Positions 1 to 64,000 of a stretch of 64,000 bases of DNA are shown piece by piece. The notes beneath the pieces are model-generated. The model saw nothing but the letters and a program-made list of their open reading frames with translations, did not search any database and had not been told where the DNA came from. Numbering within the stretch: the first letter of the stretch is position 1; the number at the start of each line of letters is the position of its first letter. The DNA is from Gemmatimonadota bacterium (lineage in GTDB: Bacteria; Gemmatimonadota; Gemmatimonadetes; Gemmatimonadales; GWC2-71-9). Location: NCBI GenBank assembly GCA_003221035.1, contig QHUB01000011.1:36376-100375 (forward strand). The letters run 5' to 3'. Made by a program: the position numbers and the translations under genes.

Positions 1-480
1 TTCCTCGGCGCGGTGGCCGCACGCATCACGCGAGCGCTTCAGCGCTTTCCGCGGCCTCAGGATGTCCAGGTCGTCTTCACTGCGCACAGCTTGCCGGAGC
101 GCATTCGCGAGAGCGGCGATCCGTACCCCGAAGAACTTTCGGCCAGCGCCACCGCCGTCGCACAGCGACTCGGTCTCGATGGTTGGCGCTTTGCCTACCA
201 AAGCGCGGGCGCGACGCCCGAGCCCTGGCTCGGCCCCGATGTGCGCGACCTCATGCGAGACGTCGCGACGCACGGAAAGAACGCCCTGCTCGTCGTCCCG
301 ATCGGCTTCGTCTGCGATCACGTCGAGATCCTCTACGACATCGACGTCGAGTGTCAGGCGTTGGCGCAGCGACTCGGCATGCGGCTCGAGCGCACCGACT
401 CGCTGAACGATGATCCCGGCTTGGTGACCGCCGTCGCCGAGGTCATCCGCGAGGCGGCTGCGGCGCGCGGCTGGATATGA
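1..480 (+). CDS. hemH: Ferrochelatase, C-terminal part (5' end outside window)
   Basis: The frame is open from base 1, so the N-terminus lies outside the window. Ferrochelatase inserts Fe(II) into protoporphyrin IX, the last step of protoheme synthesis. The sequence shows the family signature FTAHSLPERI (usually FSAHSLP), then GPDVRDLM, and the C-terminal PIGFVCDHVEILYDID block that carries the active-site metal-binding region. The stop overlaps the start of the next heme gene (ATGA), so the two are probably one translationally coupled heme operon. Confidence 0.93.
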   Translation, partial: FLGAVAARITRALQRFPRPQDVQVVFTAHSLPERIRESGDPYPEELSASATAVAQRLGLDGWRFAYQSAGATPEPWLGPDVRDLMRDVATHGKNALLVVPIGFVCDHVEILYDIDVECQALAQRLGMRLERTDSLNDDPGLVTAVAEVIREAAAARGWI

Positions 481-1544
481 AGGTCATCGTTGTCGGAGCG
501 GGCATTGCGGGTCTGGCTGCGGCCTGGGAGCTGACGAAGGCCGGCATCGAAGTCATGGTGCTCGAAAGTGAGCGCCGCGCCGGCGGCGTGATCGTCACTG
601 AGCCGGTCGACGGATTTGTCGTGGAAGGCGGCCCCGACGGGTTTCTCGCGGGCGAGGCGGAGCTTCCCGAGCTCGCCCGCGAGCTGGGGATCGGTGATCG
701 CGTCGTGAGTCAGCGGGCGCGCGGCACGTCGATATGGACGGGCAATGACCTCGAGACAATCGACGAGGGGCGAGCCGCCACCTTACTCGGCATCGACGCC
801 AGGCGCGAGGACGTCACCGCCGGTTTCAAGAGCTTTGCCGCCGGAATGATCGAGCCGGTGACGGTGCTCGCGCGGCAGCTCGGCGGCGCTATCCGCTTCG
901 CGCAGGGCGTGGCGGGGCTCACGCGCGCCGGCGCCGGCTGGCATCTCGCCATCACCGGCGGCTCGACGCACGACGCCGGCGCGGTGGTGCTGGCGCTGCC
1001 CGCCTATCGCGCCGGACGCCTGTTGGAAGCGGCCGGCGTGACGCACGCGCGCGCGCTCGAAGACGTGCTGTATGCGGCGACCATCACGGTCTCGCTGGCG
1101 TACCGAGCCGAGCAGATAACTTCCCGCTTGGACGGCACCGGCTTTGTCGTCGATCCGGGCGTCGCGGGGGATCATGCCGCGCTCCTGCAGCTGCGCGCGT
1201 GCACGTACACATCGCAGAAATTCCCCGGCCGGGCCCCGGCCGGGCACGTCTTGGTGCGCGCTTTTCTCTCTTTCGGAGACGGCGATCCAGGCGCCGCGGC
1301 ACATACGCAGCTGGCGGCCATTCTCGGTATTCGCGGCGAGCCGCTGTGGTCGCGAACCTTCTACTGGTCGCGTGGGCTGCCGCGCTATCGAGCCGCACAT
1401 CGGCGGCATGTGGATGAGGTGCGGCACCGGCTGGAGCGGTTACCGCCGCTCGCGATCGCGGGAGCGGGCTACGATGGGGCCGGCGTATCGGCGTGCGTAC
1501 GTTCGGGACGAGCCGCGGCAGCAGAGATTATGAAGCGGCTTTGA
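477..1544 (+). CDS. hemY: HemY-like FAD-dependent protoporphyrinogen oxidase, internally shortened
   Basis: Family members oxidise protoporphyrinogen IX (or coproporphyrinogen III) just before iron insertion. The N-terminus has a Rossmann FAD motif ([14 protein letters not shown], residues about 5-18) followed by GGVI and GGPDGFL. The C-terminus has the second FAD-binding stretch ([17 protein letters not shown]). The protein is 355 residues, while HemY is usually 450-470. The sequence runs from AATLLGI almost directly to GFKSFAAGM, so about 100 residues are absent where the membrane-facing and substrate-binding helical domain normally lies. The ATGA overlap with hemH supports the heme role. 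Activity of the shortened enzyme is uncertain, and it could be a divergent amine-oxidase-fold protein. Its 3' end overlaps the convergent transketolase gene by 17 bp. Confidence 0.8.
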
Positions 1545-3528
1545 CGACATCCTCCACGGTCAAGCCGAACTCCTTGTAGATCCTCTGATAGGGCGCCGAC
1601 TCGCCGAAGCGGTCGATGCCCATGATCACGTCTTCGTCATGTAGCCAGCGATACCAGGACTGACTGGCGGCGGCTTCCACCGCCACGCGGCGAACCCCCG
1701 GCGGCAGTACCGAGTCCCGGTACTCGCGAGGCTGTCTCGCGAAGTACTCGAGGCAGGGCATCGAAACCGCGCGGGGCCGTCTGCCCTCAGCCTTCAGCCG
1801 CTCGTACGCGCCGAGGATCAGCTCCACCTCGGATCCAGTCGCCATGAGAACGATGTCGGGGTTGGGCGAGTCCGCGAGCACGTAACCGCCTTTGTGCAGC
1901 CCGGCGGCCGGCGCGTACTTCGAACGATCCACGACCGCCACTTTCTGCCGTGTGAGCACGAGCGCGACCGGCCCGTTCTGATGGGTAATCGCTGCGCGCC
2001 AGGCTTCGACGACTTCCGTGGGATCCGCGGGGCGGATGACCGTCATGTTCGGGATCACGCGCAGCGCCGCGAGCTGCTCGATGGGCTGATGCGTGGGACC
2101 GTCTTCTCCCAACCCAATCGAATCGTGGGTGAACACGTAGATCGGCCTGAGCTGCGTCAACGCCGCCAGCCGGATCGCGGGGCGCATGTAGTCGGAGAAA
2201 ATCAGGAAGGTGCCGCCAAACGGGATGAAGCCGCGGTGCAGCGCGATTCCGTTGAGCGCCGCGCCCATCGCGTGCTCGCGGATACCAAAGTGGAAATTAC
2301 GCCCGGCGCGTGAGGCGGCGGAGAACACACCGCCCCCCTTCATTTCCGTGTTGTTCGATCCGGTGAGGTCGGCAGAGCCGCCGATGAGCTCAGGGAGCTT
2401 GGCCGCGATCGCGTTCAGCACTTTGCCGGACGCGGCGCGCGTGGCCTGCGCATCCTTCGGCCCGAACAGGGGCAACGCAGACTCCCAGCCTTCCGGCAGC
2501 CGGCCCGCGATCCGCCGCTCCAACTCCGCCGCCAGATCGGGATGCGCGGCGCGATAGCCGTCCCAACGCTTCTGCCAGTCCGCTTCGAGCTGCGTGCCAC
2601 GCCCGGTTGCGGTGCGCCATTGCTCGAGCGCTTCGTCCGGCACGTGGAACGGCTCGAGCGACGGCCAGCCAAGCGCCTGCTTGGTTGTTTTCACTTCCTC
2701 CACGCCAAGCGGCGCGCCGTGCGCTTCCGCGGTGTCCTGCTTGTGTGGACTGCCCCAGCCGATGTGAGTGCGGACAATGATCAGCGACGGCCGCTCGGTG
2801 ACGCGCTGCGCGTGCGTGATCGCCGTATCGATCGCGTTGAGATCGTTGCCGTCGGCGACGTGCTGGACATGCCAGCCGTAGGCTTCGAAGCGCTTCGCCG
2901 TGTCGTCCGAGAAGGCGAGGTCGGTGGACCCGTCGATAGTGATGCGATTGTCGTCGTAGAATCCGATCAACTTGCCGAGCTTCAGGTGACCGGCGAGCGA
3001 GGCGGCTTCGTGCGAGATGCCCTCCATCAGGTCGCCGTCGGACGCCAGAAAGTACGTGTGGTGATCGATGATCGTGTGCCCAGGCCGGTTGAACAGCGCC
3101 GCCAGCTGCGCCTCGGCGATCGCCATGCCGACGGCGTTGCCCGTGCCCTGCCCGAGCGGTCCTGTCGTTGCTTCGACGCCCGGCGTGACGCCGTGCTCGG
3201 CGTGGCCAGGCGTGCGGCTGCCCCATTGCCGGAACTGCTTGATGTCCTCGAGCGTGAGGTCGTAGCCGGTCAGATACAGCACGCTGTACAGCAGCATGCA
3301 CGCGTGACCAGCGGAAAGAATGAAGCGGTCGCGGTCCAGCCAATCCGGATTCGCCGGGTTGTAACGCAGATGGCGCTGCCACAGGACGTACGCGAGCGGC
3401 GCGAGCGCCATGGCGGTGCCGGGGTGTCCCGAATCGGCCTGCTGCACCGCGTCCATCGCCAGCGTGCGGACGGTGTTGATGCAGAGTTGATCCAGCGCTT
3501 TGCCCACACGCGTGACGGTCTCGGTCAT
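1528..3528 (-). CDS. tkt: Transketolase
   Basis: This thiamine-diphosphate enzyme of the non-oxidative pentose phosphate pathway moves two-carbon ketol units. It has 666 residues, the normal length. Visible are the N-terminal [19 protein letters not shown] block, the ThDP motif starting at [13 protein letters not shown] and ending DDNRITIDG, and the pyrimidine-domain motif [34 protein letters not shown] and the C-terminal transketolase domain follow. The start at 3528 ([15 protein letters not shown]) was chosen because it aligns with the family N-terminus and overlaps the upstream stop by 4 bp. An in-frame extension to 3783 lies inside the upstream gene. It is probably co-transcribed with the small upstream gene. 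Confidence 0.96.
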
Positions 3529-3845
3529 AACAGTCCGGATTTGGCGGCTTGCCAGAGTTTCGTGAGACGGTCGAAGCCATCGACCAGCATCTCGACTTGT
3601 TGCGGGGACGGCGAGGCCTGCGCCGCGATCTTGAGCTCCTCGACGAGCTTGGGCATCTCCTTCCGGCCCTGCTTCGCACTCTCCGTTCCGATCTGATTCA
3701 ACAAGTCGAGAATCTTTTGCCGGGCCGCCGCGTCCTTCGGCACCTGCCACAGATACTCGGCCGTCTCCTTCCCATCGGCACACATCTGGCCAAGGCGATC
3801 CATCAAGGGTTGCCGGGATGGACGGGGGGCTTTGGGATCTTTCAT
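3525..3845 (-). CDS. Small helical hypothetical protein
   Basis: I do not recognise a family. The 106-residue product (from [12 protein letters not shown]) is rich in Ala, Lys, Gln and Leu and looks all-helical, with no signal peptide or membrane segment. Its ATGA overlap with tkt shows it is translated as the first gene of the tkt operon. The start at 3845 is preferred because an in-frame extension to 3923 would run through the divergent promoter of the neighbouring beta-propeller gene. The middle resembles a helical-bundle scaffold such as an Hpt fold only loosely, and no phospho-accepting motif is clear. Confidence 0.7.
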
Positions 3846-3863
3846 CGGGTCAGAAATGTAACA

Positions 3864-3892
3864 TTGCATCCCCTTGCCATCACCTCTAGCTT
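3864..3892 (+). promoter_or_regulatory. Sigma-70-type promoter, TTGCAT-N17-TAGCTT
   Basis: The -35 TTGCAT (3864-3869) and -10 TAGCTT (3887-3892) are separated by 17 bp. Transcription should start about 7 bp downstream, at 3899-3901, which is the GTG start of the beta-propeller gene. The mRNA would be leaderless or nearly so. The same -10 hexamer at the same spacing occurs at 6582 and 26524. Confidence 0.62.
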
Positions 3893-3900
3893 GCCAGTCC

Positions 3901-4911
3901 GTGATCCACATCCTGCTATCCATCGTCCTGCAGACGGTTGCCCCCGAATCGGGCGAAGTGCATCTCCGCAGTATTCGTCAATTGACCTCCGGTGGCCAAA
4001 ACGCCGAAGCGTATTTCTCCAGCTCCGGGCGCCAGCTCATTTTTCAGCGGCAGCCAGGGGACACGGGGTGTGATCAGCAATTCGTGATGAATGTCGACGG
4101 ATCGAATCTGCACCGCGTGTCCAACGGCAGGGGCCGGACGACCTGTGGGTATTTCTTCGATCGCGATACTCGGATCTTTTACGCCTCGACGCAGCATACC
4201 GGCGCCGCCTGTCCGCCCCGGCCCGATTACTCCAAGGGCTATGTATGGGCGTTGTTCGATTACGACATCTACGTCGCGGATGCCGACGGCAAGGACGCGC
4301 ACCGGATTACGCGCAATCCGCACTACGACGCCGAAGGGACGCTGTCACCCGACGGCAAGACGATTGTCTTCACGTCGTTGCGCAACGGCGATCTCGACAT
4401 CTATACGATGGACCTGAACGGCGGGCACCTCAAGCGGCTCACCCACACACTCGGCTACGACGGCGGTCCGTTCTTTTCGCCTGACGGAACGCAGATCGTC
4501 TATCGTGCGTGGCATCCGCCCACCGCCGCCGACTCCGCCGATTACCGCGGCCTGATCGCGCAGAATCAGGTGCGGCCGGTGCGCATGGAGATCTGGGTGA
4601 TGAACGCGGACGGCTCGAACCAGCGTCAGATCACGAACCTGGGCGGCGCCAACTTCGCGCCCTATTTCCATCCGGACGGCAAGCGCATCGTCTTTGCGTC
4701 GAACTACAAGAGTCCCCGCTCGCGCAATTTCGACCTCTACCTGATCAACGCCGACGGAACCGGTCTCGAGCAGATTACCACCAGCGCCGAGTTCGACGCG
4801 TTCCCGATGTTCTCGCCCGACGGTCATCAACTCGTCTGGGCCTCGAACCGCCACGGCAAGGTGCAGGGCGAGACGAACATCTTCATCGCCGACTGGATTG
4901 AGAAGCCATGA
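3901..4911 (+). CDS. Secreted TolB-like beta-propeller (PD40/WD40-like) protein
   Basis: The product of about 336 residues begins with a short hydrophobic signal (VIHILLSIVLQTVAPESG) and is probably periplasmic. At least five TolB-type blades follow, each with an SPDG or HPDG turn (LSPDGKTIVF, FSPDGTQIVY, FHPDGKRIVF, FSPDGHQLVW) and short D-I-Y/L-Y and L-T repeats. TolB proteins work at the cell envelope, but isolated PD40 proteins of this size have many roles and no partner such as Pal or TolA is nearby. GTG 3901 is preferred over ATG 3874 because the promoter's predicted transcription start falls on it; ATG 3874 would lie upstream of the -10. The stop overlaps lepB (ATGA). Confidence 0.85.
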   Translation: MIHILLSIVLQTVAPESGEVHLRSIRQLTSGGQNAEAYFSSSGRQLIFQRQPGDTGCDQQFVMNVDGSNLHRVSNGRGRTTCGYFFDRDTRIFYASTQHTGAACPPRPDYSKGYVWALFDYDIYVADADGKDAHRITRNPHYDAEGTLSPDGKTIVFTSLRNGDLDIYTMDLNGGHLKRLTHTLGYDGGPFFSPDGTQIVYRAWHPPTAADSADYRGLIAQNQVRPVRMEIWVMNADGSNQRQITNLGGANFAPYFHPDGKRIVFASNYKSPRSRNFDLYLINADGTGLEQITTSAEFDAFPMFSPDGHQLVWASNRHGKVQGETNIFIADWIEKP

Positions 4912-5678
4912 CCGTTCCTCGTCCCGCCAAACCTTCACAACCTCCACCAACCTCCGCCCAACCCGCATCACCTCCGAAGGCCAAGACCGCGAGGGACGAA
5001 TTCATTGCGTGGGTGAAGGCGATCGGAGCGGCGCTGCTCATTTGGATCGTGATCCGGTCGTTCCTCGTCGAAGCGTTTCGGATTCCCTCGGCGAGCATGG
5101 AGAACACGCTCCTCATCGGCGATTTTCTGTTCGTCAACAAGGCGGTATTCGGCGGAGAGCTCGAGATCCCGCTCACGGGGTTCCACTGCTGTCGCTTGCC
5201 CGCATTCGGGACGCCGCACCGCGACGAGATCGTGGTGTTTCGCTCCGTGGAAGACTCGACGCCCGATCTGAACATCGTGAAGCGCGTCATCGGGCAAGCC
5301 GGCGACACGCTGCAGATGGTGCACGACACGATGATCCGGAATGGCAAGCGGCTCGACGAGCCGTACGCCCTGCATACCGCCCTCAGCCCGGCGCCCGATG
5401 ACCAGTACCGCGCCCAGATGCGGACACTGCAATTGCCGCAATACGCAGGACGCGATCCCGACCACTATCATCCGACCACGCACGATTGGGGTCCGATCGT
5501 CGTGCCGCCGCAGCATTACTGGGTCATGGGAGACAATCGAGACGAGTCCTACGACAGCCGGTACTGGGGCTTCCTGCCGCGCGACCATGTACGCGGTCGC
5601 CCGCTCTTCATCTACATGAGTGTGGCGAGCCACCCGTTCCGAATCAGATGGAATCGGTTGCTCCGACATCCCTCCTGA
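4908..5678 (+). CDS. lepB: Signal peptidase I
   Basis: Membrane-anchored serine protease (256 residues) that removes Sec and Tat signal peptides on the outer face of the inner membrane. A Pro-rich N-terminus of about 30 residues precedes one transmembrane helix (IGAALLIWIVIRSFLVEAF). The catalytic Ser lies in IPSASMENTLLIGD and the general-base Lys in LNIVKRVIGQAGD. The C-terminal box MGDNRDESYDSRYWGF follows. A region between the Lys box and MGDNRD (about residues 150-200) is typical of longer members. It is translationally coupled to the beta-propeller gene. Confidence 0.96.
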   Translation: MTVPRPAKPSQPPPTSAQPASPPKAKTARDEFIAWVKAIGAALLIWIVIRSFLVEAFRIPSASMENTLLIGDFLFVNKAVFGGELEIPLTGFHCCRLPAFGTPHRDEIVVFRSVEDSTPDLNIVKRVIGQAGDTLQMVHDTMIRNGKRLDEPYALHTALSPAPDDQYRAQMRTLQLPQYAGRDPDHYHPTTHDWGPIVVPPQHYWVMGDNRDESYDSRYWGFLPRDHVRGRPLFIYMSVASHPFRIRWNRLLRHPS

Positions 5679-5691
5679 AAGAGCCGAAGGG

Positions 5692-5913
5692 CTATTTGTA
5701 TCGGTAGGTAATCCGGCCCCTGGTGAGGTCGTAGGGCGACAAATCGACGGCCACACGATCGCCCTGTAAGATGCGGATATAGTTCTTCCGCATCTTGCCG
5801 CTCACGTAGGCAAGTACGTCGTGACCATTTTCGAGTTTTACGCGGAACGTCGTGTTCGGCAGGACTTCGGTGACGGTCCCCATCATCTGGATGGCGTCAC
5901 CAGCCACGTGCAC
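5692..5913 (-). CDS. infA: Translation initiation factor IF-1
   Basis: The S1/OB-fold protein (about 73 residues) binds the 30S A site during initiation. The core [20 protein letters not shown] and the C-terminus [17 protein letters not shown]...[15 protein letters not shown] are nearly canonical. The usual N-terminal MAKE(D/E) is replaced. The start is uncertain: GTG 5913 or GTG 5907 fit the frame. The only strong Shine-Dalgarno (AAGGAG, 5932-5927) instead serves ATG 5923, which opens an eight-codon ORF ending at 5897 in another frame. The upstream zinc-ribbon gene ends with TGA overlapping that ATG, so initiation probably depends on translational coupling. Confidence 0.92.
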
Positions 5914-5919
5914 TCTCGC

Positions 5920-6186
5920 TCATAAACTCCTTGGATCCATGGTCGTATCGCGCGGCGGCTCCAGGCCCCGCGGGATATAAAATGCATGGCGGCTGCACGC
6001 CGCGCACCTCAAACTGATCCGCTCCGGTGGAAGCAACTCGCTGGGCTGCAAGAAGCGCCGCCGCGGCGCTCGCTGGATCGTACGAGTCCCGCACGAGGGA
6101 CACACCAGTGGTTGATGCGCCCGATCGGCTGAAATCAGCGCCAGTGCCTCCGGCGCACGGTACTCTTTGACGCCCCGTCTGCCCAC
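5920..6186 (-). CDS. Small zinc-ribbon protein
   Basis: Unrecognised 88-residue protein with two Cys pairs, CPSCG (about residues 29-33) and CAAC (about 60-63), spaced as in a zinc ribbon and embedded in Arg-rich sequence. It could bind nucleic acid. It lies directly upstream of infA in the same direction, so a ribosome-related role is possible but is only inferred from context. The short intergenic stretch of about 90 bp before the divergent gene at 6276 must hold its promoter. Confidence 0.65.
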   Translation of the reverse strand: MGRRGVKEYRAPEALALISADRAHQPLVCPSCGTRTIQRAPRRRFLQPSELLPPERISLRCAACSRHAFYIPRGLEPPRDTTMDPRSL

Positions 6187-6275
6187 GGCCGCTCCCCTTG
6201 GGGTTGGAAATCTATACTACCCCTGTCTTGACGCACTTCTCCCAGGAGGTATCTCTCCGGCAACAGGAGTTTGCC

Positions 6276-6554
6276 ATGGACACGCCGCCCACGCGGACCC
6301 GTCGCCGCACCCCCGTCGCGAACATGACGCGCGCCGCTGTCCAGCCACTGGCGACGATCGAAATCGATTCGGTTACTCCTTCTCCCCGTGGCTTTACGCT
6401 CACGGGACAGGGCGCGGATCGGGTGGGCTACCGTCTGGACATGCACTTCGATCTGCCGCTCGATCCGCGAACCCGGGCCGTCCTGGGTGAGCTGCTGTCG
6501 CAGTCCGACATCACCGTGTACCGGAGCGACACACCCCCGGCAGCCCCCCGGTAA
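6276..6554 (+). CDS. Small hypothetical protein
   Basis: Unrecognised product of 92 residues. Start 6276 is chosen because CAGGAG (6264-6269) sits 6 bp upstream. The in-frame extension to 6198 lacks such a site. The first 20 residues are Thr/Arg-rich. The remainder has predicted strands (SVTPSPRGFTLTGQGADRVGYRLDMHFDLPLD) and could be a small beta-sandwich or a regulatory protein. No signal peptide or Cys is seen. TATACT at 6213-6218 could be its -10, without a convincing -35. Confidence 0.62.
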   Translation: MDTPPTRTRRRTPVANMTRAAVQPLATIEIDSVTPSPRGFTLTGQGADRVGYRLDMHFDLPLDPRTRAVLGELLSQSDITVYRSDTPPAAPR

Positions 6555-6558
6555 TTCC

Positions 6559-6587
6559 TTGACGCCCCCGCGGGGGGTATGTAGCTT
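6559..6587 (+). promoter_or_regulatory. Promoter TTGACG-N17-TAGCTT with palindromic spacer
   Basis: TTGACG (6559-6564), a 17-bp spacer containing the perfect palindrome CCCCCGCGGGGG, and TAGCTT (6582-6587). The expected start near 6594 gives a leader of about 15 nt without a Shine-Dalgarno before ATG 6609. The spacer palindrome could bind a regulator or form a weak terminator for the gene upstream. Confidence 0.6.
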
Positions 6588-6608
6588 GCCGGACCCTAAA
6601 ACACCCTT

Positions 6609-6905
6609 ATGCCAGCGGAACTTGGTGGTTCGCAGATTTCGTCGCTGCTCGAAGCCCTTCCCGGCATCGCCAGCGTGTTGCGCAGTCCCGTGGCGGACGC
6701 GCTCATCAAGGCGATGCGCGGCGCCGCGGGAATTGCCGATTTCACGGCGGAAGACGCCGAGGAGCTCGTACGCTATGCGGTACGGCGCGGCCTGATCGGG
6801 CCCGACGAGGGCGACCGCGTGCTTGCCGAGGTGCAGGAAGGATTGCGGAAGAAGAAGCCGGTCGCCGTGAAGAAACCTCCCGCCAAGAAGCCGAAGAAAC
6901 GCTAG
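6609..6905 (+). CDS. Small hypothetical protein with Lys/Pro/Ala-rich tail
   Basis: The 98-residue product has a helical N-terminal domain (about 1-75, with [30 protein letters not shown]) and a basic C-terminal tail of Lys, Pro and Ala ([18 protein letters not shown]). The tail resembles histone-H1-like or HU-tail sequences that bind DNA or RNA without specificity. The function is unknown. It has its own promoter at 6559-6587. Its stop overlaps the convergent chemoreceptor gene by 4 bp. Confidence 0.7.
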
Positions 6906-8596
6906 ATCCGAAAGCCGCGCACTACGCCACGCAGTTTCTCGGCCGCCTGGAGCAGCTCTCCGGCGGCCGCGGCCATTTCCTGGGTGGACGCGCCTTGCTG
7001 CTCGGTGGCCGCCGTGACTTGCTCGGCGCTCGATGCGTGCGACACGGCGCGATTGACGACTTGCTGCGCCTGCGCGCCGAGCTGCTCCGTCACCCCTCTG
7101 TTTTCCTGCGCGGCGTGGGTAACGCGTGCGGCCGCCTGTTCCACCTGCTCCACCGCCGCGACGATCTCGGTGAGCCCGCGCGCCGCGCCTTCGGCCACTG
7201 ATTCGATGCCGCGGACCTTTGCCTGGCCGACCGCCATGGTGGCGGTCACTTCTTCGACCTGCTCTCGAATCACGCCCGTGGTGCGCGCGACCTCTTCGGC
7301 GGCGCGCGCCGACTCGTCGGCGAGTTGCCGGACCTCTTCGGCGACCACGGCGAACCCCCGGCCGTGCTCGCCGGCGCGCGCCGCCTCGATCGCCGCGTTC
7401 AACGCGAGCAGATTCGTTTGCGATGAAATCCGCTTGATCAAATCGACGAAGTCGTCGATGGCGGCGCTCTGCTCGGCGAGCTGCGTGACCTCCGTGCCGG
7501 TCGTCCGCACGACCTCACGAACGTCGAGCAGCGTCGTCCCGGCCGCGGCGATGTCGCCGCGGTGACGGTCGGCTACGGACCGGATCTCTTCGCCGAGTCG
7601 CGCGACGCGCGCGGCGGCGTCGGCCATCTCGGTCGTCGCCTTGCGCTGCAGCTCCAGCGCACCCTGCGTCGCGTTCAGCTCGTTGCGTTGCTGGTCGGCG
7701 CCGGTCGAGATCTCTTGCATGGCACTCGACACCTGGCTGGATGATGCCGCCAGCTCCTCGCTGACCGCGGAAAGATCGCTCGCCGACGTGGCGATCTTGT
7801 CCGCCGAGCCGACCACTTCGGTGACGATCCCGCGGAGCCGCTCACCCATTAGCCGCATCGCGTCCGCGAGCACTTGGAATTCACGCGGCATCCGTCCCGT
7901 CGTGACCGGTCGCAAATCGCCGCTGCCAAACCGCTCCGCCGCCGTCACGAGACGCACCAACGGGCCTTCGACTCCGCGCAGCGTGAACACGCCGACGAGT
8001 ACACCGACCACCACAGTCGCGATGAGTACCAGCCACAGCACGATCTCGCGCTGCCGCGCCATCGCCGCCAGTCGGTCGCCCACGGCCGCCGCTTTGTCCG
8101 ACTGGCGCGCGGAGAGATCGCGCACCAGTCGCGTGAGCTCGGTGACCTGCGGCCGGACGCCAACCGCCAGCGCCTGCGCTTCGCGGGTCCGGCCGAGATC
8201 CAGATTGGCGTGAGCGAACGCGTAGTCCACATGGATCTCGGCCTCGAGCTGTTTGATCCGGTTGACCGTTATGCGATCCGCTTCCGTCAGGCCGGGCAGG
8301 CCCTCGAGGCGCTTCTGATAGCTGAACGCTGAATCGACTGCGCCTTGGAAATGATCGCCGACCGAGTCGCCCCGATCGCTCAGGTATCGCTCGGCCGAAC
8401 GGATCTCGTCGAAAACCGCGGTCACGAGACCGTTGCCGACCTCGCTCGACACGCGCAAATGTCCGATCTCGGTCGCCAGCGAGCGCCGCAACGTGCCGAG
8501 TGACGTCACGCCCACCAGCGCCGCGATAATCAGTCCGGCAAGCAAACCCGACAGGCCAAGGATGATGCGCCAGCGGATCGTGTCCAGCGACCTCAC
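6902..8596 (-). CDS. Methyl-accepting chemotaxis protein
   Basis: Transmembrane chemoreceptor of 564 residues. TM1 is at about residues 12-33, a periplasmic helical ligand domain (about 35-185) follows, then TM2 ([21 protein letters not shown]) and HAMP. A long cytoplasmic coiled coil carries the highly conserved signalling tip ([21 protein letters not shown] then [18 protein letters not shown]). Ala- and Gln/Glu-rich methylation helices flank the tip. There is no C-terminal CheR-binding pentapeptide. It starts 4 bp inside the upstream periplasmic binding protein gene, so the two form a coupled pair and the binding protein may present ligand to this receptor. No che genes are in the window. 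Confidence 0.95.
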
Positions 8597-9705
8597 TGGC
8601 CGGGCTCCGTGACGATCTGCCCCTCACGCACCGTACCGATGACCACCGGTTTGGCCGGCACATCGCCATTGCTGTCGAAAGCGATCTTGCCGGTCACACC
8701 ATCGTAGGAGCTGCGGCTCAGGCGATCGCGGATCTCAGCGCGGTCCGTGGTCGTCATGAGCACGTTCGCCAGCATATAGACGATGTCGTACGCCGCCGCG
8801 CCACGATGGTCCGGCCGTTCTCCGGGATACGCGCGCGCGTACGCGTTCACGAACTGCGCGTTGCGGTCACCCGGCTGATCGACGAGCCAGGCCACGGACA
8901 TCCGGACGCCTTCTGCCAATGCCCCCGTGGCCTCAATGCCGCTGAGCGCGTCCCCGCCAAGCGTCGTCCAGTGCACGCCCAGACGCCGCATTTCGCGCAG
9001 TGCGAGCTCGGCGCCGGGACGGTCGGTGGCGAGCATGAGAGCATCCACGCCACCCTTTTGCGCCAGGCGCGCGAGATAGGGCTCGAGACTGGTTGTCGTG
9101 GAGAGCATCGGGTCTTCTTCGACGACTTGCGCTCCGCCGAGGCGCCTCAATTCGGCCGTGAAGCTGAGACGCAAGCCTCGGCCGTAATCATCGTCCAGGA
9201 AGATCACACCGACCCGCTTGGCGGCGAGCGCCTGCCGCGCATAGCGCGCCAGTCGGGTGCCATGGCTCAAGTCGCTCGGGCAGACGCGGAACATGTAGCG
9301 ATTGACCCCGGAGAGATCGGGGCTCGAGGCCGACGGCGAGATCATCACGACCGGGCTCCGAGCCTCGCCGTAAATCCGGCCGGCGGCAAGCGATGCCGTC
9401 GAGTTGAGATGGCCGATGATCGCGACGACGGCCGGATCGTTGACCAGTTGTTGCGCGAGGCCAATCGCGACGTCGGCGCGGCCCGAGTCATCCATGATTC
9501 GCAGGGCGAGCGGCCGGCCCCTGATGCCGCCGCGCGCGTTGACCTCTTTCACGGCCAATTCGGCCGCATGACGCATCGAGACGCCGCGGGGCTGCGAAAA
9601 TGGTCCGGCAATCCCGACGACGATCGGGCGGTGGGTCGATCCCAAGCCTCCACGGGAGCACGCGGTAAGCGAGAGAAGCGCCGCGAGGACTACAAGCCTG
9701 CGCAT
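8593..9705 (-). CDS. Branched-chain amino-acid-type periplasmic binding lipoprotein (LivJ/LivK family)
   Basis: The lipoprotein signal ([16 protein letters not shown]) has its lipobox Cys at residue 16. A type-I periplasmic binding fold follows: [50 protein letters not shown], then [12 protein letters not shown] and FLDDDYGRG. These match ABC-type amide and branched-chain amino acid receptors. No permease or ATPase is adjacent. The next gene, overlapping by 4 bp, is a chemoreceptor, which suggests a sensing rather than transport role. Confidence 0.88.
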
Positions 9706-9770
9706 GAGCGGGCTAGGTTAAGCCTGCGAATGGGATAGCGCAATATCCACGCGCTTTCCACATTACCGGC

Positions 9771-10613
9771 ATGGAAGCAATTCGGCAGCTGTGTGGATTT
9801 GCGGCGGCACTCGAACGTCTGCTCGTCGCCGAGAACGCCGACAAGCTCGAAGCGATGTGGGACGACTTGGATCTTGGTCAGCTTGGTTGGGAAGCGCTGG
9901 CACTCGCCCGCCGCGCGAACACCGAAGCACTCGAGCCTGCACTCGCCGAAGTCGATCGCCGCTTGCTCGCCGCGCTGGAGCGTTGTCGCGCGTTTCTCGA
10001 TCCGCACATCGTCACGTTCCGTGTACCCGAGCTCGAGCGCTGGCAGCATGCCGCCGCCGCGGCGTTGGTCGGCGCGCGCTGGGGCGTCGCCGGTCTGCGC
10101 ACCGTCATCGCCGACTCGAGGGCCCCGCTCGGGCGCCGCTATTTCGCCTTTCTGGCGCTCGCCGAACGCCATCCGAAGGACGCGTGGCCGTTATTCGCGA
10201 AGTATCTGTCCACACCCGGCGCACATCATGCGTTCGTGGCCGCGGCCGTCGAAGCGGCGCGGTACTATCCGGGCCACGCGCCCGACGTGATCGCGTTGTT
10301 TCAGCGGATTCGCGGGGATGAGATGTTGCGGCGCTTCCTCGCCCCGAAGATCCTCGCGTCGCTCTACGTCCTCGGCGACCCCGCGGCCCTTCCTCTATAT
10401 GAGGAGCTCCTCGTCGCGGGTCACACCAACCGGGACGTGGAACGTTGTGAGGTCACCCGCGCCCTCGTCGGCGTGCGGAAGTTGACGGGACGGCTGGCCG
10501 CGAGCAGCAAATATCCCGATCCCGCGGAACCCGGCGTTATCCGGGCGCTCGATGAGGCACAGCGGATCTTTGAAGAGAAACGGGACCGGCTCGAGCCCGT
10601 CGTGGTTATTTGA
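9771..10613 (+). CDS. HEAT-like repeat hypothetical protein
   Basis: The 280-residue soluble protein is Ala/Leu/Arg-rich and consists of successive antiparallel helices (for example WQHAAAAALVGARWGVAGL and HAFVAAAVEAARYYPGHA), the pattern of HEAT or ARM repeats. No catalytic motif or signal peptide is seen. HEAT proteins are usually scaffolds. The 3' end overlaps the convergent alpha/beta hydrolase gene by 8 bp. The short interval back to 9705 holds both divergent promoters, which I cannot define. Confidence 0.68.
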   Translation: MEAIRQLCGFAAALERLLVAENADKLEAMWDDLDLGQLGWEALALARRANTEALEPALAEVDRRLLAALERCRAFLDPHIVTFRVPELERWQHAAAAALVGARWGVAGLRTVIADSRAPLGRRYFAFLALAERHPKDAWPLFAKYLSTPGAHHAFVAAAVEAARYYPGHAPDVIALFQRIRGDEMLRRFLAPKILASLYVLGDPAALPLYEELLVAGHTNRDVERCEVTRALVGVRKLTGRLAASSKYPDPAEPGVIRALDEAQRIFEEKRDRLEPVVVI

Positions 10614-11430
10614 CGAAGGCAGCCAGTTTGTCGCGGTAGACATCCCCGCCCAGGTCGTACGTGTCGTTGTGTCCCGCCCCCTCGATCATCACGAAGTCGA
10701 CCGGACCGCCGGCCGCGGCCGCGACGTCACGGCCCATCTTGATCGGGACGAGCACGTCGGCGGTGCCGTGGAAGACGAGGGTAGGGCAGTGAATGCGGGG
10801 CATCCGGCCGATGTTGTCGAGGCCGATTCGCACGAGAAACGCGGGGAAGATGCGGTAGTGCCGCGCCGCCATGCCCCGCGCGCTCGTGAATGGGGATTCG
10901 AGAATCAGGCCGGCCACTTCGTGGCTCGCGGCGGTATGGGTCGCGGCCGCGCTGCCGAGGGAGCGCCCGTAGGCGTAGATGCGGCGCGGATCGATGTCGG
11001 GCCGGCTGGCCAGCGCGTTGTAGGCGAGATCGGCCGCCTCATACATTCCCGCCTCGGTCGCCCGGCCCTCGCTGGCGCCGTAGCCGGGGTAGTCGAGAAC
11101 AAGAAGGCCGGCATTTTGAGGGCGGAAGTCTCGGATTATCGGCCAAATTGCCCCGATCGTCTCACCATTGCCGTAGAACCAGAGCAGGGCGGGGGTTTTC
11201 GCCGCCCCTTCGCCGCCCGCCGCCGCCGCTGTTTTCGCCGCCCGCAGGTACCAACCGACGAGCCGCGTCCCATCCTGCATCCGCAACTCTATCCGCTCGC
11301 CGTATCCTATGGTCTGCGTCGGATTCGGGAGCGGCGCACGCGGGGCCGGGAACGTGATCCTCTCCTGCAGACCCCATAGCAGGACCGCGACAATCACGTA
11401 GATCCCGGCGAGCCCGGCTACGATGACCAT
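10606..11430 (-). CDS. Membrane-anchored alpha/beta hydrolase (ABHD12/13-like)
   Basis: Product of 274 residues starting MVIVAGLAGIYVIVAVLLW, an N-terminal membrane anchor. The alpha/beta hydrolase core shows WFYGNGETIG (oxyanion loop), LDYPGYGASEG, and the nucleophile elbow GRSLGS. HGTADVLVPI carries the acid and EGAGHNDTYD the catalytic His. These resemble BEM46/ABHD13-like serine hydrolases. The start at 11430 excludes an Arg-rich in-frame extension that would overlap the divergent gene. The substrate is unknown. Confidence 0.86.
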   Translation of the reverse strand: MVIVAGLAGIYVIVAVLLWGLQERITFPAPRAPLPNPTQTIGYGERIELRMQDGTRLVGWYLRAAKTAAAAGGEGAAKTPALLWFYGNGETIGAIWPIIRDFRPQNAGLLVLDYPGYGASEGRATEAGMYEAADLAYNALASRPDIDPRRIYAYGRSLGSAAATHTAASHEVAGLILESPFTSARGMAARHYRIFPAFLVRIGLDNIGRMPRIHCPTLVFHGTADVLVPIKMGRDVAAAAGGPVDFVMIEGAGHNDTYDLGGDVYRDKLAAFVK

Positions 11431-11453
11431 GAGTGGTGTTAATTTATGGCGCA

Positions 11454-12383
11454 ATGGACCGGGGGGATCCACAGCTCGTCTCGCGCGCCCGCGGCGCAAT
11501 GCTGGGCCTTGTCGCCGGTAACCAGCTTGGCGTTCCCACCGAGCACCTCGGCACGCCGGACGCCATTCGGCAGGCATTCCCGAACGGCGTCACCGACCTC
11601 GCGCCTCCGCCCAAGAACTCGCCCTACGACGACGATGCGGCGATGGCGCTGCTGCTCGGCGAGTCGCTGGTGTCGTCGCAAGGGTTCGATGCGAACGACG
11701 TCGCCCGCCGCTGGGTGAAGTGGATGAAGGTGGATGGCCGCGGCATCGGCGCGACGACGAGGCGTGCGCTGACGCTCATCGACAGGGGCAAGGAGCCGTT
11801 CGAAGCGGGCCGGCTCGCGAACCAGGAGAACCCCGGCCGTTCGGCCGGCAACGGCAGCGTGATGCGGTGCGCGCCGGTCGCGCTCCTTTACCATAACGAT
11901 CCCGACCGGCTGATGCGCGTTTCGACCCAGCAGGCGGCGATCACGCACTCGGACGAGCGGTGTACATGGGGCGCCGTGGCGGTGAACCTCGCCGCGCGCG
12001 AGCTGCTGCACGGGAACATCTATTTCGTGGACGAAGTCCTGCACCGCATGGGCGATCGCGCGCCACGCGTGCTGCGCGACGCGATCCACCGCGTGCCGCG
12101 CGAGTCTGAGTCCGATCTTCCGATCGCGCGCGCGGGCGAAGCCGGTTATGTGGTGCACTGCGTCGAGATCGCGTTCTGGTTTGCCACGCACGACCGCTCG
12201 CTCGAAGAATCGCTCGTCTGTCTCGCCCAGGCCGGTGGGGACACCGACACCAATGCCGCGGTGGCCGGCGCGCTGCTCGGCGCGCGCTACGGACAAGTGG
12301 CACTGCCGCCGCGCTGGATGGATCAGATCACCGGCGTCGAAGGGATCGCGAAGCTCGCCGAGCGTTTGGTGACGGCGCTCTGA
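11454..12383 (+). CDS. ADP-ribosylglycohydrolase (DraG/ARH family)
   Basis: The enzyme (309 residues) removes ADP-ribose from proteins or small molecules using a binuclear Mg centre. The acidic metal-binding motifs are SPYDDDAAMALLLGESL near the N-terminus and AGGDTDTNAAVAGALLGARYG near the C-terminus. GNGSVMRCAPVALLY and the ITHSDERCTWGAVAVN segment are also typical. ATG 11454 (MDRGDPQLVSRARGAMLGLV) fits the family start. TAATTT at 11440-11445 could be a -10 placing transcription close to the ATG. The target is unknown; no ADP-ribosyltransferase is nearby. Confidence 0.9.
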   Translation: MDRGDPQLVSRARGAMLGLVAGNQLGVPTEHLGTPDAIRQAFPNGVTDLAPPPKNSPYDDDAAMALLLGESLVSSQGFDANDVARRWVKWMKVDGRGIGATTRRALTLIDRGKEPFEAGRLANQENPGRSAGNGSVMRCAPVALLYHNDPDRLMRVSTQQAAITHSDERCTWGAVAVNLAARELLHGNIYFVDEVLHRMGDRAPRVLRDAIHRVPRESESDLPIARAGEAGYVVHCVEIAFWFATHDRSLEESLVCLAQAGGDTDTNAAVAGALLGARYGQVALPPRWMDQITGVEGIAKLAERLVTAL

Positions 12384-12385
12384 GC

Positions 12386-12925
12386 TTAGGGTTTGGGTTT
12401 CGGCTTCGACTGCGTGGCGGCCGGGCGGTAGTGCGCGATGCGATCCATGACGTCCCGGTCGTTCAGCGTAATCGAGATCACGCGCCAGTCACTCCCGCCG
12501 CGCCAGTTGAGCCGGATGAAGCGCCGCCCCTTGGTCCATTCCCACATGCTGCGCTCTTTGCGCAGGGGCGCGCCGAGGCGCCTGCGCATGTCATCCTGGG
12601 TCCGGCGCACGAGTGCGACTGCTCCCGAGTCGACGAACGAAATGACGGAGGTTCGCCCCTCGATCACGTTGGCGCTCAGGTAGAAGAGGGCGCTGTCCAC
12701 AGGATCGCGCACCCGGACGCCGCAATCCATTACCTGCGCCGTCTGGTGCATGGTCTGGCACGCCAGGATATCGTTGCTGGTCGGCGCCATAGCACGCGCC
12801 TGGGTCGCGAAATCGCGATAGATCATCCCCGGCGTGAAGCCGCGGTAGGCAAAAGGACGCGAGGCTGCGGGGGGTGCCGCTGGGGCGGCCTGGAGGAGCA
12901 TGAGCGAGATGAGCAGCGGAGTCAT
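12386..12925 (-). CDS. Secreted hypothetical protein
   Basis: Unrecognised protein of 179 residues with a Sec signal peptide (MTPLLISLMLLQAAPAAPPA) and probably periplasmic. Two Cys (ACQTMHQ and MDCGVR) about 13 residues apart could form a disulfide. It ends in a Lys/Pro tail (SKPKPKP). TATATT immediately precedes the ATG on this strand, so the transcript may have little leader. It is convergent with the ADP-ribosylglycohydrolase, with a 2-bp gap. Confidence 0.7.
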   Translation of the reverse strand: MTPLLISLMLLQAAPAAPPAASRPFAYRGFTPGMIYRDFATQARAMAPTSNDILACQTMHQTAQVMDCGVRVRDPVDSALFYLSANVIEGRTSVISFVDSGAVALVRRTQDDMRRRLGAPLRKERSMWEWTKGRRFIRLNWRGGSDWRVISITLNDRDVMDRIAHYRPAATQSKPKPKP

Positions 12926-12941
12926 GGCGCCAATATATGAA

Positions 12942-12972
12942 AAGCAAACGGACCCGGTGTGACCCGGGCCCG
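12942..12972 (-). terminator. Probable terminator downstream of the cold-shock gene
   Basis: Read on the minus strand after the csp stop, a GC-rich inverted repeat (CCCGG, loop, CCGGG) is followed by GTTTGCTTTTC. Together with the neighbouring AGGGGCA...TGCCCCT hairpin this would end the csp transcript before the next minus-strand gene. Confidence 0.45.
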
Positions 12973-12980
12973 CTTGTCGC

Positions 12981-13000
12981 AGGGGCAGCGCGGTGCCCCT
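12981..13000. repeat. Short palindromic repeat, AGGGGCA(N6)TGCCCCT
   Basis: This palindrome followed by TAC(A) is a diverged member of the family seen at 19280-19303 and 37318-37345. All three share AGGGGC-GC and a trailing CCCCTAC. Confidence 0.5.
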
Positions 13001-13005
13001 ACAAG

Positions 13006-13206
13006 TCAGGCCTTCCGGACGTTCTGCGCCTGCAGCCCCTTCGGACCCTGGGCGACGTCAAACTCGACGTTGTCACCCTCGGCGAGGCTGCGGAAGCCCT
13101 CGGCCTGGATCGCCGTGAAGTGGACGAACACGTCTGGACCAGACTCCTGCGCGATAAAGCCAAAGCCCTTCGCGTCGTTGAACCACTTCACCTTACCCTT
13201 AGCCAT
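13006..13206 (-). CDS. Cold-shock protein (CspA family)
   Basis: The OB-fold RNA/DNA chaperone has 66 residues, the normal length. The RNP-1 motif KGFGFIAQE and RNP-2 motif DVFVHFTAI are both present after the typical [12 protein letters not shown] start. AGAGG lies about 7 bp before the ATG. The transcript probably begins near 13358, giving a leader of about 150 nt that contains a hairpin plus U-run. This is in line with the long regulated leaders of csp mRNAs. Confidence 0.96.
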
Positions 13207-13283
13207 ACTGTTCTACCTCTGCACAATGGGGCAAACGCCCCGGACTGGAACGACCCACGCCACCGCGGCGGGGGCGGGCTCAA

Positions 13284-13315
13284 ACAAAAACCGCGAGACA
13301 GTGTGGTCCTCGCGG
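13284..13315 (-). terminator. Intrinsic-terminator-like hairpin inside the csp leader
   Basis: On the minus strand CCGCGAG (13315-13309), an 11-nt loop and CTCGCGG (13297-13291) are followed by TTTTTGTTTG. It lies between the csp promoter (13365-13393) and the csp start (13206). As no other minus-strand gene ends here, it is probably an attenuator or thermosensitive element of the csp leader. Confidence 0.58.
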
Positions 13316-13364
13316 AAGCGCAGACATCCGGTGACGGTGCCACGTTATGCTTGAACCGGGGGCA

Positions 13365-13393
13365 AAAGTATTAAGCCCCGGCGGCACTGTCAA
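13365..13393 (-). promoter_or_regulatory. csp promoter, TTGACA-N17-TACTTT
   Basis: On the minus strand a perfect -35 TTGACA (13393-13388), a 17-bp spacer and -10 TACTTT (13370-13365) predict transcription from about 13358 toward the cold-shock gene. It overlaps the upstream region of the divergent M1 peptidase. Confidence 0.65.
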
Positions 13394-13481
13394 TCGCGAC
13401 TGCCTGAAAGTCGCACGAACAGCGTTGCGACAGCATTATAGCAGCATCACTCTCAGTGCCCTTCTTGTACGAGGAACGCCA

Positions 13482-15902
13482 ATGCGCTTGCCCCTGTCGT
13501 TAGTCGTCCTCATGGCCGTGTGCGCGTCCGGTCCACTCGCCGCCCAGTCGAACGCCGAACGCATGGCGAACGATCGGTACACGCGTTCGCATGACTACGA
13601 CCTCATCCATCAGCGGATCGAGGTCTCCAGGTTCAACTGGGATTCCACCTCGTTCGACGGCCGCGTGACGACGACGCTGGTGTCACTTCGGCCGGGGCTC
13701 GACTCGGTCATTCTGGACGCCGGCGCGAAGCTGCAGATCACCAGTGCGCTCCGCACGTCGCGCCACGGCGACACACTGGTGGTCCATCTGGCCAAAGCCA
13801 TTGCTTATGGTGACACTGCCCGCTTCACGCTCTCCTATCACGGCGTGGTCACGAACGGGAAGGGTCTGACGTTCATCAATCCCGAGGGGCGCGCTCACCG
13901 CCCGCAGCAGATCTGGAGCCAGGGCGAAGACCACGACAACCACTACTGGTTTCCCACCTACGACTTCCCGAACGACAAGATGACGTGGGATCTGAGCGCG
14001 ACAGTGCCCAAGGGCATGTTTGCTGTCTCGAACGGACACCTCGTTTCCGACGTCACGGCGCGCGATGGCTCGCGGACCGTCAGCTGGCGACAGGACAAGC
14101 CGTCCGCGACCTATCTCGTGTCGGTCGTGGTGGGGCCGCTCGCCAAGGTCCACGACACATGGCGGACGATTCCGGTGGACTATTACGTCTACCACGATGA
14201 CTCGGCGCTGGCGCGTCCGCTGTTCAAAAGCACGCCCGACATGATCGAGACCTACTCGCGGCTGACGGGCGTCCCCTTTCCGTGGGCGAAATACGCGCAG
14301 ACGACGGTGGCCGACTTTTTCGGCGGCATGGAAAACGTCAGCGCCACGACACTCGTCGACTGGCTACCGGGATCGCGCGACTACCAGGACCGGCCGTGGT
14401 ATCTGTGGATCCTGATTCCTCACGAGCTGTCGCATCAGTGGTTCGGCGATTACGTCACCACGGAAAACTGGGCCAACATGTGGCTCAACGAAGGGTTCGC
14501 GGAGTTCATGCCCGGCCAATACTGGGCACAGAAGCTCGGCGCCCGCGCCGAAGAGGACTATTACCTGGACGAGTACAACCAGTTCATGCAGATCGATCGC
14601 GACCGGCGCATGCCGCTCGCGTCACTCGGCTCGAACAACATCTATCCAAAAGGTGCGCTGGTCCTGCAGATGCTCAAACAGTATCTGGGCGACCGGCGAT
14701 TCTGGACCTCGGTCAATGGCTACCTGAAGGCCCATGCGTTCGACAACGCGACCACCGACGATTTCCGTCAGGCGGTGCTCGAAGCGACAGGTGAGAACCT
14801 CGACTGGTTCTGGGATCAATGGATCTATCAGGCCGGCTATCCGGAGCTCACCGTTACGACCAGGTACGACTCGAGCACAGCGACACTGAGCGTCGTGGTG
14901 CAACAACTACAGCAGGACAGCGCCAAGGCCGACAGCACCGGCCTGCGCTACACCACACCTACCGCGTTCCGCCTGCCCGTGACGATTCGCGTCGGCACGG
15001 CGCGCGGCGATGTGAGCATGCGGGCCCAGCTCTCGCACCGTCAGGACACCATCCTCGTGCGCGATGTGAGGAGTGCACCGACGATGGTCGTCTTCGACGA
15101 CGGCAATGCGATTCTGAAGCGGTTGAGCTTCGATGAGCCGACGGCGTGGCTCGCGACCCAGCTCGAGCGCGATCCCAACCTGTGGAACCGGCACTGGATC
15201 ATCTCGCAGCTGAGCCAGCGTACGAAGGAACCAGCGGCCGGTGCGGCACTGGCAAAGGCGGCGACCAGCGCCGACTACTTCCTCGTCCGCGCCGCCGCCG
15301 TAGCAGCACTGGGGGACTTTCCGACGACGGTCGCGTTGCCGGCGTTGCAGGCGGCGGCGACAGACACATCCGCGCCAGTCCGCGCCGCGGCGATTGAGGC
15401 GCTCGGGAGCGTGGGAGGCCCGGAGGCCGCGGCTCTCGCCAAAACGGCCTGGTCGCGCGATTCGAGTCCTGCGGTGCGCGCGGCCGCGGTGACCGCGATG
15501 GCACTCACCGACTCCGCAAACCGTCACGCCATCGTGCTGGAGGCATTACGAACGCCATCCTACCGGGACGCGGTTCAGAATGGCGCGTACCGGGTGATCG
15601 CGCAGACGGGCGATACCAGCCTGGTCGATACAGTGGAAGCGCGAGCCGGCCAGGATCATTTTGCCGTCCACGTCCTGGCAGCCCTCGCCGCGCGCGGCAG
15701 CTCGCGGGCGTTGGACCTGCTGGTCCGGCATCTGGACGACGACCGGTCCTACGTGAGGAATTGGACGGTGGAAGCGTTCCGGTACTCGCTACCGCGCCCC
15801 ATCGCGCAACCCAAGCTCCAGGCTGTCAGCGCGACCCTCAAGTTTGCCGACACCAAGGAGGCGGTTGCCGACCTGCTCAAGAGCTGGCAGACTGGCAGCT
15901 AA
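13482..15902 (+). CDS. Secreted M1 family metallo-aminopeptidase with C-terminal HEAT-like repeats
   Basis: Zinc gluzincin of 806 residues with a signal peptide ending at SGPLAAQS. A beta-sheet N-terminal domain leads to the exopeptidase region (GGMENVSATTLV, the GAMEN equivalent). The zinc motif HELSHQWFGD is at about residue 313, with the third ligand Glu in NEGFAEF 18 residues on. After the helical catalytic domain there are Ala-rich HEAT-like repeats (LVRAAAVAALGDFP, PVRAAAIEALGSVGG, AVRAAAVTAMAL). It acts on peptides in the periplasm or outside. ATG 13482 has GAGGA 7 bp upstream. Longer in-frame extensions would run into the csp promoter. Confidence 0.93.
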   Translation: MRLPLSLVVLMAVCASGPLAAQSNAERMANDRYTRSHDYDLIHQRIEVSRFNWDSTSFDGRVTTTLVSLRPGLDSVILDAGAKLQITSALRTSRHGDTLVVHLAKAIAYGDTARFTLSYHGVVTNGKGLTFINPEGRAHRPQQIWSQGEDHDNHYWFPTYDFPNDKMTWDLSATVPKGMFAVSNGHLVSDVTARDGSRTVSWRQDKPSATYLVSVVVGPLAKVHDTWRTIPVDYYVYHDDSALARPLFKSTPDMIETYSRLTGVPFPWAKYAQTTVADFFGGMENVSATTLVDWLPGSRDYQDRPWYLWILIPHELSHQWFGDYVTTENWANMWLNEGFAEFMPGQYWAQKLGARAEEDYYLDEYNQFMQIDRDRRMPLASLGSNNIYPKGALVLQMLKQYLGDRRFWTSVNGYLKAHAFDNATTDDFRQAVLEATGENLDWFWDQWIYQAGYPELTVTTRYDSSTATLSVVVQQLQQDSAKADSTGLRYTTPTAFRLPVTIRVGTARGDVSMRAQLSHRQDTILVRDVRSAPTMVVFDDGNAILKRLSFDEPTAWLATQLERDPNLWNRHWIISQLSQRTKEPAAGAALAKAATSADYFLVRAAAVAALGDFPTTVALPALQAAATDTSAPVRAAAIEALGSVGGPEAAALAKTAWSRDSSPAVRAAAVTAMALTDSANRHAIVLEALRTPSYRDAVQNGAYRVIAQTGDTSLVDTVEARAGQDHFAVHVLAALAARGSSRALDLLVRHLDDDRSYVRNWTVEAFRYSLPRPIAQPKLQAVSATLKFADTKEAVADLLKSWQTGS

Positions 15903-15903
15903 G

Positions 15904-16440
15904 TTATTGTGGAGTTGGAGGTTGCGCTTTAGCACTGTCAGGCCTGTAGAAGGCGGCCTGACTGGTCTTGAAGGCGAGCAGCGCGTCGTCGTAGCTCTTG
16001 AGCTTGGTCGTGAGGGCCGTGGCCACCGCCGGATCGCGGCCGGCTGTACGCTCGCAAATCGGCAGCGCGTTCGTCAGCGTGTCCAGGCGGAGCGTGAGCT
16101 GCTTGGCCAGGATCCGGAGCGAATCGCTGTACGCACTTGGCTTCATCTTAGGACGGCCGCTGACGATGAAGGAGCGAGCCGTTCCGCATAGCCCGCCGAG
16201 GCGCTTGGCGGCGTGATGCCGTGTAGCGGAATCGGCTTGCTGGGTGCGGGACACACGGCTGAGGCCGTCGTGCAGCTGCGCGACGCCCCGCGTGACGGTC
16301 TTCAGGCCATCCATGTACTGGAGCTGCTCGATGCTGGGCGCGGGCGGCACCGCCGGCACCGTGTCCCTGTGCGCCGTCGTATCCTGCGCTTGCAGCGGCA
16401 GGACCACCATCGTGATCGCCGTCACTATTGCAGCCAGCAT
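15904..16440 (-). CDS. Secreted hypothetical protein
   Basis: Unrecognised 178-residue product with a signal peptide (MLAAIVTAITMVVLPLQAQ) and a mostly helical, Gln/Thr/Ala-rich mature part. Two Cys are present (LGGLCGTAR and LPICERT). GAGGAG lies 8 bp before the start. It is convergent with the M1 peptidase gene with a 1-bp gap and probably occupies the periplasm. The function is not evident. Confidence 0.66.
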   Translation of the reverse strand: MLAAIVTAITMVVLPLQAQDTTAHRDTVPAVPPAPSIEQLQYMDGLKTVTRGVAQLHDGLSRVSRTQQADSATRHHAAKRLGGLCGTARSFIVSGRPKMKPSAYSDSLRILAKQLTLRLDTLTNALPICERTAGRDPAVATALTTKLKSYDDALLAFKTSQAAFYRPDSAKAQPPTPQ

Positions 16441-16484
16441 CCCACCGCTCCTCTAACTCTTGAATTCGTGGTTATTATCCTCAG

Positions 16485-17105
16485 ATGGCCGCTCCCGCAA
16501 CCTCGCGCATTCTCCGGACTTTTGAAGACCGCGCCGACGCGCTCGCGCACTTCTTCCAGCGTGCGGGGGAAGCACCGCGCCTTATCGCGTATGACGACGC
16601 GGTTGGGTTGCCGTTAGACCAGGCGCTCGCCGCACTCGAATGGACCGCGCAAGTCGGTATACTCGCCGCCGAGGATCTTGTTCATGCGGCGCGGCTCGGT
16701 CCGGATTCCGCTGCCATCGTCGTCGAGCGTCGCGATGGCGACGACCGCGTGTTCGTTTACTTCGGTCCACGCATGGACGCGCCGCCAGCCGACCCTTACG
16801 AAGGTACCTTGCTCTATGACGAGCCGGGAGTGCGTTCTTACATTTTTGCGCAACGCGGCCACGCGATCGCGCATTTCCTGAGAGCTACACATGGTTTGGG
16901 TGCGGCGCTCAGTCTGTTGTCACGTCGCGCGCCCGAGTTGCGTCACATCCGTCGCTGGACGCAGACGCTGTTTGCCGAGCCGGCGGTGGGACGCTCGACA
17001 CAGCTGCTTGCTGGATGGTTCGCGACGAGTGGCGCGGGGTTTCTATTCATTCCTGTCGACTCAAGTGAGCCGTTTGCCTACTGCGAAGTGGCGATCGAGG
17101 GCTAA
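16485..17105 (+). CDS. Hypothetical soluble protein
   Basis: Unrecognised product of 206 residues with no signal peptide or membrane helix. Alternating helices and strands (LEWTAQVGILAAEDLVHAARLG, AAIVVERRDGDDRVFVYFGPR) suggest a compact alpha/beta domain. TATTAT ends 6 bp before the ATG and no Shine-Dalgarno is present, so translation may be leaderless. It is divergent from the secreted protein at 15904. An inverted-repeat cluster (17132-17204) lies just after its stop. Confidence 0.66.
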   Translation: MAAPATSRILRTFEDRADALAHFFQRAGEAPRLIAYDDAVGLPLDQALAALEWTAQVGILAAEDLVHAARLGPDSAAIVVERRDGDDRVFVYFGPRMDAPPADPYEGTLLYDEPGVRSYIFAQRGHAIAHFLRATHGLGAALSLLSRRAPELRHIRRWTQTLFAEPAVGRSTQLLAGWFATSGAGFLFIPVDSSEPFAYCEVAIEG

Positions 17106-17131
17106 AAAGCGCAATGTGGGAACGTGCGCGC

Positions 17132-17204
17132 TGTGGATTCACAACTCCACATCATGTGGACGAGAGCCGGAACAGATTGTAGAGTCCCAGTTTACTCTCC
17201 ACAT
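17132..17204. repeat. Cluster of TCCACA/TGTGGA inverted repeats
   Basis: TGTGGA (17132-17137) pairs with TCCACA (17146-17151). TCCACAT-C-ATGTGGA (17146-17160) is a perfect inverted repeat, and TCCACAT recurs at 17198-17204. Between them AGAGT...ACTCT can also pair. The cluster sits between the end of the 16485 gene and the promoter of the RNA at 17282. It may be an operator, a weak DnaA-box-like array (TGTGGATTC) or RNA structure at the end of the upstream transcript. Confidence 0.4.
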
Positions 17205-17247
17205 GTCATGCACATCGAAGTAAGCTAACCCGAAGAAACATCGGCAC

Positions 17248-17275
17248 TTGCGCGGTTTTCACAGCCCCCTATATT
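17248..17275 (+). promoter_or_regulatory. Promoter of the free-standing RNA, TTGCGC-N16-TATATT
   Basis: TTGCGC (17248-17253), a 16-bp spacer and TATATT (17270-17275) predict a start near 17282. No open reading frame with a ribosome binding site follows. A strong terminator ends the unit at about 17717. Confidence 0.58.
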
Positions 17276-17281
17276 GATGTC

Positions 17282-17717
17282 ACGCGGCTTGGAGGGAAGG
17301 GTTGAGACCTGGCGTCTCAACAACGCCTTCAAGACGGGTCCGAACGGAAATTCCGGGGAGAGCGCCGATGCAACCAAGGGCTCAGGCGCTCGTTGATCCG
17401 GGAGTAAACTCACCGGGTCGGACAGCTGGGGCCAGTCGCGTTGCCCTAGCCACGTCGAAATGGTGCCTCGACGTGCAGTGCGGAAGGTCGGTCCGCGACC
17501 CGATCTGACCCGTAGCACTCACATTGGTGAACTGGGCGACCCGACGGGGTTGCCTAGGGATGGAAGCCGGAGCCTCTGTTTGCCCTACCGAGGACGAACC
17601 AGTCCATAGGTGGCGACGGAGAGAAGAACGAAGGGCGCAAGCCCTCGACTTCGGGTAGCCAATGTGTCGGAGCCCCCGGGCGAGCCTATCGAGCCGTCCC
17701 GGGGGCTTCGTGTTTTC
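17282..17717 (+). ncRNA. Structured non-coding RNA of unknown family (about 435 nt)
   Basis: This stretch, more than 600 bases between protein genes, has its own promoter and a strong intrinsic terminator but no convincing gene. It has several perfect hairpins. TTGAGAC/GTCTCAA is at 17302-17320. GATCCGG/CCGGGTC with inner GAGT/ACTC is at 17395-17419. CACGTCGA/TCGACGTG is at 17451-17475. GGGC-GCAA-GCCC, a GNRA-type tetraloop, is at 17633-17644. I looked for RNase P hallmarks (GAGGAAAGUC, ACAGAA), the tmRNA tag and CCA end, and an SRP Alu domain, and saw none. Longer than typical 6S RNA. Candidate for a lineage-specific RNA. Confidence 0.55.
17671..17717 (+). terminator. Strong intrinsic terminator
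   Basis: AGCCCCCGGG (17671-17680) pairs perfectly with CCCGGGGGCT (17698-17707), with a second inner pairing of GAGC and cgaGC type, followed by TCGTGTTTTCT. It ends the structured RNA and may also serve the convergent M48 peptidase transcript. Confidence 0.8.
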
Positions 17718-17726
17718 TGAACGCGC

Positions 17727-18704
17727 CTATATCGGCTGACCCGCCTGCTTCAGCGCCGCGTATCCCATTCCCTTCAAACGCGAGATCCGCATGCTCATCG
17801 GCGGGTGAGTGGCGAACCTGTCGGCGAGCCATCCCTCGCTATTGGTGAATCGGCGCCCGAGCGGATCGGCGATGCAGAGATGGGCAGCCCCGCGCTTGAT
17901 CGCCGCCGTCGGTGCGTCCGCCGCTTCGATCTTCGTGAGCGCGGAGGCGAGCGCCAGCGGATTGCGAGTGAACTGCGCGCTCATGGCGTCCGCCAGGTAT
18001 TCGCGGCCGCGCTGGACGGCGAGCGCCAGAAGCTGGATGATGAGCGGCGCAAAGATCCAGGACAGCACCCAGAGCGCGACCAGGGCGGCGAGCAGCGGCC
18101 CGGCGTTCTTGCTTTTACGGCTCTCTCCCACGCGCATCGTCCGCCCCATCCCATCGCGCACCAGCAGTACCGCGCCCACGAGCGCGGCGAGCATCGTCAT
18201 CAATCGAATATCGAGGTTCTTCACATGCCCCAGCTCGTGGCCGATCACGCCCTGGAGCTCGTCCCGGTTGCAGATCGCCAATAGCCCGCGCGTCACCGCG
18301 ATATGGGAGTCGCCCAGGTCGTGGCCGGTCGCGAATGCGTTGGGATCGTCGTCCGGGATGATCCAAACGCGCGGCCGCGGCACGCCGGCGGCGATCGCCA
18401 TCTCGTCGACGACATTCGCCAGCTGTCGCTCGGCGTCGGTCTTCGGATCGGTCAACTCGGTGGCACCGGTCGACCAGAGCACCTTTTCCGGTCCGGTCCT
18501 GTACGCGTACCAGACGCCCAGGATCGCGAGCGTCGCCATCGCAATGCCGAGCCAGGGGAACGGGTGCCGGCCCTCCAGGGCCCAGATGTAGTCGCCGCCG
18601 AAGCCGAGCCAGGCGAAGAACAGCACGAAGCCAATCACCAGCCAGGTCGTGCGCCGGCGATTGGCTTCCTGTTGCTGAAAGAGGTTAGCGTCCGGAGAGG
18701 TCAA
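17727..18704 (-). CDS. htpX: M48 family membrane zinc metalloprotease (HtpX-like)
   Basis: The integral membrane protease (325 residues) degrades misfolded membrane proteins in the HtpX model. Two N-terminal transmembrane helices (WLVIGFVLFFAWLGF and WLGIAMATLAILGVWYAY) are followed by the zinc motif HELGHVKNLDIR and two more hydrophobic segments around it. The third ligand Glu is in GREYLADAMSAQF. The probable start is TTG 18704, 20 bp inside the end of lemA, which agrees with the common lemA-htpX pairing. Confidence 0.92.
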   Translation of the reverse strand: MTSPDANLFQQQEANRRRTTWLVIGFVLFFAWLGFGGDYIWALEGRHPFPWLGIAMATLAILGVWYAYRTGPEKVLWSTGATELTDPKTDAERQLANVVDEMAIAAGVPRPRVWIIPDDDPNAFATGHDLGDSHIAVTRGLLAICNRDELQGVIGHELGHVKNLDIRLMTMLAALVGAVLLVRDGMGRTMRVGESRKSKNAGPLLAALVALWVLSWIFAPLIIQLLALAVQRGREYLADAMSAQFTRNPLALASALTKIEAADAPTAAIKRGAAHLCIADPLGRRFTNSEGWLADRFATHPPMSMRISRLKGMGYAALKQAGQPI

Positions 18705-19254
18705 CCTGCGGTACCGCGCGCTCGGCTTGATCCTCGATTTCCCACAGGTCCGCGCGCTCCACGTGGGCGAGGCCAGCCACGAGCGTCGTGGGGAATTGCT
18801 GCTGTTTGGTGTTGTACTGTGTCGCGGTGTCGTTATAGAGCTGCCGCGCGAACGCGATGCGATTCTCTGTGGAGGTCAGCTCTTCCTGCAGTTGCCCGAT
18901 GTTGCCGGTCGCCTTGAGCTGTGGATAGCGCTCCACCGTAACGAGGAGGCGTGACAACGCGCCGGACAAGGCGTTCTCCGCCTGGCTGATCTGTTTGACG
19001 CCTTCCGGTCCCGCCGCGTTCACCTTCACGGCCTGATTGCGCGCTTGAATCACCGCTTCGAGCGTCGACTTCTCGAAGTCCATCGCGCCCTTCACGGCGT
19101 TCACGAGGTTGGGAATCAGGTCATGGCGGCGTTTCAACTGCACATCGATCTGCTTGAACGCGTTCGCGGTCTGGTTCTTCAGCGAGATGAGCCCGTTGTA
19201 CGCGCTCACTATCCACAGACCAGCGAGGACCACGAGTACCAGCAGCACCCACAT
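18685..19254 (-). CDS. lemA: LemA family membrane protein
   Basis: The 189-residue protein has an N-terminal transmembrane helix (MWVLLVLVVLAGLWIVSAYN) and the LemA helical bundle (NQTANAFKQIDVQLKRRHDLIPNLVNAVKG, then ENALSGALSRLLVTVERYPQLKA). The family is widely paired with HtpX-type proteases, as here. The start at 19254 is the canonical LemA N-terminus. The in-frame extension to 19299 would be encoded by the palindromic repeat at 19280-19303 and is unlikely to be translated. Confidence 0.93.
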   Translation of the reverse strand: MWVLLVLVVLAGLWIVSAYNGLISLKNQTANAFKQIDVQLKRRHDLIPNLVNAVKGAMDFEKSTLEAVIQARNQAVKVNAAGPEGVKQISQAENALSGALSRLLVTVERYPQLKATGNIGQLQEELTSTENRIAFARQLYNDTATQYNTKQQQFPTTLVAGLAHVERADLWEIEDQAERAVPQVDLSGR

Positions 19255-19279
19255 TTCAAATGCCTCCGGTAAGTGATGG

Positions 19280-19303
19280 AGGGGCGCAGCATGCTGCACC
19301 CCT
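19280..19303. repeat. Short palindromic repeat, copy 2
   Basis: AGGGGCGCAGCAT followed by its complement with one mismatch (CTGCaCCCCT) and then ACC. It lies in the 59-bp gap between the MerR-like gene's stop and the lemA start, so it is part of the lemA leader. Nearly identical to 37318-37345. Confidence 0.65.
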
Positions 19304-19313
19304 ACCCGATGTA

Positions 19314-19949
19314 TTACGAATTCTGTGGCAGGAGTTTCGCGATCGCCTGGCGCAGCGTCTCGGCCAGACCCTGATCATCCGAGCCAAGGCGGGCGAGCGG
19401 ATGGTCGGTGTCGACGTGGAGCTCGACGCCGCGCGTCACGGGGATGCGTCGCCAGGTTGTCGTGCCCGCGGTGTCTTTGACAGCGTCGCGTGTGAGCCAC
19501 GCCGTCAGGGCGCGCCCCGAGCGGCCGCGTGGCATGCTCTCCGCGCCTTTGAGCGGCAGATGGTCGGGCGTCGGCAACGAGGCGCCGAGGGTCTGGGCGC
19601 AGCGCCGTTCGAGCACGTCGCCGGTCTGGTCGTGCATGTCCTTGGTGATCGCGGCGAGCGTGGCGCCCTCCATCTGGCGGAGCTTGATGGCGAGCAGCTG
19701 CAGGAAGTGCCTGTAGGAGTAGGTGGCCGCCGTCCCGCGACCTTCGGGCGGGCTGACCAGACCGCGCGTCACGTAGAAGCGAATCGTCCGCTCACTCGGT
19801 GCGGCTCGCGCGGCGGCGTTGATCGGGGTGACCGCCGACGCGTCGAGCACGGCGCCCACCACCACGGAAAGGTCCCGCAGGTTCCAGGGCGCGAGATTCC
19901 GATATTCTCGTAAGACGTGCAGTGGGTCGGCGTGCACGACCGTCGTCAT
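19314..19949 (-). CDS. MerR-like HTH regulator
   Basis: Protein of 211 residues. A winged-helix MerR-type DNA-binding domain occupies about residues 45-105 (SERTIRFYVTRGLVSPPEGRGTAATYSYRHFLQLLAIK). It has the typical R-x-I-R-F-Y and a tyrosine-rich wing. The C-terminal 100 residues have no recognised ligand domain and no Cys metal cluster. The gene overlaps the receiver-domain gene by 4 bp and is third in a regulator operon. It may control the divergent secreted peptide gene. Confidence 0.8.
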   Translation of the reverse strand: MTTVVHADPLHVLREYRNLAPWNLRDLSVVVGAVLDASAVTPINAAARAAPSERTIRFYVTRGLVSPPEGRGTAATYSYRHFLQLLAIKLRQMEGATLAAITKDMHDQTGDVLERRCAQTLGASLPTPDHLPLKGAESMPRGRSGRALTAWLTRDAVKDTAGTTTWRRIPVTRGVELHVDTDHPLARLGSDDQGLAETLRQAIAKLLPQNS

Positions 19950-20362
19950 GCGTCCATTGCCCCCGATTGGCGATCCTGCTGCAGCACCAACGCGATCCAG
20001 TCCATAACCTGCGTGAGGTTAAACGGTTTCCGAAGCACGGCGCAGCGGTGGTGTTCGAGCCAGCTGCGCACCTCCTGAGCTTCCGAGTCGCCTGTCATGA
20101 TGGCGATATGGCCCTCCAGCGCCGGCCAGCGATGGATGATCGCAAGGTACAGCGCGAGGCCGGACATCGTCGGCAGATGGATGTCGAGCAGGAGGGCGTC
20201 GGCTTGTTCCGTGGCCAGCAGCTCGTAGGCGGCTTCGGCTGTCCCGGCGCTGAGCACGCGATACCCGTGTCGCTCGAGATACCGCTCGAGCACCCGTCTG
20301 AGGGCCGCCTCATCGTCGACAATGAGGACGGTGGCGGGCTTGGGTGGGGGCGCGGTCATCAT
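19946..20362 (-). CDS. Single-domain response regulator (CheY-like)
   Basis: The 138-residue protein is a receiver domain only: acidic pocket VDDEAAL, phospho-acceptor Asp in LLLDIHLPTMSG, Thr in IMTGDS and Lys in LRKPFN. It probably works by protein contact, perhaps with the AraC-like or MerR-like products of the same operon. Its ATG overlaps the stop of the upstream AraC-like gene and its stop overlaps the MerR-like gene, so all three are coupled. No cognate kinase is adjacent. Confidence 0.9.
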   Translation of the reverse strand: MMTAPPPKPATVLIVDDEAALRRVLERYLERHGYRVLSAGTAEAAYELLATEQADALLLDIHLPTMSGLALYLAIIHRWPALEGHIAIMTGDSEAQEVRSWLEHHRCAVLRKPFNLTQVMDWIALVLQQDRQSGAMDA

Positions 20363-21159
20363 GAGGCGGCGGCCGTGAGCGCCAGGGCGGGAGTCAAGAA
20401 CCGCGCGATGATGCGCGCCGTAGCCTGTTCGGTGCTGAGCGACAAGCGCATCTCCCCGGCGGTGAGGCCGAGGTAGGTGCGGGCGTGCTGCTGCAGCGTC
20501 TTGACCTGGGCATAGCCGAGCCGTTTCGCGACGTCCTCGATGGTGAAGCCCGGATCCTTGAGCAGGCGATGCGCGTACAGCACGCGCGCCGCAGCGAGGA
20601 TGTGGCGCGGGCTCGGCAGGCCCGCCCGCGCGAACCAGCGCGCGCACGTGCCGCGGTCGACCCGCGCGCGAGCCGCGATCTGCTGGATGGTCTGGACGCC
20701 GCCAGCGCTGCGGATCGCGTCTTCCAGCACCCAGCGCAGCTCTCTCGGCAGCGCTGCGAGTGCGGGAGCCAGTTGTTCGACAAGGCGGTAAGACGCGGCG
20801 TGCATTGCCTCTTCTTCTATCAGGGTGCGCAGCCGGTCGGGGTGATCGTCCACGCCACGGAGCACGACCTGCCGGATGCCGCAGGGGCCGAGGGACAGCA
20901 GCACCGGCGCCAGTTGAGGCGTCATGAGGGTGTAGAGGATCAGCCGCAGAGACGGGAAGAGGACATGCAGGCGCTCGATTTCCTCTCGGCTCGCAAGGCC
21001 ACTCAAGGTAGGATCGACGACCGCAATCTCCACCGGCCTTCCGCGAATCGTCTCGAGCGCGTCATCCCAAGTTGCTGCGTATGCGACGGCGAAGCGTGGC
21101 GCCACCGCGCCGCGCAGCCGCCGGAACTGCAGGTCTGGGACTGCCGCCAGTACCAGCAT
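20359..21159 (-). CDS. AraC-family regulator with receiver-like N-terminal domain
   Basis: About 266 residues. The N-terminal half resembles a degenerate receiver or sensing domain (VEIAVVDPTLSGLASREEIERLHVLFPSLRLILYT). The C-terminal half carries two helix-turn-helix units typical of AraC (TIQQIAARARVDRGTCARWFARAGL and FTIEDVAKRLGYAQVKTLQQHARTYLGLTAGE). Start 21159 is chosen because GAGGT lies just before this ATG. The longer in-frame start at 21219 overlaps the tandem repeats. A plausible binding site is the tandem repeat at 21190-21230 in the divergent gap. Confidence 0.82.
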   Translation of the reverse strand: MLVLAAVPDLQFRRLRGAVAPRFAVAYAATWDDALETIRGRPVEIAVVDPTLSGLASREEIERLHVLFPSLRLILYTLMTPQLAPVLLSLGPCGIRQVVLRGVDDHPDRLRTLIEEEAMHAASYRLVEQLAPALAALPRELRWVLEDAIRSAGGVQTIQQIAARARVDRGTCARWFARAGLPSPRHILAAARVLYAHRLLKDPGFTIEDVAKRLGYAQVKTLQQHARTYLGLTAGEMRLSLSTEQATARIIARFLTPALALTAAAS

Positions 21160-21189
21160 ACCTCTACCGAACCTCCGCAAGAATCCCAA

Positions 21190-21230
21190 ATGCCGCAAAA
21201 ACGCCCTACGATGCCGCAAAAATGCCCTAA
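21190..21230. promoter_or_regulatory. Tandem 20-bp direct repeat, putative operator
   Basis: Two copies of ATGCCGCAAAAA(C/T)GCCCTA start at 21190 and 21211, a 21-bp period equal to two helical turns. They lie between the divergent AraC-like gene and the secreted peptide gene. This arrangement is typical of AraC-type operators. No -10/-35 pair is clear beside them. Confidence 0.6.
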
Positions 21231-21297
21231 ACGAAACGCACGGTCACGCGCAAGTTGGCTTGGAGCTTGAAAGCCACCATCAACTCGTGGAGGTCAT

Positions 21298-21429
21298 ATG
21301 TCCCGCCGCATCCGCACTCTCGTTGCGCTGTTCCTCGTTTCGTTTGCTTTGACCGCTGGGGCGTGTGCCGACGCGTCCGGCCCAACCAACAACGTGTGCG
21401 ACCAGAGCAATCCCAACACCTGCCACTGA
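21298..21429 (+). CDS. Small secreted Cys-containing peptide (43 residues)
   Basis: ATG 21298 is preceded by TGGAGG at good spacing. The product begins with a basic then hydrophobic signal (MSRRIRTLVALFLVSFALTA) and a GACA cleavage region. Signal peptidase I could cut after ACA, or II before the Cys. The mature peptide of about 20 residues is polar and ends NVCDQSNPNTCH, with two Cys that could form a loop. It lies between a tandem operator and a convergent TPR protein, four bases from that gene's stop. Function unknown; a signal or toxin peptide is possible. Confidence 0.62.
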   Translation: MSRRIRTLVALFLVSFALTAGACADASGPTNNVCDQSNPNTCH

Positions 21430-21433
21430 ACGG

Positions 21434-22699
21434 TTAGGGATTCAGGGCTGCCAGGGAGGCTGATACCTCCCTGATGGCCTCAGTTGTCAGCGACCCGGGC
21501 TCCGATTCGCCGCGCTCGACTTCATCCGGGGCGTGGCAGTCCCGGAGCCCGGCTTGTACCCGCTCAATCTTGAAAACCAATTCGTGTAAGTCATGCGCCG
21601 CGGCGATTTCCAAGGCGCGGCGCAACTCTTCCTCGCCTCGATTGAAATTCCCGAATCGAGCAAATCCAATCGCCAACTTGTAGTGGTAGTCGGTCCGGAT
21701 GTTTGGCAGCTCGTTTGGAACGTGCTCGAGGGCACGCTCGCGCCAACGCTCGAAGCCAACCCGGTCTCGCCTGAACGACGCACAGTTCATCAATTCGATT
21801 TTTGCGTTCGCCAGGTTATCGCTCATGTGGTCGCGCCGCACGACCTCCATGAGCGCCCGCTCGGCACCAACAACGTCTCCGATGGCGAGTAACATCAGCC
21901 CCAGGTCGTTGAGGGTACGTAATTGCTGAGACTCGTCTTCGTACAATTCGTATGCTCGCCAGAGGTGTGGTACACCCTCGTGTGCGTTGCCGCGACGAGC
22001 GAGAATATTTCCCAACCCGTGCTGCGCCTGCGCCCGAACATCTCGGAAGGTTGTCGAGTCGACGTCCTGGAGGAGCGCCCGCCATTCGCGTTCAGCTTCG
22101 GGGAGGTTTCCGCAATAGTGAACAACGTTGCAATGCCCGACCCGACTGAGGAGCACGGCATGCCGATCGCTGGCTAAGGTAGCGAGCCGGCCGGCCTCTG
22201 CATACGCTGCGTCGGCCCCTTCGAAATCGGTCTGCTTCCTGCGCACTCGACCAAGTCGCATCCACGCAGAGATTGCGTCAGATGGTTGCAGGCGTCCGAC
22301 GCTGACGCCGACCATGGTTTGGAGTACGTCTTCGGCTTCCTCGAAATGGCCCTCTTGTTCCAGATACATCGCGAAGGCGAACAACGCGGGTGCCAACAGC
22401 TGGAACTCTCCAGTCCGATGTGCTTCGCCCGCCGCGCGCACTATGCAGCTGAGGTGCGAGGCTTCCGTGCCCTCGCCCGCGAGCTCGGTGCAGTAGCGCT
22501 CGGTCGCGGCCCACTGGTAGCGGAATACGTCCGGCGCTGGAGCTTCACGATCCGGGGCGAGCAAGTCGACAAAGCGGAGCGCGAGAAACGCACCCTGCCC
22601 CAAACGAACCTCTGGGGAAGTGGCCGGTTCATCGGCCACACGTTGGAGGAAAACGGCGTGCGGTAATCCGGCGCCGCGAGACCGAAGCTCAGTGCTCAC
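21434..22699 (-). CDS. TPR-repeat protein
   Basis: The soluble protein (421 residues) is made largely of tetratricopeptide-like helix pairs from about residue 110 to 390 (for example AISAWMRLGRVRRKQTDFEG, AQAQHGLGNILARRGNAHEG, TDYHYKLAIGFARFGNFNRG). There is no N-terminal HTH, kinase or signal peptide. TPR proteins bind peptides or partner proteins. It is convergent with the small secreted peptide gene, which invites comparison with Rap/Phr-type pairs, though no such homology is shown. The start is GTG 22699 with no clear Shine-Dalgarno. Confidence 0.82.
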   Translation of the reverse strand: MSTELRSRGAGLPHAVFLQRVADEPATSPEVRLGQGAFLALRFVDLLAPDREAPAPDVFRYQWAATERYCTELAGEGTEASHLSCIVRAAGEAHRTGEFQLLAPALFAFAMYLEQEGHFEEAEDVLQTMVGVSVGRLQPSDAISAWMRLGRVRRKQTDFEGADAAYAEAGRLATLASDRHAVLLSRVGHCNVVHYCGNLPEAEREWRALLQDVDSTTFRDVRAQAQHGLGNILARRGNAHEGVPHLWRAYELYEDESQQLRTLNDLGLMLLAIGDVVGAERALMEVVRRDHMSDNLANAKIELMNCASFRRDRVGFERWRERALEHVPNELPNIRTDYHYKLAIGFARFGNFNRGEEELRRALEIAAAHDLHELVFKIERVQAGLRDCHAPDEVERGESEPGSLTTEAIREVSASLAALNP

Positions 22700-22863
22700 G
22701 GGCGATGCTCATGGCAGCAGCCGTGCCGAACGGCAAGACCATCACGGACACCAACATAGCGTCCGCCGTCCCGGTGCGTTAGACCGCAAATGGCGCGTTT
22801 TATGGCTTTTCGCCGAGTTTTTATGATTGCAGGAAGGGATTCGCTGACACGTATAAATCATGA

Positions 22864-23292
22864 ATGTCCAAAGGGTTCACACTCCTGGAAATGATGGTGG
22901 TCTTGGGGATCGCGGGCGTGCTGTTCGGGATATGGTTGCCGCGGGCCGCACGACTTCAGGACTGGCTCGAGACCGAGCGCGCCGCCGGCGACGTCACCAC
23001 CGCGCTGGCCGTCGGCAGAAATGGCGCCGTCATGCAGTCGACTCGGGCTCGAGTCGAAATCGCGGCGGATACGTTGCGGATCGATCGGCTCTGGCCGAGC
23101 GGCTGGAAACCCTGGTGGCGGCTGGCGGGACCCGCGAGCCACGGCGTAACGCTGGAAGTTTCGAACCCAATTGTGACATTCGGGCCGACAGGGATGGGAT
23201 GGGGCGTTTCGAACACGCGAATCGTGCTGCGGCGGGGGTCTCAAGCCGAAACAATCACGACATCCCGCGTCGGGAGAGTCAAGCGATGGTAG
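22864..23292 (+). CDS. Type IV pilin-like / pseudopilin (GspH/FimT-type)
   Basis: 142-residue product with a class III signal: a very short leader MSKG cut before FTLLEMMVVLGIAGVLFGIW, with Glu at +5. The hydrophobic helix is followed by a small globular domain, as in minor pseudopilins of type II secretion or type IV pili. No other pilus or secretion genes are nearby, so it is an orphan here. TATAAA lies just upstream of the start. A strong terminator ends the gene. Confidence 0.82.
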   Translation: MSKGFTLLEMMVVLGIAGVLFGIWLPRAARLQDWLETERAAGDVTTALAVGRNGAVMQSTRARVEIAADTLRIDRLWPSGWKPWWRLAGPASHGVTLEVSNPIVTFGPTGMGWGVSNTRIVLRRGSQAETITTSRVGRVKRW

Positions 23293-23404
23293 GATGCAAC
23301 CGTTCAGCGGCTCGCTGCATCTAATCGTATGAAACCAGGACGCACCACAGCACGTTAGAGCAGAGGGTCGCGGCTGAAGTGTGACGGCCACTTCACCCGA
23401 CCCG

Positions 23405-23446
23405 CCAACCCCGGGGAGCTTCTCGCCCCGGGGTTTGGTCTTTTAG
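23405..23446 (+). terminator. Intrinsic terminator
   Basis: AACCCCGGGG, a 9-nt loop and CCCCGGGGTT are followed by TGGTCTTTT. It ends the pseudopilin transcript and lies at the 3' end of the convergent HD-GYP gene. Confidence 0.75.
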
Positions 23447-24516
23447 AGCGCTGGACCGACGTCCTCGTCCAGAAAGACCAGCGTCCCGCGCCGTGCCACG
23501 ATTCTCACCAGCGCATCATAGACAGTGGAATCGAGCACCGTTCCCGAGAGATCGCCCATCCGCTCGACTGCCTCCTCCGGCGTCATCTTGTCTTGATAGG
23601 GTCGTGCGGTCGTAAGCGCGTCGTAGATTTCCGCCGAACCGATGATGCGGCCGCCTAGGGGGATCTCATCGCCGCGCAAACCGTCGGGGTACCCGGTGCC
23701 GTCGACGCGCTCGTGATGACTCTTTACCATTTGCACGATGTCGCCGAGATGCACGAGCGGCGAGAGGATCTGCGCGCCGATGATGACATGCTGCTTCACG
23801 TGCTCGAATTCTTCAGCGGTAAGCGGCCCTTCCTTATTAACAACGGCGTCTCGCGTCCCGATCTTACCGAGATCATGGAGCCGGCCGGCCATGCGGACGC
23901 GCTCGACGTCTTCCTCGGCCAACCCGAGCTCCGTGGCGATGTTCGCCGAGAGGTCGGCCACCCGGGCGGAGTGACCGCGCAGATATGGGTCTTTGGCCTC
24001 GAGTGCGTTGACGAGCGCTTCGAGAGTGGCCGTTGAAATGCGCTCCATGCGGTGTTGCTGACGGTGAAGCTCCGCCGTGCGAGTCGTCACCTCTTCTTTG
24101 AGCCACTCGTTGAGATGGCGATTCTCGAGCAGCATCTCGCGTCGCTTGAGCGCCCGCTGCACCGCGCGTCCCAAATCCGCAAGCTCGATCGGTTTCGTGA
24201 GATAATCCATCGCGCCACGTTGCATGCACAGCGCCGCGCTCGTTGCGTCGTTGACGGCGGTTAGCATGAGAATCGCGAGCTCCGGTTCGATTTCCAGAGC
24301 GTGCGGCACGAGGTCCACGCCGCTCGTGCCGGGCATGCGAATATCGGACAGCATGAGTGCGATCTTGTGGAGGCGCAGTTGCTGGAGCGCCTCGTCGGCG
24401 GAGCTGGCCGCGTACACCTCGAATTGTTGGTGCTTCAGGAACTTCCGCAGCGCGTTGCGGATCGGCTCTTCGTCGTCGACCACCAGCACCGTGACCAGGC
24501 CTGCGGGAGCGGTCAA
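23443..24516 (-). CDS. Response regulator with HD-GYP output domain
   Basis: A receiver domain (VVDDEEP; phospho-Asp in MLSDIRMPGTSG; Lys in LTKPIE) is joined by a coiled linker to an HD-GYP phosphodiesterase, which hydrolyses cyclic di-GMP. Visible are the metal-binding HDLGKIG and the HHERVDGTGYPDGLRGDEIPLG block with a full GYP. The start is set at TTG 24516 because CAAGGAG sits 5 bp upstream of it. The upstream in-frame GTG 24537 has no such site. Transcribed after mqnD, with a 27-bp gap. Confidence 0.93.
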   Translation of the reverse strand: MTAPAGLVTVLVVDDEEPIRNALRKFLKHQQFEVYAASSADEALQQLRLHKIALMLSDIRMPGTSGVDLVPHALEIEPELAILMLTAVNDATSAALCMQRGAMDYLTKPIELADLGRAVQRALKRREMLLENRHLNEWLKEEVTTRTAELHRQQHRMERISTATLEALVNALEAKDPYLRGHSARVADLSANIATELGLAEEDVERVRMAGRLHDLGKIGTRDAVVNKEGPLTAEEFEHVKQHVIIGAQILSPLVHLGDIVQMVKSHHERVDGTGYPDGLRGDEIPLGGRIIGSAEIYDALTTARPYQDKMTPEEAVERMGDLSGTVLDSTVYDALVRIVARRGTLVFLDEDVGPAL

Positions 24517-24543
24517 CCGATCTCCTTGAGATGGCACCGCAAA

Positions 24544-25410
24544 CTAGGAATCGGCTGTGATGAACGCCAGAGCGACGGGGTTGGGGATGATGCCGGCCGC
24601 GTGCGCGCGCGCCAGCAATTCTGCGACGGCGCGCCTGCCCGTCGCGCCGTAATCCACCGTGTAGGCGTTCACGTACATGCCGACGAAGCGGTCGGTGCGG
24701 TCTGCATCGAGGCCGCGGCTGAACGCTTGAGCGTGGTGCAACGCTTCCGCCCGATGGGCCAAGCCATACTCGATGCTTGCCTTCAAGTCGCGGGCGATCG
24801 CGTGCATGAGCTCATCCCCGAGATCACGACGCACCACGTTGCCGCCGAGCGGAAGCGGCAAACGGGTCTCCTGGTGCCACCATTCACCCATGTCGGCCCA
24901 CAAATGCAGGCCGCGATCGGCGAAGGTGAGCTGACCCTCGTGAATCAGGAGTCCGGCGTCGGCGTTGCCGGCGGCAACATAGTCCTCGATCTGATCGAAC
25001 GGTACGACCACGTGTCGAGCGGCGGGCTGATAGAGGCGCAGCGCGAGAAACGCGGTCGTCAGCTCTCCGGGGACGGCCACAAGACGACCTGCCAGCTGCT
25101 GCCGTGGGTCATGCGGCGCAGGTTCGCGGGCGACGATCCGCGGGCCATAGCGATCGCCAATGCTCGCGCCGTGTGCGAGCAGCGCGTAGCGGTCGGCGAG
25201 ATAGGCAAAGGCGTGCAGCGAAACGGCGGTGACTTCGAGCTCGCCGGCAAGCGCGCGCCGATTGAGGCTCTCGATGTCGGCCAGCTCGTGCGTGTAGCGG
25301 CGGCCACCCGTGTCGATCTTGCCGGAGGCCATTGCCCAGAACATGAACGCATCGTCCGCATCCGGGCTGTGCGCGACGCGGATGATGCGCGACAATGTCG
25401 CGCCGGTCAT
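24544..25410 (-). CDS. mqnD: 1,4-dihydroxy-6-naphthoate synthase-like (futalosine pathway)
   Basis: The 288-residue protein has the periplasmic-binding-like fold of MqnD/MqnA. MqnD converts cyclic dehypoxanthine futalosine to 1,4-dihydroxy-6-naphthoate in the alternative menaquinone route. Matching motifs are the N-terminal HSPDADDAFMFWAM, ALLIHEGQLTF-type (GLLIHEGQLTF), LPLGGNVVRRDLG and a NAYTVDYG C-terminal block. Assignment to MqnD rather than MqnA rests on HEGQLT and LGGN. No other mqn genes are in the window. The start overlaps the upstream gene by 4 bp. Confidence 0.85.
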   Translation of the reverse strand: MTGATLSRIIRVAHSPDADDAFMFWAMASGKIDTGGRRYTHELADIESLNRRALAGELEVTAVSLHAFAYLADRYALLAHGASIGDRYGPRIVAREPAPHDPRQQLAGRLVAVPGELTTAFLALRLYQPAARHVVVPFDQIEDYVAAGNADAGLLIHEGQLTFADRGLHLWADMGEWWHQETRLPLPLGGNVVRRDLGDELMHAIARDLKASIEYGLAHRAEALHHAQAFSRGLDADRTDRFVGMYVNAYTVDYGATGRRAVAELLARAHAAGIIPNPVALAFITADS

Positions 25411-26102
25411 GACGGAGGCCGCCGCGGATTCTGCGCCTGGCGCTCGGCTTCGTTATGGAAGCTCGTCAGCGGATTCTTGTGCTCGTCGTACTCGGGGCGC
25501 TTCCGCGCCAGCTCGGCCGACTCGTGGCTCAAGAAGTCGGCATACGCCTTTTGCTCCTGGCCTTTGTTTCCGAGCTCCTGGTAGGCGTGCGCGCGGAGGA
25601 TATAGATGAAGAGGTGCGTGGGTATTGATTGGCGGATGGTGTCGGCCTCGGCGAGCGCGCCGTTGGGGTCTCCGCCCGCGAGTTCCAGCATCCCGACGTG
25701 ATAGCGCGAATCGGCATCGAGACTCGGGAGCTGTGCGTAGGCGCCGAGCGCCATCGGAACGAAAAACTGCGCGCTGTCCATCTTGCCGGCCTCGACCAGC
25801 ATCATGACGCGATTGAACAGACGAGTGGCGCGTTCTTCGGGGGACATCTGGCTGATGTCAGGAGGCTGGAGTTGGGAGGCAGGGGAGGCCGATGCAAATG
25901 GTGCGGGCTCGGTTCCTGACTTCCGGCCTCCGGCTCCTCGCATGGCGACCACGGTGGCGAGTGCACCGAGCGCCGCGCCGGCGAGTGCCCAGGGGATGCC
26001 GGCTCGCCAGCCGGACGGGACTGCTGTGGCGACGGCCGCGCCACATTTGTGGCAGAACCGCGCGGTCGAGGAGAGTTGGGCACCGCAGGCATGACAAGTC
26101 AT
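25407..26102 (-). CDS. Zinc-ribbon membrane protein with TPR-like region
   Basis: 231 residues. An N-terminal double-CxxC zinc ribbon (CHACGAQL...CHKCGAAV, residues about 3-22) precedes one transmembrane helix (IPWALAGAALGALATVVAM) and a helical region with TPR character (RYHVGMLELAGGDPNGALAEADTI, YILRAHAYQELGNKGQEQKAYADFL). The ribbon is probably cytoplasmic and the TPR part outside. The start at 26102 (MTCHACG) excludes a longer in-frame stretch that overlaps the divergent gene. The function is unknown. It is coupled to mqnD. Confidence 0.75.
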   Translation of the reverse strand: MTCHACGAQLSSTARFCHKCGAAVATAVPSGWRAGIPWALAGAALGALATVVAMRGAGGRKSGTEPAPFASASPASQLQPPDISQMSPEERATRLFNRVMMLVEAGKMDSAQFFVPMALGAYAQLPSLDADSRYHVGMLELAGGDPNGALAEADTIRQSIPTHLFIYILRAHAYQELGNKGQEQKAYADFLSHESAELARKRPEYDEHKNPLTSFHNEAERQAQNPRRPPS

Positions 26103-26160
26103 TAGGGGGAGAATGTAACCCGGCCTAGCGGCTCTCCGGAAAGCCGGTAGTGTAGGTCCC

Positions 26161-26406
26161 ATGGCCGCTACCGAATACGGCAAGCACATGGGAGAGCTCA
26201 AGCGTGGGGAGCAGCGCTGGGACGTCTTTCTCGAGGGTCAGCCCGACAGTTCCATGGGTGCGGTGCGGGGCCGTATTCACTTTGTGAGTGGTCAGCAGCA
26301 CAAGGTTACAGGTTGGATCTTCCTGGAATGGAAGGAAAAAGATATTCACGAGCGGTTTGGTGAGTTTTCGGCGGTCGAGCTGTTGCACTTTGTGGAGTCG
26401 CTGTAA
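26161..26406 (+). CDS. Small hypothetical protein
   Basis: Unrecognised 81-residue product with mixed alpha/beta character (EQRWDVFLEGQPD, AVRGRIHFVSGQQHKVTGWIFLEW, SAVELLHFVESL). There is no signal peptide. TAGTGT (26148-26153) ends 7 bp before the ATG, so initiation may be leaderless, but no matching -35 is visible. It lies upstream of the glutamine synthetase promoter and is transcribed separately. Confidence 0.62.
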   Translation: MAATEYGKHMGELKRGEQRWDVFLEGQPDSSMGAVRGRIHFVSGQQHKVTGWIFLEWKEKDIHERFGEFSAVELLHFVESL

Positions 26407-26475
26407 CGCAACTGTAGCACAAATGGGCGTACAGTTTGCACATTTCCACATCACAAATCGTACGTCAGCCTCCAT

Positions 26476-26496
26476 TTCGTGCAATTCGTGCACGGA
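26476..26496. promoter_or_regulatory. Nitrogen-block operator upstream of glnA
   Basis: TTCGTGCA-ATTCG-TGCACGG is a near-perfect inverted repeat with core CGTGCA-N5-TGCACG at 26478-26494, ending 7 bp before the -35. The same core with N5 occurs twice upstream of amtB. Its position, centred near -50, suits an activator, but repression cannot be excluded. Confidence 0.68.
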
Positions 26497-26500
26497 TTTC

Positions 26501-26529
26501 TTGACACCAGATAGCAGGCACTCTAGCTT
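26501..26529 (+). promoter_or_regulatory. glnA promoter, TTGACA-N17-TAGCTT
   Basis: A perfect -35 (26501-26506) and TAGCTT -10 (26524-26529) with 17-bp spacing give a predicted start at about 26536 and a 52-nt leader with GAAGGAG before ATG 26588. Confidence 0.72.
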
Positions 26530-26587
26530 CCCGTATGGCCCGCCGCTTGCAAAGCGCGTCACCGACTCGGGAAGGAGACCCCTCGCA

Positions 26588-28057
26588 ATGACAGCAACCT
26601 TGGAACCCACCGCCACCACGGCCGGGAAAGCGTCCACTGGCCCATCGCCGGCAGATGTGATCCGCCGTGCCAAGGAGGCGGGCGTGCAGGTCGTGGACGT
26701 ACGATTCACGGACCTGCCGGGCACCTGGCAGCATTTCTCGATTCCGCTCAAGGAGCTCGAGGAAGAGACGTTTACCGAGGGCCTGGGATTCGACGGCTCG
26801 TCGATCCGCGGCTTTCAGGCGATCAACGAAAGCGACATGCTGCTGCTCCCCGATCCCGGGAGCGCCTTCGTCGATCCGTGTCTCGAGGTGCCGACGCTCT
26901 CGCTCACCTGTGATATCGTCGATCCGATCACGCGCGAGCCGTACTCGCGCGACCCTCGCTACGTGGCGCGTAAGGCCGAAGCGTTCTTGAAGAAGAGCGG
27001 CGTAGCCACGACTGCGTACTTCGGGCCCGAGGCGGAGTTCTACATCTTCAACTCCGTGCGCTTCGACCAGAACGCGCACGAGGGCTACTATCACATCGAT
27101 TCCGAAGAAGGCATCTGGAACAGCGGCACCAACGGCACGCCCAACCTGGGCCACCGTCCGCGGCACAAGGAAGGGTACTTCCCGTGCCCGCCGACCGACC
27201 GGCTGCAGGATCTTCGCTCCAAGATCATGCTCGCGATGATCGCCGCCGGCATCGAGGTCGAAGTCCACCATCACGAAGTCGGAACGGCGGGCCAGACCGA
27301 AATCGACATGCGCTATAACACACTGACGCGCATGGCCGATCAGGTCATGATGTACAAGTACATCGTCAAGAATGTCTGCTGCAAGAACGGCTACACGGCG
27401 ACGTTCATGCCCAAGCCGATGTTCGGCGACAACGGCTCTGGCATGCACGTGCACATGAGCCTGTGGAACGGGTCGAGCAACCTGTTCTTCGACAAGAACG
27501 GGTATGCGCTGATTTCCGATTCGGCGCGCTGGTATATCGGTGGGTTGATCAAGCACGCGGCCGCACTGCTCGCATTCGCGGCGCCGACGACGAACAGTTA
27601 TCGCCGCCTGGTCCCGGGCTATGAAGCGCCGATCAACCTGATCTACTCGCAGCGCAACCGCTCGGCGATCTGCCGCATCCCGATGTACTCGACGTCGCCG
27701 AAGGCCAAGCGGCTCGAGTTCCGAGCGCCCGATCCCTCGGCGAATCCGTACCTCACGTTCGCCGCGCTGCTCATGGCAGGTCTCGACGGCATCAAGAACA
27801 AGATCGAGCCGCCGAAGCCGATGGACGTGGACCTCTACGAGCTGGAGCCCGAAGAGCGCAAGCACGTCAAGAACACGCCGGGCAGCCTGCAGGAATCGTT
27901 GGCGGCGCTGGAAGCCGACCACGCATTCCTGGTCGAAGGCGGCGTCTTCACGCAAGACCTGATCGATACCTGGCTGGCGATGAAGAAGCTCAAGGATGTC
28001 GACGCGGTGGCACTCAGGCCGCATCCGTACGAGTACTTCCTGTATTACGACGCCTGA
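26588..28057 (+). CDS. glnA: Glutamine synthetase type I, with adenylylation-type Tyr
   Basis: ATP-dependent synthesis of glutamine from glutamate and ammonium. The 489-residue protein has the beta-grasp domain (DVRFTDLPGTWQHFSIPLKEL, then GLGFDGSSIRGF) and the metal/ATP blocks FGPEAEFYIF, EVHHHEVGTAGQTEID, KPMFGDNGSGMHVHMS. NRSAICRIP and RLEFRAPDPSANPYL follow. DLYELEPEE near residue 415 matches the NLYDLPPEE adenylylation loop of GSI-beta enzymes, so Tyr modification is possible. GAAGGAG precedes ATG 26588. It is followed by a second, different glnA. Confidence 0.96.
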   Translation: MTATLEPTATTAGKASTGPSPADVIRRAKEAGVQVVDVRFTDLPGTWQHFSIPLKELEEETFTEGLGFDGSSIRGFQAINESDMLLLPDPGSAFVDPCLEVPTLSLTCDIVDPITREPYSRDPRYVARKAEAFLKKSGVATTAYFGPEAEFYIFNSVRFDQNAHEGYYHIDSEEGIWNSGTNGTPNLGHRPRHKEGYFPCPPTDRLQDLRSKIMLAMIAAGIEVEVHHHEVGTAGQTEIDMRYNTLTRMADQVMMYKYIVKNVCCKNGYTATFMPKPMFGDNGSGMHVHMSLWNGSSNLFFDKNGYALISDSARWYIGGLIKHAAALLAFAAPTTNSYRRLVPGYEAPINLIYSQRNRSAICRIPMYSTSPKAKRLEFRAPDPSANPYLTFAALLMAGLDGIKNKIEPPKPMDVDLYELEPEERKHVKNTPGSLQESLAALEADHAFLVEGGVFTQDLIDTWLAMKKLKDVDAVALRPHPYEYFLYYDA

Positions 28058-28063
28058 CAACTA

Positions 28064-28123
28064 GGGCGGCAACAGGCGGCATCGGGGCGGTAATGGTGAC
28101 TCCGTTGCCGCCTTTTGCCGCCC
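28064..28123 (+). repeat. Strong hairpin between the two glnA genes
   Basis: The left arm (28064-28082, GGGCGGCAA-C-AGGCGGCA) pairs with the right arm (28105-28123) with 17 of 19 positions matched, around a 22-nt loop. No T-run follows, so it is more likely an RNA processing or stabilising element, or a partial attenuator, than a terminator. It lies in the 84-bp gap before glnA copy 2. Confidence 0.62.
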
Positions 28124-28141
28124 GTTGCCGCCACTCCGCCC

Positions 28142-29467
28142 ATGCCAACAAAGCGTGAAATCTTAGAGGCAGCAAAGAAGCAAGACGTGAGCTCGCTCAG
28201 GCTGCAGTTTACGGACATCCTGGGCGTGAACAAGAATGTCGAGGTGCCGCAGAGCCAGTTCGACAAGGCGCTCGAGGGCGACATCATGTTCGACGGCTCG
28301 TCGATCGAGGGGTTCGTACGGATCGAGGAATCGGACATGGTGCTGCGGCCCGACCTGGAGACGTTTCGCGTGCTGCCCGACGGGGACGCGGCCGGCAAGG
28401 TCGCCCGGGTGATCTGCGACATCTACAACCCGGATGGCTCGGCGTTCGCCGGCTGCACGCGTCAGGCGTTGCAGCGCCAGATCGCGAAGGCCAAAGCGTT
28501 GGGCTTCGAGATGATGGCCGGCGTCGAGGCCGAGTTCTTCATCTTTCAATTGGACTCGGACGGTGAGCCGACCACGGTGACGCACGATCACGGCGGCTAC
28601 TTCGACCAGACGCCGGTCGATCGCGCCGAGGAGATTCGCCGGCTGATCGTGAAGGATCTCGTGGCGATGGGCTTTGAGGTCGAAGCAGGGCATCACGAGG
28701 TCGCCCCGGGACAACACGAGATCGACTTTCGCTACGCCGAAGCGCTGGCGACGGCCGACAATCTGGCGACGTTTCGTTTTATCGTGCGGAACGTGGCCTA
28801 TCGGCACGGATTTCTCGCGACGTTCATGCCCAAGCCGATCTTCGGCCAGAACGGCTCGGGGATGCACACCCACCAGTCGCTGTTCCGGAAGGGGACGAAC
28901 GCGTTCCACGATCCCAAGGCGAAGTGGGAGCTCTCTCCGGTAGCGCTGAACTATATCGCGGGGCTGCTCAAGCACGCCCGCGGCTTCTGCGCCGTGACGA
29001 ATCCGCTGGTGAACAGCTACAAGCGGCTGGTGCCGGGTTACGAGGCCCCCACCAATGTGGCGTGGTCGATGCGGAACCGGTCCCCGCTCGTGCGCATCCC
29101 CGACCGCCGCGGTATCGGCACCCGCTGCGAGCTGCGCATGCCCGATCCATCAGCGAACCCCTATCTCGCGCTTGCGGTGCAGCTTGCAGCGGGGCTCGAC
29201 GGGGTGCAGAAGAAGCTGACCCCGCCCGACCCCGTGAATAAGAACATCTTCGAAATGAGCTTTCGCGAGCGCCGGAAGTACCGTATCGACGAGCTGCCGC
29301 GCGACCTTCACGAGGCGCTCGACATGCTCGAGAAGGACGACATCATCAGGGAGGCGCTCGGCACGCACATCTACGAGCGGTTCGTCGAAGCCAAGCGTGA
29401 GGAATGGCAAGAATACATCGGCCGCGTGAGCGAATGGGAGGTGGAGCGCTACCTGACCCAGTACTGA
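28142..29467 (+). CDS. glnA: Glutamine synthetase type I, second paralogue (GSI-alpha-like)
   Basis: The 441-residue protein is shorter than its neighbour. It has the N-terminal TDILGVNKNVEVP and FDGSSIEGF, EAEFFIF, GHHEVAPGQHEIDFRY, KPIFGQNGSGMHTHQS, PGYEAPTNVAWS, and RCELRMPDPSANPYL. At the adenylylation-loop position it has NIFEMSFRERRK, with Phe instead of Tyr, so it should not be regulated by adenylylation. This agrees with GSI-alpha enzymes, which are usually feedback regulated. Start MPTKREILEAAK at 28142. The last third was also the source of the remnant at 32330-32679. Confidence 0.96.
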   Translation: MPTKREILEAAKKQDVSSLRLQFTDILGVNKNVEVPQSQFDKALEGDIMFDGSSIEGFVRIEESDMVLRPDLETFRVLPDGDAAGKVARVICDIYNPDGSAFAGCTRQALQRQIAKAKALGFEMMAGVEAEFFIFQLDSDGEPTTVTHDHGGYFDQTPVDRAEEIRRLIVKDLVAMGFEVEAGHHEVAPGQHEIDFRYAEALATADNLATFRFIVRNVAYRHGFLATFMPKPIFGQNGSGMHTHQSLFRKGTNAFHDPKAKWELSPVALNYIAGLLKHARGFCAVTNPLVNSYKRLVPGYEAPTNVAWSMRNRSPLVRIPDRRGIGTRCELRMPDPSANPYLALAVQLAAGLDGVQKKLTPPDPVNKNIFEMSFRERRKYRIDELPRDLHEALDMLEKDDIIREALGTHIYERFVEAKREEWQEYIGRVSEWEVERYLTQY

Positions 29468-29518
29468 ACGTCGCCCCCGTTCCGCTTCCCCCCCCGTACG
29501 TCCCGTCTCATCCTCTGC

Positions 29519-29534
29519 TGGCACACTGTATGCA
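29519..29534 (+). promoter_or_regulatory. Possible sigma-54 promoter upstream of amtB
   Basis: TGGCAC-N5-ATGCA matches the -24/-12 consensus (TGGCAC-N5-TTGCA) with one mismatch. The GG (29520-29521) to GC (29532-29533) spacing is exactly 12. The start would be near 29545, within the first operator. Confidence 0.45.
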
Positions 29535-29536
29535 GG

Positions 29537-29557
29537 TTCGTGCATTTGATGCACGAC
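29537..29557. promoter_or_regulatory. Nitrogen-block operator 1 of amtB
   Basis: TTCGTGCA-TTTGA-TGCACGAC, core CGTGCA-N5-TGCACG perfect. A degenerate site with an intact left half (TTCGTGCA, 29567-29574) follows 30 bp downstream. Confidence 0.7.
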
Positions 29558-29610
29558 TTACTATCGTTCGTGCACAGCACTGTGGGCGATAGTTGCAGAG
29601 TGTACGCAGA

Positions 29611-29631
29611 TTCGTGCATATTATGCACGAA
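29611..29631. promoter_or_regulatory. Nitrogen-block operator 2 of amtB
   Basis: TTCGTGCA-TATTA-TGCACGAA is a perfect 21-bp inverted repeat. Its centre contains TATTAT and CATATT. With TTGCAG (29593-29598) a -10 here would be overlapped by the operator, so binding could block a vegetative promoter. Confidence 0.75.
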
Positions 29632-29662
29632 TCCACTGACACAACGAACCGTCGAGGGGGAC

Positions 29663-31093
29663 ATGGACGCCAACACCGTTGCCATCAACTTCGTCTGGAC
29701 GCTAGTCGCCGGTTTCCTCGTGATGTTCATGCAAGCCGGCTTCGCGCTGGTCGAGACCGGCTTCACGCGCGCGAAGAACGCCGCGCACACCATGACGATG
29801 AACTTCATGGTATACGGCATCGCGATGTTGGCCTACTGGGCCGTGGGCTTCGCCCTGCAGGCGGGTGGCGTCGGGCCGCTCGGGACGCTGGGCGGCTACG
29901 ATCAGTTGTCGCACGAGGTGTCGGTGACGATCGGCGGGAAGTCGTGGGGTCTGTTCGGAGGAACGGGGTTCTTTCTGACCGGCGTCGCGTACACCGCGCC
30001 GGTCTTCGCCTACTTCCTGTTCCAGATGGTCTTCATGGACACCGCCGCGACAATCCCGACCGGCGCGCTGGCCGAGCGGTGGAAGTTTTCCGCGTTCGCC
30101 GTGTTCAGCGTGTTCGTCGGCGCAGTCATTTATCCGATCTACGCTAACTGGACCTGGGGCGGCGGGTGGCTCGCGATGCTCGGCAAGAACCTCGGGCTGG
30201 GCCACGGCCACGTCGACTTCGCCGGATCGTCCGTCGTCCACATGACGGGCGGAGTCATGGCGTTCGTCACCGCGATCCTCCTCGGCCCGCGGCGTGGCAA
30301 GTATAACCGCGATGGGACCGCGAATGCGCTCCCGGGCCACAACATCCCGATGGCGTTGGTCGGCACGTTCATCCTCGCTTTCGGGTGGTTCGGATTCAAC
30401 GCCGGATCGACACTCGCGGGCTCTGACCTGCGCATCGCCGTCATCGCGACGAACACGATGCTCGCTGGGGCGGCTGGAGGGCTGACGGCGATGCTGTACG
30501 TGTGGCGCAAGTACGGCAAACCCGATCCGTCGATGCTCGCGAACGGGACACTCGCCGGACTGGTCGCGATCACCGCGCCGTGCGCCTTCGTGACGGCCCC
30601 ATCCGCCGTTTTGATCGGGGGCGTGGCGGGGGTCCTGGTCTGCGCCGCGGTGGTCTTCGTCGAGCGGTCGCTGAAGATCGACGACCCCGTCGGAGCCATC
30701 TCGGTCCATGGAGTGTGCGGGTTGTGGGGGGTTCTCGCCGTGGGGCTGCTCGCCGACGGCACCTATGGCGCCGGCTGGAATGGAGTCGACGGCGCGGTGC
30801 GTGGACTGTTCTATGGCGACCCGTTGCAACTTCTCGCGCAGCTGGTGGGCGGCGTGACCAATTTCGTCGCCGTCGGCGCGATGGCGTACGGGGCGTACAA
30901 GATCACCGGTCTCGTGGTGGGGGGCCATCGCGTCTCGGCTGAGGTCGAGGAGCTCGGGCTCGATGTGCCGGAGATGGGCGTGGAGGCGTATCCCAGTACG
31001 CCGGAGGCGTCGACCATCATCGTCATGAACGAGTCGACGGAAACGTCACTCGAGCCCGAGGCGCCGCTCGAGGCACAGCCGGAGCCGGTCTGA
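29663..31093 (+). CDS. amtB: Ammonium transporter (AmtB)
   Basis: Inner-membrane ammonium channel of 476 residues with about 11 hydrophobic helices. Pore features are visible: the first helix AGFLVMFMQAGFALVETGF, the twin-His residues in GSSVVHMTGGVM and SVHGVCGLWG, and FAFGWFGFNAGST-type sequence (LAFGWFGFNAGSTL). The acidic C-terminal tail (about 40 residues) is long. GAGGGGG precedes ATG 29663; longer in-frame starts would fall inside the operator region. No glnK is adjacent; the next gene, overlapping by 1 bp, is a porin. Confidence 0.96.
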   Translation: MDANTVAINFVWTLVAGFLVMFMQAGFALVETGFTRAKNAAHTMTMNFMVYGIAMLAYWAVGFALQAGGVGPLGTLGGYDQLSHEVSVTIGGKSWGLFGGTGFFLTGVAYTAPVFAYFLFQMVFMDTAATIPTGALAERWKFSAFAVFSVFVGAVIYPIYANWTWGGGWLAMLGKNLGLGHGHVDFAGSSVVHMTGGVMAFVTAILLGPRRGKYNRDGTANALPGHNIPMALVGTFILAFGWFGFNAGSTLAGSDLRIAVIATNTMLAGAAGGLTAMLYVWRKYGKPDPSMLANGTLAGLVAITAPCAFVTAPSAVLIGGVAGVLVCAAVVFVERSLKIDDPVGAISVHGVCGLWGVLAVGLLADGTYGAGWNGVDGAVRGLFYGDPLQLLAQLVGGVTNFVAVGAMAYGAYKITGLVVGGHRVSAEVEELGLDVPEMGVEAYPSTPEASTIIVMNESTETSLEPEAPLEAQPEPV

Positions 31094-32187
31094 TGCGTGC
31101 CCTCGCGGTGGCCGGCCTGTTGCTCGCACCGGCGTCACTGGCGGCGCAAACGCCTGCACCGCTCACGCTCACCGGCTGGGCCGAGGTGTCCTACGCCTAT
31201 TCCCGGCACAGCGTCGGCGATACGATGATCGTGGGCCGGCTGTACGATCGTCTGCAGAACCGCTTCACCCTGAACGCGCTCGGCGTCGTGCTGGACAAGT
31301 CGTACGACCCCGCGAAGCGTAGCGCCGGATTCCACGCCGAGGTGCTGTTCGGCCAGGATGCCACTGTGATCAAGTCCAGTGGGGGGGCGCTCGACCTCGG
31401 CACGCAGGGCGATATCCCGCACCTCTACGTCACCCTGAACCTCCCGACCGCGAGTGGGAGCGGCGTGCAATTCAAGGCGGGGCGCATCCCCACACTGCTC
31501 GGGCTGGAGGTGATCGAGACCACCGCCAACCCGAACTGGTCGGAGGGAAACCAGTTCATCTACGTCGAGAACTTCACTGCGGTTGGTTTGAGCGTCGAAA
31601 CAAAGCTCAACCGCTACATCGACGTGCAGCTGCGTGTGATCAACGGGTGGGATCAGGTCTCCGACAACAACAAACGGAAGTCGCTGATGGGACGTATCGG
31701 GATCTCTCCCGATACGCTCACCGCGGTAGGCATCACCGGGTTCTGGGGCCCGGAAGAGGCCGGCAACGACAACGCGAATCGCTATGGTGTGGAGGCCCTG
31801 CTGTCGCGGAGGCTGGGCAGCGCGCAACTCTGGCTACAGGGTGACTACGGCCGCGAGCAGGCGAACGCCGCCTTGCCGACCCCCACGCAGGATGCCGAAT
31901 GGTGGGCAATCGGCGGCTGGGTGTCCTACGCCGTCAACACGTCGGTCGGGTTAGCGCTGCGGGGGGACTATGTGAACGATGCGAACGGCGCGCGTACCAG
32001 CGGGTCGATGGGCTTTCCCGGGAACGGGGGTCACAAGTTTGGCAGCGCCACGGCGACGCTGAACATCCGTGCGTGGCCGAACGCCGTTGTCCGGCCGGAG
32101 GTGCGGTACGATCGATCCACCCTGGCAGCCTTCAACGGCAAGACGGATCAGGCGAGCGTCGCGCTAAGCTTGGCGTACTTGTACTGA
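31093..32187 (+). CDS. Outer-membrane beta-barrel porin (porin-2/OmpL-like)
   Basis: The 364-residue protein has a signal peptide cleaved after SLAAQ, then alternating amphipathic strands with aromatic girdles (LTLTGWAEVSYAYSRH, FHAEVLFGQD, VQFKAGRIPTLLGLEVIE, LWLQGDYGRE). It ends with ASVALSLAYLY, a terminal aromatic typical of BAM substrates. The ATG overlaps the amtB stop (TGATG), so it is co-translated with amtB and probably lets ammonium or small nitrogen compounds cross the outer membrane. Confidence 0.85.
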   Translation: MRALAVAGLLLAPASLAAQTPAPLTLTGWAEVSYAYSRHSVGDTMIVGRLYDRLQNRFTLNALGVVLDKSYDPAKRSAGFHAEVLFGQDATVIKSSGGALDLGTQGDIPHLYVTLNLPTASGSGVQFKAGRIPTLLGLEVIETTANPNWSEGNQFIYVENFTAVGLSVETKLNRYIDVQLRVINGWDQVSDNNKRKSLMGRIGISPDTLTAVGITGFWGPEEAGNDNANRYGVEALLSRRLGSAQLWLQGDYGREQANAALPTPTQDAEWWAIGGWVSYAVNTSVGLALRGDYVNDANGARTSGSMGFPGNGGHKFGSATATLNIRAWPNAVVRPEVRYDRSTLAAFNGKTDQASVALSLAYLY

Positions 32188-32240
32188 GGCCGGGGCTGTA
32201 GGTGTCTAGCGTGTGACACTGCGGAACCTGATGCGCGCTC

Positions 32241-32329
32241 CACGATCGTGCACTTGCGTGTCGACACGACGGCCCTAGACCGCCACGACGCCCTGCTCGC
32301 ACGATCGATTTCGATCCCAGCGATGCACT
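32241..32329 (+). pseudogene. Fragment of a second copy of the downstream lipoprotein gene
   Basis: The stretch from ATCGTGCACTTG to CCCAGCGATGCACTA matches, at DNA and protein level, part of the intact gene at 32646-33182 ([28 protein letters not shown]). A one-base deletion after the LLAR codons breaks the frame. It continues directly into the glnA remnant at 32330. Confidence 0.7.
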
Positions 32330-32679
32330 AACAGCTACAAACGGCTGGTGCCGGGGTATGAGGCGCCCGTCAGCGTGTCGCGGTCGACCCATCGGCAACC
32401 CTATCTCGCGCTGGCCGTTCAGCTTGCGGCGGGAATCGACGGCGTGCAATAAAGCTGACGCCGCCGAGATGAGCTTTCGCGAGCGGCGGAATTACGCATC
32501 GACGAGCTACCCCGGGATTTGCATGAAGCGCTCGACACGCTCGAGCGGGGACGACGTCACCAGAGACGCGCTCGGCGCGCACATTTATGAGCGGTTCGTG
32601 GAAGCGAAGCGTGGGGAATGAGGAGTACATCGGAAAGGTCAGTGAGTGGGAGCTCGAGAGGTATTTGAGTGTGTACTGA
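32330..32679 (+). pseudogene. glnA: Degraded glutamine synthetase 3' fragment
   Basis: Pieces of the C-terminal third of glnA are readable across three frames. They are [73 protein letters not shown], and EYIGKVSEWELERYLSVY ending with TGA at 32677-32679. Internal deletions and frameshifts rule out a functional product. It resembles the GSI-alpha paralogue (28142) much more than the first glnA. Together with 32188-32329 this accounts for the gene-free stretch between the porin and the lipoprotein. Confidence 0.88.
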
Positions 32680-33182
32680 TACTGGCGGTGGGAATGCTTG
32701 CCGCCGGCTGCGAACTCTTTCCGCGGCCGGGCGACACGGACGGCGAGCAACAGTCCGGACGCTGGGAGCAGCATGCCCGAATCGTCGTTGACACCGATCC
32801 CACGTATACGCTGGTGCGGTTGGGCGTCGATACGACCGTCTCCGGGCGCCATGACGTCATGCTCGCGCGTTTCGACTTCGACCCGAGCGACGCGCTGGGA
32901 GACGAGTATTCGCTGACCGTCGCGCTCGATCTCGGCGACGCGCGTCACCTCTCGGCCAATCATTCCTATTCGCTGGGTGACTCCATTCCGGCCTACGCGA
33001 CCGTGACGTGCCTGTGTCGGCCGCTGCGCCCCGATTCCGTGCGCGGGACCTACGTGATGCAGACCAGAGGATCGCGGCAGATCGCCGGCCGCATCGACGC
33101 GACATTGTACTTCACGGAGTGGAACAGCCCGCGACACGCGCGCTATCGGTTGCGCCAGCGGATCCATGGAGTTCGACCGTAA
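32646..33182 (+). CDS. Lipoprotein of unknown function
   Basis: Up to 178 residues with a signal peptide and lipobox (VLILAVGMLAAGC). The mature part is beta-rich (YTLVRLGVDTTVSGRHDVMLARFDF, YSLTVALDLGDARHL) and contains CLCR. GTG 32646 is the only start that gives a full signal peptide; GTG 32688 or ATG 32694 would truncate it. With GTG 32646 the first residues are read out of frame from the tail of the glnA remnant. The stop abuts the Omp85-like start, so the two are an operon. Confidence 0.68.
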   Translation: MGAREVFECVLILAVGMLAAGCELFPRPGDTDGEQQSGRWEQHARIVVDTDPTYTLVRLGVDTTVSGRHDVMLARFDFDPSDALGDEYSLTVALDLGDARHLSANHSYSLGDSIPAYATVTCLCRPLRPDSVRGTYVMQTRGSRQIAGRIDATLYFTEWNSPRHARYRLRQRIHGVRP

Positions 33183-34685
33183 ATGCTGCTCGGACTCCTG
33201 GTGCTGTTGCAGAGCGCCAACGTCGACGCACCGGCCAAGCCGCCGATCATCGATACCGTCATCATCGACAACCACAACATCTTCGAAGGCAACGATGCGT
33301 CGCCCGATTGGCTCGCCAACCTCGCGAATGGGCTCCACATCCGGACCCGCCAATGGGTGATCCGGCGCCGGCTGCTGCTCAACCGTGGAGATCGGTTCGA
33401 CCTCGCGCGGATGGAAGAAAGTGAGCGCGCGCTGCGAAATCTCGGCGTGTTTCGATCGGTACGTCTGGACACGCTGCGCCAGGCCGACGACCGTCTCGCA
33501 CTCCGTGCAGTGACTGCCGATGGCTGGAGCACACAGCCGCAGGTGAGCTTCACGAGCGCGGGCGGGGATAACACGTGGGCCCTGGGCCTGACCGAGCGCA
33601 ATTTCTTCGGAACGGCAACCGAGGTGTCGCTCGCCTACGGTCAAGACCCCGATCGCACCCATCTCGACTTAGAGTTCATCAATCCGCACTTCTTCAGCCG
33701 CCGCACCCTCGTCGTCGTGCGCTATCACAATCTCTCCGACGGTCAGCTCAGCGAGTGGCGATTCGGGCTGCCATTTCACGAGACCGCCGCGCCCCATTCG
33801 GTCGAGACGTACGGGAACGTCGCGCAGGAGCGCGTGCTGCGGTTTCGCAACGGTGTGCTGACGGACAGCGCGCACCACGAGCTGTTTCGTGTAGGTCTGA
33901 TGGGAGGCTTTGCGGTGGCGGCGACGAGTCATCGGTACACGCGGATCTGGGGTGACTGGGAATGGCGCCGCGAGGACTATACCCCGATGCATGCCACCAC
34001 AATTCCATATTCGGTGTTTACGACCGTACGCGCCGGATTCGAGGTCGGCTCGGTGCGGTTCCGCGTGCTGGAGCACTTCAACACCTACGCGCGCCGCGAA
34101 GACGTCGATCTGTCGCCGACGCTGCGCGCCGGCATCGTGCTCGAGAACGGCGTCGGCTATGAGGTGAGTGCGCAGACTTCCACCGTGTGGAACCGCGGGT
34201 TCGCGGTGCTGCGTCTCGCGGCGAACGGGTTGGACACCACCCGGACGCAAGGGCAACTGACGATCGTGAGCCAGAACCTGGGGCGCCACACCCTCATTGC
34301 GCATGCCGAGGGAGGCGTCGTGACGAATCCCTTGCCCGGCGCCGAGTTCGATCCGTGGATCTACCAGCGTGGCCCGCGCCTGTTCGGCATTCACGATTTC
34401 ACGGGCACGCGCACGACATTATTCGTGCTGGAAGATCGCGTGCTGGTGGCCGACAACATCCTCGGCCTCATGGCATTTGGCCTGGCGCCGTTTGTGGATT
34501 ACGGCGGCGCCTGGTACGCTGACGAGGCACCGCGCCAAGGTGGCAATACCGGGGTGTCCCTGCGATTCGGTCCCACGCGCGCAGTCAGGGGCGACGTGGC
34601 TGAGCTGGCGGTCGGCTACCGGTTCGGACAGGGCATGGATGGCAAACGTTGGGCGCTCACGTTACGAAAGGGGCTCGCCTTCTAG
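33183..34685 (+). CDS. Omp85/BamA-like outer-membrane protein with one POTRA-like domain
   Basis: Protein of 500 residues. A short signal (MLLGLLVLLQSANVDA) is followed by a POTRA-like alpha/beta domain (about 20-110, with LNRGDRFDLARMEESERALRNLGVFRSVRLD). A long beta-barrel region then ends GQGMDGKRWALTLRKGLAF with a terminal aromatic. GLTERNFFGTATEVSLAYG and a late RFGPTRA segment resemble surface-antigen (D15) barrels. BamA has five POTRAs, so this is a smaller relative of unknown cargo. It abuts the lipoprotein gene, a possible partner. Confidence 0.83.
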   Translation: MLLGLLVLLQSANVDAPAKPPIIDTVIIDNHNIFEGNDASPDWLANLANGLHIRTRQWVIRRRLLLNRGDRFDLARMEESERALRNLGVFRSVRLDTLRQADDRLALRAVTADGWSTQPQVSFTSAGGDNTWALGLTERNFFGTATEVSLAYGQDPDRTHLDLEFINPHFFSRRTLVVVRYHNLSDGQLSEWRFGLPFHETAAPHSVETYGNVAQERVLRFRNGVLTDSAHHELFRVGLMGGFAVAATSHRYTRIWGDWEWRREDYTPMHATTIPYSVFTTVRAGFEVGSVRFRVLEHFNTYARREDVDLSPTLRAGIVLENGVGYEVSAQTSTVWNRGFAVLRLAANGLDTTRTQGQLTIVSQNLGRHTLIAHAEGGVVTNPLPGAEFDPWIYQRGPRLFGIHDFTGTRTTLFVLEDRVLVADNILGLMAFGLAPFVDYGGAWYADEAPRQGGNTGVSLRFGPTRAVRGDVAELAVGYRFGQGMDGKRWALTLRKGLAF

Positions 34686-35110
34686 TGGACGACATCTTCG
34701 AGCTCGCGCGCGCCGGCGATGCCGGCCGGTTGCAGGCGTTGCTCAGGGCGCAGCCGGGGCTCGTGAACACCCGGGATGCGCGCGGCAATTCACCGGTGCT
34801 GATCGCGCAGTACCGCGAGAAACGCCAGGCAGTCGACGTTCTGCTCGCCGCCGATCCCGACCTCGACATCTTCGACTCGGCCGCGGTCGGCCGGAGCGGG
34901 CGCGTGGCGGAATGGCTGGACCGCGATCCCGCGCTCCTCGAGGCGAAATCGAGCATGGGGTTTTCGCCGCTCGCGCTGGCGGCTTTCTTTGGTCACGCCG
35001 ATACGGTGAAGCTGTTGCTCGCGCGCGGCGGTGATCCAACGGAGGCGATTGGTCTGGCTGCCATGAAAGGACGGATCGAGATACTCAAGCTCCTCGGGGG
35101 ACAACCATGA
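34685..35110 (+). CDS. Ankyrin-repeat protein
   Basis: About 141 residues with three to four ankyrin repeats (DIFELARAGDAGRLQALLRAQPGLVNTRDARGNSPVLIAQ..., GFSPLALAAFFGHADTVKLLLARGGDP, GLAAMKGRIEILKLL). No signal peptide. GTG 34685 overlaps the stop of the Omp85-like gene (TAGTG). A longer in-frame start at 34649 lies inside that gene. Probably a protein-binding adaptor. Confidence 0.8.
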   Translation: MDDIFELARAGDAGRLQALLRAQPGLVNTRDARGNSPVLIAQYREKRQAVDVLLAADPDLDIFDSAAVGRSGRVAEWLDRDPALLEAKSSMGFSPLALAAFFGHADTVKLLLARGGDPTEAIGLAAMKGRIEILKLLGGQP

Positions 35111-35328
35111 CGGCCGACTGGATCGGCTGGCTCGCGACCGCCGTCTTTCTCGTGTCGTACTTCACCAGGGGGCCCAGAGGGCTACGCCGCGTGCAGGGGG
35201 TTGCGGCGTGTCTGTGGGCGCTCTATGGAGTGCTGATTCACTCACTTCCGGTGATCGTCGCGAATATTCTGGTCGCGAGCGTCGCCGTGATCTCCTCGTT
35301 CAGGAAGCCTTTGGCTTCTCCTCCATGA
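35107..35328 (+). CDS. Small integral membrane protein (YgjV/SemiSWEET-like)
   Basis: 73 residues with three hydrophobic helices (WIGWLATAVFLVSYFTRG, GVAACLWALYGVLIHSLPVIV, ANILVASVAVISSF). The layout resembles half of a YgjV-type inner-membrane protein or a SemiSWEET unit, but the sequence does not settle which. It overlaps the ankyrin gene by 4 bp and the convergent VOC gene by 29 bp. Confidence 0.65.
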   Translation: MTADWIGWLATAVFLVSYFTRGPRGLRRVQGVAACLWALYGVLIHSLPVIVANILVASVAVISSFRKPLASPP

Positions 35329-35668
35329 GCGCCATCGGATTGTCGTCGGGATCGTGGAAGAAGGTCATCCAGAGATCGTAATTCGCCGCCGCATGTACGC
35401 GGTGCGGTTTATCCACAAACTTCACGCCCCTCGCCGTCAGCGTGCGATGCACGTTCTCGATGTCCTTCACTTTCAAGTACAGCACGGATCCGGGATGATC
35501 CTGTGACGGATTCTCGGGCGGCGACAGCATCAGGCGCACGGAGCCGACCTGGAAGAATGCGAGCGACGGCGGTGCCTGGAACAGCAGCGGCAGGCCGAGC
35601 GTGTCGCGGTGGAATTTCACCGCGCGCTCGATGTCGTGGACGACGTTGGTGATCTGGGCGAGCTCCAT
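35300..35668 (-). CDS. VOC (glyoxalase/bleomycin resistance/dioxygenase) family protein
   Basis: The 122-residue protein has two beta-alpha-beta-beta-beta modules: ITNVVHDIERAVKFHRDTLGLPLLF, VGSVRLMLSPPE, and LYLKVKDIENVHRTLTARGVKFVDKPHRV with FHDPDDNPMALMEE. The FHDPDDNPMALME end is typical of metal-binding VOC enzymes (Glu ligand). The reaction is not identifiable. Start MELAQITNVVHDI at 35668. Confidence 0.88.
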   Translation of the reverse strand: MELAQITNVVHDIERAVKFHRDTLGLPLLFQAPPSLAFFQVGSVRLMLSPPENPSQDHPGSVLYLKVKDIENVHRTLTARGVKFVDKPHRVHAAANYDLWMTFFHDPDDNPMALMEEKPKAS

Positions 35669-35688
35669 TGCTCCTCCACGGAAAGTAG

Positions 35689-37020
35689 TTAGCAACCTAC
35701 TGGCAACGTTAAACGAGCTTCGCAGCCGCGATTTCCGGAGGCTCGGTTGGAAAGCGTCAACGTCCCGCCGTGCGCCTCGGCGATTTGCCGCGAGAGAGCG
35801 AGGCCGATTCCCGAACCGTCAGGCTTCGTCGTATAGAATGGCACGAACAGATTCGCCGTGTCGGCAAGACCGGCGCCCTCGTCGCGGACCCAGATATCGA
35901 GCTGGCCATTCCGCGTTTCCCAGCCGACCTCAACGGCTCCATTCGCTTCGAGCGTCGCATCCACCGCGTTGCGCACGAGGTTGATCAGCAACTGATCTAG
36001 CTGTCCGCCGTCGGCCTGGATCATCACGTTGGGTCCCGGGCTTATCGCCACCGGCCGACGTGTCTCCAGCGCGACCACGCGGCGTACCCAGTCCTGGATC
36101 ATGACATTCTCGAGCCGGGGCGGGGGCAGGCGTGCTAACCGCGCGTACGCGGCCATCAGCCGGCTGAGCGACTCCGAACGGCTGGCGATCACGCCGAGTC
36201 CTTTGCGGAGGTCCTCGCGCTGGTCCGGGGGCGGCGGCTCGCGCGCGATGAGGTCGAGGAGACTGTCGGCAATCGACTTGATGGGCGCCAGCGAATTGTT
36301 GAGCTCGTGGCTGAGTACGCGAATGAGCCGTTTCCACGCTTGGCGCTCTTCGTCGCTCAGCGCACGGCTCACGTCGGTCAGCACCAACAGCTGGTGTGGG
36401 AGGCCGCCCTGCCGGAACGTGCCGCGCCGCACTTCCCAGCGACCAGCTCGGCCGGGAAACGTGAGCGTATCGACGCGCGGCGTCTCGCCCGCGAGAGAGC
36501 TGGCGAGACCGAGACTCGTCGCGTCCCGGCCGAGCAGCTGCTCCGGCGGGCGGCCGAGCAAAGCCGCGCCGCTGCGGTTTACGAGCCGGAGCGCGTGCGC
36601 GGCGTCAAACGCGAAGATGGCGACGTCGATCTCGTCCATCACACGGCGGAGCAGCGCGGTCGCTTCGAGGGCGCCCAGCCGCTGGGCGCGGAGATCGTCG
36701 CCCAGACTATTCAGCTCGAGGAGCAGCAAGCCGAGCGCGTCCTCGGGATTCGAGCCGCGGGCGCGAAGCGTGTAGTCGCGCTCGCGCAGCGCGGCGAGCA
36801 CGTTCGATACGGTCTGGAGTGGCCGTACGACGTGCTCCTTTACGATGGCGGCGCACGCCAGCCAGACGCCGGCGACCAGTATTGTGAGCGTCCATTGTGT
36901 GCGGGCCGTGAAGTCGCCGAACCAGAGGAGGCCCAGCGCGAGCGCGACCGCCGGGAAGCCGCCGACCAGCGCGAGCCAAAAGACGCGCCGCTCGTGACGT
37001 GGAGTGGCCTTAGAGGCCAT
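35689..37020 (-). CDS. Membrane sensor histidine kinase (NtrY/NtrB-like)
   Basis: The 443-residue protein has two N-terminal transmembrane helices (about 12-60), a HAMP-like linker (VSNVLAALRERDYTLRARG), a PAS domain (VDVAIFAFDAAHALRLVNRSGAALLG) and a DHp/CA kinase core. The phospho-acceptor is in VLSHELNNSLAPI, the N box is NLVRNAVDATLE, and the G boxes are DEGAGL and GSGIGLALSR. HELNNSLAPI is typical of NtrY-type kinases. It overlaps the regulator gene by 11 bp. It follows the ABC export operon on the same strand. Confidence 0.94.
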   Translation of the reverse strand: MASKATPRHERRVFWLALVGGFPAVALALGLLWFGDFTARTQWTLTILVAGVWLACAAIVKEHVVRPLQTVSNVLAALRERDYTLRARGSNPEDALGLLLLELNSLGDDLRAQRLGALEATALLRRVMDEIDVAIFAFDAAHALRLVNRSGAALLGRPPEQLLGRDATSLGLASSLAGETPRVDTLTFPGRAGRWEVRRGTFRQGGLPHQLLVLTDVSRALSDEERQAWKRLIRVLSHELNNSLAPIKSIADSLLDLIAREPPPPDQREDLRKGLGVIASRSESLSRLMAAYARLARLPPPRLENVMIQDWVRRVVALETRRPVAISPGPNVMIQADGGQLDQLLINLVRNAVDATLEANGAVEVGWETRNGQLDIWVRDEGAGLADTANLFVPFYTTKPDGSGIGLALSRQIAEAHGGTLTLSNRASGNRGCEARLTLPVGC

Positions 37021-38395
37021 GCCGTTTGAGCCGGCGATACAACGCGCTGCGCGAGAGCCCGAGGGCCTTCGCCGCATCGCTGACGTTGCCCGCGGCGCGT
37101 GTGAGCGCCTTCTGAATCAGTACGCGCTCGACCTCCTCCAGACTCATCTGATCGAGCGCCGCTGCGGCGCCCCCTCCACCGTCCAGCCCAAAGTCACGCG
37201 CGCGAACCATCCCGCCTTCCGCCATCAGGACGCCGCGTTCGACCGCATGGTCCAACTCCCGGACGTTTCCCGGCCACGCGTGGCGCAACAACAGCTCCAT
37301 CGCGTCTGATGCGAATGGTAGGGGCGCAGCATGCTGCGCCCCTACACCACCGACGGGCTTATGGTACCGGGCGCCGTAGCGGTGCAGGAAGTGCGCGGCG
37401 AGCAGCGGGATATCGGCGCGTCGCTCGCGCAATGGGGGGAGCCGGATCTCGACCGTGTTGAGACGAAACAGCAGATCTTCACGGAAGCGACCGGCCTTCA
37501 CCTCCGCCTGGATGTCGGCGTTGGTGGCCGCGACGACGCGCACGTCGGCACGGCGCGCGCGCGACGCGCCCACGCGCTCGTATTCGCCTGTCTCGAGCAC
37601 ACGCAGCAGCTTCGCCTGCTGCGGGAGCGGCAGATTCGCGATCTCGTCGAGGAACAAGGTGCCGCCCTCGGCCAGCTCGAAGCGCCCGATGCGGTCGGTT
37701 TTCGCGTCGGTGAACGCGCCACGCACGTGCCCAAACAGCTCGCTCTCGAACAAGCCGTCGGGGATGCCGCCCAGATTCACGGCGATCATCGGCCGCTCGC
37801 TGCGTGGCGACGACGCGTGCAGCCAGCGCGCGACGACCTCTTTGCCCGTACCGTGCTCACCGAGGACGAGCACGTTCGCGTCCGATGGGCCCACGCGCTC
37901 CATCAGCCGCAACACGGGCTGCATCGCGGGCGATTCGGCGATGAGCTCGGGAAGCCCTTCTCTGCGGATCGTGCGGTTCTCGATCTCGAGACGCTGGCTC
38001 TTGCGCAACGCGCGTCCCAGCTCGACCTGCGTGCGCAGGGTGGCGAGGAGACGCCGGTTGTCCCAGGGCTTCTCGATGAAGTCCCGCGCCCCGCGGCGCA
38101 TTGCTTCGACGGCGCCGTCGATGCTGGCCCAGGCCGTCATCACCACGACGGGGGGCGCGCTCTCCAGCCCCTGGATGCGCGACAGCAGATCCAGCCCTTC
38201 GGCGCCGGAGGTGGTGTCGCGGGCGTAGTTCATGTCGACGAGCAACGCGTCGAAGTCGCGCGCTTCCACGGCGGTCAGGACGCTGCGCGGAGATGTCGCG
38301 GTCTCCACTACGAAACCTTCACCCTTGAGCAGGAGCTTGAGTGCTTCGAGGACGTCAGGCTGATCGTCCGCAATCAGAAGGCGGGGTGCAGACAT
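37010..38395 (-). CDS. NtrC-family response regulator with GAFTDA loop
   Basis: 461 residues: receiver (phospho-Asp54 in [10 protein letters not shown]), AAA+ domain (Walker A GEHGTGKE 179-186, Walker [10 protein letters not shown] 244-252) and Fis-type HTH ([25 protein letters not shown]). The sigma-54 contact loop reads GAFTDA (226-231) instead of GAFTGA, so coupling to sigma-54 may differ. Residues about 351-360 ([10 protein letters not shown]) are encoded by an inserted palindromic repeat, in frame. It pairs with the kinase and probably controls the adjacent ABC locus. A four-helix cassette lies just upstream. Confidence 0.93.
37318..37345. repeat. Perfect 28-bp palindromic repeat inside a coding sequence
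   Basis: The half-site GTAGGGGCGCAGCA is followed directly by its exact complement. It is inserted in frame in the NtrC-like regulator, between the AAA+ core ([12 protein letters not shown]) and [12 protein letters not shown]. Related copies are at 19280-19303 and 12981-13000. Confidence 0.85.
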
Positions 38396-38428
38396 GTGCT
38401 AAAGGTGACCGGGGTCAGGGGTCCGGGG

Positions 38429-38956
38429 CCAGGGCTTGGGGCCTGGGGCCTAGGGACCGGGGCAGCGACGCGCGAAACCGGTCCGCTCGGCGACTGAATG
38501 ATGATGGGTCGAGATCACGACACATGAATCATTGAAGCATGCCGGATTTGGCACCTATCAGTCCCTCCATAAAGAGCTACCGTGACCTTCGTGTGTGGCA
38601 GCGTGCTACCGACCTCATCGAGAACCTCTACCGAGCAACGGCTGTGTTTCCGGTAACCGAGCGTTACGGACTTGTTGCACAGCTCCGCCGAGCGGGAGTC
38701 TCTGTCGCATCAAACATCGCCGAGGGCCATACACGATCTCGAGCCGATTATCGGCGGTTTCTTGTAATTGCGGCAGGATCTTTGACCGAGATCGAATGCC
38801 AGTTGCTGATAAGTGTGCGCCTCAGGTTCCTTGAGGGTTCTTCGGCCGAAGTGCTCCTCGAACGCTGTCGAGAGCTGGGCCGCATGCTCTCGGCCCTCCG
38901 AAATAGTCTTTCGGGCCGCCACCCTAGGCCCCAGTCCCTAGGCCCCAAGCCCTAGG
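38429..38956. mobile_element. Cassette: four-helix-bundle gene between GC-rich inverted repeats
   Basis: The left repeat (38429-38455) reads AGGGCTTGGGGCCT then GGGGCCTAGGG. The right repeat (38922-38956), inverted, carries the same two blocks with 7 extra bases between them. The single gene inside ends within the right repeat. The cassette is opposite in direction to the ABC export operon and the two-component genes that it separates. A related solo hairpin is at 49352. No target-site duplication is evident. Confidence 0.6.
38539..38955 (+). CDS. Four-helix-bundle protein (S23/IVS-encoded protein family)
   Basis: Protein of 138 residues. The core SYRDLRVWQRATDLIENLYRAT, YGLVAQLRRAGVSVASNIAEG and SLTEIECQLLISVRLRFL are hallmarks of the family found in 23S rRNA intervening sequences and related to the diversity-generating accessory protein Avd. 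No reverse transcriptase or template repeat is present here. The molecular role of free-standing members is unknown. The last 15 residues (GRHPRPQSLGPKP) are translated from the flanking repeat. There is no clear Shine-Dalgarno; AATGAT...ATCATT lies just upstream. Confidence 0.9.
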   Translation: MPDLAPISPSIKSYRDLRVWQRATDLIENLYRATAVFPVTERYGLVAQLRRAGVSVASNIAEGHTRSRADYRRFLVIAAGSLTEIECQLLISVRLRFLEGSSAEVLLERCRELGRMLSALRNSLSGRHPRPQSLGPKP

Positions 38957-38958
38957 AC

Positions 38959-41376
38959 TTATTCCGCTCGCAACGCCACGACCGGATCGATCCGCGTGGT
39001 TGCCTGGGCCGGGATGAGGCTCGCCAACGCTGAAACGCCGATCAGAACCACCGTGACCGCCCCAAGCGTCGCCACATCCGTCGGCGTCACCTCGTAGAGC
39101 AATCCTTGCAACAGGCGGTTCGCGAGAAGCGCCGCGATTAGTCCCAATCCCGAGCCAATCGCTGCGATCGCGAGACCGCGGCCCATCACCATCCGTCGCA
39201 GATCTCCGGCGTTGGCCCCGAGTGCCATCCGAACTCCGAGCTCTCGGGTCCGCTGGCGCACCATCGTGGCCATTGCGCCGAACAACCCGACTGCTGCAAG
39301 GACGACAGCGGCACCCGCGAAGACAGCCAGGAGCAGCGCGTTCAAACGGGGCTGCGCCAGCGGTCCGTCGAGGTACGTCTCGAATGATGCCGCGCTCGTC
39401 AGCGCGACACCGGGCTCGGTCTCGCTGATCACGCGGCGGATAACCGGTACCTGCGCGTCCGGAGCGGCGCTGGTACGAATGGCGAGCGCCAGCGGTGCGA
39501 AGGGGAAGAACGATTGCCGCAGCGGGAAGTACACGCTGGGCCGCGCGTCGCGCAGGTCGCGGTATCGCGTATCGGGGACCACGCCGATGACCGTGACGGT
39601 CCGCTCCAGATCGGCTCCCATCCGCAGGCGCTTGCCAATGGGATCCTGACCCGGCCAATAGTGACGCGCAGCGGATTGACTGATCACGACGACACTCGGC
39701 GCGTCCGCACGATCCGCTTCCGTGAAGCCCCGGCCCCGGAGGACCTGAATGCCGAGCGTCTCGAAGTAGTCCGGAGTCACGACATCCATGTTGAGCATCG
39801 GGTTGGCGGCGGCCTCCTCCTGCGATTGCCCTTCAGCTGCCGGCCGGCCGTCCCACGCAGCGGATCCTGCGAACGGGACTGCCACAACCGGCGACACGCC
39901 GCGGACACCTGGAATCGCGCGCAACCGCGGCAGTAGCCGCTCCAGCAACGCGCGTTGTTTGGCGGCGTCGTCGTGCTGATCGGACCGCACCGCCAGCTCG
40001 CCGATCAGAAGACCAGAGGGCTCGAGCGAGAGCTCCGCACGCTCGAGCTTGAGGAGGCTTTTGGCGATCAGCCCCGCTGCTGAAAGGACGACCAGTGCGA
40101 GCGCGACCTGCCCAGCCACCAACGCTTCGGTCGCCAGCCGCGAGCGCCGGCTTCCACTTTGCCGAGTGTCGGACCGCAGCGCTCGCTGCAGCTCGACGCG
40201 GGACGTCATGACCGCCGGCGCCAGGCCGAACAGGAGCATCGCGACTCCCGCGATCCCGATGGCCCCGGCCAGCGCCGTCGCATTCAGGTGAATCTCGTCG
40301 AGGCGGGGCACTCCAGCCGGCGCGAACGCGATGAAGCTCTGGAGTGCAGCGGCGGCCACGACGACCCCGAGCGCGCCGCCGGCGACGGCGAGGATCCCGT
40401 TCTCGATCAGCAATTGGACAATGAGCCGCCCGCGCCCGGCGCCCAGCGCGGAGCGCACGGCGATCTCCCGGAAGCGCCCCACGCCGCGGACAAGCAGCAG
40501 ACTGGCGACGTTGATGCACGTGATCAGCAGGAGCAGTCCAGAGGCGGCGGCAAACACGAACAATGCCGGCCGAACGTCTCCGAGGACGAGCCGCGGCAGC
40601 GTCTGCACGACACCGCGCAGGTCGCGCTCCCACGTGGACGCGTCGGCGCGGCCGAAGAAGGCGGTCAGCTCGGCTCGGGCTTCGGTGACCGTTGCTCGCG
40701 GTGCGAGCCGCCCGATCACGTGGAGCGAGACAAACTGCAGGCCGTGCGGCGGAATCGCCGCCGCGACAGGCGCCCAGAAGTCGGAGCCTCGCGGATAATC
40801 GAGTCCTTGCGGCATCACGCCGACAATGGTGTACGGCACACCATCCTCGTACATCATGATCTGCCGTCCCAACACATGGGTATCGCCGCCGAACCTCCGC
40901 TGCCAGGCGCCATAGCTCAACACCATCACCGGCGCCGCGCCGTACACATCATCAGACGCCTGCAAGGCTCGGCCGAGCACGGGTCGCGCGCCGAGCACGT
41001 CGAAGAACTCACCCGAAACGAGCGCGCGGCGCAGGCGCGAGATCTGATCGGCGTCGCGAATCGGTAGCGGTGCGGCGCCCCAGGAAGCGAAGGTCGCCAC
41101 GCGCTCGAGCACCCGGATGCGCTGTGCGAACTCGCGGGCATCTTCGAATCCCAACGGATAGGCGAAATCTTGATCGGACTTCTGTCCCCAGAGCACGACC
41201 ACGCGATCCTGATCTCGGACGGGGAGCCGGCGTAGCAGCAATGCGTCGGCCACGGTGAACACGGCGGTCGCGAGACCGATACCCAGGCCGAGCGTGAGGA
41301 TGGCCGTCAGCGCGAAGCCCGGAGTGCGGCGGAGGCTCCGGATACCCACGCGGATGTCAGTCAACAATCCACCCAT
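38959..41376 (-). CDS. ADOP/MacB-type ABC transporter permease 1
   Basis: 805 residues: two tandem MacB-periplasmic-core plus FtsX units, giving about eight transmembrane helices. The N-terminal motif VGIRSLRRTPGFALTAILTLGLGIGLATAVF, the middle LLITCINVASLLLVRGVGRFREIAVRSALGAGRGRL and the end LGVRMALGANAGDL...PAQATTRIDPVVALRAE are diagnostic. ADOP permeases act with a separate ATPase to move lipids, peptides or drugs between membrane and periplasm. The 5' end overlaps the ATPase gene by 20 bp. Confidence 0.95.
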   Translation of the reverse strand: MGGLLTDIRVGIRSLRRTPGFALTAILTLGLGIGLATAVFTVADALLLRRLPVRDQDRVVVLWGQKSDQDFAYPLGFEDAREFAQRIRVLERVATFASWGAAPLPIRDADQISRLRRALVSGEFFDVLGARPVLGRALQASDDVYGAAPVMVLSYGAWQRRFGGDTHVLGRQIMMYEDGVPYTIVGVMPQGLDYPRGSDFWAPVAAAIPPHGLQFVSLHVIGRLAPRATVTEARAELTAFFGRADASTWERDLRGVVQTLPRLVLGDVRPALFVFAAASGLLLLITCINVASLLLVRGVGRFREIAVRSALGAGRGRLIVQLLIENGILAVAGGALGVVVAAAALQSFIAFAPAGVPRLDEIHLNATALAGAIGIAGVAMLLFGLAPAVMTSRVELQRALRSDTRQSGSRRSRLATEALVAGQVALALVVLSAAGLIAKSLLKLERAELSLEPSGLLIGELAVRSDQHDDAAKQRALLERLLPRLRAIPGVRGVSPVVAVPFAGSAAWDGRPAAEGQSQEEAAANPMLNMDVVTPDYFETLGIQVLRGRGFTEADRADAPSVVVISQSAARHYWPGQDPIGKRLRMGADLERTVTVIGVVPDTRYRDLRDARPSVYFPLRQSFFPFAPLALAIRTSAAPDAQVPVIRRVISETEPGVALTSAASFETYLDGPLAQPRLNALLLAVFAGAAVVLAAVGLFGAMATMVRQRTRELGVRMALGANAGDLRRMVMGRGLAIAAIGSGLGLIAALLANRLLQGLLYEVTPTDVATLGAVTVVLIGVSALASLIPAQATTRIDPVVALRAE

Positions 41377-42019
41377 CCCTCAGCTGTATCACGCGCTTCC
41401 CGTATTTCGCGTTGTCCTCCGAGTGCGTGACTTGCACGATCGTCGTACCGGCGGCGTTGAGCTCGCGGAACAGGGTCATGATGTCTTTCCCCTGACTCGA
41501 GTGGAGATTCCCGGTGGGCTCGTCGGCGAGCAGCAGCGCGGGCCGGTGAATCACGGCGCGCGCGACCGCCACGAGCTGTTGCTGGCCCCCGGAGAGCTGG
41601 CGGGGATAGAGGTTCTTCTTGGCGACCATGCCGAAACGATCGAGCGTATCCGCCACCGCGGCCTCGCGAGCGTCGGGCTTCACGTCGCGGTACGACAGCG
41701 GCATCACGAGGTTCTCGGCGACGGTGAGGTCTTCGATCAGGTGATACTGCTGGAAGACGAACCCGACGTACTGCTTGCCCAGCGCGATGCGGTCCTTGTG
41801 CTTCAGCGTGTGCACGGCGTGGTCGAGCAGGCGATACTCTCCCGTCCACTCGCCATCAAGCATTCCCAGCACCGCGAGCAGCGTGGATTTTCCGGCGCCC
41901 GACGGTCCCATGATCGTCAGGAAATCCCCCGCTGCGATGTCGAGGGAGATCTGCCGCAGGATGAAAAGGCGGCCGTTGCCCTGAGAGACGGACTTGTCGA
42001 GCTGGCGGAGCGAGATCAT
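41357..42019 (-). CDS. ABC transporter ATPase 1 (LolD/MacB type)
   Basis: 220 residues: Walker [11 protein letters not shown]-loop [14 protein letters not shown], signature [15 protein letters not shown], Walker [14 protein letters not shown] and the switch His in [15 protein letters not shown] with HS after GNL departs slightly from the usual LSGGQQQR and GNLDS. Start [11 protein letters not shown] at 42019, overlapping the upstream permease by 4 bp. It should energise the permeases on either side. Confidence 0.96.
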
Positions 42020-44493
42020 TCGGACCGCAGCGCCACCATCGGGTCTACCCGCGCCGCCCTGCGCGACGGAACGACACTTGCCGCTACAGTCACGCCGAGC
42101 AACACCACTGTAACGAACCCGAAGACGAGCGGATCGTGCGGAGATTCCTGAAACAGGAGGGGGCCCAGCCATTGGCCTCCGGCGAGGGCGATCACGACGC
42201 CGATCACGATTCCCGCCCCGCCGAGCGTCAAGCCCTCGTTGACGACCAGCCTGATCAGGTCGCGCTGCTGTGCTCCCAAGGCGGCGCGGACGCCCAGCTC
42301 CTGCGTGCGCTGCGAGACGGTGTACGCCATGACGCTGTAGAGACCGATCGCCGCAAGCGCGAGCGCCAGGCCACCAAAGGCGACGAACATCGTCGCGCCT
42401 AATTGCCAGGACCGAGTCTGCTCGCCGAGGATCTCACGCAGCGGTGTGATGGTGACGTACGCCGCGCCGGGCATGACCTGCTGCAGGCGACGACGGATCG
42501 TCTCGGTGTAGCGCGCGGCTTCCCCACGCGTCCGGATGAAAAGGCCGCCCTGCTCGGGATGCCATTGCGGCTCGGAGAGGTAGTAGAACAGGCCCGGGTC
42601 ATCGCCCAGGTCTTGCGACTTGATGTTCTCGGCGACGCCGACGACGTAGGTGCACGGCACCGTGTCAGCGTTCACCCTGACGCACTGGCCGATCGGATCT
42701 CGGCCGGGCCAGAGCGCCTTCGCCATCGCGTCGCTCACCACCATGACCCGCGGTGCGTGTTGTGTATCCTGGGGATCGATGCCGCGTCCACGCAGGATGT
42801 GGGTCCCGAGCGTGGGGAAATGCTCTGGGGTCACCGCGTTCAGCTGGAACTCACCCAGCCGGTCCACCGAATCGATACCCGCGACGTAGAGCCCCACGTC
42901 CCAGGAAATCCAGAACGGTACCGTGAGCTGGCGGGAAGCATTCTCCACATCCGGCATCGCCTGCGCCGTCTCGAGCAGCGCGCGACGCAGCGCGACCTGG
43001 CGGGCGCTGTCGAGCTGGACGCCGCGCATGTTCAGGTCCACCAACAGCACCGGATCGACGTCGTAGCCCAGGGGGATCACCCGAACGTGACCCAGGCTCC
43101 GCACGAACAGTCCCGCGCCGATGAGCAGGACCACCGAGAGTGCCGCCTGCAGCACGAGCAGCGCGACCCGCATGCGGGACCGCTGGAACGAGCCTTCTCG
43201 CGCACCGGCCTTGAGATCGCCGGCGACATCGACGCGCCGCGTCTGCACTACGGGCGCGAGCCCGGTGAGGAGGCCGGCGAGGAGCGCCACTGCGCCGGCG
43301 AAGAACAGCGTGCGCGCGTCGCCCGTCACGCTCACTTGCGCCGACCGCGCGAGGAACTGCGCGCGCAACACGGCGCCGCCCCATTCGGCGACAAGCAGGC
43401 CGGCCAAGCCGCCGAGCACCGCGAGGACCACGCTCTCCGTAAGCAGCTGCGAGAGCAGTCTCACCCGGCTCACACCGAGCGCCAGGCGCACCGCGATTTC
43501 GCGCCGGCGTCGCAGCGCTCGCGCGAGCAGCAGATTTGCGACGTTCGCGCAGGCAATGAGCAGCACGATCACGGCGACTCCGCTGATCCACGTGGCGACC
43601 TTCGCGAAGCTCGACTCGTTGGGCCCCCGCTCGCTCAGGACCGACGCGACGAGCGCGTGAGGCCGGGCGATCTCCGCCGGAGTGAGCGCTGGGCTTCCCG
43701 CTCGCTGGGCCGCGTAACTGCGGAGGAATGCGTTGGTGAGGTCGGCATTCGCTGCTGCGACGCTCACTCCTGGCTGCCGCTGCGCCAGCATCGACAGCCA
43801 CTGCCAGGCGTAGGTGGTCCACCAGCTCTCGCCCCGCCGGCCTACGGCCATCGCGCTCGCATAGCTCGTGATGGGGACGAACGCCACCGGTCGCTGCACG
43901 GGCCACAGCCCGACGAATCCCTCGGGTGCGATGCCGATGATCGTATAGACCGTCGGGCCGATCTGGAGCGTGGATCCGAGCGCGTCCCGGCGGCCGCCAT
44001 AGTGCGTTAGCCAGAATGCGTGTGTCAGCACGGCCACCGGCGTCCCGTTGGGAGGAGTGTCCTCGGCCGCGGTGAAATAGCGACCCAAGGCCGGTGGCGC
44101 GTCGAAGAACCCGAAGAAGCTCGCGCTCACGATGCCGACGCGCATTTCCCTCGCGTCCGCGCCGACCCCGATCGCCAGGTCCTGCTCGGTGAACGCGGCG
44201 GTGCGGGCGAAGCTGGTCGTCCAACTCGTCAGATCGACGTAGCGTGCGTACTGCAGGTAGCCGCCGGCCTGCTCCTTGCCACTGAAGGTCCTTGCGAGAT
44301 AGATGCGATGTGTGGCGCCGGGCTCGCGCAACATGGGTGGCGGGCGAAACAACATCCGGTCCACGATCGAGAACATCGCGATGTTGGCCCCGATGCCGAG
44401 CGCCAGCGTGAGGACGACGCCAGCGGTGAAGCCCGGTGTTCTCGTGAGGGTGCGCAGCGCGTAGCGGAGGTCTTGCACGAGCGCGTCGATCAT
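42016..44493 (-). CDS. ADOP/MacB-type ABC transporter permease 2
   Basis: 825 residues with the N-terminal [38 protein letters not shown], the central [30 protein letters not shown] and the C-terminal [19 protein letters not shown]...[16 protein letters not shown]. These mark a duplicated MacB-like permease. It overlaps both the ATPase downstream and the permease upstream by 4 bp, so the run is one translational unit. Confidence 0.95.
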
Positions 44494-46916
44494 TCGTACC
44501 GCAACGCCTCCATCGGATCGATCCGCGCCGCTCGGCGGGCCGGGACATAGGTGGCGAGCATCGCGACCCCGCCGAGCACCAGCGCCGCCCCGACGAACGT
44601 CACGGCGTCCAGCGTCGAGACGCCGAACACCATCGTGCGCAGTGCGCGGGTGGCCAGCGCCGCGCCGACCGCGCCCAGCACGATCCCGCCGAGCACGAGC
44701 CGCAGGTTCTCCTTGAGCAGCAGCGCCACCACCTCCGCCGGCCTCGCGCCGATGGCCATGCGCAGTCCCAGCTCGCGCGTGCGTTGAGTCACCGCGTACG
44801 CGGTGATGCCGTAGATCCCGATCACCGCGAGCACCAGCGCCAGCGACGCGAACAAGGTGAGCAGCGTCATGCTCAGCCGGCGTGGCGCAGTCGAGCGCGA
44901 CAGCGCCTGATCGAGGCTCACGAGGTCGCCGATGGGTTGCTGTGGATCGAGCTGGCGCACGGCGTCACGCACCGCCCCCGCGAGCGCCAGGGGCGAGCGC
45001 TTGGCCTTGAGCACGACCCACATTTCCGGCACGCCCGGCCGCCGAGCCGCCCCCGCCGCGGCCTGCACCTGTGGGAAGTAGAGCTCGAGCATCGGTGTCG
45101 CATCGAGCGACGCGTAGCGAATGTCCCCGATGGTACCGATGACCGTTGCGTCGAATTGAGCACCGCCCGGCCGCCGCACCGAGAAAACTTTCCCGACCGG
45201 GTCCTGCCCCGGCCACAGCGCGTCGCTGAGCCGCCGGTTCATGATGACGACCTTCGGGGCATCGGCACGGTCCTGCGGCGTGAAGTCGCGGCCGCGGAGC
45301 GGGATGCCCATCGCCGCGAAATAGCCCGGCCCCACCACGCTCGGCCGCGCCGCGAGGAACTCCTCGGTGGCGTCGGGACGAATGCGCCGTGGATCGAACG
45401 CCAGGATGTCCACGCCGCTCGTGAGCGGCAGCGAGCGGGACACGCTCACCTCCGCCACGCCGGGATTGCGCGCCAGGAGATCCGTGAGATTCTGGAAGAA
45501 CTGGCTCTGCGCCGCGGCGTCGGCGTAGCGCGCGGGCGTGAGCCGGATGCGCGCCGCCAGCACGTCGCGTGTGTCGTAGCCCGGATCCACCGACGTCAAC
45601 CGCACGAAGCTCCGGATCAGCAGTCCCGAGCCCACGAGCAGCACGAGCGCGAGCGCGATCTCCGCCACGACGAGCCCGCGCTGCGTCCTGTGGCGCCGGC
45701 GCGAGCCCGTCGTGGCGCCGCTCTCGTCGCGCAATACTTCCTCCACGCCGGGCGCCGCCGCGCGCAGCGCGGGCAGCAACCCGAAGGCCAGGCCCGTCAC
45801 GAGCGAGACGACGAGGGCGAACCCGAGTACCCAGGGGTCGACGCCGATCTCGTTGACACGCGGCACGCCCGGCCAGACGGCGAGCACGGCGTCGAGGCCC
45901 CAGCGCGCCAGCAGCACGCCCGCCGCCCCCGCGATGAGCGCCACGACCACGCTCTCGGTCAGGAGTTGCCGCACCAGCCGCGTGCGATCGGCGCCGAGCG
46001 CCCGGCGCACGGCGATCTCCTTCCTGCGCTCGGTGGCGCGCGCGACGTACAGCCCCGCCGCGTTGGCGCAAGCAATCAACAGCACCAGCCCCACCGCGCC
46101 GAACAGCAGCAGCAGGGCGGGGCGGACGTCCTCCACGCCTGCTACCCGCAGTGGATCGACGGCGAACGTCATGCCGGACTCGATGCGCTGCGCCACCACG
46201 CCCACATCAGCGCGCGTCCGCGCGAGCGTGGCGCCTGCCGCCAGGCGTGCCACGGACTCGAAGGCGTAGAAGTGGCGGTTGAACTCGAGCTGCGCATCGG
46301 AGCGGAGTGCCTCGCCGAGCGGCACCCACAGCTGGGTATCCTCGGTGGGGAATGCGAAGCCGCGCGGCATGACGCCCATGACCGTGAAGCCCTGGCCGTC
46401 GAGATCGATCACGCGACCCACGATGTTGCGGTCGCTGCCGAATGCCGTCGCCCATATGCCGTAGCTCAGCACGGCGAGCCGATCGTGCAGCTCGGCGCCG
46501 GTGAATGCGCGCCCGAGAACCGGACTCACGTTCAGCACGTCGAATAAGTTGGGAGAGACGACAGCGGCGGCCAGCTCGCGCGCCTGGCCCGAGCCCGCGT
46601 AGTTGTAGCGCGCGTACGTATACGCCCCTACACCGGCGAAATCCTTGGTCAGTGCCTGCAACTGCTGCAGGTCGGGGTAGGACATCGCCCTCCCGAAGAC
46701 GTCCTTGCCCGGTCCCGGCACCTTCGTGTCGAGCGACACGAGGCGGTCAGCGTGGGGATAGGGTAGCGGCCTGAGCAGCACGGCGTCCACCACGCTGAAG
46801 ATCGCGGTGTTGGCGCCGATGCCGAGCGCGAGCGTGAGGACCGCCACCGTGGTGAACGCGGGGTTGCGTCGCAACGCCCGCAGCGCGTAGCGGAGATCCT
46901 GGAACAGGCTGTCCAT
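44490..46916 (-). CDS. ADOP/MacB-type ABC transporter permease 3
   Basis: 808 residues from [19 protein letters not shown]. It shows [28 protein letters not shown], the central [30 protein letters not shown] and the end [19 protein letters not shown]...[16 protein letters not shown]. The start at 46916 shares one base with the stop of the upstream permease. Longer in-frame extensions run through that gene. It differs enough from its neighbours to suggest old duplication. Confidence 0.95.
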
Positions 46917-49351
46917 TATTCGGTCCTCAATGCGACCATGGGATCGACGCGTGATGCGCGGCGGGCAGGGAGATAGCTCGCAACGGCCGCAACCACGATG
47001 GGCACCAGAAGGGCGACGAAGAGGACGAGCGGATCGCGCGGCGAGACGCCGTACAGCAGCGAGCTCAGCACGCGTCCCGCTACGATGCCCACGAGCGCTC
47101 CGAGCGCCGCGCCAATTGCCGCGACCCGGACGCCGTGTGAGACCATGAGCCGCTGCACGTCCCACCGTTGCGCGCCCATGGCGACGCGCACGCCCATCTC
47201 GTGCGTACGCTGAGTCACGACGTAGGCGAGCACGCCGTACAGCCCGACGGCCGAGAGCACGAGCGCGAGCAACGCGAAGCCGGCGAACATCGCGCTGCCG
47301 AGACGCCACGGCCGGATCGACGGAGCGAGCAGGTCACCGAGCGGCGTGACCGACGCGAATGGGAGATTCGGCGCCGTCGCTTGAATCGCGGCACGGACCG
47401 GCGCGATCAAGTCTTCCGGCCGGCCGTGCGCCCGGACGACGAGGGCGGTGATGAATCCGTTCCAGTCGCCTGAAAACGGAATGTAGAGCATCATGGATGC
47501 GTCTTCGACCGCGCTGAAACGGCGGGCATCCGGCACGACTCCGATCACTTCGGTGCAGGTTTTCGCGTCGCCCAGCACAAAGCACTTCCCTATCGCGTTG
47601 TCGCCGGGCCAGAGAAGCCGAGCCATGGTTTCGTTGACGATCGCGACCGAGCTCGCGCGGTCGGCAACCGTGAATCCGCGTCCGCGAACCGGCGTTCCTA
47701 GGGCGGCGAAGTACCGAGGCGTGACCTGCTGGTAGTACGGGCCACCGGTCCGGAGCTGCGGGATCGAGTCTCGGCCGGGCACGTGAACGCTCATTGCGCT
47801 GCCCCACCCGAGCGGGTGACCGACGGTCGCTGCAGCGGCCTCGACGCCTGGCAGTGCCTCGAGACGCGCCAGGATCTGAAGGTTGACGGCATTGATCTGG
47901 GCGGGTGCATAGCCGGCAGCCCGCAAGTCCATCGTCACGAGCAAGCTGCGCCCCGGATCAAAACCGAAATCCTGCCCCTCGACGTTTCGCAAGCTGCGTG
48001 TAAACAGACCGGCCCCGATGATGAGCACGACCGTCAACGCGACCTGCGTCACGAGTAACGCAGAACGCAGACGCGAGCGCTGATAGCGGCCCTCGCCGGC
48101 CCCGGCTTTGAGCGTCGGCGTCAGGTCCCGCCGCGCGACGTACCACGCCGGAACAGCGCCCGCTAGAATGCCGGTGAGCACCGCCACCGCTGCCGTAAAC
48201 GCAATCACCCTTGCATCCAGCGGTTCCATGAAGGCAGGAGTGTCGGGCAGTAGAAACGCGCGAATCAACGGTCCGGCCCACAACGTGACGAACAGCGCCG
48301 CGATCCCGCCCGCAGTCGCCAGAACGAGACTTTCGATCAAAACTTGCCGCGCCAGCCGCCACCACTCCGCGCCCAGCGCGAGCCGGATCGCCACCTCGCG
48401 CTGGCGCTGCAACGATCGGGCGAGCAGCAGGTTCGCGACGTTGGCGCACGCGATGAGCAGAACGATGACCGAAACGGCGGCAAGCCACAGCGAGACCTTG
48501 GCGTTCTGCGAGATCTCAGGGCCGCGCGCGGGCTGCACCGGCCCGACCAACGCGACGGTGTTGGAATCGATAGACTGCCGGAATTGAGCGGCCCACTGGG
48601 CATCCTCCGCGCGCAGAGCGACCGTCGCCTCGCGCTCGGCCGCACCTCTGCCGCCGGCTCCAAGCCGTCCGATGAGCTGTATGAAAAAGGATCCGCGGTT
48701 CAGCGATCCGGGGGCCATCAGCTCGGGCGTGGCAACTACGAGGGGAACCCAGACGTCGACGTTTTGCAGGTTGACACCGGTGAACCATTCGGGCGCGACG
48801 CCGATCACTTCGTACGAGCTGCGGCCGAGCTCGAGCCGTCGCCCGAGAATACCGGAGTCGCCACCGAAGGCGCGTCTCCAGAACTCGTAGCCGAGCACCG
48901 CGACCGCAGGGCCGCCGAGACGATCCTCGTCGGCCGCGTAGAATCGACCCAGCGCCGGTCGCACCCCAAGCAACGGGAAATAACTCGCCGTCGCGAGCAC
49001 GACGGCCACGCGCCGGGCGTCGGTGCCTCGCCCTAAGCTGGCGTTCTGCGAATATGTGAACGCTGCGACCGCCTGGAACGCACGCGACGAGTCGCTGATC
49101 GCTCTGTAGAGGGGATAACCCGTGACACTCGAGGTGTACGTCCCAAAACTTGGGGTGTGATGCCGGAAATAGAGCCGCACGACTCGGTCCGGGTCCTGAA
49201 CGTGCGGCGGTGCCCGGAACAGCAGCGTGTCCACGACGCCGAAAATCGTTGCGTTCGCTCCGATCCCCAGAGCCAAACACACGACCGCCGCGGCGACGAG
49301 CGCCGGACTGCGGGCGAAGCTGCGCAGGGCGTAGCGGAGGTCGTGGAACAT
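46916..49351 (-). CDS. ADOP/MacB-type ABC transporter permease 4
   Basis: 811 residues: [41 protein letters not shown] at the N-terminus, the central [36 protein letters not shown], and the end [19 protein letters not shown]...[16 protein letters not shown]. Its ATG directly abuts the GC-rich hairpin repeat, and no Shine-Dalgarno is visible, so translation probably depends on the ATPase gene upstream. It is the first permease of the operon after that ATPase. Confidence 0.95.
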
Positions 49352-49416
49352 GGGCCTAGGGCCTAGGGCCTGGGGCTTGGGGGTTCCCCAGGCCCTAAGC
49401 CCGAGGCCCCAGTCCC
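49352..49416. repeat. Solo GC-rich hairpin repeat, related to the cassette ends
   Basis: The left arm repeats GGGCCTA and ends GGGGCTTGGGG; the right arm read in reverse complement gives GGGCTTAGGGCCTGGGG. At least 14 of 17 positions pair around a TT-centred loop. It shares the blocks GGGGCTTGGGG and GGGGCCTAGGG with the cassette at 38429-38956. It encodes the last residues of ATPase 2 and lies just before permease 4. Confidence 0.68.
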
Positions 49417-50103
49417 TTCTTCATCAACGACACGTCCATCAAACAAATGGATCGACCGATCCGCGTGCTTCGCGTAGCGCGGATCGTGGGTCACCATGCA
49501 GACCGTCGCGCCGCCGCGGTGCAGCGTGCGCAGCAAGTTCATCACCGCCTCGCCGTTGCTGGAGTCGAGATTCCCCGTCGGCTCGTCGGCGAGCAGGATC
49601 GCGGGATCGCCCACCACCGCGCGCGCGACCGCGACGCGCTGCTGCTGGCCCCCGGAGAGTTGCACAGGGTAATGCTTCGCGCGATGCACCATGCCGACCT
49701 TCTCGAGAGCCTGCTGCACGCGCTTCGTGCGCTCCCCCCCCGACATGCCACGGTAGGTGAGCGGCAGCTCGACATTTTCGGCGACGGTGAGATCGCCGAT
49801 CAGATTGAAGGCCTGGAACACGAAGCCGATCCGCCGGTTGCGAATCCGCGCCCGCTCGGCCGGCGAGAGGTTGGCGACGGGCTTGTCTTCGAGCAGGTAG
49901 CTCCCGTCGCTCGGCGTATCGAGCAGGCCGAGGATCGAGAGGAGCGTCGTCTTGCCGCATCCCGACGGGCCATTGATGGCGACGTACTCGCCCTCGCGGA
50001 TCTCGAGGTGCACGTCCGCCAGCGCGTGGGTCTCGACCTCGTCGGTGAAGAAGACCTTTCTGACGCCGTTGAGCTGAATGAGTGGCGCACCATTGCCGGG
50101 CAT
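49363..50103 (-). CDS. ABC transporter ATPase 2 (MacB/LolD type)
   Basis: 246 residues: Walker A GPSGCGKTT, Q-loop FVFQAFNLIGDLTV, signature LSGGQQQRVAVARAV, Walker [14 protein letters not shown] and switch His VTHDPRY. The C-terminal tail SGLGPGEPPSPRP is encoded by the hairpin repeat, so the native stop may have been displaced by its insertion. Located between the adaptor and the first permease. It probably serves permeases 3 and 4. Confidence 0.96.
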   Translation of the reverse strand: MPGNGAPLIQLNGVRKVFFTDEVETHALADVHLEIREGEYVAINGPSGCGKTTLLSILGLLDTPSDGSYLLEDKPVANLSPAERARIRNRRIGFVFQAFNLIGDLTVAENVELPLTYRGMSGGERTKRVQQALEKVGMVHRAKHYPVQLSGGQQQRVAVARAVVGDPAILLADEPTGNLDSSNGEAVMNLLRTLHRGGATVCMVTHDPRYAKHADRSIHLFDGRVVDEEGTGASGLGPGEPPSPRP

Positions 50104-50121
50104 CGGTTCTCCTCTTGAGGC

Positions 50122-50180
50122 GGTGTCTGGTGTCTGGTGTCAGGAAACCCCCAGACACCTGACACCAGATACCAGACACC
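50122..50180. repeat. Solo hairpin repeat, GGTGTCTGG type
   Basis: The left arm (50122-50144, repeated GGTGTCT) and the right arm (50153-50180) pair over 22 of 23 positions around an 8-nt loop. It fills the 76-bp gap between the adaptor and ATPase 2. As RNA it would form a very stable stem. No T-run follows. Confidence 0.72.
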
Positions 50181-51421
50181 TATTTCAGTCTCACCCTCTC
50201 CACGTTGTCGTACCGCGTCATGTCCGACAGAATCACCGAATCGCCTGCGGCGAGTCCATTCACGATCTCGATCGCATTGACCGAGGTGCGGCCCACCTTT
50301 ACGGGAACGCGGACGGCGTAGCTCCCCCCTTCGACGAGTTTGAACATCCCGATCGTACTGTTGGGCTGGCCATAGGCGGGCCGGCCGGTGAACAACACGT
50401 CGTTCAGTCGCTCGATCGTGATCGTCGCATCCACGCTGATGTCGGGCCGAGCGGCCGCGGGAGTGCTGTCCAGCGCGATGTCCACCGTCACTGTTCCCTC
50501 TTGGGCGGACGGATCGATCCGTGTGACGCGCCCGCCCACAACTCCGGTTCGGGTATCCACCGATGCGATCTGTCCGATCGCGAGTCCGGGCGCCTGCGTC
50601 TCGGGGATGCGAATCACCGCTTTGAGTTTTCCGGGTTGGACGACCTTGGCGAGAATCGTCCCCGGCACCACCCACTGGCCGGGCTGGAGATTGAGCTCCG
50701 ACAGGACGCCTTCTTCACCGGGACGCACCTGCAGCGAGCTCAGCCGGCTGAGCCGGAACGCGGTGATCGCGCGCAGGCGCACGACCTGCTCGCGCTGCAC
50801 CGCGAGCTGCGAGTCCACCGCGGACGCCAGGAGGTCGAGGCGCTGCTTCTCGATGTCGTAGCGCGCCTCCAGCTCATCGGCCTTTTCGTGGGCCAGAGTG
50901 ACATCGTTGCGAGAGAACCCGCCGATTATCGTGAGCGAGTCCGCCACGGCGGCATCGCGCTTCGCCTGGAGGTACTGGCTCCGCGTGGATGCGACAACAC
51001 CAGCCTGCGTCAGCCGGCCCCCCTGCAAAGTGGTTCGCAGATTGATGAGCTCGCCCTCGGCGGCGGTGAGTTGGCGCTGCGCGTCGAGCGCCTCGATCTG
51101 CACGTCCGGGTTCGCGAGCTCGAGCAGCACCGTGTTCGCTTTGACGACGATGCCGGGCTGGACGAAGATGCGCTCGACGCGGGCGGGCGTCAGCGCCGAG
51201 ATCCAGCGGATGTGCTCTGGGACGAGTGTGCCGGGACCGCGGACCTCGCGCACCATCGTCCCCCGGTGCACGCCGTCGAGCGACACGACTTCGCGATCGA
51301 CGCTCGGCGCGGCGGGCTTCAGGCTGGCGAGGAGGACGGTGATGAGGATGAGGCCGCCGGCTCCGACTCCCGCCTGCACGTAGCGTTTGCGGTTCTTGGT
51401 TGGGGCACGCGGGATATCCAC
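50180..51421 (-). CDS. HlyD/MacA-type periplasmic adaptor protein
   Basis: About 413 residues. An N-terminal membrane anchor (QAGVGAGGLILITVLLASL) is followed by a biotinyl-lipoyl half (PARVERIFVQPGIVVKANTVLLEL), a long coiled-coil hairpin (about 120-250), the second lipoyl half and beta-barrel domains. GTG 51421 (VDIPRAPTKNRKRY) is preferred as it matches the usual start of adaptors in such loci. ATG 51478 in frame is an alternative with no Shine-Dalgarno. First gene of the export operon. Confidence 0.9.
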   Translation of the reverse strand: MDIPRAPTKNRKRYVQAGVGAGGLILITVLLASLKPAAPSVDREVVSLDGVHRGTMVREVRGPGTLVPEHIRWISALTPARVERIFVQPGIVVKANTVLLELANPDVQIEALDAQRQLTAAEGELINLRTTLQGGRLTQAGVVASTRSQYLQAKRDAAVADSLTIIGGFSRNDVTLAHEKADELEARYDIEKQRLDLLASAVDSQLAVQREQVVRLRAITAFRLSRLSSLQVRPGEEGVLSELNLQPGQWVVPGTILAKVVQPGKLKAVIRIPETQAPGLAIGQIASVDTRTGVVGGRVTRIDPSAQEGTVTVDIALDSTPAAARPDISVDATITIERLNDVLFTGRPAYGQPNSTIGMFKLVEGGSYAVRVPVKVGRTSVNAIEIVNGLAAGDSVILSDMTRYDNVERVRLK

Positions 51422-51646
51422 GTGGCTGAGACAAGGCACGGACTGTACCAATCCGCCTTCTCCGCTAACTGACGACATTGGAGGACATTGCGATGGGAGC
51501 TCACATCGCAACTGTTCGCTTGTGAGATTCGCGCGTCCCACAAGCGGACAGTGCCACCATTTTCCCGACCACCGGAGCACCGCGGCAGCCCTGCGGCGCG
51601 ATGACTTGCAGAACAATAAGTGACTTGCGAGTTTACGCCTCCACCC

Positions 51647-51718
<72 letters not shown>

Positions 51719-51778
51719 CTGACGACCATCGAGACTTCCGCTTTCGAGCGGCGATCTCCCGCAATACAACTGAGCGCC

Positions 51779-54166
51779 GTGCAGTGGTCGTGGCGCGCGG
51801 TCCTTCTTGTTGTCGCTTATTTCCTCGTCGCAAAACTGGGCCTGCGGTACGCGAGTATCGGCCCGTCCATCTCTCCGGTCTGGCCGCCCACCGGCCTCGC
51901 GATCGCGGCGCTGGCGCTTTGGGGACTGCGCTTCTGGCCGGCCGTGCTCGTGGGAGCATTCCTCGCCAACGCCACGACCAGCATTCCCATGCCCGCGGCG
52001 CTGGCCATCGGTGTGGGAAACACTCTCGAAGCGATGATCGCCGCGCGGCTCCTCCGCGACGGACGCACGCGGCTGGTGTTCGACGATCTCGGAGCCGTCC
52101 GGACTCTCGTCGGCGTCGCGGCGCCGGCCGGAGCATTCGCCAGCGCGACTATTGGCGTAGCGACGCTGTGGATCGCCGGCGTGATCTCGAGCAGCGGTGT
52201 TCCCTCAGCCTTTGGCCTGTGGTGGGCCGGAGACTACCTCGGTGCGTTGGTCATCGCACCGGTGCTGGTGGCATTCAGCGACGCCGCTCGACCGCGCCTG
52301 GATCGCGCCGCGACGGTGACACTCGGTGTGTGGGTGACCGGTGCCGTCCTCGCGACGGCTCTGGTCTTCGGCAATTTCGTTCCCTCGACATTCCTGCAGC
52401 CCGCGCAGTACGCATACCTGCTGTTTCCGTTCGTCATCGGGGCCGCGCTACGGTTTGGACCACGCGGCGCCTCAGTGCTGACACTGACGGTCGCATTCCT
52501 CGCGGTCCTCTATACGGTGCGCGGCGGCGGGCCGTTCGCGATGCGGAGCGTTCCCAGCACCGACGTCACGCTGATGATTTACATCGCCGTCCTCGCCACC
52601 ACGGGACTGTTTCTCAGCCCCACGGTGGCCCGCCGGCTCAAAGCCGAGAGCCTGCTGCGTGAAGCCCATGCTCATCTGCAGGCCGTGATCAACAGCTCGC
52701 CGCTCGCGATCTACACGATGGACGCGGAAGGAGACGTGCGCAGCTGGAATCCCGCGGCAGAAACGCTGTACGGCTGGCGCTCCGATGAAGTCATCGGCGG
52801 TCCGCTCACCCTGATCACGCGCGATCTGGCGGACCAGCGCGACTTGCGCGACCGCGTGTTCCGCGGCGAGACGCTGCGCGGCATCGAGACCACCGCGCAC
52901 AAGAAGGACGGCGCGGCCGTCACCCTCAGCCTTGCCGCCGCGCCCGTCCATGACGCCGTGGGCAGCGTGACCGGCGTGCTGTTCATCGCGGCCGACCTCA
53001 CCGACGTACGACGACTCGAGATCCAGTACCGGCAGGCGCAGAAGATGGAGGCGGTGGGACGATTGGCCGGCGGCATCGCGCATGACTTCAACAATCTGCT
53101 GACGGCGATTCTCGGAACGACCGGACTGCTGCTCGACAGCCTCGACCAGAGCTCCCAGGCTCGCCTGGACGTCGAGGAAATTGAAAAGGCCGCCAAGCGA
53201 GCCGCGGGACTCACGCGCCAACTGCTCGTGTTCAGCCGGAAGCAGGTGCTCGAGCCTCGCATCCTCGACCTGAACGCGGTGGTTGGAGATCTGCACGGCA
53301 TGCTCGTCCGTCTCATTGGCGAGGACATCAAGCTGCAGACCAAGCTCGCTCCCGAGCTGGGAACCGTGCACTCGGACCCGGGACAGCTGCAACAGGCGAT
53401 CGTCAACCTCGTCGTCAACTCGCGGGATGCGATGCCCAAGGGCGGTGTGCTGACGATCGAGACGGAGAACGTCGAGCTCGATCCCCGGGAATTGGAGCCG
53501 CACACGCTGACGCGGCCGGGCAAGTACGTCCTGCTCGCGGTCCACGACACCGGCATCGGTATGGACGCCGCGACCAAGGCGCGCCTGTTCGAGCCCTTCT
53601 TTACGACCAAGGAGCCGGGGAAAGGCACGGGACTGGGACTGGCCACGGTGTACAGCATCGTCAAGCAAAGCGGCGGGTACATCTGGGCGTACAGCGAGCC
53701 CGGTCATGGGACCACGTTCAAGATCTATTTGCCCCGGGTCCAGGGCATCGCCGAGCGGACCTCGGAACGTTCGGTGGCGGCCGTTGCGGGCGGCTCGGAA
53801 ACGGTGCTCGTCGTGGAGGATCAGCCGGAAGTCCGCGTGCTGACGACGCGAATTCTCGAGGGACGGGGCTACACCGTATTGGCGGCGGAGAATGCGACTG
53901 ACGCGCTGCAGGTTGCGGAGCGCTATCCCCAAGCCATCGACCTGTTGCTCACCGATGTGGTCATGCCCGGGCTCAACGGTCGCGAGCTCGCCCGGCTGAT
54001 GGCCGCGCAGCGCAGCAACATCAAGGTTCTGTTCGTTTCAGGATACACGGGGGAAGCTGTGCGCGAGCACGGGCTGCTCGAGCGCGACGTGGCGTTCTTA
54101 CAGAAGCCGTTTACGCCGGATGTGCTCGCGGAACGGGTGCGCGCCGTGCTGGATAGACGGGTCTAA
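51779..54166 (+). CDS. MASE1-PAS hybrid histidine kinase
   Basis: 795 residues, GTG start. The N-terminal MASE1 membrane sensor (about 1-280, eight helices; LGLRYASIGPSISPVWPPTGLAIAAL) is followed by a PAS domain (about 300-415). The kinase core has H box GGIAHDFNNLLTAILG, N box QAIVNLVVNSRDAMPKGG and G boxes HDTGIGMD and GTGLGLATVY. A C-terminal receiver has its phospho-Asp in LLLTDVVMPGLNG. The ligand is unknown. No dedicated partner is adjacent. Convergent with the GDSL-like gene (4-bp overlap). Confidence 0.94.
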   Translation: MQWSWRAVLLVVAYFLVAKLGLRYASIGPSISPVWPPTGLAIAALALWGLRFWPAVLVGAFLANATTSIPMPAALAIGVGNTLEAMIAARLLRDGRTRLVFDDLGAVRTLVGVAAPAGAFASATIGVATLWIAGVISSSGVPSAFGLWWAGDYLGALVIAPVLVAFSDAARPRLDRAATVTLGVWVTGAVLATALVFGNFVPSTFLQPAQYAYLLFPFVIGAALRFGPRGASVLTLTVAFLAVLYTVRGGGPFAMRSVPSTDVTLMIYIAVLATTGLFLSPTVARRLKAESLLREAHAHLQAVINSSPLAIYTMDAEGDVRSWNPAAETLYGWRSDEVIGGPLTLITRDLADQRDLRDRVFRGETLRGIETTAHKKDGAAVTLSLAAAPVHDAVGSVTGVLFIAADLTDVRRLEIQYRQAQKMEAVGRLAGGIAHDFNNLLTAILGTTGLLLDSLDQSSQARLDVEEIEKAAKRAAGLTRQLLVFSRKQVLEPRILDLNAVVGDLHGMLVRLIGEDIKLQTKLAPELGTVHSDPGQLQQAIVNLVVNSRDAMPKGGVLTIETENVELDPRELEPHTLTRPGKYVLLAVHDTGIGMDAATKARLFEPFFTTKEPGKGTGLGLATVYSIVKQSGGYIWAYSEPGHGTTFKIYLPRVQGIAERTSERSVAAVAGGSETVLVVEDQPEVRVLTTRILEGRGYTVLAAENATDALQVAERYPQAIDLLLTDVVMPGLNGRELARLMAAQRSNIKVLFVSGYTGEAVREHGLLERDVAFLQKPFTPDVLAERVRAVLDRRV

Positions 54167-54789
54167 CCGGCGATCACGGTGACCCGGCGTCCGCCCGTGC
54201 CCGCCGCCACGCCCGCGATCGCGCGCGCGATCTTCGCCGCGCCGGCGGCGGATGGCTGGATCTGGACGGTGAAGTCCCCGCGGCTCGTGCATATCGCCCG
54301 CAAGTCCAATACATCCAGTCCCCACTGGCACGCGACGCGGAGAATGCGGTCGTTCAAAAGCGTGAGCAGCACGCGCGCGCGACTCGCCGTGTTGGTCCCG
54401 ACCAGCGGCGGCTCGTAGATCGTGCAGACGACGAGCCGCGTCGTGCGACCGCACGCCGCCTTTGCCGCCTGATCGTACTTGAATCCGAAGTCATCGACGA
54501 TGTTGGTGAGCGCGTCGAGCGTATGCGCGCTCGACTGCGTAGGCTGTTCGAGGATGTCGACGTGCTCCATCGCGTCGTTGCCACCGACGCTCAGCACGGC
54601 GAGATCGACGTCAGTCCGTAAGCGCTGAACCTGAGTCGCCACCGCGTCCATCGTTACGCCTTCCGCGGCGAGCAGAGAAACCGTCCAGCCGGGCAGCAAC
54701 TCTCCGAGGAGTGTCGCCGAGTCCGGCTCCCGGCCCGTGTGGGCACGGTTCGCGAGAATGCCGTCGCCCAGGAGTGCGAGGTAGCTCAC
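54163..54789 (-). CDS. GDSL/SGNH-hydrolase-like protein with altered nucleophile
   Basis: The 208-residue protein has an SGNH fold. Block I is normally GDSI but reads LLGDGILAN here, so the catalytic Ser is replaced by Gly (GGC, one base from AGC). Block III is intact (VLSVGGNDAM). The C-terminal block has IQPSAAGAAKIA with no His. The enzyme is therefore probably inactive as an esterase or works differently. GTG start at 54789, 3 bp after the neighbouring stop. No signal peptide. Confidence 0.8.
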   Translation of the reverse strand: MSYLALLGDGILANRAHTGREPDSATLLGELLPGWTVSLLAAEGVTMDAVATQVQRLRTDVDLAVLSVGGNDAMEHVDILEQPTQSSAHTLDALTNIVDDFGFKYDQAAKAACGRTTRLVVCTIYEPPLVGTNTASRARVLLTLLNDRILRVACQWGLDVLDLRAICTSRGDFTVQIQPSAAGAAKIARAIAGVAAGTGGRRVTVIAG

Positions 54790-54792
54790 TGG

Positions 54793-57198
54793 CTAGCGCC
54801 GGCGCCCGCCGCCGCCTCCGCCGCCGCGGCTGCCGCCGCCACCACCGCGCGACGAGCTACGCTGCCGCGCCCCGTACTCACGATCTCCTCCACCCCGGTT
54901 ACCGTAGTTGCTGCCGCCGCGGTCGCGCGACCAGTTGTTGCCCTGGCGTGATTCCCAGCCGTTACCGCTGCGGCGATGGACGTTGCCGTTGCGGTCGGCG
55001 AACACGTTGTTCGAGCCGCCAGCACGGCGGTTTGCGCCGCCTACTTGCGTAGCCGCCCGGTCGCGGCTCACGCGATCGGCGTTGCGCGTCTTGTTTTGCG
55101 GTCGGTTGTAGACGTTGGAGTTGGAGGGCCGCTGTGAGGCCTTCGGTCGGCTGGACGGCCGTTGCCGGTTCCCGCCGCCGGCCGTGTTGCCGATGTTGGC
55201 GCGATTCCCGGCTCCGCCCCGTCCACCGGCGGGACGGTTGACCGTGCAATTGAAGCAGCCGTGATATCCACCGACCGGGTAGTAGCGGGCGCTATTGCCG
55301 ATGGCCATCCCCACACCGAACGCAAAAAATGTGGTGGCAAATGTCGTTCCCGCGCCCCAACCGGTGTACGGGTTGTAGCTCACGGCGACGCCGTACGTCA
55401 CGGGATACGGATAGTAGACGGTGCCGGAGTACGGCGGATAGGCGTAGCCGGTGCCATACACCGGCACGCCATAATAAGGATACGAGCCGGTGTACCCCGG
55501 CGTGTAACCGACGTACACGACCTCCGGAGTCGAGGCGTATATCTGCACGTAGGTCACGTTGTAGACCGGGACGCTCGGCGGAATCTTGGCGAACAGATCC
55601 TTGGGAATGCTGTCGGCCACGAACCACGGTCCCGACGCGCTCGCGGACTTGAACCACACAGCGTTGTCGCACGCCCAGTACACGTACGTGCCGTACGGAC
55701 CCGCCGTGCGCAAGACCGCCGATCCCGTGTTGGTGGCGTACGCGACCGAAATACCGGGAATGTCGAGGAACTTCGGCTGGCCGTCATACTTTGCGGTGAA
55801 TTTCGCCTGGTTCCGCTGCACAGCCGTGGTCTGCGGGATCTGCAGATCGAGGACCGCGTCCTGCGCTTCGACCGTGAGCGCAATCGAGCCGCGCACGCCG
55901 CCGATCGGTGAATCCGCCGGGATATCCTGGAATGATTTGGGCAGCGAGTCGGGCCGCGCGAATGTCCACGGTCCCTGCAGCGATGCACTCTTGAACCAGC
56001 GGCCGGAAATGAGCAGGTAGTTGTCCGTCCCCTCGGTCTCCCGGATCCAGGGCGTTTCGGTGTTTTCGACGTACAGCAACTTTCCGCCCGCCGTCGTCTT
56101 CCAGCGCGGTGGACCGTCGGTAGCGACCAGCTCGGTCGGTTCCGTGGCGGTCACGATCGCGAGCGGTGCCGCAAACAGCGTGTCGGGTTTGACCGCTGCG
56201 GTATCGGTGCGCGGATGAGTGGTGTCGGGCCGCGTTGCGGCAGTATCGGTCCGAGCCGCGGTCGAATCCTTCAGCGCGCTCGAATCCCGTCGCGCGGCGC
56301 TGGAATCTGGCCGAGCGGCTGCGCTGTCTCTTCGTGCCGAACCGCTGTCGGTCGTTGCGGCGACAGTGGTCGGTGGAGTCGGGGAGGCGGCCGCCGACGG
56401 TGCCGCCACCGACGGTGTCGGTTCCGCTGCGAACAACGTGTCCGGGCGCGTCGTCCCAGCCTCCGCATTCGCGAGGGCGCTGTCGGCGCCGGTCAATTTC
56501 AAAATGGCCGCCGGCGGGGTGGCTCCCGGTTTCCATGGCCCCTTCGGATCGGTCGCTGAGTACCACATCGCCTCGCCAGCGCCGAGCCAGTAGGTAGCGG
56601 TCGCGGTATCCTTCACGACGCCAAACGGCGTGTTCACGATGAGCGCGAGACCGGTGTTCGGGATGGCCTGCAGGCGTGGCTCTCCATCGTACAAGAGCAG
56701 CACGGCGAGCTGCTCCGAGAAAACGACCTTCGGGGCGTCGTTCTTCAAGCCTTCGGTGTGGCTGAGCTCCGATTCCGCAGACGCCAGGCTGGCCTGGAGC
56801 CGCGCGAGCGTGATGCGAAATCCGGCCTTCGGGAAGTCGGCCTCGACATACTGCGTGAAGCGGGTCTGCTGCTCCGCTGTGGCGTCGGGCCAGCGCACGC
56901 GCGTGATCCTGACATCGTGCAACCACGCCATCCCCGAGTCGCGATCGACATCGACCTTGGCGCTCATCCACATGGCGCCAAAGATCGGATCCGGGCGACC
57001 GGCGACCTTCAACGCAATCGCGCCGCGGGCCGTCAAGTCATTGCCCTCGAGCTTTTCGGCCTGCGGCTGATACAGCACGATGGTGCCGGTTGCACCGCCA
57101 GAAATGGGAATTTCCCGTGGCCAGCTATAGTCCTGCGCCTGCAGCGCCGGAGCGCCGCAGGCGAGCAGGGCAATGGTGACCCCTGTGAGTCCTCGCAT
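54793..57198 (-). CDS. Large secreted protein with Pro/Tyr-rich and Arg/Gly-rich regions
   Basis: About 801 residues with a signal peptide (MRGLTGVTIALLACGAPALQAQ). Residues about 25-245 form an alpha/beta region. A Ser/Thr/Ala/Asp-rich low-complexity linker follows (about 250-340), then a conserved region to about 560. Next come a Tyr/Gly/Pro-rich segment (YTPGYTGSYPYYGVPVYGTG) and a glycine-patterned hydrophobic stretch. An Arg/Gly/Asn-rich tail ends GGGGSRGGGGGGGRRR. Similar proteins are annotated only loosely as carbohydrate-binding. The function is unknown; surface or periplasmic location is likely. Confidence 0.82.
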   Translation of the reverse strand: MRGLTGVTIALLACGAPALQAQDYSWPREIPISGGATGTIVLYQPQAEKLEGNDLTARGAIALKVAGRPDPIFGAMWMSAKVDVDRDSGMAWLHDVRITRVRWPDATAEQQTRFTQYVEADFPKAGFRITLARLQASLASAESELSHTEGLKNDAPKVVFSEQLAVLLLYDGEPRLQAIPNTGLALIVNTPFGVVKDTATATYWLGAGEAMWYSATDPKGPWKPGATPPAAILKLTGADSALANAEAGTTRPDTLFAAEPTPSVAAPSAAASPTPPTTVAATTDSGSARRDSAAARPDSSAARRDSSALKDSTAARTDTAATRPDTTHPRTDTAAVKPDTLFAAPLAIVTATEPTELVATDGPPRWKTTAGGKLLYVENTETPWIRETEGTDNYLLISGRWFKSASLQGPWTFARPDSLPKSFQDIPADSPIGGVRGSIALTVEAQDAVLDLQIPQTTAVQRNQAKFTAKYDGQPKFLDIPGISVAYATNTGSAVLRTAGPYGTYVYWACDNAVWFKSASASGPWFVADSIPKDLFAKIPPSVPVYNVTYVQIYASTPEVVYVGYTPGYTGSYPYYGVPVYGTGYAYPPYSGTVYYPYPVTYGVAVSYNPYTGWGAGTTFATTFFAFGVGMAIGNSARYYPVGGYHGCFNCTVNRPAGGRGGAGNRANIGNTAGGGNRQRPSSRPKASQRPSNSNVYNRPQNKTRNADRVSRDRAATQVGGANRRAGGSNNVFADRNGNVHRRSGNGWESRQGNNWSRDRGGSNYGNRGGGDREYGARQRSSSRGGGGGSRGGGGGGGRRR

Positions 57199-57287
57199 GG
57201 ACCGAAAACTGGGCAGTCCCACGGGGATGCGGGATAAGACTAAGGGGGCATTCCGACGGGGCGGCGAGAAGGCGCATCGTCAATCCC

Positions 57288-58709
57288 ATGACTACTCCTC
57301 ACTCCGTCCGCTCTCTGGTGATCCTGGCTGGCCTGAGCCTTGCAGCCTTCCCTATGTCCGCCCAACATCGCGGCACCATCGAGCTTGGCGCGTTCGGCCG
57401 ATACGGCGTCTACGACAATGCCATGGGCCTGGACGATGCCGCCGGATTCGGCGGGCGGCTGGGGTTCTTTCTATCGCCCAAGGTCGTCCTTGAAAGCGAT
57501 GGCGCGCTGGTCGCCACCAAAGCCAGTTCGATCGATGTCGATCACAAGCCATTCCATGTGCGGCTGCTCGGCAACTTCCCCTTCGGGAAGCGGATGGCGT
57601 TTCTGTTTGGCGGGGGATGGTCATACAACAGCTACAGCAACGGCTTCAGCGGGTCGGAGAACGGCGTCGGGGGCCTGACCGGCGTGCGCCTGAATCTCGG
57701 CAAGCGGCTCTCGGTGCGCGGAGAAGTGCTGGCGGATTACATGTTCGATCAGCTGTCCGGGGTTGCGGATCCCACGTTCAATTACGCCGCGCAGGTTGGC
57801 GTCAGCCTCATGCTTCGCGGCGGGCCGGGAGATAAAGACAAGGACGGCGTGATCGACAGCGCCGACAAGTGTCCCAGCACACCCAAGGATGCCAAGGTTG
57901 AAGCGACCGGCTGTCCCGATGCGGACGCAGACGGCGTGGCAGATCAGGGCGATCGCTGTCCGGGGACTCCGGCCGGTCGAGTCGTGGATGCGATCGGCTG
58001 CACGGATTCGGACGGCGACGGAGTCGTGGACCCGCAGGATCGCTGCGCCGGCACACCGTCGGGCGTGAAGGTCGACGCGACGGGTTGCCCGCTGGATACC
58101 GACCGGGACGGCGTCCCTGACATTTCCGACAAATGTGTGAACACGCCCGCCGGCACGGCCGTGGATCCGACGACCGGCTGCCCGCTGGATCAGGACCACG
58201 ACGGCGTCGCGGACCCGATCGACAAGTGTCCCAATACGCCCGCCGGTACGTCCGTGGATCCGGCGACAGGCTGCCCCGTGGATCTCGACGGTGACGGAGT
58301 GGCTGATGTCGCCGATCGCTGCGCCAACACGCCAGCCGGCACCGCGGTGGATGCGAATGGTTGCCCGGCGTCGGCGCCCGTCGTGCTCGAGGGCGTGACC
58401 TTCGTGACCGGCAGCGCGAAGCTGACCCTGAGCTCGCAGGCTCCACTCGATCGCGCCGTCACGGCAATCAGAGCCCGCACTGAGCGCTTTGTGATCGAGG
58501 GACACACCGACAACGCCGGCAATCGCGAGGCGAACATCCGGCTGTCCAAGGCACGCGCCGATGTCGTGCGCGCCTACTTTGTCTCCAAAGGCATTCCGGC
58601 GACGCGCATCACGACGGTGGGACTCGGACCCGATCAACCGGTCGCGAGCAACGATACGCCCGAAGGGCGCGCGAAGAACCGGCGGGTGCAGCTGCGGGTG
58701 GCGCCCTAG
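57288..58709 (+). CDS. OmpA-family protein with thrombospondin type-3 repeats
   Basis: 473 residues. A signal peptide (ending PMSAQ) precedes an eight-stranded-barrel-like domain (about 25-185). Six calcium-binding TSP3 repeats follow (D-x-D-x-D-G-V units such as DKDKDGVIDSADKCPSTP), then an OmpA peptidoglycan-binding domain (GVTFVTGSAKL, FVIEGHTDNAGNREANIRLSKARADVV, TPEGRAKNRRVQL). It links the outer membrane to peptidoglycan. Divergent from the large secreted protein gene. Confidence 0.95.
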   Translation: MTTPHSVRSLVILAGLSLAAFPMSAQHRGTIELGAFGRYGVYDNAMGLDDAAGFGGRLGFFLSPKVVLESDGALVATKASSIDVDHKPFHVRLLGNFPFGKRMAFLFGGGWSYNSYSNGFSGSENGVGGLTGVRLNLGKRLSVRGEVLADYMFDQLSGVADPTFNYAAQVGVSLMLRGGPGDKDKDGVIDSADKCPSTPKDAKVEATGCPDADADGVADQGDRCPGTPAGRVVDAIGCTDSDGDGVVDPQDRCAGTPSGVKVDATGCPLDTDRDGVPDISDKCVNTPAGTAVDPTTGCPLDQDHDGVADPIDKCPNTPAGTSVDPATGCPVDLDGDGVADVADRCANTPAGTAVDANGCPASAPVVLEGVTFVTGSAKLTLSSQAPLDRAVTAIRARTERFVIEGHTDNAGNREANIRLSKARADVVRAYFVSKGIPATRITTVGLGPDQPVASNDTPEGRAKNRRVQLRVAP

Positions 58710-58719
58710 GCTGACGGCA

Positions 58720-60042
58720 TCACCGGAGCTTGCGACCGGGGATACTCTGGCCGTTCTGATGTAGCACCAGCGCATCCGGCCTGAACGTCACCTGCGCATC
58801 TACGACCTTCAGGAAGAAGGTCGAATCGGACTCGGCGTAGATGCGAAAGCGCGGCTGCGCCGTCGCCTGCACGAACAGGCTCATTCCTTCTCGCGTCACG
58901 GCGATGTGGAATGCGGGCGCGAGCTCGTACTCGCCGACATAGCGAGCCAGCACCATCGAGTCCACCGTGACCTCGACCCGTTGCGCTGCCGGTTGCTCGA
59001 GCGGGAACGTTTCATCGAGCAGGTGAAAGCCGATGTCGTCCACGCCGGCATTCAGGTTCGAAAGCACGACCACGCCGATCCGGCGCGCCGGGTCGAAGCC
59101 GCTGAAGGTCCGGTAGCCGCCCGTCCCACCATTGTGCCACACGAGATTCCCCGCCGGCCGTGACAGGATGTGCCAGGCGAGTCCGATCCGCATGTTCGGA
59201 CTGCCGGCTTCGTGCCGCGGCGTATGGGCGGTCTGCATCGCGCGGCCGAGACCGGATGTCGTGTCGAGGTTCGCGGCGACATAGGTGAGCATGTCGCGCG
59301 TGGTGGACCGCAGGGCGCCCGCGGCCGCGAGTGTCGGCATGTCCCAATTGGGCACGACATTGCCGTCGGCGTCATGGCCCGGCGCAAGGTGCGCACGCAT
59401 CGCCGGGGTGAGCGTGATCGCCGTCTCCCGCATACCGAGCGGCGTGAGAATGCGGCGCGTGACCAGAGCCTCGTAGCTCGTTCCCGCCTTGCGCGCGAGC
59501 GCGAGCCCCAGCAGTCCCATCCCCAGGTTCGAATACTCGTAGGTGGCGCCGATGTCGCGCGTCAACTGATAGCCCGCGAGGAACGCGTAGAGCTGCTGGA
59601 CGCTGTAGTCGGCGTACGGGTTGCCCGGATCGCGTGGCGCCAGGTTCGACGGCAGCCGCGGCAATCCCGACGACTGGATCGCGAGATCGACCAATGTGAT
59701 CTGCTTGCCGTTGCGCGAAGGCACGTGCGCGGAGTCCGGCAGGTACTTCGCGACGGGATCGTCGAGCCGGACCTCGCCGCGGGCGACCATATCGGCAAGG
59801 ATCGTTGCCGTAAACGTCTTGGTGATCGAGCCGATCTCGAAAACGGCATTGGAATCCACGCCGAGCGCGATGATGCGGCGGCGACCCGTGGCGTCCAGCA
59901 GCCCGATGACGATGCCAGTCCCGTGCTTGCCAGAATCGGGAAATGTCCGGACGCGGCTGGCCAGCAGCGCGCGAACGGTGGAGTCCGACGGCAGCGGTTG
60001 CTGAAGTGTGAAGACGAGCGCGAGCAGGAGGGTGGTCAGCAT
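58720..60042 (-). CDS. Secreted class-C beta-lactamase-fold serine hydrolase
   Basis: 440 residues with a signal peptide (MLTTLLLALVFTLQ). The motifs are SITK (Ser-x-x-Lys nucleophile in FEIGSITKTFTA), YSN (YEYSNLGMGLLG) and HNGGTGG (KTG equivalent in LVWHNGGTGGYRTF). A C-terminal beta domain follows. The family includes esterases, D-aminopeptidases and beta-lactamases; the substrate cannot be read here. Start MLTTLLLALVF at 60042 excludes an extension into the divergent SulP gene. Only 27 bp separate the two starts. Confidence 0.9.
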   Translation of the reverse strand: MLTTLLLALVFTLQQPLPSDSTVRALLASRVRTFPDSGKHGTGIVIGLLDATGRRRIIALGVDSNAVFEIGSITKTFTATILADMVARGEVRLDDPVAKYLPDSAHVPSRNGKQITLVDLAIQSSGLPRLPSNLAPRDPGNPYADYSVQQLYAFLAGYQLTRDIGATYEYSNLGMGLLGLALARKAGTSYEALVTRRILTPLGMRETAITLTPAMRAHLAPGHDADGNVVPNWDMPTLAAAGALRSTTRDMLTYVAANLDTTSGLGRAMQTAHTPRHEAGSPNMRIGLAWHILSRPAGNLVWHNGGTGGYRTFSGFDPARRIGVVVLSNLNAGVDDIGFHLLDETFPLEQPAAQRVEVTVDSMVLARYVGEYELAPAFHIAVTREGMSLFVQATAQPRFRIYAESDSTFFLKVVDAQVTFRPDALVLHQNGQSIPGRKLR

Positions 60043-60069
60043 GCCCGAATCTAGTATTTTCAGCGCGCC

Positions 60070-61803
60070 GTGCTCATTCCAAAGTTTTTCACGACCATCC
60101 AGGGTTACAGTCGGGACCAATTCACCCGGGACCTGATCGCCGGCGTCATCGTCGGCATCGTCGCGTTGCCTCTGGCGATTGCATTCGCGATCGCGAGCGG
60201 CCTTCCGCCCGAACGCGGGCTCTACACCGCCATCGTCGCCGGTTTTCTCGTCTCGCTCCTCGGTGGCTCACGCGTCCAGATCGGCGGACCGACGGGCGCC
60301 TTTGTCGTGATCGTGTCGGGCATCGTGCAGCAGTACGGCGTGGACGGATTGGTCGTCGCCACTCTGATGGCCGGCTTCATTGTGATCGCGTTCGGCGTGT
60401 TCCGGCTCGGCGCCGCGATCAAGTTCATTCCATATCCGGTCACCATCGGGTTCACCAGCGGCATCGCGCTCATCATCTTCTCGAGCCAGATCCGGGACCT
60501 GCTCGGTCTGGACATGGCAGCGGTACCGTCGGCGTTCGTGCCGAAATGGGATGCGTACGTCCGCGCGTTCGACACCGTCAATCCCTGGGCGCTGGCAGTG
60601 GCGGTTGCGACGCTCGCCATCATCGTCGTCTGGCCCAGGGTCTCGACACGGATCCCGGGCCCGTTTGTGGCGTTGATCGTCACGACGCTGCTCGCGCAGC
60701 TTTTGCACTTACCGGTCGAGACGATCGGCGCCCGGTTCGGCGCGATCCACGCCGGCGTGCCCCATCCCAGCATCCCGCACCTGTCGCTGCCGATCATTCG
60801 GGCTCTGGCCGGCCCGGCATTCACGATTGCGTTGCTCGCCTCGATCGAGTCGCTGCTCTCGGCGGTGGTGGCGGACGGCATGATCGGAGGACGGCATCGC
60901 TCGAACATGGAGCTCGTGGCGCAGGGAGTGGCGAACGTCGCCTCGCCGCTGTTCGGGGGGATGCCGGCGACGGGCGCGATCGCCCGGACCGCGACGAACG
61001 TCAAGAATGGCGGGCGCACCCCCGTCGCCGGCATGACACATGCCGTCACGCTGCTTCTGATCACGCTGTTCTTCGGCCGCTGGGCCGCCCTGATTCCGCT
61101 CGCCACGCTGGCGGGCGTCCTGGTCGTCGTGGCGTTTCACATGAGCGAATGGCGAACCTTCGTCTCCGAGTTCCGCGCGCCGAAGAGCGATGTGGCGGTG
61201 CTGGTGACCACATTCCTCCTGACGGTGCTGGTCGATCTCACCGTGGCTATCGAGGTCGGCATGGTGCTCGCCGCCTTCCTCTTTATGCGTCGCATGGCGG
61301 AGGTCACGAACATCAGCGTGCTCACGCACGAGTTTACCGATCCCGTCGACGACTTCGAACACGATCCCAACGCGGTGCGGCGTCGAGAGATTCCCGAAGG
61401 CGTGCAGGTGTACGAGATCACCGGTCCATTCTTTTTTGGCGCGGCCGAAATGTTCAAGGATCGGGTGGGGCGCATCGCGGGAAAACCCAGGGTGCTGATC
61501 ATCCGCCTGCGGCACGTGCCCGCGATCGACTCGACCGGACTGCATGCGCTGCGGGAGTTGATCCATCGCAGCCGCAGGGAAGGGATGCTGGTGATTCTGT
61601 CCGATGTCCACGCGCAACCCGTCGTCGCGCTGGAGCGGGCGGGGCTGTACGACGAGCTGGGCGAGGAAAACATTCACGGCAACATCGACGACGCGCTGAA
61701 CCGGGCGCGGCAACATCTCGGGCTCGAGCCCGTGCAACGTCCTGCCGATGCCACACCTACGGTAGCCCGGGAGTCTAAAGACTCCCTCACTCGGCGTTCA
61801 TGA
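60070..61803 (+). CDS. SulP/SLC26-type anion transporter with STAS domain
   Basis: 577 residues. About 12-14 transmembrane helices begin DLIAGVIVGIVALPLAIAFAIASG, and the SulP motif GGSRVQIGGPTGAFVVIVSGIV is present. A C-terminal STAS domain (about 440-545; LRHVPAIDSTGLHALRELI) follows. Members carry sulfate, bicarbonate, nitrate or carboxylates. Proximity to nirK suggests an inorganic anion but does not prove it. GTG start at 60070, 12 bp after TAGTAT, with no Shine-Dalgarno. Confidence 0.94.
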   Translation: MLIPKFFTTIQGYSRDQFTRDLIAGVIVGIVALPLAIAFAIASGLPPERGLYTAIVAGFLVSLLGGSRVQIGGPTGAFVVIVSGIVQQYGVDGLVVATLMAGFIVIAFGVFRLGAAIKFIPYPVTIGFTSGIALIIFSSQIRDLLGLDMAAVPSAFVPKWDAYVRAFDTVNPWALAVAVATLAIIVVWPRVSTRIPGPFVALIVTTLLAQLLHLPVETIGARFGAIHAGVPHPSIPHLSLPIIRALAGPAFTIALLASIESLLSAVVADGMIGGRHRSNMELVAQGVANVASPLFGGMPATGAIARTATNVKNGGRTPVAGMTHAVTLLLITLFFGRWAALIPLATLAGVLVVVAFHMSEWRTFVSEFRAPKSDVAVLVTTFLLTVLVDLTVAIEVGMVLAAFLFMRRMAEVTNISVLTHEFTDPVDDFEHDPNAVRRREIPEGVQVYEITGPFFFGAAEMFKDRVGRIAGKPRVLIIRLRHVPAIDSTGLHALRELIHRSRREGMLVILSDVHAQPVVALERAGLYDELGEENIHGNIDDALNRARQHLGLEPVQRPADATPTVARESKDSLTRRS

Positions 61804-61854
61804 AGCCGCGAGGAGGCAGCCGCTAACCTCTCCCCACCCATAACGGAGTCACTC

Positions 61855-62850
61855 ATGCGTCGTCGCGCTCTCGGTGTCGTCGGTCTCGTCGCTGGCATGG
61901 TCGCACTCGGCTGCCGCGAGCGGCCTGAGCATCTGGCTCCGCCTCCGGCAGTACCGCCGACCAACGCTCCCGCCGACGTGTCACATGGAGAAGCGCCCAT
62001 CGGCTCGGCGACGGCGGCAGCACCGATCGAAGCGGCTGCGCCGCCGCGCGCGAGCGGCCACCTGCATCACCTGAGAATCGTCATCCGGCACGCGAAGATC
62101 ACGATTGCCGACGGCGTGACGTACGACGGTTGGACGTTCGATGGTCGCATACCTGGTCCGGTGCTTCGGGTCACGGAAGGCGACACGGTGGACTTCACGC
62201 TGGTCAACGAAGCGCCGATGCCGCACAGCCTCGACTTCCACGCGGCCGAAATCGCGCCGAGTCGCGCCTATGTGAATCTCATGCCGCACGACTCGCTGCA
62301 TTACCGTTTCGTGGCGCGGGTCCCGGGCGCGTTCATGTACCACTGCGGGACGGCGCCGGTCGCTTTGCACATCGCCAACGGGATGTACGGCGCGATCATC
62401 GTCGATCCCCGTCAGGGCCGTCGCCCCGCCAAGGAATTCGTTTTCGTGCAAAGCGAGTTCTATACCAAGGTGCTTCCAGATTCGACGCGGACGATCGACT
62501 GGGACAAGCTCCTGGGTTTGGCGCCGGACTACGTGGTCTTCAACGGCCGCGAGGCCGAGTACGCGCATCACCCGATCCTGGTACGAGTGGGCGAGCCGCT
62601 GCGACTCTACGTCGTAAACGCGGGACCGAACCGGTTCTCGGCATTCCACGTCGTCGGCGCGATCTTCGACCGGGTATATCAGGACGGCTCACTCGCGCAC
62701 CCGCTCGAGGGCGTACAGACCGTTACGGTGCCGGTGGGCGGCGGCGCGATTTTCGAGACGCGGTTGGTCGAGGCCGGGACATATCCGTTCGTCAGTCACG
62801 CATTCGCCGACGCCACAAAAGGCGCCGTGGGAATGTTCAAGGCTCACTAA
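61855..62850 (+). CDS. nirK: Copper-containing nitrite reductase, lipoprotein form
   Basis: 331 residues. The lipobox LVALGC and a Pro/Ala-rich spacer of about 45 residues precede two cupredoxin domains. Visible ligands are MPHSLDFH (type 1 His, catalytic Asp, type 2 His), YHCGTAPVALHIANGMYG (type 2 His, type 1 Cys, His and Met), SAFHVVGAIFD (catalytic His) and VSHAF (type 2 His of the next subunit). NirK reduces nitrite to NO with electrons from small cytochromes or cupredoxins. The lipid anchor resembles AniA. A 51-bp gap follows the SulP gene. Confidence 0.92.
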   Translation: MRRRALGVVGLVAGMVALGCRERPEHLAPPPAVPPTNAPADVSHGEAPIGSATAAAPIEAAAPPRASGHLHHLRIVIRHAKITIADGVTYDGWTFDGRIPGPVLRVTEGDTVDFTLVNEAPMPHSLDFHAAEIAPSRAYVNLMPHDSLHYRFVARVPGAFMYHCGTAPVALHIANGMYGAIIVDPRQGRRPAKEFVFVQSEFYTKVLPDSTRTIDWDKLLGLAPDYVVFNGREAEYAHHPILVRVGEPLRLYVVNAGPNRFSAFHVVGAIFDRVYQDGSLAHPLEGVQTVTVPVGGGAIFETRLVEAGTYPFVSHAFADATKGAVGMFKAH

Positions 62851-62861
62851 AGGGAGGACGC

Positions 62862-63239
62862 ATGAAAGTCGCCGAGCTGATGCAGACCAGTCTCAAGACG
62901 ATCAGCGCCGACTCGACGCTCGCGGATGCGATCACCGATCTCGCCGAGGCGCAAGTTTCGGCGCTGCCGGTCGTGGACCGCTTTGGCCGGGCCGTGGGCG
63001 TGCTCTCGACGCGGGAGGTCCTGAAAGCCGAGCGCGCGGATGTCGACCGGGACACCAAGGTCCTCGAGCTCATGGCGCCGTGGCCGGTAACGATCGAACC
63101 CGATCTCGACGTGCGGCAGGCCGCACAGGAGATGCTGTACCTCAACGTGCAGCGTTTGTTCGTCGAGTTCGAGGGCGCGCTGGTCGGCGTCATCTCGCAG
63201 ACGGACGTCGTCGGCGCGGTCGCCACCTCGCGCGTCTAG
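62862..63239 (+). CDS. CBS-domain pair protein
   Basis: 125 residues forming one Bateman module of two CBS motifs (LKTISADSTLADAITDLAEAQVSALPVVDRFGRAVGVLSTREVL and VTIEPDLDVRQAAQEML...ALVGVISQTDVV). Such pairs bind adenine nucleotides and regulate partners. AGGGAGG precedes ATG 62862, 11 bp after nirK. It probably senses energy state for the SulP or nitrite genes. The in-frame extension far upstream is out-of-frame nirK and is not coding. Confidence 0.92.
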   Translation: MKVAELMQTSLKTISADSTLADAITDLAEAQVSALPVVDRFGRAVGVLSTREVLKAERADVDRDTKVLELMAPWPVTIEPDLDVRQAAQEMLYLNVQRLFVEFEGALVGVISQTDVVGAVATSRV

Positions 63240-63240
63240 C

Positions 63241-63765
63241 TCACTGCTTGCGCTCGACCGTCCACCGGCCAGTCTGCGTCTGACCGGAGGCCAGCTGCGT
63301 CGTGTACGTCCCGGTGATCGTGGTGCCCTTGAGCTCCCCCTTAAACGTGGTGATCAGCCGGGCGCCGGTTTGCGGATCGGCATATGGGTCGAGCGTGCCG
63401 CTGACCTGCCCGCTCTGGACGCGCACAAAGCGGATCGTCAGCACCTTGGATGGCGGTGCCTGCGTGCCCGGATTAGGGTTGGCGGCATTGACGGTGTTGT
63501 CGGGTTGCCACGGACTCAGCGGACTCCCTAGCCCTGTCGGGATCATCACGACATCGCCGACGGCCGAGTCGGTCGCCGATCGCAGCGAGAAACTGATGCT
63601 GCCGCTGCGCCCCGATTCGGAGCTGCTGTATTCGCCCACCCAGTCGCCAGCCAGCGCGGAGAGATCGCTCGACGCGCCGACCATGGGGACGTGGGCGCGC
63701 GAGGCGGAACAGGCGATGAGTAAGGCGGCGAGGGGAACCGCAGCCAACGTCTGGAAGCGCAACAT
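63241..63765 (-). CDS. Lipoprotein of unknown function
   Basis: 174 residues. Start MLRFQTLAAVPLAALLIAC gives a clear lipobox; GAGGTG lies before this ATG. The mature part is beta-rich (GDWVGEYSSSESGRSGSISFSLR, LTIRFVRVQSGQVSGTLDPY, LITTFKGELKGTTITGTYTT), suggesting a lipocalin-like or sandwich fold. The function is unknown. Convergent with the CBS gene. Confidence 0.78.
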   Translation of the reverse strand: MLRFQTLAAVPLAALLIACSASRAHVPMVGASSDLSALAGDWVGEYSSSESGRSGSISFSLRSATDSAVGDVVMIPTGLGSPLSPWQPDNTVNAANPNPGTQAPPSKVLTIRFVRVQSGQVSGTLDPYADPQTGARLITTFKGELKGTTITGTYTTQLASGQTQTGRWTVERKQ

Positions 63766-63867
63766 GAGCACCTCGGGCGATGAGGAATGCGTCGTTGCGC
63801 GTGACGGCGGCGCGCGTGTCGTCACTTAACAATGGGGACCCTTTGGTGAATTGTCACTGTGGCCGGC

Positions 63868-64000
63868 ATGAGGCATTATCACGCGGTGACCCCACAGCTC
63901 GAAGCGACCCGCATCCGAGAGCGATTCGAGCGCCTGCTCGCGGCGGGCGTGGCCATTTTTTCGCGCCACGACTTGGACCACGTGCTCCAGGAGGTCGTGG
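63868..64000 (+). CDS. Start of a probable GAF-containing sensor (cut by window end)
   Basis: The open frame begins MRHYHAVTPQLEATRIRER and continues FERLLAAGVAIFSRHDLDHVLQEVV, which resembles the first helix of GAF domains in sensor kinases (typically LLAAG-A-S--LDLD-VLQ-IV). ATG 63868 is assumed; GTG 63886 is possible. The rest lies outside the window. Confidence 0.62.
   Translation, partial: MRHYHAVTPQLEATRIRERFERLLAAGVAIFSRHDLDHVLQEVV

Follow-up and report, generated by a model that had tools for sequence, protein, structure and literature searches.

A putative nitrogen operator and regulon in Gemmatimonadota, marked by paired 41-bp palindromes

We describe what, judging from sequence comparisons, is a new nitrogen operator and regulon in Gemmatimonadota. 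The predicted operator is a 41-bp symmetric element, TGT-N7-TTCGTGCA-N5-TGCACGAA-N7-ACA, which usually occurs as a tandem pair. Across the phylum, its targets are amtB1, amtB2, glnK-amtB, glnA1, and a porin gene that is linked to amtB. These tandem operators are probably bound by one nitrogen-responsive protein that would activate sigma70 promoters when nitrogen is short, and it is likely that a single regulator serves all of the sites. More tentatively, an undescribed master regulator might bind as a tetramer to the four half-sites of each 41-bp operator, with two tetramers seven helical turns apart and an outer half-site within the -35 box; it might control glutamine synthetases I and III, ammonium transporters, PII, a nitrate-reductase-like gene, and the porin. 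Our searches of the open-access literature turned up no paper that describes a nitrogen regulator of Gemmatimonadota or the site that it binds.

The evidence begins with a 64,000-nucleotide stretch of DNA from a Gemmatimonadota bacterium (the window). An earlier note on the window had proposed that the core CGTGCA-N5-TGCACG is shared across a glnA-glnA-amtB block. The cores are indeed present, with zero mismatches, at 26478-26494, 29539-29555, and 29613-29629. The enclosing 21-mers are 26476-26496 and 29537-29557, each with one half-site mismatch, and 29611-29631, in which both half-sites are perfect. An extra half-site, TTCGTGCA, is also where it was reported (29567-29574); it was not seen upstream of amtB1 in the genus relatives L036, L037, L038, and L116. 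The cores exceed what chance would give: the whole 3.36-Mb genome contains 7 exact cores, versus 4 for the reversed control pattern; 3 of the 7 lie within the 3.1-kb glnA-amtB block, and the remaining 4 are inside open reading frames (ORFs). Scanning the genome for TTYGTGCAWWWWWTGCRCRAA with up to 3 mismatches returned the same three places and one more (L161), which is not beside a nitrogen gene (control: 1 forward and 2 reverse matches). If two mismatches are allowed, the window alone has 15 cores versus 7.3 expected, and 15 was reached in 2 of 100 shuffles. Because this excess is only about 2-fold, our case rests on the exact cores, their location, and their conservation.

The window has two operator pairs, at 26393/26466 (glnA) and 29527/29601 (amtB). 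The amtB pair consists of a distal operator at 29527..29567 (position weight matrix [PWM] score of 26.0; inner palindrome 29537-29557) and a proximal operator at 29601..29641 (score of 50.0; inner palindrome 29611-29631), which has no mismatch at any of the 16 positions that are fixed in the 41-bp pattern. Just 21 bases separate the proximal operator from the ATG of amtB1 (29663..31093, + strand), which encodes an ammonium transporter of 476 amino acids (TIGR00836, 371 bits). The next gene (31093..32187, + strand) encodes a beta-barrel porin (PF07642, BBP2; 177 bits). Of 14 relatives that we scanned, 13 have a match to this porin downstream of amtB1, in some cases with glnK in between. A sigma54-like sequence, TGGCAC-N7-GC, lies upstream of amtB1 at 29519-29533; it is also found in four genus relatives and is absent from G001. 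The glnK2-amtB2 genes of this genome do not have the operator.

At glnA, the proximal operator (26466..26506; score of 30.3; inner palindrome 26476-26496) and its flank are conserved in the genus relatives L036 and L038. Its outer half-site is the ACA of a TTGACA -35 box (26501..26506, + strand, identified from the sequence), and 17 bp past this box is a -10-like box, TAGCTT (26524..26529, + strand), that matches the consensus at 3 of 6 positions. These are followed by glnA1 (26588..28057, + strand; type I glutamine synthetase, 489 amino acids; TIGR00653, 647 bits) and by glnA2, a second type I glutamine synthetase (28142..29467, + strand; 441 amino acids; TIGR00653, 546 bits). The core that was reported upstream of glnA1 is real, but a weak second unit, 73 bp upstream of the proximal operator, had been overlooked (26393..26433; score of 11.9). 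This distal unit ranks fourth in the window (the next match scores 7.1 and the reversed control scores 6.6). Its position carries more weight than its score, because other stretches of this genome have two matches at 12.3-12.8 and one reversed control at 16.2. The distal unit overlaps the end of an 81-amino-acid ORF (26161..26406, + strand) that lies directly upstream of glnA1 and has no match in Pfam or NCBIfam. We found 17 other distinct sequences of this ORF at loci of family f1, nearly all of them glnA1 loci, from at least 7 genera; across the 18 sequences, the mean column identity is 74%.

The 41-bp unit is apparent from a logo of 45 non-redundant sites, for which four near-identical genus relatives were left out of the alignment. 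TGCA-N5-TGCA is nearly invariant, and conservation peaks sharply at exactly -20..-18 (TGT) and +18..+20 (ACA). The symmetry is exact, and the four half-sites lie near ±5 and ±19. Most operators are in tandem, 72-76 bp or about seven helical turns apart: in 66 loci that were picked for holding target promoters, we obtained 120 operator matches, and 47 of the 48 spacings of 250 bp or less fall in this range. Training of the matrix was done by hand, with sites that were already near nitrogen genes. Of the 47 tandem pairs, 38 include a site outside the training set. The matrix scan found no pair in 21 of the 66 chosen loci. In 80 other stretches of this genome (1.20 Mb), there were 11 matrix matches and no tandem pair. 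Thus, the palindrome is real and shared, as the earlier note proposed, but the conserved unit is 41 bp and paired instead of 21 bp.

The promoters of nitrogen genes in relatives, both in 61 genomes of the family and in a sister family, support the reading of a shared operator. We looked for the enrichment at nitrogen genes that this reading predicts: across the 61 genomes, with up to 2 mismatches, 14 of 15 places precede amtB1, amtB2, glnK-amtB2, or the amtB-linked porin, and the remaining place is inside the ORF of a kinase. The control pattern gave one place. In the sister family, the sites that we inspected precede glnK-amtB, a type III glutamine synthetase, a transglutaminase gene, and a molybdopterin oxidoreductase that is probably a nitrate reductase. 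A wider scan of 394 genomes identified 49 places in 39 of them, with control matches in 5 genomes. Thirty of the 49 places precede nitrogen assimilation genes or the porin; another (G322, at a contig edge) was assigned by synteny only, one is uncertain (L200), six are inside ORFs (L195, L208, L209, L212, L215, and L216), and 11 were not inspected.

With the 41-bp pattern and at most 1 mismatch, all 28 places among the matches listed are amtB or glnK promoters. The pattern is noisy at 2 mismatches, with matches in 252 of the 394 genomes of the class. Within family f1, it had 126 forward matches versus 28 for the control (71 genomes; summed by hand). Seventeen places, mostly AT-rich, were picked by hand from the listed matches for a closer look and gave 21 matches. 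Sixteen of these were new and precede amtB, glnK, or glnA1 in 12 loci; the other five are two repeats (L369 and L372), two matches in ORFs (L367 and L371), and one (L374) between two genes without a known role in nitrogen metabolism. No site was seen upstream in L049-L052, which are from other phyla or distant.

To describe the promoters, we chose 40 by hand, leaving out eight glnA1 promoters with the distal unit only and most amtB1 promoters. In 24 of the 40, from several genera and two families, an exact TTGACA occupies positions +15..+20 of the operator, so that TTGACA and the operator share their last base and the outer ACA is within the -35 box. TTGACA is not exact in 4 type III glutamine synthetase promoters, 2 sister-family glnK promoters, 6 of 7 amtB2 promoters, and 4 amtB1 promoters. 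The four amtB1 promoters examined lack a -10 box where the proximal unit would lead one to expect it. For amtB2 of G022, G333, and G208, the best -10 box lies 11-13 bp further away, or about one helical turn.

These arrangements suggest how an activator might work. Each operator would bind a tetramer or two dimers, and the two units, whose spacing of about 74 bp would place them on one side of the helix, would cooperate through bending or looping of the DNA. The proximal unit would contact RNA polymerase where it is centered near -51, namely at glnA, glnK, the nitrate-reductase-like gene, and the porin. The amtB1 proximal unit is just before the start codon and probably in the leader, where it would more likely limit transcription. 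Regulation from two sites has precedent: GlnR of Paenibacillus is described as both activating and repressing through paired sites at the nif promoter (PMC6191146).

A repressor that uses the same operator could also be correct, although we lean against it. When nitrogen is in excess, it would cover the -35 box (at glnA and glnK) or the amtB1 leader and exclude RNA polymerase. A perfect -35 box under the operator, as in those 24 promoters, would suit a repressor as well, and so would the short distance from the amtB1 proximal unit to the ATG. However, a shift of the -10 box by one helical turn, as at amtB2 in the three genomes, is a change that an activator would tolerate. This is a weak argument against a repressor because the -10 boxes were chosen as the best within a 21-bp range.

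What protein might bind the operator? As the earlier note had judged, the layout is not that of an NtrC site: the logo reads GTGCA-N5-TGCAC, versus TGCAC-N7-GTGCA for the NtrC box (TGCACCAnnnTGGTGCA, as quoted in PMC8743547). Both are odd-centered TGCA-type palindromes at glnA and ammonium genes, but the operator's half-sites are inverted, the outer TGT and ACA are added, and many targets have a sigma70 promoter. Compared with published consensuses for actinobacteria and Bacillus, the logo does not have the layout of a GlnR site either. In Bacilli, the MerR-like regulators GlnR and TnrA control glnA, amtB-glnK, and nitrate genes. The operator shares with them its nitrogen gene targets and its two sites per promoter, but their box is 17 bp (TGTNA-N7-TNACA, as given in PMC6191146), whereas the operator is 41 bp, with TGT and ACA 35 bp apart around TGCA-N5-TGCA, and is repeated at 72-76 bp. 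Paired boxes at glnA and amtB are likewise a feature of the actinomycete GlnR (OmpR type), a global nitrogen regulator, but those boxes are direct repeats of 5 bp (a and b) with a 6-bp gap (gTnAc-n6-GaAAc in the consensus of PMC10704036), while the operator is an inverted repeat with four half-sites.

We did not find the regulator in this genome: the Lrp/AsnC candidate is deleted, and the IclR family has no convincing match among the 16 of 81 candidates that were scored. It is unlikely, although some features fit, that the binder is a response regulator of the NtrC/Fis type (HTH_8), such as the one encoded at 37010-38395, that has altered its specificity and acts at sigma70 promoters. The core's G(-7), Y(-4), R(+4), and C(+7) are also present in the NtrC box, and these are the positions of the Fis rule. 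The gene is 6 kb from amtB, and the protein reads GAFTDA instead of the GAFTGA that is usual in sigma54 activators. However, the order of the half-sites is inverted relative to NtrC, MacB-type ABC genes (named by eye) come next after the pair to which the gene belongs, and no match to the pair lies in the 8 kb that follow amtB1 in L038.

The geometry makes an Lrp/AsnC-type protein attractive, with a 5-5-5 palindrome, an AT-rich center, and wrapped tandem sites. The 15-bp palindrome of Ss-LrpB (TTGCAAAATTTGCAA) includes TGCA-N5-TGCA, and Ss-LrpB wraps DNA, but the outer half-sites are absent from its consensus (PMC4046817). A match to PF01037 is found in 16 of the 19 genomes of family f1 that have operator matches. 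However, the other three (G000, which is this genome, G039, and G049) lack any such match, although their operators have zero mismatches (G000 and G039) or one (G049). Also, the Lrp gene was removed from its syntenic place in G000, where only its 3' end is left (1-2% of G000 is missing). Because G000 has no PF01037 match and lost the gene at the syntenic place, we rejected this candidate, which is now very improbable.

IclR tetramers can read about 42 bp, so we considered this family as well. Among the 16 of 81 candidates in G000 that were scored, HTH_IclR matches had E values of 1.5e-5 or weaker; some match is found in 389 of the 394 genomes, and the strongest among the matches listed range from 1e-10 to 5e-18. 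We presume from the operator's odd center that a CRP-type binder is unlikely, and a LysR-type binder is possible by geometry. In G143 (L219), an Rrf2 gene (PF02082) lies about 0.8 kb upstream of glnK, which we treated as a coincidence; the protein's spaced cysteines resemble those of NO sensors. Between this gene and glnK is another that looks DJ-1-like by eye, and MarR-, MqsA-, and MerR-like genes (by eye) are near some loci.

It is also highly doubtful that the palindromes function at the RNA level, as hairpins in 5' leaders. A stem of 8 bp with a 5-nucleotide loop could form, and the start codon of amtB1 is near its proximal unit. However, the unit covers or precedes the -35 box at glnA, glnK2, and the nitrate-reductase-like gene, so it would not be part of transcripts from that promoter, and the outer TGT and ACA fall outside the hairpin.

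Gemmatimonadota are a common phylum in soil. With a precise operator and a set of targets, the question of their nitrogen regulator becomes testable, as the operator is a ready bait and the genes that it marks define the regulon. The four half-sites, the seven-turn tandem, and the half-site that is merged with the -35 box would be of interest for transcription activation. Finally, linkage via the operator ties a BBP2 porin to ammonium uptake.

The three perfect CGTGCA-N5-TGCACG cores from which the earlier note proposed one nitrogen regulator are present in the window where that note placed them, and each lies within a longer, 41-bp operator. In a logo of 45 non-redundant sites (those from relatives were aligned with their flanks), TGCA at -6 to -3 and at +3 to +6 from the operator center is nearly invariant, the center is A/T, and two triplets flank this core in exact symmetry: TGT at -20 to -18 and ACA at +18 to +20. 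The mean match peaks at these offsets (2.22 of 3 bases for TGT and 2.47 of 3 for ACA, versus at most 1.42 at the other offsets tried). Among 14 distal sites (the unit farther from the controlled gene), at least two of the three bases matched in 13 for TGT and in 10 for ACA; for 31 proximal or single sites, the counts were 25 and 31. TGT was exact in 4 distal and 16 proximal or single sites, and ACA in 6 and 20. The outer ACA is more than the -35 box: distal units retain it too, as do 7 of 12 proximal units of amtB1.

The window (C73:36376-100375) is part of a Gemmatimonadota genome assembly (3.36 Mb, 113 contigs) whose closest relatives are MAGs that almost all carry the label Gemmatimonadetes. 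This assembly contains seven exact cores, and the four outside the glnA-amtB block are all within ORFs. The block comprises an 81-amino-acid ORF, glnA1, glnA2, amtB1, and a BBP2 porin. The small ORF (26161-26406), directly 5' of glnA1, is kept in at least seven genera, has no Pfam, NCBIfam, or clear PDB relative, and is possibly a partner of glutamine synthetase; at its 3' end it runs into the distal glnA operator. In some other genera (loci L042, L043, L045, L046, and L047), glnK lies between amtB1 and the porin; there is no glnK there in the window's genus.

The operators often come in pairs. With a symmetric weight matrix derived from the aligned sites, the four best scores in the window were at 29601 (50.0), 26466 (30.3), 29527 (26.0), and 26393 (11.9); the fifth was 7.1, and the reversed window reached at most 6.6. 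The unit at 26393, overlooked before, is 73 bp 5' of the glnA unit. It is credible mainly because of this spacing, as two matches elsewhere in the genome score 12.3-12.8 and the reversed control reaches 16.2. In 66 loci that were picked for holding target promoters (512 kb), 120 matches scored at least 8, and of the 48 spacings of up to 250 bp, 47 were 72-76 bp and one was 201 bp; in 38 of these 47 pairs, at least one site came from outside the matrix's training set. No pair was found in 21 of these loci, and another 1.20 Mb of the window's genome had 11 matches and no pairs. Between the two amtB1 operators, a partly palindromic block resembling ACCCGATTGGGT-N2-TAGCGCAGTGT is conserved in several other genera (L040-L048).

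Which genes carry the operator? Across 61 genomes of the family, allowing two mismatches, we found 15 places (control pattern, 1): upstream of amtB1 (11), amtB2 or glnK-amtB2 (2), and a porin (1), and inside a kinase ORF (1). Of 394 genomes of the class, 39 matched, at 49 places (control, 5 genomes); 38 places were inspected, and 30 of the 49 precede nitrogen assimilation genes or the porin. In the sister family, inspected sites lie upstream of glnK-amtB, a type III glutamine synthetase, a molybdopterin oxidoreductase (by eye, a nitrate reductase), and a transglutaminase gene with an ATP-grasp gene behind it; several are paired at 73-74 bp, and Pfam confirms the gene names in one or two examples each. 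In L218 (G186:C43), an operator pair precedes a transglutaminase-like gene and then an ATP-grasp gene of the circularly permuted type, a hint of nitrogen control over this operon in G186. Other genera have the operator upstream of glnA1 (such as L168, L169, L171, L172, L174, L175, and L181). The full 41-bp pattern is noisy at two mismatches (252 of 394 genomes; 126 matches versus 28 for the control in the window's family), but at zero or one mismatch, all 28 places among the matches listed are promoters of ammonium transporters or PII. Seventeen places hand-chosen from this search gave 21 matches: 16 new, 2 repeats, 2 within ORFs, and 1 between unrelated genes. The new sites precede glnK-amtB2 (L358, L359, L360, L361, L366, and L370), amtB2 (L362), glnA1 (L363, L365, L368, and L373), and amtB1 (L364 and L365). 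A site in L200/L235 (G006:C139:13217; score 23.8), near what by eye are cupin and aminomethyltransferase-like genes, possibly marks a further target.

In 40 hand-chosen promoters examined for -35/-10 geometry (at least 5 of the 13 glnA1 rows are from the window's genus), exact TTGACA lies at +15 to +20 from the operator center in 24: all 13 of glnA1, all 7 of glnK2, 1 of 7 of amtB2, and the molybdopterin, transglutaminase, and porin genes. After a 17-bp gap, 21 of these 24 match TATAAT at three or more of six bases. From this arrangement, we infer an operator center at about -51 relative to the expected start. The rows without an exact hexamer are 4 of type III glutamine synthetase, 2 of sister-family glnK, 6 of amtB2, and 4 of amtB1; for amtB2 of G022, G333, and G208, the best -10 stands another 11-13 bp away, a one-turn shift. 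At amtB1, the proximal unit is 21 bases from the ATG with no usable -10 after it, and the promoter must lie upstream. A sigma54-like TGGCAC-N7-GC (29519-29533) overlaps the distal operator's upstream outer half-site; it is kept in four same-genus relatives and is absent upstream of amtB1 in G001 and the other genera compared.

As for the binder, an HTH_8 protein is a candidate: such proteins suit the rule G(-7)/Y(-4)/R(+4)/C(+7), which the NtrC box also obeys, and one is encoded in the window (37010-38395). A histidine kinase and NtrC-like response regulator pair (35689-38395) precedes MacB-type ABC permease genes; the regulator reads GAFTDA. IclR-type proteins suit operators with four half-sites, but the window's genome has only weak HTH_IclR matches (16 of 81 candidates scored). 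An Lrp-type protein would suit the 5-5-5 core, which the Lrp-type site in the excerpt of PMC4046817 matches, and its gene is present in 16 of the 19 matched genomes of the window's family, but we reject it because G039, G049, and the window's own genome lack it, the last retaining only an EamA-linked lrp 3' end. At this locus (L290, G000:C41 near 11620), lrp is deleted except for its last codons, a natural knock-out; genus relatives have lrp there between larE-like and EamA genes.

We propose that a single dedicated nitrogen regulator would act at all these operators; it would likely bind each 41-bp unit as a tetramer, and two units would cooperate across seven turns. It would mainly activate, at sigma70 promoters, and might be limiting from the leader at amtB1. 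Activation seems fairly probable; repression instead is less probable but plausible. At nif, Paenibacillus GlnR has a comparable two-site, dual-sign design: the excerpt of PMC6191146 places one site upstream of the start and the other 24 bp past it. The operator differs from the NtrC half-site order, as the earlier note had recognized, and likewise from the direct repeat read by actinobacterial GlnR and the GlnR/TnrA box of Bacillus. Our search of open-access papers found no nitrogen regulator or binding site for Gemmatimonadota, and the excerpt of PMC3162934, a paper that mentions both Gemmatimonas and glnA, is silent on these. Nitrogen regulation via a shared operator is known; judging from sequence, what appears to be new is this operator's architecture and sequence, which are unmatched among the described systems that we compared.
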